From: Sulfuricaulis limicola
GTDB taxonomy: Bacteria; Pseudomonadota; Gammaproteobacteria; Acidiferrobacterales; Sulfurifustaceae
DNA: 64,000 nt
Assembly: GCF_002355735.1 (NCBI RefSeq)
Contig: NZ_AP014879.1
Span: 62,001 to 126,000 of the forward strand
Reading direction: 5' to 3'
The notes beneath the pieces were generated by a model. That model saw nothing but the letters and a program-made list of their open reading frames with translations. It made no database searches and was not told the origin of the DNA. Position numbers and translations under genes: made by a program. Below are positions 1 through 64,000 of this stretch, in pieces; the stretch's first letter is position 1; every line of letters begins with the position of its first letter.

Positions 1-63
1 TTGTGTCAGGGAGCGTCCGGAAACCGGCGCGACCGACAGTATAAACCACAGTCCGGCCGCTGC

Positions 64-125
64 GGTATTTATGAACGCGACGCCTCCCCGTGCCGGAAAA
101 ATCTGCGGGAAAACCCATAAATACC
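64..125. repeat. Inverted repeat upstream of pilM
   Basis: GGTATTTATG at 64-73 is matched by its exact complement CATAAATACC at 116-125, with a 42-nt spacer. It lies in the spacer upstream of pilM, where many gammaproteobacteria carry a divergent ponA/mrcA gene (that gene would be outside this window). It may be a regulatory site for one or both directions; no binding protein can be assigned. Confidence 0.35.
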
Positions 126-140
126 GGCAAATTCAGCAAT

Positions 141-170
141 TTGTCATTTTCGAATTCTATGGTCTATATT
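141..170 (+). promoter_or_regulatory. Sigma-70-type promoter for pilMNOPQ
   Basis: A -35 box TTGTCA (141-146, five of six matches) is followed after 18 bp by TATATT (165-170, five of six). The predicted start near 177 leaves a leader of about 50 nt before the GTG start of pilM. The surrounding stretch is clearly more AT-rich than the genes around it. Confidence 0.5.
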
Positions 171-225
171 TGATCTACATTTATATGTATCAATCATAAC
201 TCAAGGATTTAGAGAGGAAAATAAA

Positions 226-1302
226 GTGAATGCCCTTTCGGGTTTATTTTCCAAAAAGAAGCCGCCACTGATAGGAATCGACATCAGCTCCTCTGCCGTC
301 AAGGTGCTCGAGCTGAGCCGGAACGGCGAGCATCTGCGCGTCGAGCGCTATGCGGTGGAACCCCTCCCCCAGAATGCCGTGGTCGAGCACGCCATCACGG
401 AAGTCGAGCAGGTGGCGCAGGTGGTGGAGCGCGCCATCAAGAAGTCCGGGACCAAGGTCAAGCACGCGGCCGTGGCGGTGCCGGCGGCGCATGTCATCAC
501 CAAGACCATCAAGATGGCGGCCAACCTGAGCGATCAGGACCGCCAGACGCAGGTGGAAATGGAGGCGGACCATTACATCCCCTATCCGCTGAACGAAATC
601 AATCTCGATTTCCAGGTTCTCGGCCCTTCGGAGAGCAATCCGGAAGAGGTGGACGTGCTGATGGCCGCCTGCCGCAAGGAAATCGTGGACGACTATCTCG
701 CCGTCATCCAGGCGCCAGGCCTGACGCCTTTGGTGGTGGATGTCGAAACCTATGCCATGGAGAACGCGTTCTCGCTCATCACCAGCCACATGCCCGGTGG
801 CGGCATGGAAAAGACCATTGCCGTGCTCGACATCGGCGCCACCGCGACCACCATCAACGTGGTGCACAACAATCGCTCGGTTTATACCCGCGATCATGCC
901 TTCGGCGGCCGGCAGCTGACGGAAGAGATCCAGCGCCGTTACGGCCTCTCTTATGAAGAGGCGGGGCTGGCCAAGAAACAGGGTGGCCTGCCGGACAATT
1001 ACCAGACCGACGTGCTGCGGCCCTTCATGGAGGCCATGTGCCAGGAAATCATGCGCGCCCTGCAGTTCTTCTACTCCTCGACGCCGTTCAACAGCGTGGA
1101 CCAGTTGCTGCTGGCGGGGGGCTGCGGACAGATCGCGGGCATCGATGAACTGGTGGCGGCTCGTATCGGCGTGCCGGCCATGGTGGCCAACCCCTTCGCC
1201 AGCATGTCGCTGGCCTCGCGCATCAAGCCGCAACATCTTTCCAATGACGCGCCTTCGCTCATGATCAGCTGCGGGCTCGCCATGCGGAGCTTCGACGAAT
1301 GA
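226..1302 (+). CDS. pilM: Type IV pilus inner-membrane platform protein PilM
   Basis: This 358-residue protein is an actin-like ATPase-fold protein that binds the cytoplasmic N-terminus of PilN and helps assemble the pilus alignment complex. The N-terminus reads GIDISSSAVKVLEL, a phosphate-1 loop typical of the FtsA/PilM fold, and a second nucleotide-binding loop (VLDIGATATTINVV) lies near residue 200. The start is GTG, supported by AGAGAGGAAA at 211-220. It is the first gene of pilMNOPQ, and each following gene overlaps the previous one by ATGA, which implies translational coupling. Confidence 0.95.
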   Translation: MNALSGLFSKKKPPLIGIDISSSAVKVLELSRNGEHLRVERYAVEPLPQNAVVEHAITEVEQVAQVVERAIKKSGTKVKHAAVAVPAAHVITKTIKMAANLSDQDRQTQVEMEADHYIPYPLNEINLDFQVLGPSESNPEEVDVLMAACRKEIVDDYLAVIQAPGLTPLVVDVETYAMENAFSLITSHMPGGGMEKTIAVLDIGATATTINVVHNNRSVYTRDHAFGGRQLTEEIQRRYGLSYEEAGLAKKQGGLPDNYQTDVLRPFMEAMCQEIMRALQFFYSSTPFNSVDQLLLAGGCGQIAGIDELVAARIGVPAMVANPFASMSLASRIKPQHLSNDAPSLMISCGLAMRSFDE

Positions 1303-1874
1303 CCACCCGCATTAACCTTCTTCCATGGCGCGAAATGCGCCGCAAGGAACAGGACCGCCAGTTGCTGACGATCGCCGTTGGCGCGTGGATCCTGATGGGC
1401 GTGATCATCTTCTATGCGCATGTGCATGTCAGCGCGCTCATAGAAAACCAGAACAAGCGCAACGAGTTCCTGAATCAGGAAATCGCCAAAGTCGAGCTGG
1501 AAATCAAGGAAATTGCCGAGCTGAAAAAGAAGCGCGCCGACCTGATCGCGCGCATGAACGTGATCTACCAGCTGCAGGGAGACCGCGCCAAGGTGGTGCA
1601 TCTTTTCGACGAGCTGGCGCGCAAGCTGCCGGAAGGCGTCTATCTGGTGTCATTGAATCATACCGGCAGCAGCATCGCGCTCAAGGGTGTGGCCCAATCC
1701 AATGCCCGCGTCTCGGCGCTCATGCGCAACCTGGCCGCGTCCGACTGGTTCGCCGAGCCGGAACTTGAAGTGATCACCGTCAAGGCTCAGGGAAGCGATC
1801 GCGTCAGCGAGTTTTCACTCAAGGTCAAGCCAGTCGCGAAGCAGCAGAGCAAGATCGAGGATACTGGCACATGA
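1299..1874 (+). CDS. pilN: Type IV pilus assembly protein PilN
   Basis: This 191-residue bitopic inner-membrane protein belongs to the pilus alignment subcomplex. The short N-terminus (MTTRINLLPWREMRR) carries the INLLPWR motif that docks PilM. A membrane helix follows at about residues 24-44, then a periplasmic coiled coil rich in E and K (about 50-85), then a ferredoxin-like domain that pairs with PilO. The start overlaps the pilM stop by 4 nt. Confidence 0.95.
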   Translation: MTTRINLLPWREMRRKEQDRQLLTIAVGAWILMGVIIFYAHVHVSALIENQNKRNEFLNQEIAKVELEIKEIAELKKKRADLIARMNVIYQLQGDRAKVVHLFDELARKLPEGVYLVSLNHTGSSIALKGVAQSNARVSALMRNLAASDWFAEPELEVITVKAQGSDRVSEFSLKVKPVAKQQSKIEDTGT

Positions 1875-2491
1875 CCCTGGACGATCTGAAAAATATCGAT
1901 GTCAACAACCTCAGCTCCTGGCCGGTGCCGATCAAGATCGCCGGCATCCTGTTCGTATGCGGCGTCATACTTTTTGCCGGTTTCTGGTTTCTGATCCAGG
2001 GCGAACTGGACGAGTATGGCGCGGCGCAAAAAACCGAGGAGGGCCTGCGCGAGACCTACCTGAACAAGAAGGCCCTGGCGATCAATCTGCCGGTCTACCG
2101 GGAGCAGATGGAAGAAATGGAACAGACCTTCGGCAGCCTGCTGCGGCAGTTGCCCAATACCACGGAAGTTCCCGATCTGCTGGTGGACATCACTCAGGCC
2201 GGGCTCGGCCGCGGTCTGGAGTTCGCGCTGTTCCGCCCGGAAAAGGAACTACCCAAGGATTTCTACGCTGAACTGCCGATCAGCATCCAGGTACGCGGCA
2301 GTTATCATGAGCTGGCGCAGTTCGTCAGTGATGTTGCCGCGCTGCCCCGCATCGTGACGTTTGGCGACATTAATATTTCATCTGGAAAAGACAGCAAGCT
2401 GACCATGGCGGCCAAGGCCAAGACCTATCGCTATCTGGAGGGAGGCAGCGCCCCGAAGTCGCCGGCAATGAAACCCCGGGGACGGAAATGA
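1871..2491 (+). CDS. pilO: Type IV pilus assembly protein PilO
   Basis: This 206-residue inner-membrane protein forms heterodimers with PilN and links the platform to PilP. One membrane helix (about residues 22-44, IKIAGILFVCGVILFAGFWF) is followed by a periplasmic coiled coil and an alpha/beta domain. The C-terminal 20 residues are basic and proline-rich. It overlaps both pilN and pilP by 4 nt. Confidence 0.94.
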   Translation: MTLDDLKNIDVNNLSSWPVPIKIAGILFVCGVILFAGFWFLIQGELDEYGAAQKTEEGLRETYLNKKALAINLPVYREQMEEMEQTFGSLLRQLPNTTEVPDLLVDITQAGLGRGLEFALFRPEKELPKDFYAELPISIQVRGSYHELAQFVSDVAALPRIVTFGDINISSGKDSKLTMAAKAKTYRYLEGGSAPKSPAMKPRGRK

Positions 2492-3015
2492 CAGCCATGA
2501 AACCGGTACTCCCTCTGTTGATGGCGGTCCTGTTTTGCGCGGCCCTGAGCGGCTGCAGCAGCGACGGCCTGGAAGACCTGCGTGATTTCGTCAAGAACGC
2601 CCATGCCGACAGAAAACCGAAAGTGGAACCGCTGCCGGAAATCAAGATGCAGGAAACCTTTATCTATAGCTCCGCGAACCTGACGGATCCTTTTGGCGCC
2701 TTCAATCTCAAGCCGCAGGGACAGAAGAGTGCAAGCGGCCCGCGCCCCGATCCGAACCGGCGCAAGGAACCGCTCGAGGACTATCCGCTGGACGCGCTGA
2801 AGATGGTCGGCACGCTTACGCGTGGCAAGCAGGCATGGGCCGTGATCCAGGCGCCGGACGGGACGGTGCACCGCGCCCAGGTGGGCGATCACCTGGGACA
2901 GAACTCCGGCATGATCAACAAGATCACCGATGAAAAAGTTGATCTGATTGAATTGATACAGGGAACGATGGGCGACTGGGTCGAACGTGAAGCCAACCTG
3001 ACATTGCTGGAATGA
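2488..3015 (+). CDS. pilP: Type IV pilus lipoprotein PilP
   Basis: This 175-residue lipoprotein bridges the PilNO dimer to the secretin PilQ in the periplasm. It has a short signal sequence with lipobox LSGC (lipid Cys near residue 22), a disordered basic and proline-rich stretch, and a C-terminal beta domain containing the family phrase LDALKMVGTL. The length is normal for the family. It overlaps pilO by 4 nt, and its stop overlaps the first possible pilQ ATG. Confidence 0.94.
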   Translation: MTAMKPVLPLLMAVLFCAALSGCSSDGLEDLRDFVKNAHADRKPKVEPLPEIKMQETFIYSSANLTDPFGAFNLKPQGQKSASGPRPDPNRRKEPLEDYPLDALKMVGTLTRGKQAWAVIQAPDGTVHRAQVGDHLGQNSGMINKITDEKVDLIELIQGTMGDWVEREANLTLLE

Positions 3016-3041
3016 ACTGGACAAATCAAGGCAGGAACATC

Positions 3042-5645
3042 ATGAAACAGCAGACACTAATCTTGCGCACGATCATGGCCACCGCTGGTCGTTGCTTGGC
3101 GTTGTTGCTCGCTTTGGCAGGGACCACCGTCACCGCATCGGGTGCGGAGATCCAGTCTCTTGTCTGGGAACCGGGAAGCGATACGCCGGTGCTGCAGGTG
3201 CGCATGAGCGGCGAGGGCGCCTACACCACCCAGGTGCTGGAAGACGGTCAGCGGCTGCGCATCAGTTTTCCCGACAGCAGCATGGGACCGGCACTCGCCG
3301 AAATTCAGGGGCTGGACAAGGTGAAGGGCGTGTATCCCTATCTGGCGGATAACGGCACGGCGGTGGTGGTGGATTTGCTGATGAACGAACCCGGCCAGCT
3401 GGATGTGCAGAAAGCCGAATACGGATACCGGGTGGTGGCTTCCTCCTCCGCGGCGCCGTCATCGACGGCGGCCGTTCCCGCGCCCGCCACGGTGGCTGTC
3501 GCGCCCAAGGCCGAGGCACCCGCTCCGGAGCAACCGGCCGCGGCGCCGGCAGTGGACGACAGGAATTCCATCGAGGATATCGTCTACACCAAACTGCCGG
3601 GTGACCGGATCCAGATTACCTTCAAGATGACGAAGCCGCCCGTCGAGCCGAACGCCTTCACCATCACCAATCCGGCGCGGATCTCGCTGGATTTTCCGAA
3701 TACCCGGGTCGGGCTGGAAAAGAAAAGTCTCGCGGTCAAGGAGGCAGCCGTGACCAGCGTGACCGCGATCGAGGCCGAGGACCGCACGCGCGTGGTACTG
3801 AGCCTGATCAAGCCGGTCGCGTATTCCACCAGCATCGAGGGCAACAATTTTGCCGTGACCGTGGAAGCGCCCGTCAGCGCCATCGCCGGGGCGGTGGAAC
3901 CGAAGACCACGCATTTCGCCAGCACCCGCAAGGCCGGAAAATTCAGCCTGAAAGGCATCGATTTCCGGCGTGGGCCGCAGGGCGACGGCAAGATCATCAT
4001 CAACCTGTCCGATCCCGCCGTGGGCATCGACATCCGCGAACAGGCCGGCGAGATCATGCTGGACTTCCTGAACACTGCCGCACCTGCCGAGTTGCAACGC
4101 CGGCTTGACGTGGTGGACTTCGCCACCCCGGTGCAGACGATCGACACCTTTGTGCAGGGCAAGAACACGCGCATGATCATCACGCCCAAGGGCAAGTACG
4201 AGCACCTGGCCTACCAGACCGGCAATGTCTTCACCGTCAGCGTCAAGCCGGTGATCGAGAAGCCGGATGAGAAAAAGGTGGACGAGTTCGGCTATTCCGG
4301 CGAGAAACTGTCGCTCAATTTCCAGAACATCGAAGCGCGCGCCGCGTTGCAGGTGCTGGCGGATTTCACCGGTCTCAATTTCGTCGTGAGCGACACCGTC
4401 AGGGGATCGCTGACGCTGCGCCTGAAGGACGTACCGTGGGACCAGGCGCTCGACCTGATCCTGGACAGCAAGAACCTGGCGATGCGCCGCAAGGGCAACG
4501 TGATCACGGTCGCGCCCGCGCCCGAGGTGGCGGCCAAGGAGAAGGCCAATCTGGAAGCGACCAAGGCGGTCGTCGAGCTCGAACCGCTGGTCTCGGAGCT
4601 GATCCAGATCAATTACGCCAAGGCTGAAGACATCGCCAGCCTGCTCAAGTCCATCAAGGCCGTGACCACCGCCAGCGCCCAGGAACATCCGGTGTTCGGC
4701 AGTGCCGCCACCGGCGCCACCGTCGAACGGTCGAGTTCCTCGAATACGCTGTTGTCGCCGCGCGGACAGGTGACCGTGGATGAGCGGACCAATTCCCTCC
4801 TGATCCAGGACACACCGGGAAAAATCCGCGAGGTACGCCAACTGATTGCCAAGCTGGATCAGCCCGTGCGTCAGGTGATGATCGAATCCCGTCTGGTGGA
4901 GGCGACCGACAATTTCAGCAAGTCGTTGGGCGTGCGTTTTGGTACCAAGTACACCGATACCTCTCCCAGCGGCCGCGGCGGCGCGGTATCGGGCACGGTA
5001 AGCGACAGCTCTTCCATTGTTGCGGCTGGAACGCTTTCCGCCAATTCCAGCGGTCTTAATGTCAATTTGCCGTCCCCCGGCATCGGCACGTCCGTGGCCG
5101 GTTCCATCGGCATCACCATTGCCAAGGTCGGTTCAAATGGCGGCCTGTTGAATCTGGAATTGTCGGCCCTGGAGCAGGAAGGCAACGGCAAGGTTATTTC
5201 CAGTCCGCGCATCATTACGGCCAATCAAAAGAAAGCCGTAATCGAACAGGGCCAGGAACGCGTGTTCACTACCAGTGTGCTGGGCGTCGGTTCCGTGGTT
5301 ACCAAAAAAGCGACGCTTAAACTCGAAGTTACACCCCAGATCACGCCGGATGACCGCGTCAATCTGGAGGTGAATATCACCAAGGACAACTTCACCGATG
5401 CCATCAACGGTGTACTGAACATCAAGGACATCAAGACCCAAGTGCTGCTCGACAATGGCGAAACTGTGGTCATCGGCGGTATCTACGAACAGGACAAGAC
5501 CGATACCATCACCAAGGTCCCGTTCTTGGGCGATCTCCCCCTGCTCGGCTGGTTGTTCAAGGGCAAGGAGACCAAGGACAACAAGACCGAGCTGCTGATT
5601 TTCCTCACGCCCCGGATTCTCTCGGATAACCTGAGCCTGCGCTGA
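3042..5645 (+). CDS. pilQ: Type IV pilus secretin PilQ
   Basis: This is the outer-membrane secretin through which the pilus passes. I chose ATG 3042 because AGGAA lies 5-9 nt upstream and a clean signal peptide then follows (MKQQTLILRT..., ending near SGA). An in-frame ATG at 3012 would add ten residues and preserve the 4-nt overlap seen elsewhere in the operon. In order: two AMIN domains (peptidoglycan binding), an Ala/Pro linker, a secretin/TonB short N-terminal domain, an N1-type domain and the C-terminal secretin domain ending in LTPRIL. With the 3042 start it is 867 residues, at the long end of the family. Confidence 0.95.
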   Translation: MKQQTLILRTIMATAGRCLALLLALAGTTVTASGAEIQSLVWEPGSDTPVLQVRMSGEGAYTTQVLEDGQRLRISFPDSSMGPALAEIQGLDKVKGVYPYLADNGTAVVVDLLMNEPGQLDVQKAEYGYRVVASSSAAPSSTAAVPAPATVAVAPKAEAPAPEQPAAAPAVDDRNSIEDIVYTKLPGDRIQITFKMTKPPVEPNAFTITNPARISLDFPNTRVGLEKKSLAVKEAAVTSVTAIEAEDRTRVVLSLIKPVAYSTSIEGNNFAVTVEAPVSAIAGAVEPKTTHFASTRKAGKFSLKGIDFRRGPQGDGKIIINLSDPAVGIDIREQAGEIMLDFLNTAAPAELQRRLDVVDFATPVQTIDTFVQGKNTRMIITPKGKYEHLAYQTGNVFTVSVKPVIEKPDEKKVDEFGYSGEKLSLNFQNIEARAALQVLADFTGLNFVVSDTVRGSLTLRLKDVPWDQALDLILDSKNLAMRRKGNVITVAPAPEVAAKEKANLEATKAVVELEPLVSELIQINYAKAEDIASLLKSIKAVTTASAQEHPVFGSAATGATVERSSSSNTLLSPRGQVTVDERTNSLLIQDTPGKIREVRQLIAKLDQPVRQVMIESRLVEATDNFSKSLGVRFGTKYTDTSPSGRGGAVSGTVSDSSSIVAAGTLSANSSGLNVNLPSPGIGTSVAGSIGITIAKVGSNGGLLNLELSALEQEGNGKVISSPRIITANQKKAVIEQGQERVFTTSVLGVGSVVTKKATLKLEVTPQITPDDRVNLEVNITKDNFTDAINGVLNIKDIKTQVLLDNGETVVIGGIYEQDKTDTITKVPFLGDLPLLGWLFKGKETKDNKTELLIFLTPRILSDNLSLR

Positions 5646-5657
5646 GCCTTCCCTGAC

Positions 5658-5690
5658 AACCCCGCCGCCGAATGGCGGCGGGGTTGCTTG
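5658..5690 (+). terminator. Terminator-like hairpin after pilQ
   Basis: A perfect 12-bp stem (AACCCCGCCGCC 5658-5669, GGCGGCGGGGTT 5674-5685) has a 4-nt GAAT loop. The following tract, GCTTGATTT, is only moderately T-rich, so termination may be partial and allow readthrough into aroK. Confidence 0.7.
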
Positions 5691-5722
5691 ATTTATGGTC
5701 GGGATGCTGGCATACCTGAACC

Positions 5723-6265
5723 ATGAGCCGGCCGGACAATATCTTCCTGATCGGTCCGATGGGAGCGGGGAAATCCACCATCGGACGCCATCTTGCCGAA
5801 CTGCTGAACAAGGAATTCCGGGATTCCGACCACGAAATCGAGAAGCGCACCGGTGCCGGCATCCCGCTTATATTCGAAATCGAGGGCGAGGCCGGCTTCC
5901 GCAACCGCGAATCGTCGATCCTGGATGATCTGACGCGCCAGTCCAATCTGGTGCTGGCCACCGGTGGCGGCATCATCCTGTCCCCGGACAATCGCAAAAT
6001 CCTGCATGAGCGCGGCATCGTGGTGTATCTGCATGCCCCGCTGGAAACGCTGCTCGCCCGCACGCGCCGCGACCGCCATCGTCCGCTCCTGCAGACCGCC
6101 GACCGCCGCCGCACGCTGGAGGATATTCTCAAGGCGCGTGAACCTATTTACCGCGAAGCGGCGGACTTTGTCATTGAAACCTCGCACCGCTCGCCGGTGA
6201 GCGTGGCGCGCGAGATCGTTCGCAAACTGGAATCGCATGTTAAAAATGAAAACCTTGCCTCTTGA
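5723..6265 (+). CDS. aroK: Shikimate kinase
   Basis: This 180-residue enzyme phosphorylates shikimate at the 3-OH using ATP, the fifth step to chorismate. The Walker A motif GPMGAGKS lies near residues 11-18. The shikimate-binding DSDHEIE (about 33-39), the FRNRES arginine region and the GGG of LATGGGII are all present, as is the lid arginine in RDRHRPLL. It has the usual length and the usual position after pilQ. Its end overlaps aroB by 29 nt. Confidence 0.95.
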
Positions 6266-7331
6266 TCTCGGCGAACGCAGCTACCCGATCCACATCGGCT
6301 CCGGCCTGCTCGGCCAGGCCGACATGCTCAAAAAACATGTCACCGGCAGCCGGGTCGCCATCGTGACCAATGAAACCGTGGCGCCGCTGTATCTGGCGAA
6401 AGTGCGCGGGCACCTGGGCGCCCTGCAACCGCTGGAGGTGATCCTGCCGGACGGCGAGCAGTACAAGACGCTCGAGGTGCTGAACCGGATTTTCGATGCC
6501 CTGCTGACGGCGCGCTGTGACCGGCGCACCACCGTTATCGCGCTCGGCGGCGGTGTCATCGGCGACATGGCCGGTTTTGCCGCGGCCAGTTACCAGCGCG
6601 GTGTGCCTTTCATCCAGGTGCCGACCACGCTGTTGTCGCAGGTGGATTCCTCGGTCGGCGGCAAGACCGGCGTCAATCATCCGCTCGGCAAGAACATGAT
6701 CGGCGCCTTCTACCAGCCGCGCGCGGTGATCATCGATACCGACACGCTCAACACCCTGCCGGACCGCGAATTGGCGTCCGGGCTGGCCGAGGTGATCAAG
6801 TATGGATTGATCCGTGACCCCGAGTTTTTTGCCTGGCTGGAAACGAATCTGGATAAACTGCTGGCGCGTGACCCGGAGGCACTGGCCTACGCCATCCACC
6901 GCTCCTGCCGCAACAAGGCCGAGGTGGTGGCGGCGGACGAGCGTGAATCCGGCGTGCGCGCCACGCTCAATCTGGGCCACACCTTCGGCCACGCGATCGA
7001 GACCGGTCTGGGCTACGGCGCATGGCTGCATGGCGAAGCCATTGCCGCGGGCATGGCGATGGCGGCGGACCTGTCGCGCCGGCTCGGCTGGCTGAAGGCC
7101 GCGGAAACCGCGCGCATTGAAAAACTGATCCGGCGCGCGCGCCTGCCGGTACGCGCGCCCGGCTCGCTCTCGCCCGCGCGCTTTCTCGAGCTCATGGCCG
7201 TGGACAAGAAGGTGCTGGACGGCCGCCTGCGGCTGGTGCTGCTCAAACATCTCGGCGAGGCCGTGGTGACCGACGAATGTCCGCGCGCCGAACTCGAGGC
7301 CACGCTCGCGTCCATGCGCGAAGCAGCGTAA
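6237..7331 (+). CDS. aroB: 3-dehydroquinate synthase
   Basis: This 364-residue NAD-dependent, divalent-metal enzyme converts DAHP to 3-dehydroquinate. It has the glycine-rich NAD motif GGGVIGD, the phrase [20 protein letters not shown], and metal ligands in the E-V-I-K-Y, HTFGH and HGEAIA segments. The start may be ATG 6237 or ATG 6246; both lie inside the aroK coding end, so the two genes are translationally coupled. The aroK-aroB pairing is standard in gammaproteobacteria. Confidence 0.95.
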
Positions 7332-7345
7332 CCAAAAGCACAATA

Positions 7346-7429
7346 GACAGGATTTACGGGATTAACAGGATTAAATCATGAAAGTTAAATACTGGTTTTT
7401 GAAATCCTGTGAATCCTGTTAATCCTGTC
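7346..7429. repeat. Inverted triplet repeat, 9-nt unit (aroB-dgt spacer)
   Basis: The left arm (7346-7372) is three tandem 9-nt units of the form ACAGGATTN. The right arm (7403-7429) is its reverse complement with 24 of 27 positions matching. About 30 nt separate the arms. A second copy with the same unit lies at 55562-55653. Transcribed, it would fold into a long hairpin between aroB and dgt. Confidence 0.9.
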
Positions 7430-7446
7430 CAATCCCGTTTTTAGGT

Positions 7447-8592
7447 ATGCTCGCTTCTTACGCCGCTACCGAAAAAACCTCGCGTGGAAGACGGTATCCG
7501 GAAGCCTCGCCCGCGAACCGTTCCGAGTATCAGCGCGACCGCGACCGCATCATCCACAGCGCCGCGTTCCGCCGCCTTGAGTACAAGACCCAGGTCTTCA
7601 TCAACCACGAAGGCGACCTGTTCCGCACGCGCCTGACGCACTCGATCGAGGTGGCGCAGATCGCGCGCTCCATCGCCCGCGCGCTCGGACTCAACGAGGA
7701 TCTGACCGAGGCCATCGCGCTGGCGCATGATCTCGGGCACACGCCCTTCGGTCATTCGGGCCAGGACGCGCTCAATGAATGCCTGCGCGATTACGGCGGC
7801 TTCGAGCACAACCTGCAATCGCTGCGCGTGGTGGACCTGCTGGAGGAACGCTATGCCGAATTTCCCGGTCTCAACCTCACCTTCGAAACGCGCGAGGGCA
7901 TCCTCAAGCACTGCTCGCCCAGGAACGCCCGCGAACTGGGCGAGCTGGGCAGACGCTTCCTGGAAAAGACCCAGCCCGGCCTGGAGGCGCAACTGGTCAA
8001 CATCGCCGACGAGATCGCCTACAACAATCACGACGTGGACGACGGTCTGCGTTCCGGGTTGATCACGCTGGAACAGTTGCAACCTGTGGCCCTGTTCGCC
8101 AGGCAATACGACGAGGTCATGCGCCGCTATCCGGACATTCCACCACGGCGCGCCATTTACGAGACCATCCGCCGCATGATCGGTCAGGTGGTCACCGACC
8201 TGATCGAGAACAGCCGGCACCAGATCGCGCAGGCCGGGATCAAGAGTATCGAGGACGTACGTCGCTATCCCGGGCCCCTGATCACCTATACCCCGGAAGT
8301 GGCCGAAAAGTCCCGCGAACTCAAGCGTTTTCTGCGGCAGAACCTGTACGCGCATGAGCGCGTGACGCGCATGATGGGCGAGGCGATACAGATCGTACGC
8401 CAGCTGTTTGAGGCCTTTATGAAAAAGCCGGCATTACTGCCAGATCAATACCAGGAAAAACTCCGGCAGCCGAATGGGGTTGGCGAGCAGGCTCGCATCA
8501 TCGCCGATTACATCGCCGGCATGACCGATCGCTATGCCATGCGCGAGCATGCGCGGCTGTTTGGCCGTCCCGGGGCGCCAGCCGGCGGCTAA
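7447..8592 (+). CDS. dgt: Deoxyguanosinetriphosphate triphosphohydrolase-like protein
   Basis: This 381-residue HD-domain enzyme is predicted to cleave dNTPs to deoxynucleosides and triphosphate. The metal site is visible as [11 protein letters not shown], the HD pair of [12 protein letters not shown] and a further D in [16 protein letters not shown]. Its length matches the short dGTPase-like family rather than E. coli Dgt (about 505 residues), so substrate range is uncertain. No strong ribosome site precedes ATG 7447, and the spacer is filled by an inverted repeat. Confidence 0.88.
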
Positions 8593-8659
8593 AAGCCGTT
8601 TCCGCTCAGCCGTTTCGTTCCCGATTCGCCCCAAAAGCCACAGTTCCCCACGGGTTCCA

Positions 8660-8688
8660 TTGAACCGGCCTCGGTGGGCCGGTATACT
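8660..8688 (+). promoter_or_regulatory. Sigma-70 promoter for gltBD with palindromic spacer
   Basis: TTGAAC (8660-8665) and TATACT (8683-8688) are separated by exactly 17 bp. The spacer is occupied by a perfect 7-bp inverted repeat, ACCGGCC (8664-8670) and GGCCGGT (8677-8683), which also touches both boxes and could be a repressor operator. The predicted start near 8695 leaves a leader of roughly 160 nt before gltB. Confidence 0.6.
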
Positions 8689-8852
8689 TTTCGCCCCTTT
8701 TGCTCGTGTTTTTTCGAGGTTTTCGCGGGCAGAAGAACGAATTTCCCCGATCCGGGCCAAACCCCCGCTGGTGAGTTCGAAAGCACGCACGGCTGACGGC
8801 GCGCCGGCAGGTATGGTGCCGGATGGCTGCCGGCGGTGAATGAAAACGGTGA

Positions 8853-13395
<4,543 letters not shown>

Positions 13396-13403
<8 letters not shown>

Positions 13404-14841
13404 GATCACCGGTTTCATCGAGTTTCATCGCGCCAAGCAGCCCTATCGTCCCGTCGCCGAACGGGTACGCGACTGGAAGCAGGTCATGGCGGCGTTTCCC
13501 GAGGACGTGCTCAGGAAGCAGGGCGCGCGCTGCATGGATTGCGGCATCCCGTTCTGCCACCAGGGCTGCCCGCTGGGCAATCTCATTCCCGACTGGAATG
13601 ACCTGGTTTACCGCGGCCAGTGGCAGGAGGCCATCGAGCGCCTGCACGCGACCAATAATTTCCCGGATTTCACCGGCACGCTCTGCCCCGCGCCCTGCGA
13701 GGGCGCGTGCGTGCTCGGCATCAACGACGACCCGGTGACGATCAAGGCCATCGAGTTGGCGATTATTGATCGCGCTTTCCAGGAAGGCTGGATCAAGCCC
13801 GAACCGCCGAAAGTGCTCACCGGCAAAAAAGTCGCCGTTGTCGGTTCCGGCCCCGCCGGCCTGGCGGGTGCGCAGCAACTGCGCCGCGCCGGCCACGAGG
13901 TCACGGTGTTCGAGCGCGATGACCGCATCGGCGGCTTGCTGCGCTACGGCATTCCCGAATTCAAGATGGAAAAGAAAGTCCTCGACCGACGCATCGAACA
14001 GATGAAGGCCGAAGGCGTGGTGTTCAAGGCCAAGGCGCACATCGGCGTGAATGTCCCGGTCGATGAACTGAAGCAGAATTTCGACGCGATTCTGCTCGCC
14101 GGCGGCGCCTGCGCCCCGCGCGACCTGAAGGTCCCGGGCCGTGAACTCCAGGGCGTGCACTTTGCCATGGAGTATCTGGCGCAATCCAACCGCCGTTGCG
14201 AGGGCGACAAGATTGCCGCGGAGCAGGAGATATTGGCGAAGGGCAAGCCGGTCGTGATCATCGGCGGTGGCGACACCGGCGCCGACTGCCTCGGTACCGC
14301 GAACCGCCAAGGCGCGAAGAGCGTGCACCAGCTGGAAATCATGCCGCGCCCGCCCGAGCACCGGGCCGCGAACAACCCTTGGCCCGAATATCCCTATATC
14401 TATCGCGTGGCCTCGGCGCACGAGGAAGGCGTGGAACGGGTGTATTCGGTCTCGACCAAGCGCTTCATCGGCGACGAGCAGGGCCGCGTCAAGGCGCTCG
14501 AACTGGTGAAGGTCGAGCTGGTCCAGGAAGGCGGCCGCACCGGCTTCAAGGAAATTCCGGGCAGCGAGTTCACCCTGCCGGCGGAGCTGGTATTGCTGGC
14601 CATGGGCTTTACCGGTCCCGAGAAGCCGGGCATGCTGGAAGGCCTGGGCGTGAAACTCACCGAGCGCGGTAACGTCTGGCGCGACGGCAACTGGATGACC
14701 AGCGTGCCGGGCGTGTTCACCGCCGGTGACATGCAGCGCGGCCAGTCGTTGATCGTCTGGGCCATCGCCGAGGCACGCTCGGCCGCCCGCGGCATCGACA
14801 AATATCTCACGGGCGCGTCCGACCTCCCCGCGCCTTTGTAA
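13396..14841 (+). CDS. gltD: Glutamate synthase small subunit
   Basis: This 481-residue beta subunit takes electrons from NADPH through FAD and 4Fe-4S clusters to the alpha subunit. N-terminal cluster cysteines are C46, C49, C54 and C58 ([13 protein letters not shown]), with more in CPAPCEGAC. The FAD-binding [10 protein letters not shown] and the NADPH-binding GGGDTGADC motifs are intact, and the C-terminal [17 protein letters not shown] closes the FAD site. It begins inside the end of gltB, so the subunits are likely made together. Confidence 0.97.
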
Positions 14842-14853
14842 AAAGAAAATCTA

Positions 14854-14925
14854 CCGCCAAGACGCCAAGAGCGCCAAGAAAGCAACTTCAATCTTAAAAT
14901 CTCGGCGCTCTTGGCGTCTTGGCGG
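14854..14925. repeat. Inverted triplet repeat, 9-nt unit (gltD-hemE spacer)
   Basis: The left arm 14854-14875 and the right arm 14904-14925 are exact reverse complements over 22 nt. Each arm is built of tandem 9-nt units of the form CGCCAAGAN. The loop is 28 nt. The repeat ends 16 nt before the hemE start. Confidence 0.92.
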
Positions 14926-14941
14926 TTCAAAATTATTTCTT

Positions 14942-16009
14942 ATGGCAGAGCTCAAGAACGATCGATTACTTCGTGCATTGCTCAGGCAGCCGGTGGACGT
15001 GACGCCGGTGTGGATCATGCGCCAGGCGGGACGCTACCTGCCCGAGTACCGCGCAGTGCGCGAGAAGGCCGGCGACTTCAAGACACTGTGCACCACACCG
15101 GAGCTGGCCTGCGAGGTGACGTTGCAACCGCTGCGGCGTTTCCCGCTGGACGCCGCGATCCTGTTCTCCGACATTCTCACCATCCCCGACGCCATGGGGC
15201 TCGAGCTTTTCTTCACCGAGGGCGAGGGCCCGCAGTTTCGCAAGCCGGTGCGCAGCGCAGCCGACGTGGACGCGTTGCCGGTGCCTGACCCTGAAGTCGA
15301 GCTGCGTTATGTCATGGACGCGGTGCGCCTGATCCGGCGCGAGCTGGACGGAAAAGTCCCGCTCATCGGTTTCGCCGGCAGCCCCTGGACGCTGGCGACC
15401 TACATGGTCGAAGGTGGGGGCAGCAAGGAATTCGCCCTGGTCAAGCGCATGCTGTTCGACCAGCCGGCGCTCATGCACCGTTTGCTCGACGTGCTGGCGC
15501 GGTCTGTGACGGCCTATCTCAACGCGCAGGTGGCCGCCGGCGCACAGGCGCTGATGCTGTTCGACACCTGGGGCGGCGCGCTCAGCCAGCGCGACTATAA
15601 AGAATTCTCGCTGCGATACATGGAGCGGATCGTGCACGGCCTGACGCGCGAGCACGAAGGCCGGCGGGTGCCGGTGATCCTGTTCACCAAGAACGGCGGG
15701 CAGTGGCTGGAGGCGATGGCGGCCAGCGGTTGTGATGCGCTGGGCATCGACTGGACCACCGACCTGAATGATGCCCGCGCCCGCGTCGGAAGCCGGGTCG
15801 CCCTGCAAGGCAACATGGACCCGTCCATCCTGTATGCCTCCACCGATCGCATTCGCAGCGAGGTTGCTGCCGTCCTGGACAGCTACGGCAGGGGCAGCGG
15901 GCATGTCTTCAACCTGGGACATGGCATTCACCAGCATGCCGATCCGGAAAAAGTCGCGGCGGCGGTGGCTGCCGTGCACGAGCTGAGCCGCCCCTATCAC
16001 CAGGCGTGA
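14942..16009 (+). CDS. hemE: Uroporphyrinogen decarboxylase
   Basis: This 355-residue enzyme removes four carboxyl groups from uroporphyrinogen III to give coproporphyrinogen III. The N-terminal signature [16 protein letters not shown] carries the substrate arginines. The catalytic aspartate of [12 protein letters not shown] and [13 protein letters not shown] are present, as is the C-terminal [16 protein letters not shown]. The length is standard. hemE follows gltBD in many gammaproteobacteria. Confidence 0.96.
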
Positions 16010-16018
16010 CACGAACCC

Positions 16019-16444
16019 ATGGACCACGGCCGCTGCCCGTTCGAGAAGGCCATCCTCAGCGCGCAATGCGCCTGCGAGCTGGCCACGCGTTTTTCCGTGG
16101 CCGAGCAGATGGGAGTGAATTGCCGCTCCGGCATCGCCCGCAACAACTGCATCACGTTGCTGGCCCTGATGCGCAACCGGGCGCGCTTCGCGCTCAAGGT
16201 TACCGATACCTCCGAAAGCCTCCCGTTCGGCAAAGAGATGAAGGTCATGATCGGGGGTCTGACCGGGCTGCAAGGCCTGCTGACGCCGGAACCGGACGCC
16301 GCCCGGGTGGACAATATTCACGCGCTGGTGCGGGAGGCGCAGGAAAAATACGGCTCGCTGGAAGCGCTGCCGTACCAGGAGATCGTCAAATCCATCACCG
16401 CGTACCAGGCCCGGCGCCGCGGGCATGTGCCGCCCAAACCCTGA
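16019..16444 (+). CDS. Conserved-looking cysteine-rich protein of unknown function
   Basis: This is a soluble 141-residue protein that I do not recognise. Cysteines cluster in the first third at positions 6, 17, 19, 35 and 44, a spacing that could hold a metal or Fe-S centre; the rest has only charged and helical character. There is no signal peptide or membrane segment. It starts 9 nt after the hemE stop, so it is probably co-transcribed with hemE. Its codon usage matches its neighbours. Confidence 0.75.
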   Translation: MDHGRCPFEKAILSAQCACELATRFSVAEQMGVNCRSGIARNNCITLLALMRNRARFALKVTDTSESLPFGKEMKVMIGGLTGLQGLLTPEPDAARVDNIHALVREAQEKYGSLEALPYQEIVKSITAYQARRRGHVPPKP

Positions 16445-16599
16445 GCCGGTGCTTAAGCCGGGTTCTCCGGTATCGATGATAAGTCGTTGATGCATGTTGC
16501 ATGCGCCGGTTTCGCCTTGTGAAACATTGTTATTTGGCATGGGCGCGAGTAAATTGGCGCCTAATCCGCATAAAAACGGACGTCTTGTTTCGGCAAGAA

Positions 16600-16700
16600 G
16601 AACAAGAAAAACAAATCGTTCTGCGACAGCTCCACAGGGATAAGGGTGCCCGTGTCGCGTAAGCCGGCGGCTCGCGGACTACCGCCGTCCAGGCAGGAGG
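16600..16700 (+). promoter_or_regulatory. Structured leader before the first diguanylate cyclase
   Basis: TGCGACA can pair with TGTCGCG (7 bp, one G-U) around an inner GGG/CCC stem. A second stem, GGCGG/CCGCC, follows, and the AGGAGG ribosome site (16695-16700) comes directly after. The arrangement resembles a structured 5' leader, but I could not match the conserved core of the GEMM c-di-GMP riboswitch. Confidence 0.25.
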
Positions 16701-16710
16701 TGGGGTCAAC

Positions 16711-18060
16711 TTGGTGCAGGATGAGTCCGAGGCGAGCGGAGCATCGTCCTCGAAAAAGCTGCTTGGACTGCTGGAAGGACTGAAACGCACACCGGTCGGT
16801 GCCGTCATCTACGACCAGGTGGCGCGTATCGTCGAAGAACAGGAAGGCGTGCAGGCCAAGGTCGACCACGTCTACGCCTCGCTGCTGCATCTGCTGCTGA
16901 ACGCTTACGCCCGCGACCCGAGCGCCGATCACATCACCCGCATCAACGCGCGCCTGATCCAGTTGCGGCGCGGTCCGATCCTGCCCCGCGCCGGCAAGGT
17001 GCCGGACGAAACCATTGAAGCGAAACTCCACCAGGCGGCCGAGTCCCAGGTGCCCGGGCGCCCGCCGGCCGAAGTCACGAAACCGGCGCCAGCCCCGGAA
17101 CCAGCCGCGCGGGTGAAGCCGGCGCCCGCGCCGACGCCAGGCCCGGCCCCGACCACGAGTCCCGGCAATGGCGCGACCGAGGCCGAGCGCCGCGTCGACG
17201 CCGCTTACCGCCAGCATCTCGATCAGCAGCGCAGCGAAATCGAAAAATTGCAGCAGACGCTCGCCAGGACCGTGACCGACGCCATCACCCAGAACCGCGA
17301 GTTCGGCGCGCTGCTGCAGATCGAATTGCGGGCGCTGCAGCAGGCCAACGGCGACAAGGAGGTCGAGCAGCTGCGCCAGATCCTGGTCGGCGGGCTGGAA
17401 GAGTTGATCCAGGGACAGAATTCGCTCGAGGCCAAGCTGCACAAGACCGGCGGCTATCTGCGGCTCATCAAGGCCGACAGCGAGCGGCTGCATGAAGAAC
17501 TGAACAAGGTACGGCTGCTGTCGCTGACCGACGAGTTCACCGGCCTGCCCAACCGCCGCGCGTTCATGCGCCGGCTCCAGGACGAGATCAGCCGCTCGCA
17601 ACGCTACGGCGCGTCGCTGGCGCTCGCCATCATCGACCTGGACGAGTTCAAGGCCATCAACGACATTCACGGCCACGCCACCGGCGACGCCATCCTGCGC
17701 TGTTACGCCACCGAGGTGCTGACCGTGCTGCGCCACCACGACCTGGTCGCGCGTTACGGCGGCGAGGAGTTCGCCATCCTGATGCCCAATACCACTCGCG
17801 AGGGCGCGGTGGCGGCCATCGAGAAGGTGCGCGGCCGGGCGCTGCAGGTGATATGCGAATTCCAGGGCCGGGATTTCAGGCTGCCGACGTTTTCCACCGG
17901 CGTCGCCCTGTACGTGGTCGGCGAGTCCCACACTGACCTGATCGACCGCGCCGACCGCGCCCTGTACCGCGCCAAACGCCTGGGCCGGAACCGCATCGAA
18001 CTGGAGCAAGGACTGCCGGCCGCGACCCCGCCCCGGGGCAAGAACAGCGGCGGCGCCTGA
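16711..18060 (+). CDS. Diguanylate cyclase (GGDEF domain), paralogue 1
   Basis: This 449-residue cytoplasmic protein has an N-terminal helical region, a proline/alanine linker (about 110-155), a coiled coil and a C-terminal GGDEF domain. The active-site loop is GGEEF near residue 350. The I-site RHHD sits five residues upstream, so product inhibition is expected. DLDEFKAINDIHGH is canonical. The start is TTG 16711: AGGAGG ends 10 nt before it, with GTG 16714 as an alternative. It should make c-di-GMP. The next gene is a tandem paralogue. Confidence 0.88.
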   Translation: MVQDESEASGASSSKKLLGLLEGLKRTPVGAVIYDQVARIVEEQEGVQAKVDHVYASLLHLLLNAYARDPSADHITRINARLIQLRRGPILPRAGKVPDETIEAKLHQAAESQVPGRPPAEVTKPAPAPEPAARVKPAPAPTPGPAPTTSPGNGATEAERRVDAAYRQHLDQQRSEIEKLQQTLARTVTDAITQNREFGALLQIELRALQQANGDKEVEQLRQILVGGLEELIQGQNSLEAKLHKTGGYLRLIKADSERLHEELNKVRLLSLTDEFTGLPNRRAFMRRLQDEISRSQRYGASLALAIIDLDEFKAINDIHGHATGDAILRCYATEVLTVLRHHDLVARYGGEEFAILMPNTTREGAVAAIEKVRGRALQVICEFQGRDFRLPTFSTGVALYVVGESHTDLIDRADRALYRAKRLGRNRIELEQGLPAATPPRGKNSGGA

Positions 18061-18192
18061 ATCCGGCTGCGGCGGCGGGTTGTGAAGCGCCCGCCCGCCG
18101 ACTAATCTCCCTGAAGGCAGGCCTTTCACGCCTGCGGATAACGAACCCTGCCGGCTTCGCTCGTTCGGCTTGTCATAACAGGAGAGACGGTC

Positions 18193-19566
18193 TTGGCGGA
18201 TTCCAACACTTCGACAACGGCGGATCCGTCGCTGCTGCAAAGCCTCAAGCTCCATCTCGACGGCCTGAAGCGTACCCAGCACGGCCAGGTCCTCTACAAC
18301 CAGATCCAGCGCGGACTCCAGAAATACGGGCACGAGGACGGCCGTATCGAGCTGGTGTTTGTCAGTTTTCTGCATGCGTTGCTCGGCAAGTATGCCACCA
18401 GTCCGTCCTGCGACCCGTCCACGCGGGTGAAGGCGCGCCTGATCCAGCAGCGCCTGACGCTGCACCTGCCCAAGACCGCTCCCGCGCCGGCGGCACCCAA
18501 GCCCGTCGCCACAGCGTCGCGCCCGACACCGGCGGAGGCGAAACCCGCCGTCGCGCCACCCGCAGTGCCCAAACCCCCTGCCGCCCCGGCGCCTGCAGTG
18601 GAAACAAAACCGGAACTGGTCGCCGAGCTTGTTGCGCCGCTGACCGAAAACAAACCAGCACCAATCATCGAAACAAAACCGGAGCCGGTCGTGGAGCCGC
18701 TTGCGGCCGCGCCGACGCCGGTGACGGAAACCAAAGCGGTTCCGCCCCCGGAGCCCGCCCCGCCGTCGCGCCAGGAAAATATCGAGGCGCTGGGGGACAG
18801 CCTGGCGGAAAAGGTGACCGAGAGCATCACCGTGGACAGGCAATTCGGCGAGTTGCTGGAGACCGAACGCGAGGCCCTGAAGAGTCTCGACAGCCCGCTG
18901 GGCGAGTTCAACGACCTCAAGCAGATCCTGGTCAAGGGTCTGAACGAACTGATCGAGGAGCGTCAGGCGCTGATCGAGAAGCTTTCGAGCGCCGGCGATT
19001 ACCTCAAGGCGGTGGAGTCGGACCGCGAGCGCCTGCGCCAGGAACTGAGTCATGCGCGCAAGCACAGCATGGCGGACGAACTCACGGGCTTGCCGAAACG
19101 CGAGGTGTTCGTCAAGCAGCTCGAGGCCGAGATCGGCCGTGTGAAGCGTTACGGCTTCGCGCTGGCCGTGGCGGTCATCGACGTTGACAACCTCGAGTCG
19201 GTCAACAAGCGTTACGGCCGGGCCGCGGGCGATGCGGTGCTGCGCTGTTACGCCGGCCAGATCCTTGCCAAGTTCCGCACCTACGATCTGGTGGCGCGCT
19301 ACGGCGGCGATGAATTCGCCGTGCTGTTCCCCAACACGCAGAAGGACGGGGCCATGCATGCGCTGGAGAAGGCGCGCAAGACCGCCGCCAGCACCTTCAT
19401 CCACCAGGACGGAAAAAACATCCCGCTGCCGAGTTTCTCCAGCGTGCTCACGCAATACTCGCCGGGCGAACCGGCGGCTACGCTGCTCCAGCGTGCCGAC
19501 GAAACGCTGAGCCAGGCGCGGCTGGCCGGTTACAACCGCATGGTCGTGGCGCTGCCGACGGCCTGA
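18193..19566 (+). CDS. Diguanylate cyclase-like protein, paralogue 2
   Basis: This 457-residue protein shares the plan of its upstream neighbour: conserved N-terminal region, long A/P/E-rich linker (about 95-195), coiled coil and GGDEF domain. The loop GGDEF (near residue 370) and an I-site RTYD are kept. Elsewhere the domain has drifted: DVDNLESVNKRYGR replaces the usual DxDxFKxINDxxGH, and ADETLSQARLAGYNR replaces ADxALYxAKxxGRNR. Activity may be lower or altered. The start is TTG 18193 with GGAGAG 6 nt upstream. Confidence 0.85.
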   Translation: MADSNTSTTADPSLLQSLKLHLDGLKRTQHGQVLYNQIQRGLQKYGHEDGRIELVFVSFLHALLGKYATSPSCDPSTRVKARLIQQRLTLHLPKTAPAPAAPKPVATASRPTPAEAKPAVAPPAVPKPPAAPAPAVETKPELVAELVAPLTENKPAPIIETKPEPVVEPLAAAPTPVTETKAVPPPEPAPPSRQENIEALGDSLAEKVTESITVDRQFGELLETEREALKSLDSPLGEFNDLKQILVKGLNELIEERQALIEKLSSAGDYLKAVESDRERLRQELSHARKHSMADELTGLPKREVFVKQLEAEIGRVKRYGFALAVAVIDVDNLESVNKRYGRAAGDAVLRCYAGQILAKFRTYDLVARYGGDEFAVLFPNTQKDGAMHALEKARKTAASTFIHQDGKNIPLPSFSSVLTQYSPGEPAATLLQRADETLSQARLAGYNRMVVALPTA

Positions 19567-19656
19567 CCGCACCCGCCGTTGGCGCCGCCGCTTCTGGCCG
19601 GCCTCCATCTGATCAGTTAGTATTGCCCCGCCACATCAAATGGAGGAGAACAGTCC

Positions 19657-20208
19657 ATGCGTTTTCGGATATTTCTGGCCGTGTTGACGGCGGGTTTCAG
19701 CGGCGCGGTTGCGGCCGATTCCATCGACATCAATCTCAACAATGACAGCATTCAGGCGATGTACGCCACCAACTGGCGCACCGCCGAATTCAACATGGGG
19801 CTTCTGTCCAACACCGACCAGAACGACTGGGCGGCCAGCATGGGTCTGTTGGCCAAGGGCGAGAAACAGAGCGGTGCGACGCGGATCGAGGGCGGTCTCG
19901 GCGGCAAGCTCTATTTTGCCGACGTCGCCAACCAGGACGTGCTGGCTCTCGGTCTCGGTGGCGAGTTCCGGACCTTCCCGAACAACGGCCCGATCGGCAT
20001 CGGGGGTTACCTGTACTACGCTCCGAACGTCGTGACCACGATGGATGGTGAGAAGTTCTGGGAATTCGGCGCGCGCGTCGAGTTCGAGGCCGTCAAGAAA
20101 ACCGCCAATATCTATCTCGGCTACCGCAAGATGCGCGCCGACCTCGACGACGGCCGTGACATCATCGTGGATTCCGGACTCCACGCGGGAGTCAAAATCA
20201 CCTTTTAA
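19657..20208 (+). CDS. YfaZ-like outer-membrane protein
   Basis: This 183-residue exported protein has a signal peptide ending AVAA (about residue 20), followed by alternating hydrophobic and polar beta strands with glycine turns (GGLGGKLYFADV, GIGGYLYYAP) and a terminal aromatic residue (KITF). That pattern fits a small beta-barrel of the YfaZ type. A good ribosome site (GGAGG) precedes the ATG. The function of the family is not known. Confidence 0.7.
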   Translation: MRFRIFLAVLTAGFSGAVAADSIDINLNNDSIQAMYATNWRTAEFNMGLLSNTDQNDWAASMGLLAKGEKQSGATRIEGGLGGKLYFADVANQDVLALGLGGEFRTFPNNGPIGIGGYLYYAPNVVTTMDGEKFWEFGARVEFEAVKKTANIYLGYRKMRADLDDGRDIIVDSGLHAGVKITF

Positions 20209-20235
20209 CATCCGCGTCTCGTCATCCCGGTCAGA

Positions 20236-22209
20236 GTGAACAGCCTCTGGAACGACGCGGAAGCCGCGCAGTTTCCGGGTGAACTGGGACAGCGCGTTTA
20301 TACCTCGCGCCTGCTCGGGCGCGACCAGTCGCTGGTGCTGCACGGCGGCGGCAACACCTCGGTCAAGATCACGGAAAAAAACCTCCTCGGCGAGGACGAA
20401 ACCCTGTTGTACGTGAAGGGCAGCGGCCGGGACCTGGAATTCATCGAGGCCGCCGGTTTCTCGCCGGTGCGCATCGATCATCTGCTGAAACTCGCCAAGC
20501 TGCGGCAGCTGTCCGACCCGCAGATGGTGAACGAGCTGCGCACGCACATGACCAAAGCATCGGCGCCCACGCCCTCGGTCGAGGCCATCCTGCACGCGAT
20601 CCTGCCGTACCAGTACGTCGACCATACCCATGCCGACGCCGTGATCGCCATCACCAATACCGCCGACGGCCTGGCGCGCATTCGCGAGATCTACGGCGAC
20701 AACGTGGTGGTTGTTCCTTACGTAATGCCCGGCTTCGATCTGGCGCGGCGCTGTGCCGAACAGTTTGCCGCTGACGTGCGCAAGAACACCATCGGCATGG
20801 TGCTCATGAATCACGGGATTTTTTCCTTCGGCAAGACCGCGCAGGAATCCTACGAGCGCATGATCGATCTGGTCACGTGGGCGGAAAATTACCTGGCCAA
20901 GCACAAGGCCTGGGTGTTGCCGGAATCAAACGAAAAGCCGGAGGCGAAACCCCTGCTCCGGGACTTGGCGGCGCTGCGGCACGAGCTTTCACTCACGGCT
21001 GGCTTCCCCGTCATCCTTGCCGCGCATGAAGATGCCGCCAGCCTCGCCTTCGCGCGGCGCGCCGACGTTGCCACGATCTCGCAGCAGGGCCCGGCCACTC
21101 CGGACCACGTGATCCGCACCAAGCGGGTTCCGATGATCGGGCGCGATGTGAATGTCTATGCCGAGGTCTATAAAAAATATTTCAACGAGCATGCGCCGAA
21201 GGCGAAAGAGCCCAAAACCATGCTCGATCCCGCCCCGCGCGTAATTCTCGACAAGGAATTCGGCGTGGTCACCGTCGGGCGCAGTGCGAAGGATGCCGCC
21301 GCCGCCTTCGACATCTATGCCCACACCATGGAAATCGCCCAGCGCGCCACGCTGCTCGGCGGCTATAAGGCCTTGCCGGCAAAGGATATTTTTGACGTGG
21401 AGTACTGGGATCTGGAGCAGGCCAAGCTCAAGGGCGGCGGCAAGCCGCCGCCGTTCGCCGGCGAGGTCGCACTCGTTACCGGTGCCGCCTCCGGCATCGG
21501 CAAGGCCTGCATGGATTCGCTGCTGGCGCGCGGTGCCGTCGTGGTAGGGCTCGACATCAATCCGGCCATCACGAAGCTTTACAGCCGTCCGGATTATCTC
21601 GGCCTGATGTGCGACGTGACGGATGAAACACAGCTCGCCGAGGCGCTGGAAAAAACCGCGCGCAGATTCGGCGGCCTCGACATGCTGGTCCTGAATGCCG
21701 GCATGTTCCCGCCCGGCCGCCGCATCGACGCCCTGACCACCATGGAATGGGACAAGGTCATGCGCCTCAATCTGGATTCCAACCTGATGCTGATGCGCGA
21801 GGCGCATCCGCTGCTGAAGCTCGCGCCCAACGGCGGGCGCGTGGTGGTGATCGGCTCCAAGAACGTGCCCGCGCCCGGCCCCGGCGCCGCGGCCTACTCG
21901 GCCTCGAAGGCGGCGCTCAACCAGTTGGCGCGCGTGGCCGCGCTCGAATGGGGCGCGGACAACATCCGCATCAATTCATTGCACCCGAACGCCGTGTTCG
22001 ATACCGGCATCTGGACCGAGGAAGTTCTGCAAGCACGCGCGAAGCACTACGGCCTCACGGTCGAGCAGTACAAGAAGAACAACGTGCTGAAAACCGAAGT
22101 CACCAGCCGTGACGTGGCCGAGCTCGCAGCCGAGATGTGCGGTCCGCTGTTCGCCAAAACCACCGCCGCACAGGTGCCGGTGGATGGCGGGAATGAACGG
22201 GTGATCTAG
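20236..22209 (+). CDS. Bifunctional class II aldolase / short-chain dehydrogenase
   Basis: This 657-residue fusion has a class II aldolase/adducin domain at about residues 15-400, with zinc ligands in DHTHAD and NHGIFSFG and the phosphate-binding HGGGNTSVK. A Rossmann SDR domain follows at about 410-655, with TGAASGIG and the catalytic YSASK. The architecture matches the RhaD/YuxG-type fusions that couple sugar-phosphate cleavage to aldehyde or alcohol oxidation; the substrate cannot be told. It starts at GTG 20236, 27 nt after the YfaZ-like gene. Confidence 0.87.
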   Translation: MNSLWNDAEAAQFPGELGQRVYTSRLLGRDQSLVLHGGGNTSVKITEKNLLGEDETLLYVKGSGRDLEFIEAAGFSPVRIDHLLKLAKLRQLSDPQMVNELRTHMTKASAPTPSVEAILHAILPYQYVDHTHADAVIAITNTADGLARIREIYGDNVVVVPYVMPGFDLARRCAEQFAADVRKNTIGMVLMNHGIFSFGKTAQESYERMIDLVTWAENYLAKHKAWVLPESNEKPEAKPLLRDLAALRHELSLTAGFPVILAAHEDAASLAFARRADVATISQQGPATPDHVIRTKRVPMIGRDVNVYAEVYKKYFNEHAPKAKEPKTMLDPAPRVILDKEFGVVTVGRSAKDAAAAFDIYAHTMEIAQRATLLGGYKALPAKDIFDVEYWDLEQAKLKGGGKPPPFAGEVALVTGAASGIGKACMDSLLARGAVVVGLDINPAITKLYSRPDYLGLMCDVTDETQLAEALEKTARRFGGLDMLVLNAGMFPPGRRIDALTTMEWDKVMRLNLDSNLMLMREAHPLLKLAPNGGRVVVIGSKNVPAPGPGAAAYSASKAALNQLARVAALEWGADNIRINSLHPNAVFDTGIWTEEVLQARAKHYGLTVEQYKKNNVLKTEVTSRDVAELAAEMCGPLFAKTTAAQVPVDGGNERVI

Positions 22210-22248
22210 ATTGATATCGATTGCTTTCTATAATCACACACGCTCGCA

Positions 22249-22839
22249 ATGAAACGGATATCAGCCGTCGTTGCATGCTTTATCCTGATTGCAAACGCCG
22301 TGGCGTTTGCCGCGGGAGCAGATCGTCCCGAATCGTGGGCTCAGCCCGTAAAACTCGAGGGTGTTCCCAATCTGCACAAGGTTGGCGACAACCTTTATCG
22401 AAGCGCCCAACCCACAGCCAAGGGCATGGAAAACCTTGGAAAAACGGGGATTGAAACCATTGTCAATCTGCGTTCTTTCAATTCTGACCGTAACCTGATC
22501 GGTAACACCGGCCTCGGCTATGAGCACATTTATATGAAGGCCTGGCATCCGGAACACAAGGAGGTTGTGCGGTTTCTGCAGATCGTCACCAATCCCAAAC
22601 GTACCCCGGTGCTGGTTCATTGCCAGCACGGCGCAGATCGCACGGGAACGATGATCTCCCTGTACCGGATCGTCGTTCAAGGCTGGACCAAGGAGGAGGC
22701 TATTCGCGAAATGACGGAAGGAGGGTTCGGTTTTCACGAAGTATGGTCAAACCTTCCGGAATGGATTCAAGAGCTTGATGTAGAAAAGATCAAGAAGGAC
22801 GCCGGAATCAAGACCGGCGCAGTTCAGGATGTGCCGTGA
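22249..22839 (+). CDS. Exported dual-specificity phosphatase-like protein
   Basis: This 196-residue protein has an N-terminal signal peptide (cleavage near AAGA, residue 22) and a tyrosine/dual-specificity phosphatase core. The P-loop is C125-QHGAD-R131 in VHCQHGADRTG, and a candidate general-acid region (MKAWHPEH) lies upstream. An exported location makes envelope substrates more likely than cytoplasmic phosphoproteins. The next gene, a lipoprotein, starts 6 nt after its stop, so the two likely form an operon. The region is less GC-rich than its flanks. Confidence 0.8.
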   Translation: MKRISAVVACFILIANAVAFAAGADRPESWAQPVKLEGVPNLHKVGDNLYRSAQPTAKGMENLGKTGIETIVNLRSFNSDRNLIGNTGLGYEHIYMKAWHPEHKEVVRFLQIVTNPKRTPVLVHCQHGADRTGTMISLYRIVVQGWTKEEAIREMTEGGFGFHEVWSNLPEWIQELDVEKIKKDAGIKTGAVQDVP

Positions 22840-22845
22840 TCACAG

Positions 22846-23463
22846 ATGAACCGTCCGCCGGGTATTGACGTCAGAATCATGGTCCGCGCCATTGGCGGAC
22901 TCGCCGTCATTTTGTGGCTTGCGGGCTGCGCGACGCCGGCCGTTGTCATGCCGCCTCCGCAGGAAATCAAATCGGCACGGCAGGCCGAAATCCTCGGGGT
23001 CCTGAATCGCCTGGGGAGAAACGGCGATTGGCTGGTGATCCGGGGCTATCATGCCACCGACAACGCGGTTTCGATCCTGACCAACACGCCCTGGAGTCAC
23101 GCGGCAGTTCTGGACATGGACAATCTGCAGGTCATCGAGGCGGAGAGTCAGGGTGTGCACGTCAGTCCACTGAATGAATTCGTTACCAAGGCACACCGCT
23201 TGTTGCTCATTCGACCGAACTGGGCTACGGAGAAATCATCGATCCAGGCACTCGTCAAGGCGCGCTCGCTCGTCGGGAAGGGCTATGATTTTTTGGGACT
23301 GACAGGACTAAACGTGCCGGATCGTTACTACTGTTCGGAACTCGCTGTGGCAGTGTACAAAACGTACATACCAGCCAGCGAACAAATACCACGTCCGGTT
23401 ACTCCGGCGCAGTTGCATTACTGGGGCAGGATCCTGTACGACTCCGGTAATCCGGAAAAATAA
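22846..23463 (+). CDS. YiiX-like permuted papain-fold lipoprotein
   Basis: This 205-residue lipoprotein has lipobox WLAGC (lipid Cys28). The mature part resembles the YiiX/YebB group of permuted NlpC/P60 (papain-like) hydrolases, with the catalytic His85 in PWSHAAVLD before Cys163 in YYCSELAV, as expected for the permuted order. These act on amide or ester bonds in the envelope; the substrate is unknown. ATG 22879 is an alternative start. It abuts the convergent Nudix gene with no spacer. Confidence 0.75.
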   Translation: MNRPPGIDVRIMVRAIGGLAVILWLAGCATPAVVMPPPQEIKSARQAEILGVLNRLGRNGDWLVIRGYHATDNAVSILTNTPWSHAAVLDMDNLQVIEAESQGVHVSPLNEFVTKAHRLLLIRPNWATEKSSIQALVKARSLVGKGYDFLGLTGLNVPDRYYCSELAVAVYKTYIPASEQIPRPVTPAQLHYWGRILYDSGNPEK

Positions 23464-23483
23464 TTACTGAATTATTTTCCCGG
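23452..23483. terminator. Bidirectional hairpin spanning two stop codons
   Basis: CCGGAAAAATAATT (23452-23465) and AATTATTTTCCCGG (23470-23483) pair over 14 bp with one mismatch and a 4-nt ACTG loop. The hairpin contains the TAA of the lipoprotein gene and the stop of the convergent Nudix gene, and has A/T tracts on both sides of the loop, so it can serve both directions. Confidence 0.6.
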
Positions 23484-23889
23484 CCCACTCCAGCACCGCC
23501 AGTACCCGCGGCACCAGCAGTCCCCGCGCCGCGTCGTATTCCAGCCAGCGGAATTCATCATGTTCCGGTTTGCCCAGCTCCTCGGTGACGGGAAGAAACA
23601 CTTCGCCGTGGGGTGATTCCGCGAGGTAATAACGCGCGATCTTGTTCTTGCCGTAGGGCTCGGTTTCGATGAACGGGTGCCCCCAGTGGAAATTGAGACC
23701 AGTCAGCGTGGTTTCCTCTTCCACCTCGCGGATCGCGGCGGCCAGCGGGTCTTCGCCGGGTTCGACCATGCCCTTGGAGAAATCCCAGTAGTTGCCGGCG
23801 CGCAGCAGCAGGTAACGGTATTGGTCGCCGAAGCGGCGGACGATCACGACGCCGGCGGAAAGTGCTGGCGGTTTTTGTTCTGTACTCAT
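23464..23889 (-). CDS. Nudix hydrolase (dinucleoside tetraphosphatase-like)
   Basis: This 141-residue Nudix protein most resembles asymmetric Ap4A hydrolases (WDFSKGMVEPGED, ARYYLAE). The Nudix box is G-x5-E-x7-REVEEE, but the usual final G is T. I start it at ATG 23889 (MSTEQKPPALSAG): an upstream in-frame ATG at 23937 would add 16 residues encoded by the palindromic repeat at 23908-23927, which is unlikely to be coding. Confidence 0.83.
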   Translation of the reverse strand: MSTEQKPPALSAGVVIVRRFGDQYRYLLLRAGNYWDFSKGMVEPGEDPLAAAIREVEEETTLTGLNFHWGHPFIETEPYGKNKIARYYLAESPHGEVFLPVTEELGKPEHDEFRWLEYDAARGLLVPRVLAVLEWAGKIIQ

Positions 23890-23907
23890 TGGTTTTAACA
23901 CTACTGG

Positions 23908-23927
23908 ATTCCCGCCCGCGCGGGAAT
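23908..23927. repeat. REP-like palindrome (GGATTCC...GGAATGAC type)
   Basis: ATTCCCGC (23908-23915), loop CCGC, GCGGGAAT (23920-23927), flanked by GG and GAC. A sister copy with the same flanks lies at 54918-54937. Both are intergenic. Confidence 0.7.
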
Positions 23928-23942
23928 GACGGCCCACAAATA

Positions 23943-23971
23943 AAAAACAAGGGCGGCTGGCGCCGCCCTTG
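23943..23971 (-). terminator. Rho-independent terminator of fccAB
   Basis: Read on the minus strand, a perfect 10-bp stem (plus-strand positions 23948-23957 and 23962-23971) with a 4-nt loop is followed by a run of T. It lies just after the fccB stop. Confidence 0.85.
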
Positions 23972-23998
23972 TGGTACTGCGTTACGTCCGAACCGCGA

Positions 23999-25294
23999 TC
24001 AGCCCCAGATGTCGGCAGTGATGCTCTGGTACCAGCCCACGGTGTACTTGGCCTCGTTCTCGCGGAACGAGTCCGGCGCTTCCTTGGGACTCACGCCGCC
24101 CGCGCCCGGGACCTCGGTGATGCCCTTCTCCGTCACCTTGTACACGCCCGCGACCGAGATGCCGTACTTCGGCGCGATCAGGCTGTAGCAGGTGTTGACC
24201 AGCGAGTTCTCGGCCGGGGTCTCGCCCTTGAGCGTGGCGACGATGGCGGCGGCGCACATCTTGGCCTCGCTGCTGGCGGCGAAGCCGGACTTCGGCAGCG
24301 CGCCCGCGATCGAGGAGTCGCCGATGACGTGGATGCCCGGATGCATCTTGGACTCGAAGGTGCGGGGATCCACCGGACACCAGCCCTTGTCGTCCGCGAG
24401 GCCCGAGGTCAGCGCGATCTTGCCCGCGGTCTGCGGCGGAATGAGATTCACCACCGCGGCTTTGTGCTTGTCGAGCGCGGTGTCCACGATCATCTTCTTC
24501 GTGTCCACGGCCTTGACCATGCCGCCCTTGGCGCCCGGCACCCACTCGATCATGTCGCCATAGACCTTCTTCCAGCCGTCCAGGAACAGCCCCTGCTTGG
24601 AGAACGCGTCCTTGGCATCCAGGATCAGCACCTTGGATTTCGGTTTATGTTCCTTGAGATAGTGCGCGATCATGCCGGCGCGCTCGTATGGCCCGGGCGG
24701 GCAGCGGAACGGATTGCCCGGCGGGGCGATCACCACCGTGCCGCCGTCCTTCATGGCTTTGAGCTGCTTTTGCAGCAGCACCGTCTGCGGGCCGGCCTTC
24801 CAGGCATGCGGCATGACCTGTGTGGCCTTTTCGCTGTAGCCCTCGATGGTGTCGTACTTGAAGTCGATGCCCGGCGAGACGACGAGACGGTCGTAGGACA
24901 GCGTCTTGCCGCTCTTGAGCGTCACCTTTTTGGCCGCGGCATCGATGGCGGTCACCGTGTCGTGCATGACATTGACGCCATGTTTCTTTTTCAGCGCGTC
25001 ATAGCTCTGGGTGATGGAATTCATGTCGCGCAATCCGCCCAGCACCAGGTTGCTGAACGGACAGGTGATGAACTTGGTGCTCGGTTCCACCAGCGTTACG
25101 GCGATGCCGGGATCGAGCCGGCGCAGGTATTTGGCGCAGGTGGCGCCGCCGAACCCGCCGCCGACCACGACCACGCGGGCGCTGCCGCTGCCCATGTGCC
25201 TGGCGGCGTGCGCCAGCGGGGCTTGACCGAGCACACCGGCGGCGGAGGCCGCCCCGGCGATCTTGAGAAAGTCTCTGCGTGTGATTTTGCTCAT
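23999..25294 (-). CDS. fccB: Sulfide dehydrogenase flavoprotein subunit (flavocytochrome c)
   Basis: This 431-residue periplasmic flavoprotein oxidises sulfide and passes electrons to the FccA cytochrome. It has a Tat signal (TRRDFLK, residues 5-11) and the FAD motif VVGGGFGGA (43-51). The expected covalent-FAD cysteine is Cys78 in TCPFSN. Cys198 ([11 protein letters not shown]) and Cys369 (NTCYSL) lie where the family's redox-active disulfide is found. The C-terminal part matches the FCSD flavin-binding domain. It starts 9 nt after fccA. Confidence 0.93.
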
Positions 25295-25303
25295 GTCATT
25301 CCC

Positions 25304-25693
25304 CTATTTCAGATTGGTGCCGATGTAGTTGGCGATGGCCTCGAGCTCCGCGTCGGTGTAACCCTTGGCGTGGCGCGTCATCACCGTCGCGGGCAGGGCG
25401 CCGGACTTGAAGCCCATGAGCATGGTTTTCGCCTGATCTGCCGTTATGCCGGTGAGGCTCGGGATGGCGCCGGCGCTGCGGCCATCGGTGCCATGGCAGG
25501 AGTAACAGTTGCTGATCATGTTCCTCACGGCGGCGGGTGTCGGTGGCGGCGCCGGCGGCGTTACGACTGCCGCGGCCGGTGCGGCGGCGGGAGCCGGCGC
25601 GACCGGTTGGGCGGCCGGCGCCGGGGGCTCGGTGGCACAGCCGGTCATGGCGGCCGCCACCAGCAATGTCAGGGTATGATGTTTGATCCGCAT
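25304..25693 (-). CDS. fccA: Monohaem cytochrome c subunit of sulfide dehydrogenase, lipoprotein-like
   Basis: This is a 129-residue class I cytochrome c with one haem site (C63-YS-C66-H67). The N-terminus reads MRIKHHTLTLLVAAAMTGC, which looks like a lipobox with lipid Cys19, followed by about 40 residues of Ala/Pro-rich linker before the haem domain. ATG 25693 is chosen because GGAGG lies 6 nt upstream. Known FccA proteins are often dihaem and soluble; this one is monohaem and probably membrane-tethered. It is the electron acceptor of FccB. Confidence 0.85.
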   Translation of the reverse strand: MRIKHHTLTLLVAAAMTGCATEPPAPAAQPVAPAPAAAPAAAVVTPPAPPPTPAAVRNMISNCYSCHGTDGRSAGAIPSLTGITADQAKTMLMGFKSGALPATVMTRHAKGYTDAELEAIANYIGTNLK

Positions 25694-25878
25694 TACGCAC
25701 CTCCTCTTGTGGATAAATCTTTCGTCCGTCCGTTTGCCGGAGAGACGGGAAACCACCGGCGAACGCGCGGTGCGCCGGTGGCATCATGGACTGTTGCAAA
25801 ATTTTTATAATCAGGCACACAGAACTCGCCGCATCCGAAATTCCCTGTGCCGGAGACTGGGCTTCTCCTGATGATCAT
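25693..25878 (-). CDS. Possible short leader ORF ahead of fccA
   Basis: This 61-codon frame starts at ATG 25878 with AAAGGAG placed 4 nt upstream. Its stop overlaps the fccA start as TAATG, the usual layout for translational coupling. The product (starting MIIRRSPVSG, with a GCGEFC segment) matches nothing I know. It may encode a small protein, act only as a coupling leader, or be chance. Confidence 0.3.
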   Translation of the reverse strand: MIIRRSPVSGTGNFGCGEFCVPDYKNFATVHDATGAPRVRRWFPVSPANGRTKDLSTRGGA

Positions 25879-26043
25879 CTAACTCCTTTCATCCGGGCCT
25901 GACAAGCTGCGACCAAACGGCGCATGTCTCCTTGTCTTTTCCGTGCCGGTCCTGCCAATCTGTCACGTCAATCTGTCACTGTCATGCGCGCGCTGCGCGA
26001 TTTTTCCGAACGACCGTTAGTGTTCGCAAACCGGATTTAAGCT
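25694..26043. other. Spacer between the beta-CASP nuclease and fccAB
   Basis: The spacer holds the possible short ORF described above. AATCTGTCAC occurs twice between about 25957 and 25980. A GC-rich self-complementary stretch lies near 25984-26000. A perfect DnaA-box-like 9-mer (TGTGGATAA) occurs at 25708-25716. A promoter for fccAB is expected here, but no convincing -35/-10 pair was found. Confidence 0.5.
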
Positions 26044-27456
26044 TTATTTCCGGGCTTTCGGTGGTGGCGCCAGCAAGTCGATACGCTCGCCGGCCTGCGG
26101 CATCAGTACGTTTACAGGTATTGAATGCAAACGGCGGGCCAACGCTTCCATCGGTTCAGGCTCGCCGTGCACCAGCGCCACCACGGGACGGCGTTCGAAA
26201 TTCTGATACCACTGAAACAGACCCGACTGACCGGCATGCGCCGACAATCCGCCGACGGTGTGAATGCGCGCGGCGACGCGGATGGTCTCGTCCCAGAGCT
26301 TGACCGTCTCGGCGCCGTCGACGATTCTGCGCCCGAGCGTGCCGCGTGCCTGGAAGCCGGCGAAGATGACGTGGCACTGTTCGCGCCAGAGGTTGTGCTT
26401 GAAGTGATGCCGGATACGCCCGCCGTCGCACATGCCGCTGCCGGCGATGATGATGGCGCCGCTGCGCACGCGGTTGATGGCCATGGACTGGGCGGCGGTG
26501 CGGCTGAAATGCAGGTTCGGCATGCTGAAGGGATCGCCGGCTTTTTTGCGCCGCTTGCTGGCCTCGGCGTCGAACAGCTTCCAGTGTTTGCCGTAGACTT
26601 CGGTGGCCTCGATCGCCATCGGGCTGTCGAGAAACACCGTCCACTGGTCGATGCCCCATTCCCGCCAATACTGCTTGAGAAAATACAGCAGCTCCTGGCT
26701 GCGGCCGATGGCGAAGGCCGGGATGAGGATGTTGCCCTCGTCGCGCCGTGCCGCGCGGAATACCTCGCCCAGTTCCGCGATCGTCTCTGACCAGGGACGG
26801 TGTTCGCGGTCGCCGTAGGTGCTTTCGAGGACGACCAGATCGGCTTCGTGGACGGACTCGGGGTTGCGCAGGATCGGCGCGTCCGCGTGCCCCAGGTCGC
26901 CGCTGAAGACAATCTCGCGCCGGTTTCCGTTTTCCTCGAGCCACAGCTCCACGATGGCCGAGCCAAGAATATGGCCGGCATCCCGCAAGCGCAGCCGCAC
27001 GCCGGGGAAGAGCTGGCGCTCGGTGTCGTAGTCGAGCGCTTGAAATTGGCGTATCGCCTTCTCCGCGTCTGCGCGCGAGTACAGTGGCTCGACCAGGCGC
27101 TTGCCCTGCCGCAGCCGCCGCCGGTTTTCGTGTTCGGCGTCCTTCTCGTTCAGCGAAGCCGCGTCCTTGAGCATGATCTGGCACAGGTCGCGCGTGGCCC
27201 GGTGGGTGTAGATGGGTCCGCGAAAGCCGGCCTTGACCAGCAGCGGCAGCCGGCCGGAGTGGTCGAGGTGGGCGTGGGTGAGGATCACCGCGTCGAGCGC
27301 GCGCGGATCGAAGGCGAAATCAGCGCGGTTGCGCGCCTCGTCGGCGGGCGCGCCCTGGATCAGGCCGCAGTCAACGAGCACCTGCCGCGCGCCGACGTGC
27401 ACCAGAAAACAGGAGCCGGTGACTTCCTGGGCGGCGCCGTGGAACTGGATATCCAT
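26044..27456 (-). CDS. Metallo-beta-lactamase / beta-CASP nuclease
   Basis: This 470-residue protein of the CPSF-like/RNase family has the zinc motif HAHLDH (residues 61-66), further ligands in DAGHILGSA and FSGDLGH, a beta-CASP insert (IPAFAIGRSQELLY, GSGMCDGGR) and a C-terminal RMMBL segment (VGGLSAHAGQ, VHGEPEPM). These point to RNA processing or decay. Its RNA targets are unknown. No co-transcribed partner is obvious; the next minus-strand gene is upstream by 9 nt. Confidence 0.88.
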   Translation of the reverse strand: MDIQFHGAAQEVTGSCFLVHVGARQVLVDCGLIQGAPADEARNRADFAFDPRALDAVILTHAHLDHSGRLPLLVKAGFRGPIYTHRATRDLCQIMLKDAASLNEKDAEHENRRRLRQGKRLVEPLYSRADAEKAIRQFQALDYDTERQLFPGVRLRLRDAGHILGSAIVELWLEENGNRREIVFSGDLGHADAPILRNPESVHEADLVVLESTYGDREHRPWSETIAELGEVFRAARRDEGNILIPAFAIGRSQELLYFLKQYWREWGIDQWTVFLDSPMAIEATEVYGKHWKLFDAEASKRRKKAGDPFSMPNLHFSRTAAQSMAINRVRSGAIIIAGSGMCDGGRIRHHFKHNLWREQCHVIFAGFQARGTLGRRIVDGAETVKLWDETIRVAARIHTVGGLSAHAGQSGLFQWYQNFERRPVVALVHGEPEPMEALARRLHSIPVNVLMPQAGERIDLLAPPPKARK

Positions 27457-27465
27457 ATATTTCCC

Positions 27466-28344
27466 TTATCCCAATTCGCTCAGCAGCGAATCGATCATGC
27501 GTTCCGCCTGGGAACCGTAGCCGCCGCCGAACAGATTGAAGTGATTGAGAATGTGATAGAGGTTGTACAGTGTTTTGCGGACCTTGTAACCGTCATCGAG
27601 CGGCCAGGCCTCGCCGTACGCGCGGTGGAAGCGCGCGGAAAATCCGCCGAACAATTCGGTCATGGCGATGTCCGCTTCGCGGTCGCCGTAATAGACCGCG
27701 GGATCGAAGATTACCGGTTGCTGTCCGGTGGCCCCGACATTGCCACCCCACAGATCGCCATGCAGCAGCGAGGGTGCGGGCCGGTAGCTGCGGAAAAAAT
27801 GATCCAGGTCCGCCATCAGCCGCTCGCCTTGACGCAGCAGGTCGCGGCCGTGACGCGCCGCGAGCCTGAGCTGAAAGCCGAGCCGGTGTTCGCGCCAGAA
27901 CTCGACCCAATCGGCGCCGGGCGTATTGATCTGCGGCGTCGAGCCGATGGTGTTGTCGCGATGCCAGCCGAACAGCTTCTGCGTGGCGCGATGCATCTGC
28001 GCCAGTTCGTGTCCGAGCCGTTCGAGGCTGCGCGTGCCGGCGCTTTCCAGGTCGAGATGTTCAAGCACGAGATAGGCGGATCCATCGACCATGCCGGCAC
28101 ACAGCGGCAACGGCACGCGCACGCTGCGGGTTTGCGCGATTTCTTCCAGGCCTTCGGCCTCGGCCTCGAACATGGAAAGACGTGCGGCGTCATTGAGCTT
28201 GACGAAGTAGCGTTGCCGGCCGTCCTGCACCACCGTGGCGGAATTGATGCACCCGCCGCCGACGGCCTGTCGCGACCGGATAGTAAAGGGAGTACCGGTG
28301 GTAGCGGCGACGTGCTGCGCGATCGCTGTCCAGGTTGTGTCCAT
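27466..28344 (-). CDS. Ketosamine-3-kinase-type protein kinase-like enzyme
   Basis: This 292-residue enzyme of the fructosamine/ketosamine-3-kinase family (YniA-like) phosphorylates sugar adducts on protein amines so they break down. The nucleotide loop (VGGGCINSA), LLHGDLWGGN catalytic loop and FDPAVYYGDREADIAMTELF are intact. Start ATG 28344 has GGAG about 9 nt upstream. ATG 28359 or 28383 would lengthen the N-terminus by 5 or 13 residues. Confidence 0.85.
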   Translation of the reverse strand: MDTTWTAIAQHVAATTGTPFTIRSRQAVGGGCINSATVVQDGRQRYFVKLNDAARLSMFEAEAEGLEEIAQTRSVRVPLPLCAGMVDGSAYLVLEHLDLESAGTRSLERLGHELAQMHRATQKLFGWHRDNTIGSTPQINTPGADWVEFWREHRLGFQLRLAARHGRDLLRQGERLMADLDHFFRSYRPAPSLLHGDLWGGNVGATGQQPVIFDPAVYYGDREADIAMTELFGGFSARFHRAYGEAWPLDDGYKVRKTLYNLYHILNHFNLFGGGYGSQAERMIDSLLSELG

Positions 28345-28667
28345 TTCCGCGCTCTCCATTCGTGACAGGTAATGTAGGACCAATCCCGGGAGGCGAGAAG
28401 CCCATTCAGGGCCGGAGCCACGCCGGAAAATGGCACCGGCGGGACCGAAAGGCTGCCCGACACCGCCATTGGTCTTGCCGTCGGCAAAAAATCGTCAAAA
28501 TCCCCTTATTTTCAGCCATCATTTTTTATAGGCCGCTGATTTTATGGAGATCGATAAATGGCACTAGATTTGCAAGATTTAACGGCCGCCAACGCGTTTT
28601 GGCTGGGGATGATTTGCCCCCGGGCGGTTCAGGGATGGGGAAATGCCAGGAGGTGACCAAGGTTCCA
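28345..28667. other. Spacer before the GGDEF-EAL gene
   Basis: The reading frame of the GGDEF-EAL gene stays open through this spacer, but the stretch has non-coding character. A 32-codon frame (ATG 28558 to TGA 28656, preceded by GGAG) ends inside the ribosome site of the next gene and could be a coupling leader. A more AT-rich stretch at 28500-28560 probably carries the promoter. Confidence 0.4.
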
Positions 28668-31109
28668 ATGGAACGGGAACGACAACGAACGGATTCGCAT
28701 CGGCGTTTATTCGCCCGCAGGCGGTTTTGGCGATCAAGAATAACGATGCTGCTGAATCAGATGTCCGTGCGCACGAGCTTCCTCATCGGCATGACGGTGG
28801 TGGGATTGCTCGGCCTGTTTTTTGTGCTGGCGAGCGGCGACGTCTATCGTGACGCCGGCCTGGCGCAACAGCGCGCCGCGCTCGGCGAACAGGTCAGGAC
28901 GCGGATCAGCGAACTGCGACACGAGCTGGAGACGGAATCGCAGCGGCTGGTTCTGCTGGTCCGCTCGGAACCCGGATTCATGACGGCGGCAGCCAGCGGC
29001 AAAACCGCCCTCGTGGTACGCCAGCTCGATCATCTGTTCGACCGGCCCGGCTTCTCCTCCGGTCGCGCCCGGCTGGCCAAGCTGCAGCTGCTGGATGCCG
29101 ACATGACTGTTCTCGCCTCTTCCGGCCAGGGCGTCCCCGAAACGATTTTGAGTCAACCCGCCTGCGCCAGCCTGTATTCCGTGGCGGCGAAACGCAAAGA
29201 CACGGAAATATCCAGGCCTGTCACCGGCACCTGCGTGGCGGATAAAAACATCTATCATCTCTCGATTCATTCGCTGGACGAGCGCGCCGCGTCCGGTTTT
29301 CTGCTGGTGGCGCTGGACATGACCCCGCGGCTGACCGGGCCGGAAAACATCTTCAACCTGCCGGTGTACCTGAGCCTCGCTGACGGCGCGCCGTTTTACC
29401 GCTCCGCCAACTGGCCGCGTGCCGAAGAAGCCGAAAATTATGTGGTGGCAGAACAAGCTTTCAACGTAACGCCGCGCGCGCCGCTGCGTGTCGGCGTCAG
29501 CCAGGATATCCGCGCGTTCAAGGACGAATTGGTGCTGGCCGGGCACAATTTCACGGCCGCCGCCGTCGCGGCGATGCTGCTGGTCGCCTGGCTGGTGTGG
29601 CTGGCCCTGCGCAAAGTCGCGCTCCGGCCGCTGCAGGCGCTGGCCCTGCAATTGCGCAAGGCTCGTGCGGACAAGAACCGACTTGGTGAACACGTGGCGG
29701 TGGAAGGCGGTACTGAAATCGCCGAGCTCAGCGCTGGCTTCAACAGCATGACGACGCGGCTCAAGGAGCTTTATGAGAGCCTGGAAAGCCTCGCTTTCAC
29801 CGACCCGCTGACCAAGCTGCCGAACCGCACGTTATTTCACGAGCGTCTCGAGCAGGCGATCGAGGACGCCAAGCGCGATTACAAGCCGTTCGCCCTGTTC
29901 CTGATGGACCTCGACCGCTTCAAGGACATCAACGACACCCTCGGCCACCAGATCGGCGACAAGCTGCTGCAACAGGTGGCGGCACGCCTGCGCAGCAAGC
30001 TGCGTGACATCGACACCGTGGCGCGCATGGGCGGCGACGAATTTGCGATCCTGCTGCCGGCGGTGAACGACAAGCACGCCACCATGGCGGCGCGCATGCT
30101 GCTCCAGGCCCTGCGCACCTCGTTCCGGATCGACGAACAGACCCTCGATATCGGCGCCAGCATCGGCATTGCGCTCTATCCCGATCACGGCGTCGACGCC
30201 AACATCCTGATCCAGCGCGCCGACGTCGCCATGTATGCCGCCAAGAACAGCAACGGCGGCCACGCCTTCTACGACGGCAAGATCGACCAGCACAACCCGA
30301 CGCGCCTGACCCTGCTCGGCGAGCTGCGCCATGCCGTGGAACAGGAACAGTTCGTGCTGTATTACCAGCCGAAGGTGGATCTCCGGAATCTCCAGGTCAT
30401 GGGCGTCGAGGCGCTGGTGCGCTGGAATCATCCGCGCGAGGACCTGCTGCTGCCGGATACCTTCGTCCCGCTGCTGGAACAGACCGGCATGATCCGCAGC
30501 CTCACGCCATGGGTGCTGAACGAATCCCTGCGCCAGGGCCAGCTGCTCCAGGATCAGGGGCTGCCGATCACCATTTCCATGAACCTGTCGGTGCGCGACC
30601 TGCAGGACCCGTACCTGGCGGACGCCTTCGCCGAGCAGCTGGCGGCGCTGCAGATTTCACCGCGCTGGCTGGAGCTGGAGATCACCGAGAGCGCGGTGAT
30701 GACCGAGCCGGAGCGTGCCCTCGAGGTGCTGGCGCGTCTGTCGGCGATGGGGCTGCGCATCGCCATCGACGATTTCGGCACCGGTTATTCCTCGCTCTCC
30801 TACCTGAAGAAGCTGCCGGTCAACACCATCAAGATCGACAAGTCCTTCGTCATCGGCATGGAGCGCGACGAAAACGACGCCGCCATCGTGCGCACCAGCG
30901 TCGATCTGGCGCACAACCTCAAGCTCGAAGTGGTGGCGGAGGGCGTGGAGAACGAGGAAACCCTGAAGCGCCTGAGCGAACTGGGCTGCGACACCGCCCA
31001 GGGCCACTACATCAGCCGCCCGCTGTCGGCGGAAGAGCTGGCCGTCTGGCTCAAGCAGTCCTCCTGGGCGATCGAGCGCAACCCCAAGCTGCTGCGCCTG
31101 CACAAGTAG
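28668..31109 (+). CDS. Membrane GGDEF-EAL protein (c-di-GMP turnover)
   Basis: This protein is about 813 residues. A basic N-terminus leads into membrane helix 1 (SFLIGMTVVGLLGLFFVL), a periplasmic sensor region of about 230 residues, membrane helix 2 (AAAVAAMLLVAWLVWLAL), HAMP-like linker, GGDEF (near residue 453) and EAL (EALVRW near 578). GGDEF, its I-site RDID, and the EAL metal motif DDFGTGYSSLSYL are intact, so both activities are possible. ATG 28668 follows AGGAGGTGA (28650-28656); GTG 28653 and ATG 28746 are alternatives. Confidence 0.88.
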   Translation: MERERQRTDSHRRLFARRRFWRSRITMLLNQMSVRTSFLIGMTVVGLLGLFFVLASGDVYRDAGLAQQRAALGEQVRTRISELRHELETESQRLVLLVRSEPGFMTAAASGKTALVVRQLDHLFDRPGFSSGRARLAKLQLLDADMTVLASSGQGVPETILSQPACASLYSVAAKRKDTEISRPVTGTCVADKNIYHLSIHSLDERAASGFLLVALDMTPRLTGPENIFNLPVYLSLADGAPFYRSANWPRAEEAENYVVAEQAFNVTPRAPLRVGVSQDIRAFKDELVLAGHNFTAAAVAAMLLVAWLVWLALRKVALRPLQALALQLRKARADKNRLGEHVAVEGGTEIAELSAGFNSMTTRLKELYESLESLAFTDPLTKLPNRTLFHERLEQAIEDAKRDYKPFALFLMDLDRFKDINDTLGHQIGDKLLQQVAARLRSKLRDIDTVARMGGDEFAILLPAVNDKHATMAARMLLQALRTSFRIDEQTLDIGASIGIALYPDHGVDANILIQRADVAMYAAKNSNGGHAFYDGKIDQHNPTRLTLLGELRHAVEQEQFVLYYQPKVDLRNLQVMGVEALVRWNHPREDLLLPDTFVPLLEQTGMIRSLTPWVLNESLRQGQLLQDQGLPITISMNLSVRDLQDPYLADAFAEQLAALQISPRWLELEITESAVMTEPERALEVLARLSAMGLRIAIDDFGTGYSSLSYLKKLPVNTIKIDKSFVIGMERDENDAAIVRTSVDLAHNLKLEVVAEGVENEETLKRLSELGCDTAQGHYISRPLSAEELAVWLKQSSWAIERNPKLLRLHK

Positions 31110-31159
31110 TTGCGCTTCCGCGGCGGCCAATTCATCCGCCGTCGCCGATTACCACCCCA

Positions 31160-31588
31160 TCAGCAGTTATCTTTGCCCAGACTGCAGGGCCCCGGCCCCT
31201 GCGCGACGACAAACAGCAGCGCGCCCATGATCGCCATGTTTTTCTGGAACTGGATGAACTGCGCCTGCATCTGGTCCGGCGGCAGTCCCCAGTAGGCATG
31301 AAACAGATAAGTCACCGGGATCATCCACAGGAGAATGGCGGCGGCGGCCCAGCGCGCCTGCCATCCGACCAGGATCATCAGGCCGCCACCCAGTTCGATG
31401 GCGATGGTCAGTGCCAGCATGATATTGACCAGGTTGGGATCGAGTGCCGGCATTACCTTCGCCATGTAGCCTGCGGTTCCGGCGAAACCGGCGATCTTCT
31501 TGAAGCCGGAAACGATGAAGAGATTTGCCAGCAGCAGGCGCCCCAGCAGCGGTCCGTATTGCTGCACCCATTTGCATACAGCTTTCAT
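31160..31588 (-). CDS. DoxX family membrane protein
   Basis: This 142-residue protein has four hydrophobic helices and the DoxX signature (GRLLLANLFIVSGFKKI at the N-terminus). DoxX proteins accompany quinone-linked redox systems, including thiosulfate:quinone oxidoreductase, but many members are uncharacterised and no DoxA partner is here. A strong GGAGGAG ribosome site precedes the ATG. It ends convergent to the GGDEF-EAL gene. Confidence 0.8.
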   Translation of the reverse strand: MKAVCKWVQQYGPLLGRLLLANLFIVSGFKKIAGFAGTAGYMAKVMPALDPNLVNIMLALTIAIELGGGLMILVGWQARWAAAAILLWMIPVTYLFHAYWGLPPDQMQAQFIQFQKNMAIMGALLFVVAQGPGPCSLGKDNC

Positions 31589-32163
31589 GTTGTCTCCTCC
31601 TGTTCCTTGGAATCCCGCCGCATCGTAAACGTAGTTTTATCGGCTGCCTAGCTGAAACCCGGGCATTTTTGAGCTGGAACATGCCTCCGGTCGTCGGTTT
31701 TATGCACAGAGAAAACACGTCCGGAAATGACCTGCCGCCGCCGTCAGAAATCCCTTGATAAAACCCGGGTGATTTTATCTAACACGTTGATATTGAAACA
31801 TTTAATTCGTCAGTTTATTTTTTAATCAAACTAACGCAATCCCCGGAAAATGCCGTGCGACAGAATGTACCGGTCGGCTTCATCAACATTGTTATCCACA
31901 GATTCTGTGAGTAACGTTTGCGCCTTTTGGATACAAGCGCTTACACGCACTTCATGACAAAGTTGTGAACGTGGAGCGCGGGTGTTTCACGTATTGCACA
32001 GAAAATACGCAAAGCCTTTTCGCCCCATGGCCTGGTAGAGGTGCTGGCATGGATGCATGGGAAAGGATAATTATTTTCCTTGCCGGAAGAATCAGCTTTA
32101 GGGTATCGTCTTGAGTGATTCTAAAAATATAAATTTATAAATTATTTCAGGATGGAGCAGGCC
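31589..32163. other. AT-rich spacer between doxX and the PEP-CTERM gene
   Basis: No convincing gene is present in these 575 nt. It includes one perfect DnaA-box-like 9-mer (TTATCCACA, 31892-31900) and a strongly AT-rich block at 32115-32148 that probably holds the promoter of the PEP-CTERM gene. I looked for a sigma-54 (-24/-12) element, as some PEP-CTERM genes have, and found none with correct spacing. Confidence 0.5.
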
Positions 32164-33048
32164 ATGAAGGGCAGAATAATTTGCCGCCTTGTCGCATGGA
32201 TAATGGGCAGCGCGGGTTTGTTGACAGCCGGTGTTTCGTCAGCCTCCTCATACGCGGTATCAACCAATAGCATCACCAATTTCCTCCTCAGCATGCCTTC
32301 CGGATCGAGCTTCGGCGGGTTTACGTTTTCGGGCGACATTGCGGTTGCGCTTGGAGATTTGACCGGCGGGGAGGCCGATATTGACAAGCAGGATGCCGAT
32401 GCAGCCTGCGTGGGCGGGTACTGCGCTGGTTTCAACAACAGTTTCACTTCGCACGGAATCAGTCCCGATCCGGGCTATGCGTATGGCGATGCGCAGATAG
32501 GCAGTAAAAATGTCCTGGCGGGTACCGGCGCTGCCTCTTCCATTGGTGAAGCAACATCCTACGATGGCCTTGCCGGTGCTGCTGGCGCCAATACGATGAT
32601 CGCTTCTTTCAACCTGACCTCTGTCGGTATGCTCAATTTCAGCTTCCTGTCGACGCCTTATATGCAAACACAGCTCGGCGCGGGCGCACTTTCCGCCTCG
32701 GGGACCACTGACATGAATATCACCATCTGGCAGGGTCTGACGAAAAAGTTTGAATGGGCCCCCGATGGACTGTCAGGCGGAATTCTGAACGGCACCGAAG
32801 GGTCAGATCCATTCAGTCTTAATTTTGGTATCAACGGCAACAACACCTATTCCCCGGGAGCAGGATCGTTCAGCGCTTCCACCGCCGCGCTGGCGGCGGG
32901 GACATACACCATGAAAATCCATATGGGCAATGAGGCACATGCTGCCTCCGTCGCTGTTGTACCTGTACCCGCTGCGCTGCCGCTTTTCGGGTCGGGGGCA
33001 ATTGCGCTTGCCGCGCTGGCTCGCCGACGGAGCAAATCAAGCCAGTAA
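32164..33048 (+). CDS. PEP-CTERM sorted surface protein
   Basis: This 294-residue exported protein has a signal peptide and a low-complexity Gly/Ser/Ala-rich mature part. The C-terminal tail is a sorting signal: VPVPAALPLFGSG, a hydrophobic helix, then ARRRSKSS. This is the VPxPAA form of the PEP-CTERM tag, processed by exosortase in exopolysaccharide-producing bacteria. Start ATG 32164 is preferred over ATG 32152 because AGGATGGAG then sits at normal spacing. The biological role is unknown. No exosortase gene is in the window. Confidence 0.82.
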   Translation: MKGRIICRLVAWIMGSAGLLTAGVSSASSYAVSTNSITNFLLSMPSGSSFGGFTFSGDIAVALGDLTGGEADIDKQDADAACVGGYCAGFNNSFTSHGISPDPGYAYGDAQIGSKNVLAGTGAASSIGEATSYDGLAGAAGANTMIASFNLTSVGMLNFSFLSTPYMQTQLGAGALSASGTTDMNITIWQGLTKKFEWAPDGLSGGILNGTEGSDPFSLNFGINGNNTYSPGAGSFSASTAALAAGTYTMKIHMGNEAHAASVAVVPVPAALPLFGSGAIALAALARRRSKSSQ

Positions 33049-33146
33049 CGAGTTCAGTGAACAGACCGCAACGATTTCAGTTTCCGCGCTGCGCGATCCG
33101 GTTTTTCCCGCCATCAGGCCTGAATTTCCTGTGATAGAGTCGTGGC

Positions 33147-35354
33147 ATGGTAGCCATGCCGCGCATCTATCAGGTCGCAATTCCAACACCGTTATATCGC
33201 CTGTTTGATTATTTGGCCGTGCCTGGTGTGGCCAGGTTCCCGCCAGGCGTGCGCGTGCGCGTGCCCTTTGGCCGGCGCGAACTGGTCGGGGTGGTGATGG
33301 GTGAGGTGGCGCAAAGCGAGTTGCCCGCCAACCGGCTGAAAAGCATCACACAACCGCTGGACGACAGCGCCATCCTCCCGCCATCCATGTTGAGCCTGCT
33401 CCAATGGGCGGCGGATTATTACCATCATCCCCTCGGCGAGGTCATCCACACGGCCCTGCCGGTGTATTTGCGTCAGGGACGTGCGCCGGTCGCCAGCGGG
33501 GTGAAGGTGTGGTCGCTCACGCCCGCCGGAAAGGCGGTGGATCCGCAGACGTTGAAGCGCGCGCCGGCGCAGAAACAGGTGCTCGAGGCGCTGGCGGCGG
33601 ATGCGGACGGTCTCGATGCGGAGCAGCTTGCCAAGGTCTCGCAGCGCTCGGCGGCGGCGCTCAAGGCGCTGCGCGCCAAAGGGTGGGTGAGCAGTCACCA
33701 ACGTGAGACGCGGCCCGTGATCAGCGGGGATTTGCAAACCGCGCCGGAACTCAATCCGGACCAGAAATCCGCCGTGGCCGGCATCCTTGCCGGTCTCGGC
33801 GGATTTCGTCCTTTCCTGCTGCATGGCGTGACCGGCAGCGGCAAGACCGAGGTGTACCTGGGCGTGATCGAGCAGGTGCTGGCGCAGGGCAAGCAGGCGC
33901 TGGTGCTGGTGCCGGAGATCAGCCTGACGCCGCAGCTGGTGGGTCGTTTCGCGCGGCGTTTTCGTGCGCCGATCGCCCTGCTGCATTCCGGCCTCAACGA
34001 ACAGGAACGCCTGAGCGCCTGGGTCCGGGCCAGCGCCGGCCGCGCGTCCATCGTGCTCGGCACGCGCTCGGCGGTATTCACGCCGCTGATGCATCCCGGT
34101 CTTATCGTCGTGGACGAGGAACACGATGCCTCGTACAAACAGCAGGACGGTTTCCGCTATTCGGCCCGCGACGTGGCCGTGATGCGCGCCGCGCGCGAGA
34201 AAATACCGGTCATACTCGGCTCGGCCACGCCCTCGCTGGAGAGCCTCAAGAACGCGCGCCAAGGCGCCTATACCCTGATTGAATTGCCGGAACGCACTGG
34301 AACCGCGGTCATGCCACAGGTGCGGCTGCTCGACATGCGCCGGCTCAAGCCCAGCGAAGGATTATCGTTGCCGCTGCGCGAGGCGCTCGCGGCCAGACTC
34401 GAAAAAGGCGAGCAGAGCATCCTGTTTCTCAACCGCCGCGGCTTCTCTCCGGTGTGGATGTGTTTTGACTGCGGCTGGGTCGCCCCGTGCAAGCGCTGCG
34501 ACGCCCGGCTCACCCTGCATCACAGGAAACAGAAACTGCTTTGCCATCATTGCGGCGCGGAACAGGAAGTCGTCAAGAGTTGTCCCTCCTGCCAGGGCGC
34601 CAACCTGCACCCGCTCGGCGAGGGCACGGAACGGGTCGAGGGCGCGCTGGAAAAATTTTTCCCGCGGGCGCGCATCGAGCGCATTGATCGCGACAGCACC
34701 GCGCGCCGCGGGGCGCTCGAGGAAAAACTGCGTCGCGTCCACGCCGGCGAGGCCGATATCCTGGTCGGGACCCAGATGCTGTCCAAGGGGCATGACTTCC
34801 CCAACGTCACGCTGGTCGGCATCCTCAACGCCGACCAGGGGTTGTACGGGACCGATTTCCGTTCGGGTGAACGGCTGTTCCAGTTGATCATGCAGGTCAG
34901 CGGCCGCGCCGGCCGCGCCGACAAGCCGGGCGAGGTGCTGATCCAGACCTGGCATCCGGAGCATCCCCTGTTCGCGGCGTTGCAGCGCCATGACTTTCAC
35001 GGCTTCGCCGAGTTCGCGCTCAACGAGCGCCGCGAGACCGGCTACCCGCCTTACACCCATCTGGCCCTGCTGCGCGCCGAAGCGCCCGCGCCCGGCGCGG
35101 CGCTCGAATTTCTGCGCGCGGCGCGCGCGCTGGCGGTGCAACTGTCGCCCGGGAAGGACGTTCAGCTATTGTCCCCGGCGCCGGCACCCATGGAGCGGCG
35201 CGCCGGGCGTTACCGCGCGCAACTGCTGGTGCAATCCGGCCAGCGCGCGCCGCTGCACGAATTCCTGGCGCAATGGGTGCGGCAGCTGACGGAGGCGAAG
35301 TTCGCCAAGAAGACGCGCTGGTCGCTGGATGTCGATCCGGCGGATATGTATTAA
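33147..35354 (+). CDS. priA: Primosomal replication restart helicase PriA
   Basis: This 735-residue 3'-5' helicase reloads the replisome at stalled forks. It has the N-terminal 3'-DNA-end-binding domain, Walker A GVTGSGKTE, the DEEH box in VVDEEHDASYKQ, and a zinc-binding insert with paired cysteines (CFDCGW, CKRCDA, CHHCGA, CPSCQG). The helicase C-terminal motif QVSGRAGRADKPG follows. The start is ATG 33147 or 33156. Confidence 0.95.
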   Translation: MVAMPRIYQVAIPTPLYRLFDYLAVPGVARFPPGVRVRVPFGRRELVGVVMGEVAQSELPANRLKSITQPLDDSAILPPSMLSLLQWAADYYHHPLGEVIHTALPVYLRQGRAPVASGVKVWSLTPAGKAVDPQTLKRAPAQKQVLEALAADADGLDAEQLAKVSQRSAAALKALRAKGWVSSHQRETRPVISGDLQTAPELNPDQKSAVAGILAGLGGFRPFLLHGVTGSGKTEVYLGVIEQVLAQGKQALVLVPEISLTPQLVGRFARRFRAPIALLHSGLNEQERLSAWVRASAGRASIVLGTRSAVFTPLMHPGLIVVDEEHDASYKQQDGFRYSARDVAVMRAAREKIPVILGSATPSLESLKNARQGAYTLIELPERTGTAVMPQVRLLDMRRLKPSEGLSLPLREALAARLEKGEQSILFLNRRGFSPVWMCFDCGWVAPCKRCDARLTLHHRKQKLLCHHCGAEQEVVKSCPSCQGANLHPLGEGTERVEGALEKFFPRARIERIDRDSTARRGALEEKLRRVHAGEADILVGTQMLSKGHDFPNVTLVGILNADQGLYGTDFRSGERLFQLIMQVSGRAGRADKPGEVLIQTWHPEHPLFAALQRHDFHGFAEFALNERRETGYPPYTHLALLRAEAPAPGAALEFLRAARALAVQLSPGKDVQLLSPAPAPMERRAGRYRAQLLVQSGQRAPLHEFLAQWVRQLTEAKFAKKTRWSLDVDPADMY

Positions 35355-35362
35355 TTCATGGT

Positions 35363-35434
35363 CACAGAGGCCACAGAGAACACAGAGTAAAAACAGGAAA
35401 TTTCAGCGAACAGTTTTGATTTTTATTCTCTGTG
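35363..35434. repeat. Inverted triplet repeat, 9-nt unit (priA downstream spacer)
   Basis: Three tandem 9-nt units of the form CACAGAGNN (35363-35389) face a shorter inverted arm that keeps one full unit (TTCTCTGTG, 35426-35434). It lies between the convergent priA and YdjM-like genes. This appears to be a decayed member of the same architecture seen at 7346, 14854 and 55562. Confidence 0.75.
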
Positions 35435-35494
35435 ATTAATCTTATGCCCGGACAAACGAGCGCAGCGAGTAGGGCTTCATTTACGTGCTCTGTC

Positions 35495-36568
35495 TTAATG
35501 CGGAATGGCCTCGAAGATTTCCTGGCCGCTGTCATCATTGATCAGGCGGTAAACACGCCATGCCGCATCCTTGCCGGTCCGGCACGCGCCATAGCGGAAG
35601 GGCATGTTCCTGCCAGCGAGCGCAAAGCGCAGATCGTTGAACCACACGCATAGCCGGCCCTGGACGCGATCCATGCCATACAACGCCGGAAACAGGGCAA
35701 AATTCCGGTAGGACGAAAGCACCTCGGAATACCACAACTCTTCCGCCAGCTTGGCATCCTTCCCCAGGCCGAAACGTGGAACCTGTTTCCACAGGGCGTC
35801 CCGCACCGGGTAATACGAGGCATGGACCTGGCGCAGCCAATGGGCGCCCTCCGGCGGGAATTCCGGAATCTCGTTGCGCCACAGGCTCACGTAGGCCATG
35901 TGATATTCGTCCTTTTGCGGGATCACGATCATCCAGTGGAACGGCGAGAACGGCTGGGGAATCGCCTCAACCGTGCCGGCCACGAGCCCGTGACGGAGCG
36001 CGTAGTTCTCGCCTGCCGCGACGGCACGTTGATGCAGGACGCCTTGGAAACCCACGTAGGCGGCGAGCACGGCCAGGCCGATGACGGCGGGTTTGCGCGT
36101 AAGCTTCCATACCGCCGAGGCCACGAGTCCGGCGACGATGATCGCTGTGAAATACGGATCGATGATGAAGGTCGTCGGTAGCTGCGCGCGCCAGACGGAG
36201 AATGGCGCGAAGATCATGGTGCCGAAGGCGGTGATGACGTCACCGGCGATGTGGATGCCGATGCCCAGCGCCACCACGCCGACGAATGCGCGCCAGGAAT
36301 ATTTGCCGCGTACCAGCAGCATGAACAGCAGCGACAGGCCCAGCGCCCACAACGGCAGCATGACCACCGAGTGGGTGACGCCGCGGTGCACAGTGAGATA
36401 GGTGAGCGGATCGATGAAGCGCGTGATGAAATCGCTGTCGGGAAACGCCGCAGCCCAGAACCCGACCCACAGGCGTGCGCGCCGCGGCAACTGATCCGGC
36501 CGCGGGTCCTTCGGTTCCGTCGCGCGCGCAAGCAACGCGCCGCTCAGGGCATGTGTCAGGGTGTCCAT
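35495..36568 (-). CDS. YdjM-like (DUF457) membrane-bound metal-dependent hydrolase
   Basis: This 357-residue protein has an N-terminal membrane domain with about four helices and conserved polar residues: MDTLTHALSG, PDSDF, HRGVTHS and HIAGDVIT. These are the pattern of the YdjM/YfhO-type family annotated as inner-membrane hydrolases. A soluble C-terminal domain of roughly 170 residues follows. No substrate is known. It is convergent with priA. Confidence 0.8.
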   Translation of the reverse strand: MDTLTHALSGALLARATEPKDPRPDQLPRRARLWVGFWAAAFPDSDFITRFIDPLTYLTVHRGVTHSVVMLPLWALGLSLLFMLLVRGKYSWRAFVGVVALGIGIHIAGDVITAFGTMIFAPFSVWRAQLPTTFIIDPYFTAIIVAGLVASAVWKLTRKPAVIGLAVLAAYVGFQGVLHQRAVAAGENYALRHGLVAGTVEAIPQPFSPFHWMIVIPQKDEYHMAYVSLWRNEIPEFPPEGAHWLRQVHASYYPVRDALWKQVPRFGLGKDAKLAEELWYSEVLSSYRNFALFPALYGMDRVQGRLCVWFNDLRFALAGRNMPFRYGACRTGKDAAWRVYRLINDDSGQEIFEAIPH

Positions 36569-36721
36569 GTCGTCAGTTCACCAACAGTTCAAAGTATATC
36601 GTGGCATCTGACACCGCTCTGGTACTGATATTCATGCCGGCAATTCCGCCGCCGGTATCCGTGTGACGGCGGCCCTCATGAGTTGGATTTCCATCTGGCC
36701 GAAGTTACTGAAGGCCCTTGC

Positions 36722-36751
36722 TTGACAGCTCCATAATTAGCAGTCCATAAT
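36722..36751 (+). promoter_or_regulatory. Sigma-70 promoter of the tetR-type gene
   Basis: A perfect -35 TTGACA (36722-36727) and CATAAT (36746-36751, five of six) are 18 bp apart. The 3' end of the -10 is the first base of the inverted repeat described next, so the repressor would block RNA polymerase directly. Confidence 0.6.
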
Positions 36752-36772
36752 TAAGTTATACAACTAACTTAA
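36751..36772. promoter_or_regulatory. Candidate TetR operator
   Basis: TTAAGTTA (36751-36758), 6-nt spacer, TAACTTAA (36765-36772): a perfect 8-bp inverted repeat at the transcription start. Part of it, AACTAACT, recurs at 36778-36785. Size and position are typical of TetR-family autoregulatory operators. Confidence 0.6.
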
Positions 36773-36800
36773 AATATAACTAACTGAAATTAAATTAAAA

Positions 36801-37355
36801 ATGGGATCAGACAAACGCACACGCCTGATTGAGGCCGCCAACAAACTGATTCATCAGCAGGGTTTCAACCTGACCACGCTCGCCGACATCGCCCGCGAAT
36901 CCGAGGTGCCGCTCGGCAACGTGTATTACTACTTCAAAACCAAAGAAGAGATCGGCAGCGCCCTGATCGAACACCGCGCGAATTTTTACCGCGGCATGAT
37001 CGAGTCATGGAACCGGCTGCCTGATCCGAAGCAGAGGCTGGCGGCGCTGATCGAGATGGTGTCCGGCGAGCGCGAAACTCTTGCCCAGAGCGGCTGCCCT
37101 ATTGGCAGCTTGTGCCAGGAGCTGCACAAAGACGGTGGACCGCTGGCAGACAAGTCCGCCAGCCTGATGGCCGCCATGCTGTCCTGGGCCGAGCAGCAGT
37201 TCCGCCTGCTCGGCAAAGAAAAAGAATCACCCGACCTCGCGCTGCACGTTGTCTCGGTGCTGCAGGGCGCCAGCCTGCTGACGCACACCTTCCGCCAACC
37301 GGACCTGATCGCACGCGAAACAGTGCGACTCAAAAAATGGATAGACAGCTTGTGA
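36801..37355 (+). CDS. TetR/AcrR family transcriptional regulator
   Basis: This 184-residue repressor has an N-terminal helix-turn-helix (TTLADIARESEVPLGNVYYYF, about residues 24-44). The ligand domain contains SGCPIGSLCQEL, a two-cysteine segment shared by several TetR proteins including NemR-like sensors; thiol sensing is possible but unproven. The operator overlaps its own promoter, and the oxidoreductase gene follows after 38 nt, so it probably controls that gene too. Confidence 0.87.
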   Translation: MGSDKRTRLIEAANKLIHQQGFNLTTLADIARESEVPLGNVYYYFKTKEEIGSALIEHRANFYRGMIESWNRLPDPKQRLAALIEMVSGERETLAQSGCPIGSLCQELHKDGGPLADKSASLMAAMLSWAEQQFRLLGKEKESPDLALHVVSVLQGASLLTHTFRQPDLIARETVRLKKWIDSL

Positions 37356-37393
37356 AAGGCCGCTGAATAAATTCTGGCCAACCGGGAGAAATA

Positions 37394-38425
37394 ATGAGCG
37401 CGACAAAAAAGCTTCGGGTGCTGGTAACGGGAGCCACGGGTTTTCTGGGCAGCAATGTCCTCAAGGCCCTCATGACGCAGCCCGGTGTCGAGCCGATAGC
37501 GGCCTGCCGCCAACGCGAGAAACTGGCAGGAAATTTCCAGGGTGAGGTACGGGTTGGTAATTTGATGGATGCGGATTACCGACGCGAGGTAGTGAGAGAG
37601 GTCGATGTCATATGCAGCGCCGGCAACTGGGCATCCATGTGGAGCCACAAGGAGCAGGAACGCGAACGCTTTTTCGAGCCGACCCGTGACCTCATCGAGC
37701 AATCCATTCGACAGGGCGTAAAACGCTTTATCCAGACCAGCACGGTCGTGATCGGGGCTGTCAGGAAAGACAACGAACCCATCGACGATTTCTCACCGAC
37801 GCGGCACACCGGTTTCTGGCCCCATCTCGACTGCCTGGTCGATCTGGACCATTACATGCGCACGAACAGCCAGCGTGGCACACAAATGGTCACGCTGCGC
37901 CTCGGTCACTTTATTGGCGCCGGCAACCGCCTGGGCATGCTGCCGGCACTGGTGCCACGGCTTCGAACCCGGCTGGTGCCGTGGCTCGCCGGAGGACGCA
38001 AGCGCCTGCCGTTGGTGGCCGACACCGACTTGGGCAAGGCTTTTGCGCTGGCAGCAACAACCAACGGCCTGAATGACTACGAGTCGTTCAACATCTGCGG
38101 CAAGGAATTTCCCACGTTGCGCGAGGTCGTGGAGTTCATCGCAATGGAGACGGGATTTCCCAGGCCGCTTTACAGCGTCCCTTACCCGGCCGGGTATGCC
38201 TTTGGCTGGCTGATGGAGTCGCTCAAGCCGGTCATGCCGGGTTCCTCGCCGTTTCTCACCCGTTCCATCGTGCATCTGTGCGAGAACTGGGTCTGCCCCA
38301 ACGATTATGCCCGGAGAAAACTCGGTTATGCGCCGGGCAAGGACTGGCGCGCGGCGGTGCGCGAGCACCTGGCCGATCTCAGGGCCGAAGGCTATCCGTG
38401 GCCGCGCCTGTGCCAGCCGGCCTGA
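37394..38425 (+). CDS. NAD(P)-dependent epimerase/dehydratase-family oxidoreductase
   Basis: This is a 343-residue extended short-chain dehydrogenase with the cofactor motif TGATGFLG near residue 14. The usual catalytic YxxxK is not obvious: the best-placed tyrosine reads HYMRTN, with N where K is expected. It may therefore be non-catalytic or use a different residue. It lies downstream of the TetR gene with a good ribosome site (GGGAG). The substrate is unknown. Confidence 0.78.
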   Translation: MSATKKLRVLVTGATGFLGSNVLKALMTQPGVEPIAACRQREKLAGNFQGEVRVGNLMDADYRREVVREVDVICSAGNWASMWSHKEQERERFFEPTRDLIEQSIRQGVKRFIQTSTVVIGAVRKDNEPIDDFSPTRHTGFWPHLDCLVDLDHYMRTNSQRGTQMVTLRLGHFIGAGNRLGMLPALVPRLRTRLVPWLAGGRKRLPLVADTDLGKAFALAATTNGLNDYESFNICGKEFPTLREVVEFIAMETGFPRPLYSVPYPAGYAFGWLMESLKPVMPGSSPFLTRSIVHLCENWVCPNDYARRKLGYAPGKDWRAAVREHLADLRAEGYPWPRLCQPA

Positions 38426-38466
38426 TTGAATTCTCAAGACTCCCTCAACCCAAACAGGAGATCGCC

Positions 38467-38697
38467 ATGTCAAACACAGTCCAGGAACTCGACGCCCGCG
38501 GACTCAACTGCCCGCTGCCCATTCTGCGCGCCAAGAAGGCGCTTAACGGTCTGCAATCGGGACAGGTGCTGCGCATACGCGCCACCGATCCGGGCGCGGT
38601 CAAGGATTTCGACGCCTTCTGCAAACAGACCGGCAACGAGCTGGTTTCCTCCGAGCAGAACAGCGGCGAGTATGTTTTCCAGATACGCAAGCACTGA
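38467..38697 (+). CDS. tusA: TusA-family sulfur carrier protein
   Basis: This 76-residue protein carries sulfane sulfur on Cys15 of the signature NCPLPIL. In sulfur oxidisers TusA hands sulfur between rhodanese, DsrE proteins and the Dsr or Hdr-like oxidation systems. ATG 38467 has AGGAG 6 nt upstream. Longer in-frame starts reach back into the oxidoreductase gene and are rejected. It lies near dsrE2 but is separated from it by the marR-type gene on the other strand. Confidence 0.92.
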   Translation: MSNTVQELDARGLNCPLPILRAKKALNGLQSGQVLRIRATDPGAVKDFDAFCKQTGNELVSSEQNSGEYVFQIRKH

Positions 38698-38729
38698 CGG
38701 AGGCGCGGCAACCGGATTTCGCCGGCTGG

Positions 38730-39131
38730 TCAGGTCAGCCGGTCGGCGAATTCGTTCAGCATTTTTATCATTTCCGGCGGATATTTTTGCGACAGCTTTT
38801 CGCGGAACACGGCGATGTCCTTCCTCGCTGCTTCGAGCTTGCCTGCGCCCATGCGGCTAAGGCGGATGTGGAACGAGCGCCGGTCCGAGTTGTTTTCGGT
38901 CACCTCCACGATCCCCGACTGGATCAGCTCGTTGATCAGCACGCTGGCCGTGGCGCGCCGGACGCTCAGCTTTTCGCTCATTTCCGTCACCGTCGCCTGC
39001 CCCATTTCCGCCAGTGCATCGAGCAACCGGTACTGGGGAACCCGCAGTCCCGAGTACATCAGCGACACCGAGATGTTGCGCTCCAGGTTCTGCGCCGCCT
39101 TGAGCAGTTTGACGACATCGATATTTTCCAT
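38730..39131 (-). CDS. MarR family transcriptional regulator
   Basis: This 133-residue winged-helix protein has the recognition region ATVTEMSEKLSVRRATASVLINELI and a wing (ENNSDRRSFHIRLS). Start ATG 39131 has GGGAG 5 nt upstream; an in-frame ATG at 39278 would add 49 residues and cross the operator candidate. It is divergent from dsrE2 and convergent with tusA, so both are plausible targets. Confidence 0.85.
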   Translation of the reverse strand: MENIDVVKLLKAAQNLERNISVSLMYSGLRVPQYRLLDALAEMGQATVTEMSEKLSVRRATASVLINELIQSGIVEVTENNSDRRSFHIRLSRMGAGKLEAARKDIAVFREKLSQKYPPEMIKMLNEFADRLT

Positions 39132-39196
39132 GCCGCTCCCGCAATCCTGTTTGTTAGCGAAACTAATTAAATTCTCTGATTTGTGCTTCGCCCGTC

Positions 39197-39226
39197 CGGC
39201 ATATTTAATCAGTTCAGAATATGCCG
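39197..39226. promoter_or_regulatory. Candidate MarR operator between marR and dsrE2
   Basis: CGGCATATT (39197-39205) and AATATGCCG (39218-39226) form a perfect 9-bp inverted repeat with a 12-nt spacer. Arm centres are 21 bp apart, two helical turns, which suits a dimeric winged-helix protein. A TTGACT -35-like box (39228-39233) directed towards dsrE2 is next to it, but no good -10 follows. Confidence 0.5.
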
Positions 39227-39349
39227 ATTGACTATATGTGATGCCAATCGTCATATCAAATCCGTGTCGATCGTTCATGCAATCAACAATCAGGACGGAA
39301 GGCGCGGCGAGGTTTATCCGATCATCCTGTAACTTATTGAGGAGGGCTC

Positions 39350-39982
39350 ATGTCCATCACGGCAGAAAAATCCACCGGCAATCTTTCCGGCGAATTGCTG
39401 CAGCAGCACGGCGCCGCGCTCGACGCGTGGTTCGACGATCGTTTCTCGAAAAAACTGAAAGAGGTTGAAGAGAACAGGACGCCGTCGCTTTCCATCATCG
39501 CCACCAAGGGCACCATGGACTGGGCCTATCCGCCGTTCATTCTCGCCTCCACCGCCTCGGCGCTGGGCTGGGACGTGAACGTGTTTTTCACCTTCTACGG
39601 CCTGGAACTGCTGAAAAAAGACCTGAATCTCCAGGTGAGTCCGCTCGGGAATCCGGGCATGCCCATGAAAATGCCGTTCGGGCCGAAATGGTTCCAGGGC
39701 ATCAACTGGAACATGCCGAACCTGCTGATGGCCGGCGTGCCGGGATTCGAGAAGTTGGCCACGACCCTGATGAAGAAAACCGTGAAGAACAACGGCGTCG
39801 CGTCGATCCAGGAATTGCGCGATGTCTGTATCGAGGCCGGCGTCAATCTGGTCGCGTGCCAGATGACGGTGGATCTGTTCGGCTACACGCGCGACGATTT
39901 CATTCCCGAGGTCAAGGACTGGATCGGCGCCGCCAGCTTCCTGCCGATCGCGCAGAAATCCGACGTGAGCCTGTTCATCTAG
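39350..39982 (+). CDS. dsrE2: DsrE2-like sulfur-trafficking protein
   Basis: This 210-residue DsrE/DsrF-superfamily protein (COG2210-like) has a conserved cysteine in VNLVACQMTVDLFGY near the C-terminus and the phrase SIIATKGTMDWAYPPFILASTA. In sulfur oxidisers dsrE2 genes cluster with tusA and rhodanese genes and move persulfide sulfur. GAGGAGG precedes the start. A stable hairpin follows the stop. No rhodanese gene is present here. Confidence 0.82.
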   Translation: MSITAEKSTGNLSGELLQQHGAALDAWFDDRFSKKLKEVEENRTPSLSIIATKGTMDWAYPPFILASTASALGWDVNVFFTFYGLELLKKDLNLQVSPLGNPGMPMKMPFGPKWFQGINWNMPNLLMAGVPGFEKLATTLMKKTVKNNGVASIQELRDVCIEAGVNLVACQMTVDLFGYTRDDFIPEVKDWIGAASFLPIAQKSDVSLFI

Positions 39983-39992
39983 TTCTGAACGG

Positions 39993-40022
39993 CCGGTCTT
40001 CGGACAACCGTCCGAAGACCGG
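39993..40022 (+). terminator. Strong hairpin after dsrE2
   Basis: A perfect 13-bp stem (39993-40005 with 40010-40022) and a 4-nt AACC loop. No T-run follows, so it may stabilise the dsrE2 mRNA 3' end or end transcription with Rho rather than act as a classic intrinsic terminator. Confidence 0.5.
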
Positions 40023-40075
40023 TGTTCCGCGAGCTAAAAGAAAGATCAAGAAAGAATTAAGAACAAGGGGGAGTG

Positions 40076-40624
40076 ATGAACAGGATTCATGTCGGACAGG
40101 TTATCGGCAGGAAAACCCTGGTGGACACCGATTCCAGACCGGTGCCGATTCCGGACGGAAGCAGACTGGTCCATCTTCAGTTCCGGCGATTCGCGGGCTG
40201 TCCTTTTTGCAGCGTACACCTGCATTCCTTCGTGCGACGCCATGATGACATCACGGCGGCAAACATCCGCGAGGTGGTAGTGTTCCGCTCTACCCTGACG
40301 GCGTTGCAGCGTCATCATGGGGGCGTCCCGTTCGACATCGTCGCTGACCCCGGTGGCAGTCTTTATACCGACTTCGGCGTCGGGTCGGGTCCAGGCGCTT
40401 TGCTGAATCCGCGTGTGTTGTTTCTGGCGCTGCCGAATGTCCTGCGCATGCTTCCGGGGCTTCCGGGCCTGCCGTCGTCGGGGGAAAGCGCGCTGGGCCT
40501 GCCCGCCGATTTTCTGATCGCGACGGACGGGAAGGTTCGAGCCTGCAAGTACGGCACGCACGCCGATGACCAGTGGTCGGTGGACGAACTTCTCGCCCAC
40601 GCTCATGATCGCGGGGCGCCATGA
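40076..40624 (+). CDS. Peroxiredoxin-like (AhpC/TSA superfamily) protein
   Basis: This 182-residue thioredoxin-fold protein has a C-P-F-C motif in FAGCPFCSVHLH near residue 43, where peroxiredoxin-like family members have their redox site. The C-terminal part is GLPADFLIATDGKVRACKYG. ATG 40076 with AGGGGGAG just upstream is preferred over GTG 40073. It overlaps the GST gene by 4 nt, suggesting a joint thiol-redox function. Confidence 0.78.
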   Translation: MNRIHVGQVIGRKTLVDTDSRPVPIPDGSRLVHLQFRRFAGCPFCSVHLHSFVRRHDDITAANIREVVVFRSTLTALQRHHGGVPFDIVADPGGSLYTDFGVGSGPGALLNPRVLFLALPNVLRMLPGLPGLPSSGESALGLPADFLIATDGKVRACKYGTHADDQWSVDELLAHAHDRGAP

Positions 40625-41388
40625 CTATTCGCTTGCTGACCATCCCGATCAGTCACTACTGCGAAAAGGCCCGCTGGGGCCTGGAGCGGCTCGGCCTCGC
40701 CTACCACGAAGAGGCGCATATCCAGGGGTTCCATTATTGGCGAACCTGGCGTCTGAGTCGCCAGCCGCTGGTCCCGGTCCTGATCGACAACGGGGAAACC
40801 ATCACGGGATCCGCGTCCATCCTCAGGCATCTGGAGCGTTATGCGCGCCCCGAGCACAAACTGTATCCGGACCCGCCGCTTCGGGCCCGGGTTGATGAAC
40901 TGGAGGTCTTGTTCGACAGCGTGCTCGGGGTCGAAAGCCGCCGCTGGTTCTATTTCCAGTACCGTCAGCAACCGGCCTCCGCAATTCTCAGACTGATCGC
41001 GCAGAGGGTTCCCGCCCATGAACGCCTGCTGGCTCGCTGGTTGCTGTGGCCGATGCAGGAGTTTGCCAGGAAGCGACTGAACATATCGCTCCGGACGGTG
41101 GAGGCGGGACTCGAACAAGTCAGGCAGGTTCTCGCGCACACCGATACGCTGCTCGCCGATGGCCGTCCTTACCTTCTCGGCGACCGATTCACGGCGGCTG
41201 ACCTGAGTTTCGCCTGCCTGATGGCGCCGTTTACGCTCCCGCGCCGCTACGGCGTTCGGCTCCCGGGCCCGGAGGAGTTGCCGGCCGCCATGCAGACAAC
41301 CGTGAGCAGCATCAGCCAGTCCCTGTCGGGGCAACATGCGATCCGGCTTTTCGAGGAAGAACGTCCGGTATTGCCGCCATGCAGATAA
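40621..41388 (+). CDS. Glutathione S-transferase family protein
   Basis: This 255-residue protein has an N-terminal thioredoxin-fold domain (ISHYCEKARWGLERLGL, where SxYCxK marks the thiol site) and the G-site loop SRQPLVPVLIDNG with GSASILRHLE. A helical C-terminal domain follows, ending with YLLGDRFTAADLSFACLMAP. The start overlaps the peroxiredoxin-like gene by ATGA. The substrate is unknown. Confidence 0.83.
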   Translation: MTIRLLTIPISHYCEKARWGLERLGLAYHEEAHIQGFHYWRTWRLSRQPLVPVLIDNGETITGSASILRHLERYARPEHKLYPDPPLRARVDELEVLFDSVLGVESRRWFYFQYRQQPASAILRLIAQRVPAHERLLARWLLWPMQEFARKRLNISLRTVEAGLEQVRQVLAHTDTLLADGRPYLLGDRFTAADLSFACLMAPFTLPRRYGVRLPGPEELPAAMQTTVSSISQSLSGQHAIRLFEEERPVLPPCR

Positions 41389-41434
41389 AATGTTCCGGAA
41401 AATCGTGGTAAAAAACCGTTACGGAGAAGAAAGC

Positions 41435-41878
41435 ATGCACCCCGCCCCGATCGAAGACCCGTTCCACGCCGCCTTCCGCGGTAATTTCACCGGCGTGCTG
41501 AGCTGGGAGGATCTCGACGCCTTCTGGAACGTGGTGCGCGACAACGCTGCCGCCGGCTGGTACCTGTACGCCATCGGCGAGCCGCCCCCGACCGCGCCTG
41601 CCACGGCCGAGCAGGTTAATATTTTTCTCGGTGAGATCGACGTGCTGTTGCGCAAGGAACACGAAGAAGATTACTGCGGCATCGTTTACACCGACAGCAA
41701 GACCGAACCTTCCATGATCAAGATCTTCGATCCGAACAATCTCGGCGTGCAGTGCGGTTTCAGCGACAACCCGCCACTGCCCGGCTGGGTCCTGAGTCGC
41801 TTGCCGCCGGTCACGCTGCATGACCACGCGCACCGCCCGGAGAACCGCAAGCGCTGGTGGCGCAAACTCTGGGATTGA
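41435..41878 (+). CDS. Conserved hypothetical protein
   Basis: This soluble 147-residue protein has a compact alpha/beta look and no signal. Distinctive segments are FHAAFRGNFTGVLSWEDLDAFW, EHEEDYCGIVYTD and IKIFDPNNLG. I recall similar proteins in other proteobacteria but no function. ATG 41435 is used because GGAG precedes it; longer starts run back over the GST stop. It may belong to the preceding operon, 46 nt downstream of it. Confidence 0.75.
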   Translation: MHPAPIEDPFHAAFRGNFTGVLSWEDLDAFWNVVRDNAAAGWYLYAIGEPPPTAPATAEQVNIFLGEIDVLLRKEHEEDYCGIVYTDSKTEPSMIKIFDPNNLGVQCGFSDNPPLPGWVLSRLPPVTLHDHAHRPENRKRWWRKLWD

Positions 41879-41886
41879 TGTCGCGA

Positions 41887-42045
41887 TCAGCGGCCCGGCG
41901 TTTTCACCGCGCCGGCCGGCACCCGCGGACGGATCATCCGGGTTTCGGGCCAGGCACCGGCGAGCATGAGCCCGATCATGTGGAAGGCGCGCCCGACGCG
42001 CCGCGTGAACGGCGCGGGTCGGAATGCGATCGTTAATGCTTTCAT
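41887..42045 (-). CDS. Possible 52-residue small protein downstream of katG
   Basis: This short frame has ATG 42045 preceded by AGGTGAAGG. The product (MKALTIAFRPAPF...) is basic, with a hydrophobic middle (HMIGLMLAGAW) that could form one short helix. The katG terminator lies upstream, so it would need its own promoter or readthrough. Composition alone cannot separate it from chance in GC-rich DNA. Confidence 0.25.
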   Translation of the reverse strand: MKALTIAFRPAPFTRRVGRAFHMIGLMLAGAWPETRMIRPRVPAGAVKTPGR

Positions 42046-42079
42046 TTGCCTTCACCTTCGCTGGTTGAGTGGTACGGAC

Positions 42080-42114
42080 AAAAAGGCGCGCGGGACATCT
42101 CTGCCCCGAGCGCC
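42080..42114 (-). terminator. Rho-independent terminator of katG
   Basis: On the minus strand GGCGC-x-CGGG pairs with CCCG-x-GCGCC around a 10-nt loop (plus-strand positions 42085-42114), followed by five T (42084-42080). Confidence 0.8.
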
Positions 42115-42153
42115 CTGCAACGGATTACTGCGCGGCCTTCGCTTCTTCCGGAA

Positions 42154-44421
<2,268 letters not shown>

Positions 44422-44528
44422 TCAAAATCCCGCCACTTCCGGCCAACGGCGTCACGGCCCGCCGTTCAATGAGACGCAGCCTAGGCCCGGACGTTTAATC
44501 GTTCCAATCGTTATTTCAAGTCAGTATG

Positions 44529-44543
44529 ATAGGAATTGCCTAT
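44529..44543. promoter_or_regulatory. OxyR half-site pair in the katG-oxyR spacer
   Basis: ATAG-N7-CTAT at 44529-44543 matches exactly the inner unit of the E. coli OxyR consensus and the LysR T-N11-A rule. A second such unit at the expected 7-nt offset is poor on either side. It lies 30 nt before the oxyR start, consistent with autoregulation and katG activation. Confidence 0.6.
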
Positions 44544-44572
44544 ATACGTTTTTGTCCCGCCGGAGGGCCGAT

Positions 44573-45541
44573 ATGAACCTGCGTGACCTCAAGTACTTCA
44601 TCATGCTCGCCGAAACCCGCCACTTCGGGCAGGCGGCGGCGCGCAGTTTCGTGTCGCAGCCGACGCTCTCGGGCCAGATCAAGAAGCTCGAGGACGAGCT
44701 GGGCGTAGCACTGTTCGAGCGCACCAAAAAACACGTGGCGCTGACGCCGCTGGGTGAGGCACTGCTGCCGCACGCGCGGCGCGCGGTGGAGGAGGCCGAG
44801 GCGCTGGCGCAGCTGGCGCGCGCCAGCCAGGACCCGCTCGCCGGGTCGCTGCGGCTCGGCGTGATCCCGACGCTCAGCCCCTACCTCATGCCGCTGGTGC
44901 TGGCGCCGCTCAGGCGCCAGCACCCGCAATTGAAACTGGTGCTCACCGAGGAGCTGACCGAACACTTGCTCGAGCGGTTGCACCGTCATGAGATCGATGC
45001 GGCGCTGATCGCAACCACGGTGAAGGATGCCGAGCTGGCGACGCGCGTCCTGTTCGACGAACCGTTCTGGCTGGCGATCCCGCGCAAACACCCGCTGTAC
45101 GACAAGGACAGCATCGTGCGCCGTGATCTCGCTCAGCTCGATCTGCTGTTGCTGTCCGAAGGCCATTGCCTGGCCGAACAGGCCATGGAGGTGTGCCACC
45201 TGCGCGAGCGCGCGCAGACCGGCGAGCAGGCCGATCTGCGCGCCGCCAGCCTCGACACCCTGTTGCAGCTCGTGGGCGCGGGCATGGGCGCGACGCTGGT
45301 GCCGGCGCTGGCGTTGCGCAGCGCCGCGATGACCGGCTCGGGCGTGGTGACGCGCCAGCTGGAAGTGCCGGACGCCTACCGGCGCGTGTCGCTGGTGTGG
45401 CGCCGGAGCTTCCCGCGCACGGCCGCGGTCGAGGCGCTGGCCGGGGTCATCCTTGCCCAGCTTCCGAATACCGTGCGCGTGGCGGGAGCGGCCCGGCGCG
45501 ACACGCGGTCTACACGGCCGCGCGCCGGTGCTCGTAAATAA
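44573..45541 (+). CDS. oxyR: Hydrogen-peroxide sensor OxyR (LysR family)
   Basis: This 322-residue LysR-type regulator has an N-terminal helix-turn-helix (HFGQAAARSFVSQPTLSGQIKKLE). The two sensing cysteines are at 199 and 208 (SEGHCLAEQAMEVC), the same numbers as in E. coli OxyR, so peroxide should form the activating disulfide. Start ATG 44573 follows GGAGGG. Its last 32 nt overlap the convergent RND gene, and the final 20 residues are an Arg-rich extension. Confidence 0.95.
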   Translation: MNLRDLKYFIMLAETRHFGQAAARSFVSQPTLSGQIKKLEDELGVALFERTKKHVALTPLGEALLPHARRAVEEAEALAQLARASQDPLAGSLRLGVIPTLSPYLMPLVLAPLRRQHPQLKLVLTEELTEHLLERLHRHEIDAALIATTVKDAELATRVLFDEPFWLAIPRKHPLYDKDSIVRRDLAQLDLLLLSEGHCLAEQAMEVCHLRERAQTGEQADLRAASLDTLLQLVGAGMGATLVPALALRSAAMTGSGVVTRQLEVPDAYRRVSLVWRRSFPRTAAVEALAGVILAQLPNTVRVAGAARRDTRSTRPRAGARK

Positions 45542-48500
45542 AGTACACCAGCGGGATCACGAACAGCGTCAGCACCGTCGAGGCGAAGGTGCCGTAGATG
45601 AGCGAGATCGCCAGCCCGCCGAACACCGGGTCGAAGGCCATGATCAGCGTGCCGAGGATGATGGCAGACGCCGTGAGCAGTATCGGGCGCAGGCGCACCA
45701 CGCCGGCCTGCAACACCGCCTCGTCGAGCGCGTGCCCGGCCCTGCGGTACTCGAGGATGAAATCAATCAGCAGCAGCGAGTTGCGCACCACGATGCCGGC
45801 CAGCGCGATCACGCCGATCATCGAGGTGGCGGTGAAATGCTGGCCCATGATCATGTGTCCCGGCAGCACGCCCACGACGGTGAGCGGGATTGCGCCCATC
45901 ACGATCAGCGGGATGGCAAACGAGCGGTAATAACCGACCAGGGTCAGGTAGATCAAAATGATCGCCACCGCGAAGGCCGAGCCGAGGTCGCGGAACACGT
46001 CCAGCGTCAGGCGCATCTCGCCGTCCCAGCGCAGCGCGTAGCCGCTGGTGTCCGGGTCGGCCATGAAGTACTGCGTCAGTTTCGCGCCCGACGGCAGCTC
46101 GTGGATGCGCAGCCAGTTCCACATTTTCAGCACCGCGTACACCTGCGAGCTCGAGCCGAGCTCGCCGCTGACGTAAACCACCGGGTACTGGTCCTTGTGG
46201 AAAATCGGCTTGGGCGCCACGCGGCTTTCGACGCGCGCGATGTCGCTGAGCGGCACCTGCCGGCCCTGCGGGCTGGTGAAGAATATCTTCGACAGGTCCT
46301 GCGGCCCGGCGCGATCGGCGGCCGGGACGCGGAAGCGGATCGGCACCGGCTCCTTCTCGAACTCGAGGTGCACGGTGCTGGCGTCGAGCCCGGCGAGGAA
46401 GGCGTGCAGCGTTTCCGCCACCTGCGCCGGGGCGATGCCGGCCAGCATGGCGCGCTCGCGGTTCACCACGATGCGGTGCTCGGTCCGGTCGTCGGTCACC
46501 GAGTCGTCGATGTCCACCACGTCTTCGGTCTGCTCGAACACCTCGCGCCGCAGCTCTTTCGCGATCTTGCGCAACTGTGCGTAATCGGGTCCGTAGAGTT
46601 CGGCCAGGATCGTGGCGCGCACCGGCGGGCCCGGCGGGTCCTCGACCAGCTTGATATTCGCGCCGGTCTGGCGCGCCAGTTCCGCAATCGGCGGGCGCAG
46701 CTCGAGTACGATGTCGATCGAGGACTCCCCGCGGTCGTGCTTGTTGCGCAGGTTCACGCGCACGTCGGCCACATGCGGGCCGGATTTGAGATTGGCCCCG
46801 CGCAGCAGACCATTGAAGTCGGCCACGCCGGCCTCGCCGACCGTGGCCTCGTAAGTCTCGACCTCTGGGTGCCGGCGCACGACGTCGCCGACCAGTCGCG
46901 CCACGCGGTCGGTTTCTTCGAGGCTGGTGCCCTCGGGCATGTCGATGGTGATGTTGAACGTGTTGGTGTTGTTCTTGGGCAGCATCTGGAATTTCACCCA
47001 GCCGAAGGCCGGCAGCAGCAACACCGCCAGCAGCACCAGACCGACGCCGAGGAAGAAACCGTTGCGCACCCCACGCGAAGCGATAAGCCGGCCCATCCAG
47101 CGCTCGTAGAACCGTTCGAGTCGCCCGTGGTGCTCCTGATGCTCGAGATCCTCTCCCCCGCGTACCTTGAGGAAACGGTACGCCGCCCACGGCGCCACGG
47201 TGTAGGCGATGGCGAGCGAGGTGAGCATCGCGATCGGCACGTTGAACGGGATCGGCGCCATGTACGGCCCCATCATGCCGGTGACCCAGAACATCGGCAG
47301 GAACGCGAACATCACGGTGAAGGTGGCGAGGTTGGTCGGTTTGCCGATCTCGTTCACCGCGGCGATCGCGCCCCGCAGCCGGTCCGCGCCCTTCTTGGCG
47401 TAGTGACGGAAGATGTTTTCGATCACCACGATCGAGTCGTCGACCAGCAGGCCGAGCGACAGGATCAGCGCGAACAGCGTGATGCGGTTGATGGTCTGGC
47501 CGGCGGCGAAGCCGACGGCCAGGGTGATGAACAGGATCAGCGGGATGGTGACGGTGACGATCGAAGCCGCGCGCCAGCCGAGGAAGAACACCAATAAAGC
47601 CACCACGCTGGCGATGGCGATCGCGAGGTGCTCCATCAGCAGGTTCACCGCAGCGTCGGCCTTGGCGCCGTCGTTGCGCGTGACGTTGACCTGCACGCCC
47701 TCGGGGATCAGCGTCGGGCGGATGCGTTCCAGCGTCGTCAGAACCGCGTCGGCGACCGTGACGGCATTGGTGCCGGCGCGCTTGGCGATGGCCACCGTCA
47801 CCGCCGGGGTCTCGTAATCGGCCACACGCTTGCCTGAAAATGCGGGGCCGTAGCCGATGCGGTGCAGGCGTTCGATCTCGCCCGGACCGTCGACGATGCG
47901 CGCGACCTGCTTGAGATACACCGGCCGGTGCTGCGACAGGCCCACCACCAGGTCGCCGACATCGGAGGCTGAGCGCAGGGCCCCGCCGGCCTGCACGCTG
48001 GCGACGCGGTTGCCGCCCACGAACGCGCCGGACGGGATGTCGACATTGGTCGCCGCGACCACGCGGCGTACCTCGGCAAGCGTGATGTTGTAGGCATGCA
48101 GGCGCTCAAGATCGAGATAGACGTTGATCTTGCGCGGCTCGCCGCCGTGCACGAACGAAAACGCCGTGCCCTCGACCCGTCGCAATTCCTCCAGCACTTC
48201 GTTGGCGATGCGGCGCATCTCGCAGGCGTCGCGCGTGGTGCACGAGAGCGAAATCGTGAGGATCGGCACGTCGTCCACGTCGGCCGGCTTGATCAGCGGT
48301 TGCAGCGTGCCGTGCGGCATGCGGTCGAGGTTGCTCATGATGCGGTCGTACAGCTTGACCAGCGAGTCCTCCTTGTTCTGTCCGACCTCGAACTGCACCG
48401 TGACCACGCCCTGCGAGTTCATGGCGACGCCATAGGTATGGTCGATGCCGGCCAGGCCCTGGAGAATGGCCTCCAGCGGCTTGACGATGAGCTGCTGGAT

Positions 48501-48704
48501 CTCGTCCGGCGTGGCGCCGGGCTTGGACACGATGACGTTGGCCGCCGGCACCACGATCGAGGGATTTTCCTCGCGCGGCGTCACCAGGAACGCGAACACG
48601 CCGGCGAGAAAGGCGAAGGCCATGATCAGCAGCGTCAGCTTGCTGTCGATGAAGTAAGCGGCGATGCGCCCGGCGATGTTCAATTCCTGGTTGTTTCTGG
48701 CCAT
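45510..48704 (-). CDS. RND-family efflux permease (AcrB/CzcA type)
   Basis: This 1064-residue inner-membrane antiporter has twelve predicted helices and two large periplasmic loops. The proton-relay aspartate pair is intact in LGLLVDDSIVVIEN (TM4). The N-terminal phrase TPREENPSIVVP places it among AcrB-like pumps of unknown substrate rather than typical metal pumps. The operon order is tolC-like, mini-adaptor, permease. The 3' end overlaps oxyR by 32 nt on the opposite strand. Confidence 0.9.
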   Translation of the reverse strand: MARNNQELNIAGRIAAYFIDSKLTLLIMAFAFLAGVFAFLVTPREENPSIVVPAANVIVSKPGATPDEIQQLIVKPLEAILQGLAGIDHTYGVAMNSQGVVTVQFEVGQNKEDSLVKLYDRIMSNLDRMPHGTLQPLIKPADVDDVPILTISLSCTTRDACEMRRIANEVLEELRRVEGTAFSFVHGGEPRKINVYLDLERLHAYNITLAEVRRVVAATNVDIPSGAFVGGNRVASVQAGGALRSASDVGDLVVGLSQHRPVYLKQVARIVDGPGEIERLHRIGYGPAFSGKRVADYETPAVTVAIAKRAGTNAVTVADAVLTTLERIRPTLIPEGVQVNVTRNDGAKADAAVNLLMEHLAIAIASVVALLVFFLGWRAASIVTVTIPLILFITLAVGFAAGQTINRITLFALILSLGLLVDDSIVVIENIFRHYAKKGADRLRGAIAAVNEIGKPTNLATFTVMFAFLPMFWVTGMMGPYMAPIPFNVPIAMLTSLAIAYTVAPWAAYRFLKVRGGEDLEHQEHHGRLERFYERWMGRLIASRGVRNGFFLGVGLVLLAVLLLPAFGWVKFQMLPKNNTNTFNITIDMPEGTSLEETDRVARLVGDVVRRHPEVETYEATVGEAGVADFNGLLRGANLKSGPHVADVRVNLRNKHDRGESSIDIVLELRPPIAELARQTGANIKLVEDPPGPPVRATILAELYGPDYAQLRKIAKELRREVFEQTEDVVDIDDSVTDDRTEHRIVVNRERAMLAGIAPAQVAETLHAFLAGLDASTVHLEFEKEPVPIRFRVPAADRAGPQDLSKIFFTSPQGRQVPLSDIARVESRVAPKPIFHKDQYPVVYVSGELGSSSQVYAVLKMWNWLRIHELPSGAKLTQYFMADPDTSGYALRWDGEMRLTLDVFRDLGSAFAVAIILIYLTLVGYYRSFAIPLIVMGAIPLTVVGVLPGHMIMGQHFTATSMIGVIALAGIVVRNSLLLIDFILEYRRAGHALDEAVLQAGVVRLRPILLTASAIILGTLIMAFDPVFGGLAISLIYGTFASTVLTLFVIPLVYFIYEHRRAAV

Positions 48705-48716
48705 CGGCGGCTGATC

Positions 48717-49079
48717 TTATTTCGTGGCGACGGGCGTGCCGTCGTGCACGGCGCCAAGCTCGCCGAGCACCAGGGTTTCATTGCCATGCAGCCCGCTCAG
48801 GATTTCAACCTGCGTGCCGCCGGTCCGGCCGGGGCGTACCAGGCGGAAACGCGCCTCGCCGGCCTCGTTGAGCACGAACACGCCGGGGATGCCGCCGCGC
48901 TCCACCAGCGCCGCGCGCGGAATGTTTATCCGCAGCGTTGCTTCCGGCTTCAGGTTCAGGACCAGCACCGGCCGCTCCACGCGCGGCAGGGACGGCGGCG
49001 CCTCCGGCGGTTTTTTGTCGCAACTGGCGAGCACCAGTCCGAGCAGAATCACGATCGCTACCCGCCGCGAGTGGCTCAT
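48717..49079 (-). CDS. Miniature RND periplasmic adaptor lipoprotein
   Basis: This 120-residue lipoprotein has lipobox VLASC (Cys20), a Pro-rich linker and then only the C-terminal part of a membrane-fusion protein (INIPRAALVERGGIPGVFVLNEAGEARFR...VEILSGLHGNETLV). The alpha-hairpin and lipoyl domains of normal adaptors (350-400 residues) are missing, yet the frame, ribosome site and 4-nt overlap with the tolC-like gene look intact. It may be a natural mini-adaptor or a fixed internal deletion. Confidence 0.78.
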   Translation of the reverse strand: MSHSRRVAIVILLGLVLASCDKKPPEAPPSLPRVERPVLVLNLKPEATLRINIPRAALVERGGIPGVFVLNEAGEARFRLVRPGRTGGTQVEILSGLHGNETLVLGELGAVHDGTPVATK

Positions 49080-50425
49080 TGGCCTTCCTCCGGCGGCAGC
49101 GGCAAGGTGCCTTCGGCGAGTTGCAACGCGGCCTGTCCGACTTCCAGGTTCACGCGCGAGACCAGCTCCTCGCTGCGCGCGTCGGTGTGGGAGCGTTCCG
49201 CCTGCAGCAGATCGATGAGCAGCGTGCGTCCCTGACCGTAGCGCTGCTTGACCAGGCGCACGTTTTCTTTCGCGTGCTCAGTGTTATCGGCGGCGGTGGC
49301 GTGCCGCGCCCGCGACTCGCGCAGGTTCTCCCTGGCCTCGCGCACGTCATGGCGCACGGTCTGTTCCAGCGACTGCACGCGCCATTGCGCCTCGCGTTCC
49401 TCGGCCAGCGCCGTGGTGATTCCGCCCTGGTGCCGGCCGCCGGCGTAGAGGTCGAGGCTGACTACACCCATGATGCTGGAAGAGTGCTCATCGAAACCAG
49501 GGTTGTCGTCGTACCAGTTGCTGGTGGCGATGAAGTCCACGCTGGGTTTGTGCACGGCGCGCGCCGCCTGCACCCGCGCCCGGGCGGCCTGGTGCACGGC
49601 GCGCGCGGCCGCCAGGTCCCGGCGGTTCGCCAGCGCGCGCGTTTCGATGTCCGCGGCATTGGCGGTGTCGGCGGCCGCGCCGGACACGGCGGGCGCCAAC
49701 GTGATCCCGGTCTCGAGCGGCAGGCCCATGGCGAGTTTCAACTGATTGCGCGCCGATTCGAGCCGGGTCGCGGCCTGCTCGCGCTGCGACTGCACTGCGG
49801 CGAGATTGACCTCGGCGGTGAGCTTGTCGGAAACGACTATTCTGCCTTCGCGCGCGAGCTGCGCCGTGGTGCGCGCATGATCCTGCGCGGCCTTGACGGC
49901 GTCGTCGGCGATGGCGAGTCCTTCCTGTGCCGCCTGAACATTCAGCCAGGCGCGCAGGGTCTGGAAGGCGGTGAGCTCGCGCGCGCGTTCATATTGCAAC
50001 CGGGCATGATTCTCCATCTCTTCGGCACTCGTCAGCGAAGCCGAGACCCGACCGCCGGCGTACAGCGGCAGGCGCAGCGCCAGTTGCGTCATGTGCAGGT
50101 CGCTGGTGCCCGGATGATTCAGGCGCGCGGGATCGAAGTCGGGCGTGGTGACGCTGCGCGTGTTGAGCTTGTCGGCGAAAGCGTCGAGCGGGTTGTTGCT
50201 GGAACGCGCGCTGTAGGAAAGTCCGAGGCTTGGAAGGCGCGCGCCTTGCGCCGCCCGGGTGCGGCCGCCGGCGGCCGCGACTTGTTCGCGCATGGCCAGC
50301 AGCTCGGGATTGTGCGCCAGCGCGTGACGCACCGCCTGTTCCCGGTCAAAGCTTTCGGCCGCCACCTGGGTGCCGAGGCCAAGCATCAGGCCCAGGGCAG
50401 CGGTCCGGATAATCCGGTGTGACAT
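49076..50425 (-). CDS. TolC-family outer-membrane efflux protein
   Basis: This 449-residue protein has a signal peptide (LGLMLGLGTQVAAES) and two repeats of long amphipathic helices with beta strands, the TolC/OEP pattern (first half FDREQAVRHALAHNPEL, second half LANRRDLAAARAVHQAA). It forms the outer-membrane exit duct for the RND pump encoded downstream. It overlaps the mini-adaptor gene by 4 nt. The substrate is unknown. Confidence 0.9.
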   Translation of the reverse strand: MSHRIIRTAALGLMLGLGTQVAAESFDREQAVRHALAHNPELLAMREQVAAAGGRTRAAQGARLPSLGLSYSARSSNNPLDAFADKLNTRSVTTPDFDPARLNHPGTSDLHMTQLALRLPLYAGGRVSASLTSAEEMENHARLQYERARELTAFQTLRAWLNVQAAQEGLAIADDAVKAAQDHARTTAQLAREGRIVVSDKLTAEVNLAAVQSQREQAATRLESARNQLKLAMGLPLETGITLAPAVSGAAADTANAADIETRALANRRDLAAARAVHQAARARVQAARAVHKPSVDFIATSNWYDDNPGFDEHSSSIMGVVSLDLYAGGRHQGGITTALAEEREAQWRVQSLEQTVRHDVREARENLRESRARHATAADNTEHAKENVRLVKQRYGQGRTLLIDLLQAERSHTDARSEELVSRVNLEVGQAALQLAEGTLPLPPEEGQ

Positions 50426-50537
50426 GCGACTCTCCAGGTTTTGTTGTTTCCTCCTCTCCCCGGTGATGAGTCTTTATCAGCGATTGGCCGAATTAATACG
50501 GCTACGGGCGTCAAAAATCAATGACACCCGTCAAAAA

Positions 50538-50957
50538 TCAGAACGGCTTGACCACGACCAGAATGACCGTAACCACGAAAATCACGGTCGGGAACTCGTT
50601 GAACCAGCGGTACCACACGTGGTCATGGCGGTTGCGGTCATATTTGAAGTCGATCATCAGCTTGCCGCAGTAAACGTGGTAGGCGATCAACAGCAGGACG
50701 AGCACGAGCTTGGCGTGCAGCCAGCCGCCGGCAAAGCCGTAACCGAGCCACAGCCACAGCCCGAAAACGAGGGTGAGGATTCCGCCCGGGGTCATGATGC
50801 CGAAGAAAAGCTTGCGCTCCATCACCTTGAAACGTTCGATGCCTTCGCGGTCGGTGGCCGACGCCATGCTGTGATAAACGAACAGGCGCGGCAGGTAGAA
50901 CAGCCCGGAGAACCAGGTAACCATGAAAATGATGTGCAGGGATTTGATCCAGAGCAT
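50538..50957 (-). CDS. hemJ: Protoporphyrinogen IX oxidase HemJ
   Basis: This 139-residue membrane protein has four helices. The N-terminal MLWIKSLHIIFMVTWFSGLFYLPRLFVYH contains the conserved haem-ligand His, and WLHAKLVLVLLLIAYH the conserved Lys. It oxidises protoporphyrinogen IX in the many gammaproteobacteria that lack HemG or HemY. hemE and hemW in the same window fit a haem theme. The next minus-strand gene (TlpA-like) is 27 nt upstream. Confidence 0.9.
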   Translation of the reverse strand: MLWIKSLHIIFMVTWFSGLFYLPRLFVYHSMASATDREGIERFKVMERKLFFGIMTPGGILTLVFGLWLWLGYGFAGGWLHAKLVLVLLLIAYHVYCGKLMIDFKYDRNRHDHVWYRWFNEFPTVIFVVTVILVVVKPF

Positions 50958-50984
50958 GGTGGTTGCTTTTGGCGGCGATGTGGA

Positions 50985-51506
50985 TCAGGCGCCGGGATCT
51001 TTCAGGTAGCGCGAGATGATGCGCCGGGCCTTGGCCATGTCCAGACGACCGGTGTAGGTGAGCTCGGTTTTTCCGTTGGGCGCGATGATGAACGCGGTCG
51101 GTACATAGGGCACGCCGCCGAAGGCGCTGGTGACCTTGCCTTGCACATCGATCGCAATGGGATAGGGAACGTTATGACGCTGCACAAAGTCCTGCACCTG
51201 TAGCGGCGGATCGTAGGGCATGGCGACAGCGATCAGCTCGAATCCCTGTGGGCGCAAGTCGCGGTAGAGTTGAATCAGATCGGGCAGTTCTTCCACGCAG
51301 GGCGGGCAGGTGGTGGCCCAGAAGCTCACCAGCACCGGCCGGCCGCGCAGCGATTGCAGGGTGACTTTGCTGCCATCCATCAGGGTGAATTCGGTTTCCG
51401 GCGGCACGCGCGGGGCCGGAGGAAACAGATATATCGTTGCCCCAGCCAGCAGCGCCGCGGCCGCCAGGATGATCAACAGCTTGGTATGTTTTTTCAGTCG
51501 TTTCAA
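50985..51506 (-). CDS. TlpA-like membrane-anchored thiol-disulfide oxidoreductase
   Basis: This 173-residue protein has an N-terminal membrane anchor (residues 9-29) and a periplasmic thioredoxin-like domain with the redox pair C67-PP-C70 in SFWATTCPPC. VPYVPTAFIIAP carries the cis-proline region. The family reduces periplasmic disulfides, often for cytochrome maturation, which would suit a haem-gene neighbourhood. Its start overlaps the hemW stop by 4 nt. Confidence 0.87.
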   Translation of the reverse strand: MKRLKKHTKLLIILAAAALLAGATIYLFPPAPRVPPETEFTLMDGSKVTLQSLRGRPVLVSFWATTCPPCVEELPDLIQLYRDLRPQGFELIAVAMPYDPPLQVQDFVQRHNVPYPIAIDVQGKVTSAFGGVPYVPTAFIIAPNGKTELTYTGRLDMAKARRIISRYLKDPGA

Positions 51507-52651
51507 ATGAACAGCTCCAGAAGATTATTCAAGAACCGCCGGCCCTGTGGCGTCGGGCGGATGTTCTGCGCGTCCCACTCGACCAGCCCTTTGGTTTCGG
51601 CCTGCGCCAGCTCCGGTTCGCAGGCCGAGATCGGAATCCCGGCGCGCTCCTGAAACAGCGGCGAAGGAAAGCCGTCCACCAGGCGCAGCGCATTCAGCAT
51701 GAACTCCGCCACGGCGTCGTGGCGCGAGAGCTTCTGCTCGCCGCCGATATTCTGTGGCGTGCCCGCCGTGCGCAGATATTCCTTCGGTTGTTTCACTTTC
51801 CACAAGCGTGTAATCCCGTTCGCGTCGGTGATCTTGGCATGCGCGCCGGCGCCGATGCCGAGATAATCCCCGAACTTCCAGTAATTCAGGTTATGCCGGC
51901 ACTCGTAACCCGGTTTGGCATAGGCCGAGACCTCGTATTGCCGGTAACCGGCCGCGGCCAGTTCCGTTTGCAACCGGCTTTGCATGTCCCAGGTGTTGTC
52001 GTCATCGGGCAGTGTCGGCGAGCGCGCATGGAACAGCGTGTTCGGCTCGATGGTGAGCTGATAGGCGGAAAGGTGCGTGGGGCGGAGTTGAATCGCGATG
52101 CGGATGTCGGAGAGCGCCTGTTCCAGCGTCTGGCCGGGCAGCCCGAACATGAGATCGAGATTAAAATTCTCGAAACCCGCCGCACGCGCGGATTCGGCGG
52201 CGCGGAGCGCCGCGTCGCGCCCGTGTATGCGCCCGAGCGCCTTCAGTTTTTCATCCTCGAAGCTTTGAATCCCGATGGACAGGCGATTGATCCCGGCTTC
52301 CCGAAAACCCCGGAAGTGTTCCTCGTCCACGGTGCCGGGATTGGCCTCAAGGGTGATCTCGATATTCTGATCGAGCGGCAGGCGCGCGCGGATCCCGGAC
52401 AACAGACGGTCAATGGCCTCGGGTGAAAACAGGCTCGGTGTGCCGCCGCCGATGAATATCGTATGCACGATCCGCCCCCATACGCGCGGCAGATCCTGTT
52501 CCAGATCGCGCAACAGTGCCTCGACATATTCCTGTTCCGGAATGCTTCCACGCGATTCATGCGAGTTGAAATCGCAATACGGACACTTGCGCACGCACCA
52601 GGGGATGTGCACGTAGAGCGACAGCGGCGGAAGTGAGGCAAAGCGTTGCAT
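51503..52651 (-). CDS. hemW: Radical SAM haem chaperone HemW
   Basis: This 382-residue HemN-related protein has the 4Fe-4S motif C19-x3-C23-x2-C26 (WCVRKCPYC) and a SAM-binding GGGTPS. HemW inserts haem into target cytochromes and lacks the coproporphyrinogen oxidase activity of HemN. In gammaproteobacteria it commonly follows rph and rdgB; here about 2.3 kb separates it from rdgB. Confidence 0.92.
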   Translation of the reverse strand: MQRFASLPPLSLYVHIPWCVRKCPYCDFNSHESRGSIPEQEYVEALLRDLEQDLPRVWGRIVHTIFIGGGTPSLFSPEAIDRLLSGIRARLPLDQNIEITLEANPGTVDEEHFRGFREAGINRLSIGIQSFEDEKLKALGRIHGRDAALRAAESARAAGFENFNLDLMFGLPGQTLEQALSDIRIAIQLRPTHLSAYQLTIEPNTLFHARSPTLPDDDNTWDMQSRLQTELAAAGYRQYEVSAYAKPGYECRHNLNYWKFGDYLGIGAGAHAKITDANGITRLWKVKQPKEYLRTAGTPQNIGGEQKLSRHDAVAEFMLNALRLVDGFPSPLFQERAGIPISACEPELAQAETKGLVEWDAQNIRPTPQGRRFLNNLLELFI

Positions 52652-52710
52652 GGTCGGACGGAAACCGGAAGGAACAGCGAATTATACAACCCGGTGTCAG
52701 CCGGGAGAAA

Positions 52711-53628
52711 TCAGCTGCGCTGACTGGGCGCCGCCAGTGCTTTCGGCCGCGCGATGCTGACAAGCATGACGCCGATCAGGATCACCACCATGCCCGCGAG
52801 CTGGTTGGCGTTGAGCGTTTCCTGCAATACCAGCCAGCCGAGCACCACGGCCACGAGCGGATTGATGTAGGCATAGGTCCCGAGCGCGGCGGGGCTGACC
52901 TCGTGCAGCAGCCAGATATAGGCGGCGTAGGCGAAGCAGGAGCCGAACACGATCAGGAACGCGAGCGCCGCCATGGCCTCCGTCGACCAGCTCCAGCGCG
53001 CGGCCTCGCCGAGGGAAAAACCGAAGCCGCAGAATACGATACCGGCAATTAACGATTGCATGGCCGCGACCATGAGCGGCGGGGTGGAGAGATGGCTGCG
53101 CTTGGCCACCATGGAACCGGCGGCCCACAGCGGGCAGGCCGCCAGCACCGCCAGCTGTGCCCCGAAGTGCTCCAGCGAAAATCCCTTCTCCGGCAGCATC
53201 AGCATGGCGACGCCGAAGAATCCGACGGTGAGCCCGAGCACGGTACGCGTTCCCAGCTTCTGGCCGTGCGTGCCCAGGGTTCCGAAGCCCGCGAGCCACA
53301 GCGCCGTGGTGGCGACGATCAGCGCCGCCTGGTTCGACGGCACCCACTGCTCGCCCCACACGACAAGACCGTTCGCGCCGACCAGCATGAACAGCGCGGT
53401 TATTGCGATCGTGCGCCATTCACGAAAGTGCGTGGGAAATTTCTGCCCGCTCAGGCGCGCGTACAACGCCAGCAGGATACCGGCAACCACGAACCGCGAC
53501 CCGGCAAACAGCGCCGGCGGCAATTGCTGCACGCCGACGCGGATCGCGAGATACGTCGAACCCCAGATGATATATACCGCCGCGAAGGCGATGATCACCT
53601 TCCAGCGCCAACGGGCGTCATGTTCCAT
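52711..53628 (-). CDS. EamA/DMT-superfamily permease (YedA-like)
   Basis: This 305-residue membrane protein has ten hydrophobic helices in two EamA repeats (AAVYIIWGSTYLAIRVG at the start of repeat one; SPAALGTYAYINPLVAVVLG in repeat two). The family exports amino acids or other metabolites; the substrate is unknown. GC content is like the rest of the chromosome. It lies between hemW and the AT-rich cassette and could be native or inserted. Confidence 0.87.
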   Translation of the reverse strand: MEHDARWRWKVIIAFAAVYIIWGSTYLAIRVGVQQLPPALFAGSRFVVAGILLALYARLSGQKFPTHFREWRTIAITALFMLVGANGLVVWGEQWVPSNQAALIVATTALWLAGFGTLGTHGQKLGTRTVLGLTVGFFGVAMLMLPEKGFSLEHFGAQLAVLAACPLWAAGSMVAKRSHLSTPPLMVAAMQSLIAGIVFCGFGFSLGEAARWSWSTEAMAALAFLIVFGSCFAYAAYIWLLHEVSPAALGTYAYINPLVAVVLGWLVLQETLNANQLAGMVVILIGVMLVSIARPKALAAPSQRS

Positions 53629-53692
53629 TTTATTATTTTACTTTTTATGAAGCGCTTGGTAACAGGGATTGATACAGAGCGGAGCTTAAAAA

Positions 53693-53750
53693 ACCTAACG
53701 TTGGACTTAGGCCGCCGGTGTAGTCGGTCGTCTCGATGAATGGGTTAGGT
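53693..53750 (-). other. Integron-type attC recombination site
   Basis: On the minus strand a 58-bp element begins ACCTAAC (matching RYYYAAC) and ends GTTAGGT (matching GTTRRRY). The inner right side, GGCCTAAGTCCAACG, follows the classic attC pattern GGCTTAAYTCAARCG closely. The left side keeps ATTC, TC and CGAC at matching places. The stop codon of the preceding gene is the TAA of ACCTAAC, as in many integron cassettes. The inner L-box pairing is imperfect. Confidence 0.65.
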
Positions 53751-54023
53751 GGCGTAGAAAATTGGCCACCACGCACCCACGCCTTGCAACACAAAGCCGA
53801 GAATTAGAAAGACTAGACCGATCTTCATGATGTGATGCTTCTTCTTTTCGTGTTGCTCAAACGTAGGGTTGATAGTGGGTTGAAACGCTCCTCCAAAATG
53901 CCCGCTACCACCTGTATCGATTGTCGTGGGTTCGCGGAAAACACGGACCACTTCATTCGCAACAAGCAAGGCACCAACTATGTCGCAAGCAAGACCAATT
54001 GTTGTGATGATTTGAGAAATCAT
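53745..54023 (-). CDS. Small two-helix membrane protein of unknown function
   Basis: This 92-residue protein has helix 1 at the N-terminus (MISQIITTIGLACDIVGALLVA), a soluble Gly-rich segment, and helix 2 near the C-terminus (IMKIGLVFLILGFVLQGVGAWW). ATG 54023 has GGAAG just upstream; ATG 54047 is possible. Codons are AT-richer than in flanking genes, and the stop lies in the attC site, so it is most likely an integron cassette gene. Confidence 0.65.
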   Translation of the reverse strand: MISQIITTIGLACDIVGALLVANEVVRVFREPTTIDTGGSGHFGGAFQPTINPTFEQHEKKKHHIMKIGLVFLILGFVLQGVGAWWPIFYAT

Positions 54024-54064
54024 TATTTCTTCCGTGTCTACACGCATTCCATCAGAAAGTATTT

Positions 54065-54475
54065 TTAGCGAACTACAATCTCGGGAGTTCTTTCGCCTTT
54101 TGTTTTGGGACCGCCAAGAACTGTCCATCCCACACCGACTAACACACCGTTGTTAAAAATATATGGAGTAAATTCGTCATCAGTAGTTAATCCATCTCTG
54201 GTCCAACCGGAGCGTATGTAGTGAATTTCTACTTTCGCTCCATCCTTGACAAACTGGTCTGGTATTCTTGTTGTCCCAGCTGGCAGGCTTTTCTGTGTGG
54301 GTAAAAGTATTGCAAGTACTCTTTCTTTCTTGTCACCAAGCTGTACTTGGTCGGAAACCAATCTATAGTCGTCTATCGCTTTGACGAGGGCATTTCTTAA
54401 CTGGAATTCCTCTATTTCAGCGCAACTGGATAGCGGCAAAACAAACAGAACAAGGACGAAACGAAACATCCTCAT
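54065..54475 (-). CDS. Small lipoprotein (DUF3192/BamE-like), cassette-borne
   Basis: This 136-residue lipoprotein has lipobox LPLSSC (Cys18). The mature part has a BamE-like opening (VQLGDKKERVLAILL) and a beta region with EFTPYIFNNGVLVGVGWTVLGG, close to the DUF3192 pattern. GGGAGG sits 6 nt before ATG 54475. It is AT-rich and lies 41 nt before the small membrane protein gene; both probably travelled as one cassette. The function is unknown. Confidence 0.65.
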   Translation of the reverse strand: MRMFRFVLVLFVLPLSSCAEIEEFQLRNALVKAIDDYRLVSDQVQLGDKKERVLAILLPTQKSLPAGTTRIPDQFVKDGAKVEIHYIRSGWTRDGLTTDDEFTPYIFNNGVLVGVGWTVLGGPKTKGERTPEIVVR

Positions 54476-54755
54476 AGGAAACCTCCCATAGCCACATAAC
54501 TATAAATTCGAATTCAAAACAGCCGTATAACTTTGGCATGGTTGTGCTTCTCACATTAGGTGTCAAGCCAAACCCTGAGAAGATTTTGCTCACCTTCCCG
54601 CAGCGCGCGCCGAGTACCGCAGCCCCACCGGGAGCAGTTAAGCGAGACCGTGTTCGAGCCCGAAGCGCGTAGTGTGCGCCCGGCGAGTTGGTCGAGCGCC
54701 CGGTGGGGCGAGGAACGGAGGAAGGGGTCGCGCGCTCCGGGGGAGCGCTTCTTTG

Positions 54756-54785
54756 GGTACTTTCTTGTCGCGACAAGAAAGTACC
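54756..54785. repeat. Perfect 30-bp palindrome
   Basis: GGTACTTTCTTGTCG (54756-54770) is followed without a loop by its exact reverse complement (54771-54785). The flanking GC-rich phrases resemble intergenic elements I recall from other gammaproteobacteria. Confidence 0.85.
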
Positions 54786-54868
54786 TCGCCCGCGGTGCGA
54801 GAACCGCAATTACAAATACGCGGCCGCAGGCCGCTCGACTTTACGTGGGAATGACAGCAAAGCCATTC

Positions 54869-54900
54869 GGCGGGTTACGGCAAAAAACGCCTAACCCGCC
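54869..54900. repeat. Intergenic hairpin GGCGGGTTA/TAACCCGCC
   Basis: Nine-bp perfect arms at 54869-54877 and 54892-54900 with a 14-nt interior that holds a further short CGGC/GCC pairing. CCTACA follows directly, as in widespread repeats of this type. Confidence 0.7.
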
Positions 54901-54917
54901 CTACATGTACTATCTGG

Positions 54918-54937
54918 ATTCCGGCTTTCGCCGGAAT
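54918..54937. repeat. REP-like palindrome, second copy
   Basis: ATTCCGGC (54918-54925), loop TTTC, GCCGGAAT (54930-54937), flanked by GG and GAC. It has the same frame and flanks as the copy at 23908-23927. Confidence 0.7.
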
Positions 54938-54942
54938 GACAG

Positions 54943-55545
54943 CTAAAGGTGGGTATGACCCAAAGCAGAAACTAACGCCCTCAACGCCTGCCCCCGATGG
55001 CTCAATTTATTTTTCACTTCCGAGGGCAATTCTGCCGAGGAACAATTATGCGTCGGCACAAAAAAGATCGGATCATAACCAAAGCCATTCGCGCCGCGCG
55101 GTTCCAGCAGAATGTGACCCTCCCAGGTGCCCTGACAGATGATCGGGGTCGGGTCGAATTCGTGCCGCAGGTACACCATCAGGCACTGGAAACGCGCGGT
55201 GCGTTCGGCTTCCGGGATGCCGGCCAGGTCATCGAGCAGTTTTCGCAGGTTCTGATCGTCGGTGGCGCTCTTGCCGGCGTAGCGCGCGGAATAAATCCCA
55301 GGTGCGCCGTTGAGATAGTCCACTTCGATGCCGGAATCGTCGGCGATGGCGGGCAGGCCGGTGTGGCGCGTGGCGTTGCGCGCCTTCAGCAGGGCGTTTT
55401 CGACGAAGGTCAGGCCGGTTTCTTCCGCATCAATGACCTTGAAGTCGGATTGCGGTACGACGGTCAGGTTCAGTCCCGCGAGCATCTGGTTGATCTCGCG
55501 CACCTTGCCGGGGTTACTCGATGCCAGAACAATCTGCTTGGTCAT
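54943..55545 (-). CDS. rdgB: XTP/dITP diphosphatase (RdgB/HAM1)
   Basis: This 200-residue pyrophosphatase clears inosine and xanthosine triphosphates from the nucleotide pool. The N-terminal ASSNPGKVREINQ, the metal and substrate region ADDSGIEVDYLNGAPGIYSARYAG and the C-terminal GFGYDPIFFVP with LSHRGQALR are all intact. It is downstream of rph, as is common, but the usual third gene hemW is displaced. Confidence 0.95.
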   Translation of the reverse strand: MTKQIVLASSNPGKVREINQMLAGLNLTVVPQSDFKVIDAEETGLTFVENALLKARNATRHTGLPAIADDSGIEVDYLNGAPGIYSARYAGKSATDDQNLRKLLDDLAGIPEAERTARFQCLMVYLRHEFDPTPIICQGTWEGHILLEPRGANGFGYDPIFFVPTHNCSSAELPSEVKNKLSHRGQALRALVSALGHTHL

Positions 55546-55561
55546 ATAAAGGCTGTGAATT

Positions 55562-55653
55562 GACAGGATTAACAGGATTTACAGGATTTTTTAAATAAAA
55601 GAAGTTTTTAGTTTTGCCTTGGTTTTAATCCTGTTAATCCTGTAAATCCTGTC
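55562..55653. repeat. Inverted triplet repeat, 9-nt unit (rdgB-rph spacer)
   Basis: The left arm (55562-55588) is three ACAGGATTN units. The right arm (55627-55653) is its reverse complement with 25 of 27 matches. The loop is 38 nt and AT-rich. It uses the same unit as the repeat at 7346-7429, 48 kb away. Confidence 0.92.
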
Positions 55654-55666
55654 CATTAATTCTTTG

Positions 55667-56386
55667 TTATTTCATCTCCAGCGCTTTTTTCTGCTGCGCG
55701 ATGAGCTCGCGGATGCCGCCCTGCGCCAGTTTAGTCATCGCCAGCATTTCGTCGAGGGAGAAAGTCTTGCTTTCGGCGGTGCCCTGGATTTCGATGAAGC
55801 CGCCGCTGTCGTCCATCACGAAATTCATGTCGGTGCCGGCGTTGGAATCCTCGGCGTAGTCGAGGTCCAGCACCGCCTCGCGGCCGAAGATGCCGCAGGA
55901 GACGGAGGCGACCAGATGGCGCAGCGGATCGTTGGTGATCAGCCCGCGCTTGCGCACGTGGTTGATGGCGTCCACCAGCGCCACGCAACCGCCGGTGATG
56001 GAGGCGGTGCGCGTGCCGCCATCGGCCTGGATCACGTCGCAGTCCACGGTGAAGCTGCGCTCGCCCAGCTGTTTCATGTCCACCGCCGCGCGCAGGGCGC
56101 GGCCGATCAGGCGCTGGATTTCCATGGTGCGCCCGCCCTGTTTGCCCTGGGCCGCCTCGCGCGCCATGCGGCTGCCGGTGGAGCGCGGCAGCATGCCGTA
56201 TTCGGCCGTGACCCAGCCCTGGCCCTTGCCCTTGAGGAAGTTCGGCACTTTTTCGTCGACACTGACGTTGCACAGCACGCGCGTCTCGCCGAACTCGATC
56301 AGCACCGAGCCTTCGGCGTGTTTCGTGTAGTTTCGGGTGATACGGATGTCGCGTAACTGTTCGGGTTTACGTCCGCTGGGTCGCAT
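55667..56386 (-). CDS. rph: Ribonuclease PH
   Basis: This 239-residue phosphorolytic exoribonuclease trims tRNA 3' ends. It begins [20 protein letters not shown], contains the phosphate-site arginines of [14 protein letters not shown], and has [34 protein letters not shown]. The length is standard. It is divergent from yicC, with the PP2C/kinase pair placed between. Confidence 0.96.
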
Positions 56387-56434
56387 GGGTCAGCCTGTTT
56401 CCGGGGGATGGAACGAGGCGCGAAGTTTAGCAGG

Positions 56435-57397
56435 TCAGCCCTTGGCTTCGTACTTCTTCAGAAAATCCTCGATCTCCTGGATGCGGTCTTGCAGCGGTTT
56501 GTCGCGCTCGCCCTTGGCTTCCGCGGCAGCGGGCGCCGGTTGGCGGATCGGCACCGGCCGCTTGGCGACTTGCGGCAGGTGATGCCGCGCCTCCTGGCGC
56601 AATTTGGCCTCGTCGATCTGGGCCGCGCCGTTGCCCTGCAGCGGCGCGCTCTTGCTCACGGCGTCCTCCCAGCGCAGGCACACGGCGCTGACGTTGTCGC
56701 AACCGTGCTTCATCTTGCGCACCGCGCCGAACAGCATGTTCTCCAGCGCCTCGTCCAGCGCCGGCGCCTTCAGCTGCTGCGCGATCTCCTCCGGCGCGAA
56801 CGCCTCCCACAGGCCGTCGGTGCAGGCGAGCAGCATGTCGCCCGGTTGCAGCAGGGTTTCTTCGCCCACGCTGATGGTGGGCTTGACGCCGCCGCCGAGG
56901 CAGTTGAGCAGGTGACTCTTCTGCGGATGCTCGAGCATTTCCTGTTCCGTGAGCAGGCCGCCCTGGTGCATTTCCTCGATGGCGGTGTGATCCTGGGTGC
57001 GCAGCAGCACGTGATTCTGGCGGATCAGGTAAAGCCGGCTGTCGCCCACGTGCGCCCAGTAGGCGTAGCCGTTCTGCACCAGGCACACGACGCAGGTGGT
57101 GCGCGGCTCGATCGGTGGGTTGCTGGCCTGGCCGCGCGCGATGATGGCGTGGTGCGCCTGCAGGATGCCGAGTGCGAGAAACGCCGACGGCCGCTGGATC
57201 ACCGGCTGGCGCAGCGACTCGAAACTGTGCATCAGTGTCTGCACCAGCACCTCCGCCGCCACCTCGCCGCCGCGGTGCCCGCCGAGACCGTCGGCCACGG
57301 CGATGAGTACGGCGTTGTCACGCTCGGCGTAGCCGACGCGGTCCTCGTTGTGCGGGCGCGCACCGCGCAGGCTGTATTGGGTGATCTGGTATTTCAT
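56435..57397 (-). CDS. PP2C-family serine/threonine phosphatase
   Basis: This 320-residue phosphatase has all metal motifs: RPHNEDRVG, VADGLGGHRGGEVAAE, GDSRLYLIR and ACTDGLWEAF. A C-terminal tail of about 80 residues with Ala/Pro and a short coiled coil (DRIQEIEDFLKKYEAKG) follows and may mediate contacts. It lies 7 nt after the kinase gene on the same strand, so the two are a matched pair acting on shared substrates. Confidence 0.9.
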   Translation of the reverse strand: MKYQITQYSLRGARPHNEDRVGYAERDNAVLIAVADGLGGHRGGEVAAEVLVQTLMHSFESLRQPVIQRPSAFLALGILQAHHAIIARGQASNPPIEPRTTCVVCLVQNGYAYWAHVGDSRLYLIRQNHVLLRTQDHTAIEEMHQGGLLTEQEMLEHPQKSHLLNCLGGGVKPTISVGEETLLQPGDMLLACTDGLWEAFAPEEIAQQLKAPALDEALENMLFGAVRKMKHGCDNVSAVCLRWEDAVSKSAPLQGNGAAQIDEAKLRQEARHHLPQVAKRPVPIRQPAPAAAEAKGERDKPLQDRIQEIEDFLKKYEAKG

Positions 57398-57404
57398 CGT
57401 CGCG

Positions 57405-58337
57405 CTATCCGCCCCACGGCAGTTTCTGCTTCAGGCGCTCGATCAGCGGTTCCGGCTCCGGCGGGGCGGACGGCGGCTTGTTGAGAGCATCGAGCAGGGC
57501 GTCCACCTTCTGCGGGCGCGACAACTGGTCCATCTGCAGGCACCAGTCGATGGCCTCGAGCAACTCGCGCGAATAGTACGAGGAAAACTGGCGCACCGCC
57601 GGTTTGTAAGTGTCCTTCTCGGCGCGCTTGGTGGCCGGCGGCGGGGCCTTGCCGCACAGGCAGGCCCACATGGTGGCGCCCACGGCGTAGAGATCGGTCC
57701 ACGGGCCGATGTGGCCGCGTGTGTGCTGCTCGATGGGCGCGAAGCCGCGCGTCAGCGTGTGCGGCAGCGCGCGCCGTTCGTTCACGAACGATGACTGCGC
57801 GGCGCCGAAGTCGAGCAGCAGCGGCGACCCGCCCGGCCGCAGGTACACGTTGGCCGGCTTGATGTCGAGGTGCAGCAGATTGTGGTCGTGCAGTTCGCGC
57901 AGGCCCTGCAGCAGCTGGGGGAAAACCGTGCGGATGAATTTTTCCGTCATGCGGCCGTTGTGGCGCTTGATGTAAAAGCGCAGGTCCTTGCCGTCCTCGT
58001 AGTTCATCACCATGTACACGGTGTTGTTCTCGCGGAAGAAATCCGTCACGCGCACGATGTTGGGGTGATTGATCTTCGACAGCGCCATGGCCTCGTCGAA
58101 GAAGCGCTTCATGCCGGTGTTGAAGGTGCTGGCGGTGGTGTGCGACAGGGTTTCGACGGACTCGCCGTCCACGCGCGCGGCCTGCTTGTCCGGCAGGTAT
58201 TCCTTGATCACCACCCACTGGCCGTTCTGGCCGTTGCGCGCCAGGTAGACGATGCTGAAGCCGCCGCCGCCGATGGTCTTGGCGATGCTGTATTGGTGCA
58301 GCTGGTAGCCCTCGGGCAGGGCATTCTCGATCTTCAT
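57405..58337 (-). CDS. Serine/threonine protein kinase
   Basis: This 310-residue Hanks-type kinase has the glycine loop GGGGFSIVYLA, the ATP-binding Lys of VVIKEYL, the catalytic HLDIKPANV, the metal site LLDFGAAQ and the activation end TRGFAPIEQ. The C-terminal tail is Pro-rich with no membrane helix, so it is cytosolic. Its partner phosphatase is next downstream. Targets are unknown. Confidence 0.9.
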   Translation of the reverse strand: MKIENALPEGYQLHQYSIAKTIGGGGFSIVYLARNGQNGQWVVIKEYLPDKQAARVDGESVETLSHTTASTFNTGMKRFFDEAMALSKINHPNIVRVTDFFRENNTVYMVMNYEDGKDLRFYIKRHNGRMTEKFIRTVFPQLLQGLRELHDHNLLHLDIKPANVYLRPGGSPLLLDFGAAQSSFVNERRALPHTLTRGFAPIEQHTRGHIGPWTDLYAVGATMWACLCGKAPPPATKRAEKDTYKPAVRQFSSYYSRELLEAIDWCLQMDQLSRPQKVDALLDALNKPPSAPPEPEPLIERLKQKLPWGG

Positions 58338-58472
58338 GACTTCCGTTTTGTTCCTGGCCGGCGGGCGGGTCCCGCGCTCGGCGTTTCCATCTCTATAGAG
58401 TATATATGCCCGGATTCAACCGGCAGGGCGGGTTTCACCGTTCAGGGAATAGGGTTACCATCCGTGCCGCCC

Positions 58473-60016
<1,544 letters not shown>

Positions 60017-60036
60017 ACGCAGGGCCAAGTGGCAAA

Positions 60037-60055
60037 AAGCGCCCTATATCAGTAA
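60037..60055 (+). terminator. Hairpin candidates after gmk
   Basis: The clearest terminator in the gmk-rpoZ spacer is slightly downstream: CGCGG (60137-60141), loop CAAAA, CCGCG (60147-60151), then TTTT. It sits 25 nt before rpoZ and could end gmk transcripts or attenuate rpoZ. The stretch listed here shows only a weak GGC/GCC pairing. Confidence 0.2.
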
Positions 60056-60136
60056 GATGCAATACAGCGCTTATCCCTGACCGTTCCGGTACCGGCAGCT
60101 GCCCGGGGTGCGTGCTTTAGTTTAAGTGTTGAACCC

Positions 60137-60155
60137 CGCGGCAAAACCGCGTTTT
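60137..60155 (+). terminator. Terminator or attenuator before rpoZ
   Basis: A 5-bp GC stem with a 5-nt CAAAA loop is followed directly by four T. It is short but correctly formed. A promoter for rpoZ must lie either upstream (readthrough) or within the remaining 25 nt, so attenuation of rpoZ-spoT is possible. Confidence 0.5.
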
Positions 60156-60179
60156 CTCATTCAAGATTGAGGTACAGGT

Positions 60180-60485
60180 ATGGCTCGTATCACGGTAGAA
60201 GATTGTCTGGACAACGTCGATAACCGCTTCCAGCTGGTGCTGGTGGCCACGCGCCGCGCGCGCCAGCTGATCAACGGCGCGGACGCCCACGTGCCGCGGG
60301 AAAACGACAAGCCCACGGTGCTCGCCCTGCGCGAGATCGCCGACGGTTACGTGACCAACGCCATCCTGGACGAGGAAGTGGCGCCAGTCGTACTCGAGGC
60401 CAATGAAAACACAGCCGACCAACCCCAAACAGGCGGGCTCGACATCAGCCCGGCCGCCGGCAAAGAGGGCGGAACCGAGATCTGA
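60180..60485 (+). CDS. rpoZ: RNA polymerase omega subunit
   Basis: This 101-residue subunit begins [30 protein letters not shown], the standard omega signature. It stabilises the beta' subunit and forms part of one ppGpp site on polymerase, which suits its pairing with spoT. The last 83 nt overlap the spoT reading frame, and the C-terminal 25 residues are a non-conserved acidic/Gly tail. Confidence 0.95.
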
Positions 60486-62661
60486 ACCGCCGCCCGGCAA
60501 ACCCGGGGATCGGTTCCAGATCGCTGACCTGTGCCACCTACTCGAATCCTATCTCGAGCCCCGGGACGTCGCTGACGTTTATTCGGCCTACCTGTTCGGC
60601 GCCGAGGCCCACGAGGGCCAGCGGCGCGTCAGCGGCGAACCCTACATCTACCATCCGATCGAGGTCGCCCGCATCCTGGCGGAGATGCACCTCGACGCCA
60701 AAAGCATCACCGCCGCGATCCTGCACGACGTCATCGAGGACACGCCCACGGTCAAGGAAAAAATCGCCGAGCAGTTCGGCGAGGACGTGGCCGCGCTGGT
60801 GGACGGCGTCTCCAAGATCACCCGCATCGAATTCCAGTCGCAGGAAGAGGCGCAGGCGGAGAATTTCCGCAAGATGCTGCTCGCCATGGCGAGCGACATC
60901 CGCGTCATCCTGATCAAGCTCGCCGACCGCCTGCACAACATGCGCACCATCGCCGCGCTCAAACCGGAGCGCCGCCGCGCCATCGCGCGCGAGACGCTCG
61001 ACATCTACGCGCCGATCGCCAACCGCCTCGGCGTGCGCCAGTGGGCGGCGGAGCTGAGCAATCTCGGGTTCGCCGCGCTTTACCCGCTGCGCTACCGCAT
61101 CATCGACGAGGCGGTGCGCAAGCGCCACGGCAACCGCAAGGCCATCGTCGAGAAAATCCGTGTCGCCATCGTCGCCCAGCTGGAACGCGAGGGCCTGCAT
61201 GCGGAGGTGACCGGGCGCGAAAAAAGCCTGTACGGCGTGTACCGCAAGATGCAGCAGAAGCACCTGTCGTTCGACCAGGTGTATGACATCTACGGTTTCC
61301 GCGTGATCGTGGACAAGGCCGACACCTGCTACCGGGCGCTGGGCGTGATCCATAACCTCTACAAGCCCATCCCCGGCCGCTTCAAGGACTACATCGCCAT
61401 TCCCAAGGCCAACGGTTACCAGTCGCTGCACACCGTGGTGTTCGGTCCGTTCGGGGTTTCGCTCGAGGTGCAGATCCGCACGCACGAAATGGATCGCGTG
61501 GCCGAGGCCGGCGTGGCCTCGCACTGGCTGTACAAGAGCGGTGACAGCGTGGCCGATCCCACCCAGCAGCGCGCGCTGCAATGGCTCAAGGACCTGCTGG
61601 ACACCCAGCAGAAGGCGGGCAACCCGCGCGAGTTCCTGGAGCATCTCAAGGTGGACCTGTTCCCGGACGAGGTTTACGTGTTCACCCCCAACGGCGAGAT
61701 CAAGAAACTGCCGCGCGACGCCACCGTTATCGACTTCGCCTACGACGTGCATACCGACATCGGCAACCGCTGCGTCGGCGCCAAGATCAATCACCAGCTG
61801 GTGCCGTTGCGCACCACGCTGCGCAACGGCGATCACGTCGAGATCATCACCGCGGACTGGGGCCGCCCCAGCCCGTCCTGGCTCAATTATGTCGTTACCA
61901 GCAAGTCGCGCGCGCATATCCGCAATTTCCTGAAGAACCAGAAAGTCGACGAATCGGCCAAGCTCGGCGAGCGCCTGCTGACCACGGCGCTCGAGGACAT
62001 CGGCGCCGATCTGCAGAAAATCCCCGCAGACAGCCGCCAGGCCCTGCTCAAGACCCTGAAGCTTAAAAACTGGGATGAACTTATGAGCGAAATCGGTCTC
62101 GGCAACCGCCTGGCCTCGGTGGTGGCGCGCCAGCTGGTGCCGCCGACCGAGGCGGAAGACGCCAGCCGTTTTTTGCGGCTGTTCCGGCTGCGTTCCCAGA
62201 AGCCGAAGACGAAGGAGCCGGCGCTGGCGATCCACGGGACCGAGGGCGTGGTGGTCACCTACGCGCGCTGCTGCCGTCCCATCCCCGGCGATCCCATCCT
62301 CGGGTTCCTCACCGCCGGGCGTGGCATCGTGGTGCATACCGAGGATTGCCCGAACGTGGTGCGTTACCGCAAGCACCCGGAGCAATGGATCGACGTGCAA
62401 TGGGAGCGCGACATCAAGGGCGTGTACCCGGTGTACGTGCGGGTCGAGGCCCGGAACCAGCGCGGCGTGCTGGCGTCCGTGGCCGCGGCCATCGCGGAAC
62501 AGGAGGCCAACATCGACTCGGTCTCCTTCGACGACCGCGACAGCCAGTACACCTCCATGGACTTCACCATCGAGGTGCGCGACCGCGTGCACCTGGCGCA
62601 GATCATGCGGCGCATCCGCGCGCTCGAGTCGGTGGTTCGGATCAACCGGAAGAAAGGATAG
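60403..62661 (+). CDS. spoT: Bifunctional (p)ppGpp synthetase/hydrolase SpoT
   Basis: This 752-residue enzyme has an HD hydrolase domain ([11 protein letters not shown]), a synthetase domain ([18 protein letters not shown]), a TGS domain ([14 protein letters not shown]), and a C-terminal ACT domain. The synthetase carries RFKD, the RxKD form of bifunctional Rel/Spo enzymes. ATG 60403 lies inside rpoZ. No ATG, GTG or TTG occurs in frame before the conserved region begins, so the 83-nt overlap seems real. Confidence 0.93.
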
Positions 62662-62723
62662 TTTCAGGTCTCAGGTTTCAAGTTTCAGGTGCGAACCTGA
62701 GACCTGAAACCTGAAACTTGAAA
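62662..62723. repeat. Inverted repeat with 7-nt unit (spoT-ridA spacer)
   Basis: Four tandem 7-nt units of the form TTTCAGG (62662-62689) face an inverted set of CCTGAAA-type units (62696-62723). Arms are imperfect complements of each other but share the unit. It ends 17 nt before the ridA start. Confidence 0.85.
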
Positions 62724-62740
62724 TCGTTATCGAGGCCATA

Positions 62741-63175
62741 ATGAAAAAAGCAGTAATCTCTACTAACAAAGCCCCCCAAGCCATCGGTCCCTATTCACAG
62801 GCAATCAAGGCCGGCGACACCGTTTACCTTGCCGGCCAGATCCCGCTGGTGCCGGAGACCATGGCGCTGGTGGAAGGTGACATGCGCGCGCAGATTTCGC
62901 GTGTGTTCGAAAACCTGGCGGCGGTGGCCAAGGCGTCCGGCGGCAGCCTGCAGGACATCGTGAAGCTCAATGTCTATCTCACCGACCTCGGGCACTTCCC
63001 GCTGGTGAACGAGGTGATGGCGCAGTATTTCCGCGAGCCCTATCCGGCGCGCGCGGCCGTCGGCGTCGCTGCCCTGCCCAAGGGTGCGGCGGTGGAGATG
63101 GACGCGGTCATGGTGCTCGGATCTGGTCGCCCACCGAAAAAAGCGAAGAAAAAAGCAAAACGTAACCGCAGATAA
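62741..63175 (+). CDS. ridA: RidA family enamine/imine deaminase
   Basis: This 144-residue protein has the family core ([47 protein letters not shown], with the catalytic Arg). It hydrolyses reactive enamines released by PLP enzymes. Unlike typical 126-130-residue members it ends in a 15-residue Lys/Arg tail ([14 protein letters not shown]). The last four codons and stop coincide with a unit of an intergenic repeat. The spoT-ridA-recG order is common. Confidence 0.92.
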
Positions 63176-63298
63176 ACGGTCGCTCCTGCGCTCGCGACAT
63201 TCGTATATCCCTGTGCAGCACTGATGCATGCGGATTGCGGATTAAAGCTGAAACTGTTCTATTTCTATCTGCGTTAATCGGCGTTCATCCGCGGTTTC
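63164..63298. repeat. Inverted repeat with 10-nt unit (ridA end to recG)
   Basis: The right arm (63265-63298) contains three 10-nt units that read CGCNGATNAA on the complementary strand. A single matching unit in opposite orientation (AACCGCAGATAAACG, 63164-63178) overlaps the ridA stop codon. GCGGATTGCGGATTAA nearby looks like a decayed piece. The right arm ends 9 nt before the recG start. Confidence 0.7.
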
Positions 63299-63307
63299 AA
63301 AATTCAT

Positions 63308-64000
63308 ATGGACATCGCCTCGCTGCCGGTAACGACCCTCAAGGGCGTCGGGCCCAAGCTCGCGGACAAGCTCAAGCGGCTCGGCCTGCAAACCGTGCAG
63401 GACGTCCTGTTCCATCTGCCGCTGCGCTACCAGGATCGTACCCGTCTGTTGCGCATGGGCAGCCTGCGGCCCGGCATGGAGGCCGCGGTCGAGGGCGAGA
63501 TCGAGCTGGCGGACGTGGTCTATCGCGGCCGGCGCAGCCTGATCTGCCGCGTCAGCGACGGCTCCGGTCATCTGCATCTGCGGTTTTTCTATTTCAACGC
63601 CATCCAGCAGCAGAATCTCGCGCGCGGCCGGCGCCTGCGGCTGTTCGGCGAGGTGCGCTTCGGCCCGGTCGGGCTGGAGATGATCCATCCCGAGTACGAA
63701 TTCATCGACGGCGCGCAGGCACCGCCGGCCGAGGAAAACCTGACGCCGGTTTATCCGACGACCACGGGCGTGCACCAGCTGAGCCTGCGCAAGCTGGCGC
63801 GCCAGGCGCTGGAAAAGCATCTCGACAAGATCCACGAATGGCTGCCGCCCGCCGTGTTGCAGGAACTGCAACTGCCGACGCTCACCGAGGCGCTGGCGCT
63901 GGTGCATCAGCCGCCGCCGCACACGCCGGTGGAACTGCTGGCGGAAGGCAAGCATCCCGCGGTGCTGCGCCTGTCGTTCGAGGAACTGCTGGCGCATCAC
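63308..64000 (+). CDS. recG: ATP-dependent DNA helicase RecG, N-terminal part
   Basis: This gene is open to the window end, giving the first 231 codons. MDIASLPVTTLKGVGPKLADKL and VQDVLFHLPLRYQDRT are the RecG N-terminal helical signature, followed by the OB-fold wedge domain (AAVEGEIELADVVYRGRRSL, VRFGPVGLEMIHPEYE) that splits forks. The helicase motifs lie beyond the window. It is in the expected place after spoT-ridA. Confidence 0.93.
   Translation, partial: MDIASLPVTTLKGVGPKLADKLKRLGLQTVQDVLFHLPLRYQDRTRLLRMGSLRPGMEAAVEGEIELADVVYRGRRSLICRVSDGSGHLHLRFFYFNAIQQQNLARGRRLRLFGEVRFGPVGLEMIHPEYEFIDGAQAPPAEENLTPVYPTTTGVHQLSLRKLARQALEKHLDKIHEWLPPAVLQELQLPTLTEALALVHQPPPHTPVELLAEGKHPAVLRLSFEELLAHH

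Follow-up and report, generated by a model that had tools for sequence, protein, structure and literature searches.

Operons encoding an RND pump, a TolC-family duct and an adaptor reduced to a predicted membrane-proximal domain form an apparently old clade

Results

A full-length pump and duct flank a 120-residue adaptor gene

The window, by which we mean the whole 64,000-nucleotide stretch of the Sulfuricaulis limicola genome (G000) that was analysed and whose positions serve as coordinates here, carries three genes head to tail on the minus strand, with tolC upstream, a short adaptor gene in the middle and an RND pump gene downstream. The upstream gene (49076..50425, minus strand) encodes a full-length TolC-family outer-membrane duct of 449 amino acids with two OEP stretches and with tip residues R195 and R400 (equivalent to positions 148 and 366 of E. 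coli TolC), and the downstream gene (45510..48704, minus strand) encodes a full-length RND permease of 1064 amino acids that matches ACR_tran over residues 15-1056 and keeps its proton-relay residues. Between them lies an ORF (48717..49079, minus strand) that opens with ATG and encodes a putative 120-residue lipoprotein, which we call the mini-adaptor (a name also used for its homologues), with a signal peptide, the lipobox LASC ending at Cys20, a proline-rich linker and a membrane-proximal (MP) domain at about residues 33-120. Its start and the tolC stop share 4 nt (ATGA), and its end lies 12 nt before the RND start, so that a longer adaptor has no space in the operon; a first-pass annotation of this DNA had described an in-frame 120-residue adaptor coupled to its neighbours, with pump and duct at full length, and our analysis agrees on each of these points. 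Against the adaptor model TIGR01730 (RND_mfp) the mini-adaptor aligned only over positions 252-320 of 322, with 29.2 bits where the cut-off is 94.9, and Pfam returned only a sub-threshold HlyD_2 match to the C-terminal part of that profile (341-370 of 416). Two divergent genes adjoin the pump operon at window positions 42154-45541, presumably a katG-like catalase-peroxidase on the minus strand and a LysR-type regulator on the plus strand.

The mini-adaptor family alignment comprised 38 rows, namely the window's copy and 37 homologues from 37 other genomes, and revealed invariant columns at Cys20 (38/38) and at 13 further positions, with the invariant methionine being a product of our use of the lipobox as a guide in picking start codons. 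These aligned homologues and invariant columns rule out a chance ORF, and dN/dS values of 0.17-0.41 in ten pairwise comparisons, against 0.12-0.24 in ten pairs for the RND gene, reveal that the mini-adaptor is under purifying selection, with looser constraint than on its pump. A lipoprotein anchor is predicted from the cysteine found in every aligned mini-adaptor; retention in the inner membrane is assumed here, because the residue at +2 after the lipobox cysteine varies. The mini-adaptors of L172 and L173 stand outside the alignment, with profile matches that start only at position 43 or 48, and that of L058 (genome G004) was excluded because its ORF has just 69 amino acids and its match starts 30 bases upstream of the first possible start codon. 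This last copy (L058:1002-1241) has no in-frame signal peptide, which could reflect decay or an assembly error, as could the tolC of the operon in G005 (L036:4502-5852), which is split into two frames of 260 and 196 amino acids. Another locus (L050:6512-7033, in G031) holds an additional 173-aa ORF between mini-adaptor and RND gene that resembles what we take to be a DUF559-type endonuclease-like protein.

The mini-adaptor is predicted to fold as a lone MP domain

An AlphaFold2 model built from the 38-row alignment reached a mean pLDDT of 90.1, and VIA-align placed its residues 33-120 on TMexC (Z 14.1, rmsd 2.5 over 88 residues) in a superposition spanning TMexC chain residues 36-373, that is, the split MP domain of TMexC. 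AcrA, MexA and BesA followed with Z of 12-13 (12.6 for BesA), and Foldseek returned the same adaptor families, the fold table being confined to folds that Foldseek found. At the sequence level, the mini-adaptor profile aligned to both ends of full-length relatives (21-71 and 290-365 of L176; 44-95 and 315-387 of L215) and, with low scores at both ends, to residues 12-46 and 302-376 of AcrA. The C-terminal pieces of the relatives scored 54-61 bits against this profile, and their N-terminal pieces, which include the signal peptide, scored weakly (1.5-9.8 bits).

From the alignment coordinates we estimated that 230-240 residues are missing, corresponding to the beta-barrel, the lipoyl domain and the hairpin, and because only about 100 residues follow the cysteine there is no room for any of these parts. 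The full-length relative L176 matched HlyD_D23 and HlyD_3 above the cut-off and lipoyl models just below it; none of these models matched any of the 38 mini-adaptors, in which no Pfam beta-barrel, lipoyl or hairpin domain was found and HlyD_2 was the only match, in 10 of them. On the strength of the model, the mini-adaptor is an adaptor reduced to its MP domain, with the predicted fold of that domain alone. The earlier description of it as only the C-terminal membrane-proximal part of a membrane-fusion protein, with the hairpin gone, stands as to the hairpin and requires amendment otherwise, as the N-terminal MP strand is also retained and the lipoyl domain and beta-barrel are also lost.

The reduced operon is widespread in its order and appears to have arisen once

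Searching the 57 genomes of the order for the pump and for the mini-adaptor separately provided an independent test of their association: 39 genomes (S. limicola included) carry a mini-adaptor, 40 carry an RND at least 58% identical to that of the window, and 39 of these 40 have the mini-adaptor, the fortieth (G002, without a mini-adaptor match) being one in which the RND match starts at a contig end. Among the same 57 genomes we found no mini-adaptor without the orthologous RND. A sample of 370 genomes of the class contained at least 12 with a mini-adaptor, five from the order and at least seven others; these others, among the matches listed, were G136, G165, G233, G259, G321, G392 and G409, all with short ORFs beside RNDs that are 64-73% identical. 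The first-pass annotation had proposed looking for this three-gene layout in other genomes, and it was thereby found both across the order and beyond it. Within a phylum sample of 397 genomes, a mini-adaptor at E 1e-15 occurred in S. limicola only, with G109 and G684 being full-length frames, and a scan of named contigs with two short peptide patterns gave matches that include Sulfuricaulis, Acidiferrobacterales and Candidatus Muproteobacteria, although both of these searches can miss members.

At the level of loci, a mini-adaptor accompanies all 46 RNDs with 58% identity or more, whereas in 34 of the 35 loci whose RND identity is 54% or lower the adaptor ORF is 347-516 amino acids long, the other (L175) being cut by a contig end; 29 further named loci, six of which are among those 35, also have long adaptor ORFs (328-544 amino acids). 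This clean split is no independent test, because all 46 mini-adaptor loci were fetched by a mini-adaptor match and the full-adaptor loci mostly by an MP-domain match. An outer-membrane factor (OMF) gene stands beside the mini-adaptor and RND genes in all 46 loci, split in L036 and cut by contig ends in L041 and L058. In an RND tree, which was made by a quick method with a midpoint root and has AcrB on a very long branch, the 42 mini-adaptor rows are set apart from all others by a branch with an SH-aLRT of 100, and the adaptor label changes once (five open-ended mini-adaptor RNDs, L233 and L073, the same locus as L176, were left out). By this tree the mini-adaptors are of single origin, and because full adaptors occur only beside distant RNDs and the mini-adaptors form one clade, the loss appears to be old.

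These results also bear on whether the short gene is a recent deletion, a pseudogene or an assembly error; the first-pass annotation had noted that relatives carrying a full-length adaptor in this position would point to a recent deletion. Disturbed copies do occur, each as a single case (the 69-aa mini-adaptor ORF of G004 and the split tolC of G005), but 39 of the 40 genomes of the order that have the orthologous RND also have the mini-adaptor, which is under purifying selection and belongs to one old clade; this refutes the explanation and leaves it a negligible probability.

The pump appears intact while the duct has a changed tip

To see what accompanies the reduced adaptor, we compared both of its partners with those of full-adaptor systems. 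The residues D407, D408, R971 and T978 of AcrB are kept in 42/42 mini-adaptor RNDs, and the site of K940 is arginine in all of them, as it likewise is in full-adaptor relatives; because the proton-relay residues are kept, the pump looks active as far as sequence can tell. A compensating extension of either partner was sought and none was found, as neither the RND (against 8 full-adaptor rows) nor TolC (against 25) has a mini-adaptor-specific insertion of more than 2 residues at the threshold used. About 14 residues that the RND has lost behind TM7 are absent from the full-adaptor member L074 too, so that this loss is untied to the mini-adaptor. Fixed residues set the RNDs of the two groups apart at 15 sites, only two of them in the docking domain, where one DN-tip site is histidine in 40/42 mini-adaptor RNDs. 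Relaxed constraint on the docking domains was not seen, with the DN and DC ranks the same for mini-adaptor and full-adaptor systems, a result that does not discriminate between the models.

The duct differs most clearly at its tip. Arginine occupies both of the positions equivalent to 148 and 366 of E. coli TolC in 44/44 mini-adaptor systems and neither of them in any of 25 full-adaptor relatives, controls that are few and partly related and that mostly have Val, Leu, Ile or Met there; the residue preceding the arginine is glycine in 36/44 (before 148) and 44/44 (before 366). The 44 ducts exclude L036, L041 and L058, and TolC frames longer than 520 amino acids were trimmed to their last 470 residues. 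Fixed differences numbered 8 in 440 comparable columns, of which 4 fall in 14 tip columns (hypergeometric 4e-5, a descriptive value given that the tip interval was chosen post hoc and that the rows share one ancestor). The change at the tip counts as a single event, on a single branch. Residues D153 and Y362, which we take to be gate residues, are kept in 43/44 and 44/44 mini-adaptor systems, respectively. No charge partner for the new arginines is fixed in the 42 mini-adaptor RNDs. In S. limicola itself, two further OMFs (L093 and L095) have the arginine at 148 without that at 366.

Conservation of the tip is informative about an arrangement in which the RND pumps into the periplasm, with the mini-adaptor as a regulatory or stabilising subunit and TolC not physically joined. 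We consider this improbable: it is in keeping with the fact that neither RND nor TolC has any visible element to bridge the missing length, but the OMF gene accompanies mini-adaptor and RND genes in every one of the 46 loci, and the H7/H8 tip of the duct, compared with the remainder of TolC, shows higher conservation than in full-adaptor relatives (0.69 versus 0.39, a difference in rank reached by 0.7% of windows), which suggests a partner at the tip. The H3/H4 tip is weakly more conserved in mini-adaptor systems, with 8% of windows reaching its value.

Other adaptors in the same genomes

Another way to join pump and duct would be a borrowed adaptor, in which RND and TolC are bridged by an adaptor from another locus, either full-length or hairpin-bearing, and the mini-adaptor fills some of the RND sites or is a placeholder. 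In a split version of this explanation, the mini-adaptor would supply the MP domain to an MP-less adaptor, for example one that we take to be YbhG-like. Candidates for lending are common, since at least one TIGR01730 match above the cut-off was found in 36/36 mini-adaptor genomes tested (36 of the 46 known) and many of these matches span the whole model; S. limicola encodes one of MexA type (L098) and, in L093, an MP-less adaptor of 282 amino acids that matches TIGR01730 positions 18-247. Sharing of adaptors has precedent in AcrA and AcrE (PMC6975555).

Contrary to this, the tip residues that meet a hairpin are altered in both TolC repeats in 44/44 systems, and borrowing is weakened because G041, a genome that is 97% complete, has no TIGR01730 match covering the whole model in one piece. 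Its two matches beside RND genes cover only positions 167-321 or 175-321, the C-terminal half, two hairpin-bearing matches adjoin ABC genes, and one more is C89. G010 does not resemble G041 in this respect, since a 524-aa frame there (C165) covers positions 5-315 in pieces. The MP-less adaptor of S. limicola (G000:C1:2177237-2177959), considered as the missing half of a split adaptor, was rejected in that it belongs to a separate ABC operon that includes a TolC gene, from which it could act as a partner in trans. Overall, a borrowed hairpin is the main rival to the reading developed below, and in our assessment a rather unlikely one.

S. limicola also shows apparent adaptor reduction in several RND systems. 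A second hairpin-less adaptor of about 246-261 amino acids (L096:9826-14992; G000:C1 at about 2019825-2024991) has beta-barrel and MP parts with no space for lipoyl domain and hairpin and adjoins an RND (1057-aa ORF) and a TolC (438 amino acids) that has no tip change; G010, G011 and G041 likewise encode adaptors that align to this stretch of the model. A CusB-like adaptor of 293 amino acids with a heavy-metal-binding domain (L097:4720-9995; G000:C1 at about 458719-463994) appears to lack the length for a regular lipoyl domain and hairpin and adjoins a CusA-like RND and an OMF. Two OMF-RND pairs (L094:5092-9871 and L095:5474-9903) have no adaptor gene between or beside them within the stretches read.

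Discussion

Taken together, we interpret these operons as an old RND pump variant of single origin in which an MP-only lipoprotein serves the RND and TolC is engaged without the canonical hairpin, a reading to which we assign a probability of roughly 0.55. Comparison with relatives shows that an ancestral full-length adaptor lost about 230-240 residues from its middle, comprising the beta-barrel, the lipoyl domain and the hairpin, such that its N- and C-terminal MP parts are now linked by a short loop; the lipoprotein is predicted to fold as a lone MP domain. By analogy with work on AcrA, its most likely place is at the porter domain of the partner RND, in the periplasm, the site occupied by adaptor MP domains, and there it may aid the access of substrates or signal the loaded state. 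Two AcrA studies place RND-binding boxes 6-9 in the MP domain (PMC8934357) and tie that domain to substrate vetting (PMC6975555, PMC8934357). Binding to the RND and coupling would then be the likeliest role of the mini-adaptor, and TolC would be contacted in some other way.

How TolC is engaged may be reflected in its tip. PMC5404916 describes TolC G365 and T366 as contacting the AcrA hairpin tip in AcrAB-TolC, and the tip change in the mini-adaptor systems favours a pump that no longer uses the canonical hairpin; because both hairpin-meeting residues became arginine, TolC probably docks without it. The simplest route would be for TolC to meet the RND directly, at its docking domain, without an intervening adaptor tube and with the lipoprotein in an allosteric or substrate-vetting role alone, a specific version that we hold tentatively, at somewhat below even odds. 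Several observations count against our preferred reading, namely that boxes 1-5 (in the beta-barrel) are lost in the mini-adaptors, that the site of the critical AcrA Gly363 (box 9) is glycine in 24 and proline in 14 of 38, that there is neither special conservation of the RND docking domain nor a fixed charge partner for the new arginines, that the tip change arose just once, that two other OMFs of S. limicola have arginine at 148 while the TolC of the hairpin-less L096 system is unchanged, that most mini-adaptor genomes hold other full-length adaptors that might serve the pump, that the residue at +2 after the cysteine varies, and that the G004 copy has a disturbed N-terminus.

If TolC does dock directly, the jobs of an adaptor, bridging and coupling, would be separable and bridging would be dispensable. 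In present models of RND pumps, the hairpins and lipoyl rings of the adaptors are what builds the sealed tube from RND to TolC, and the pumps described here may join the two membranes differently. Their full-length sister systems offer a comparison through which the question of what an adaptor must do becomes directly testable.

Compared with adaptors of the AcrA, MexA and TMexC type, the mini-adaptor has in common the MP domain, the lipoprotein anchor and the place in the operon, and differs in having no beta-barrel, lipoyl domain or hairpin. We found no report of an MP-only RND adaptor among open-licence PMC papers. Modular loss is likewise seen in EmrA, an MFS adaptor that, according to PMC4158417 and PMC13328181, has no MP domain and keeps the rest, of which the mini-adaptor would be the mirror image. 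The nearest precedent is BesA of the Borrelia BesCAB system (PMC3807786; PDB 4KKS-4KKU), which is likewise a hairpin-less lipoprotein adaptor of an RND pump and whose authors report related sequences from further spirochaetes and, rarely, from proteobacteria. BesA and the mini-adaptor share the gene order OMF-adaptor-RND and an MP domain that superposes (VIA-align Z as given above), and in both TolC recruitment must differ from the usual. They differ in that BesA retains the lipoyl domain and beta-barrel (codons 27-318 were cloned), whereas the mini-adaptor is without both, and in that BesC is described with a disrupted gate system (PMC4446572), whereas the TolCs of the mini-adaptor systems keep D153 and Y362 and change both tip residues. 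That same paper regards hairpin-less assemblies such as that of BesA as perhaps the biggest challenge to the tip-to-tip model. The mini-adaptor would be a stronger, proteobacterial case than BesA, with every bridging domain gone, the reduced state kept over much of an order and beyond, and the TolC tip changed in parallel.
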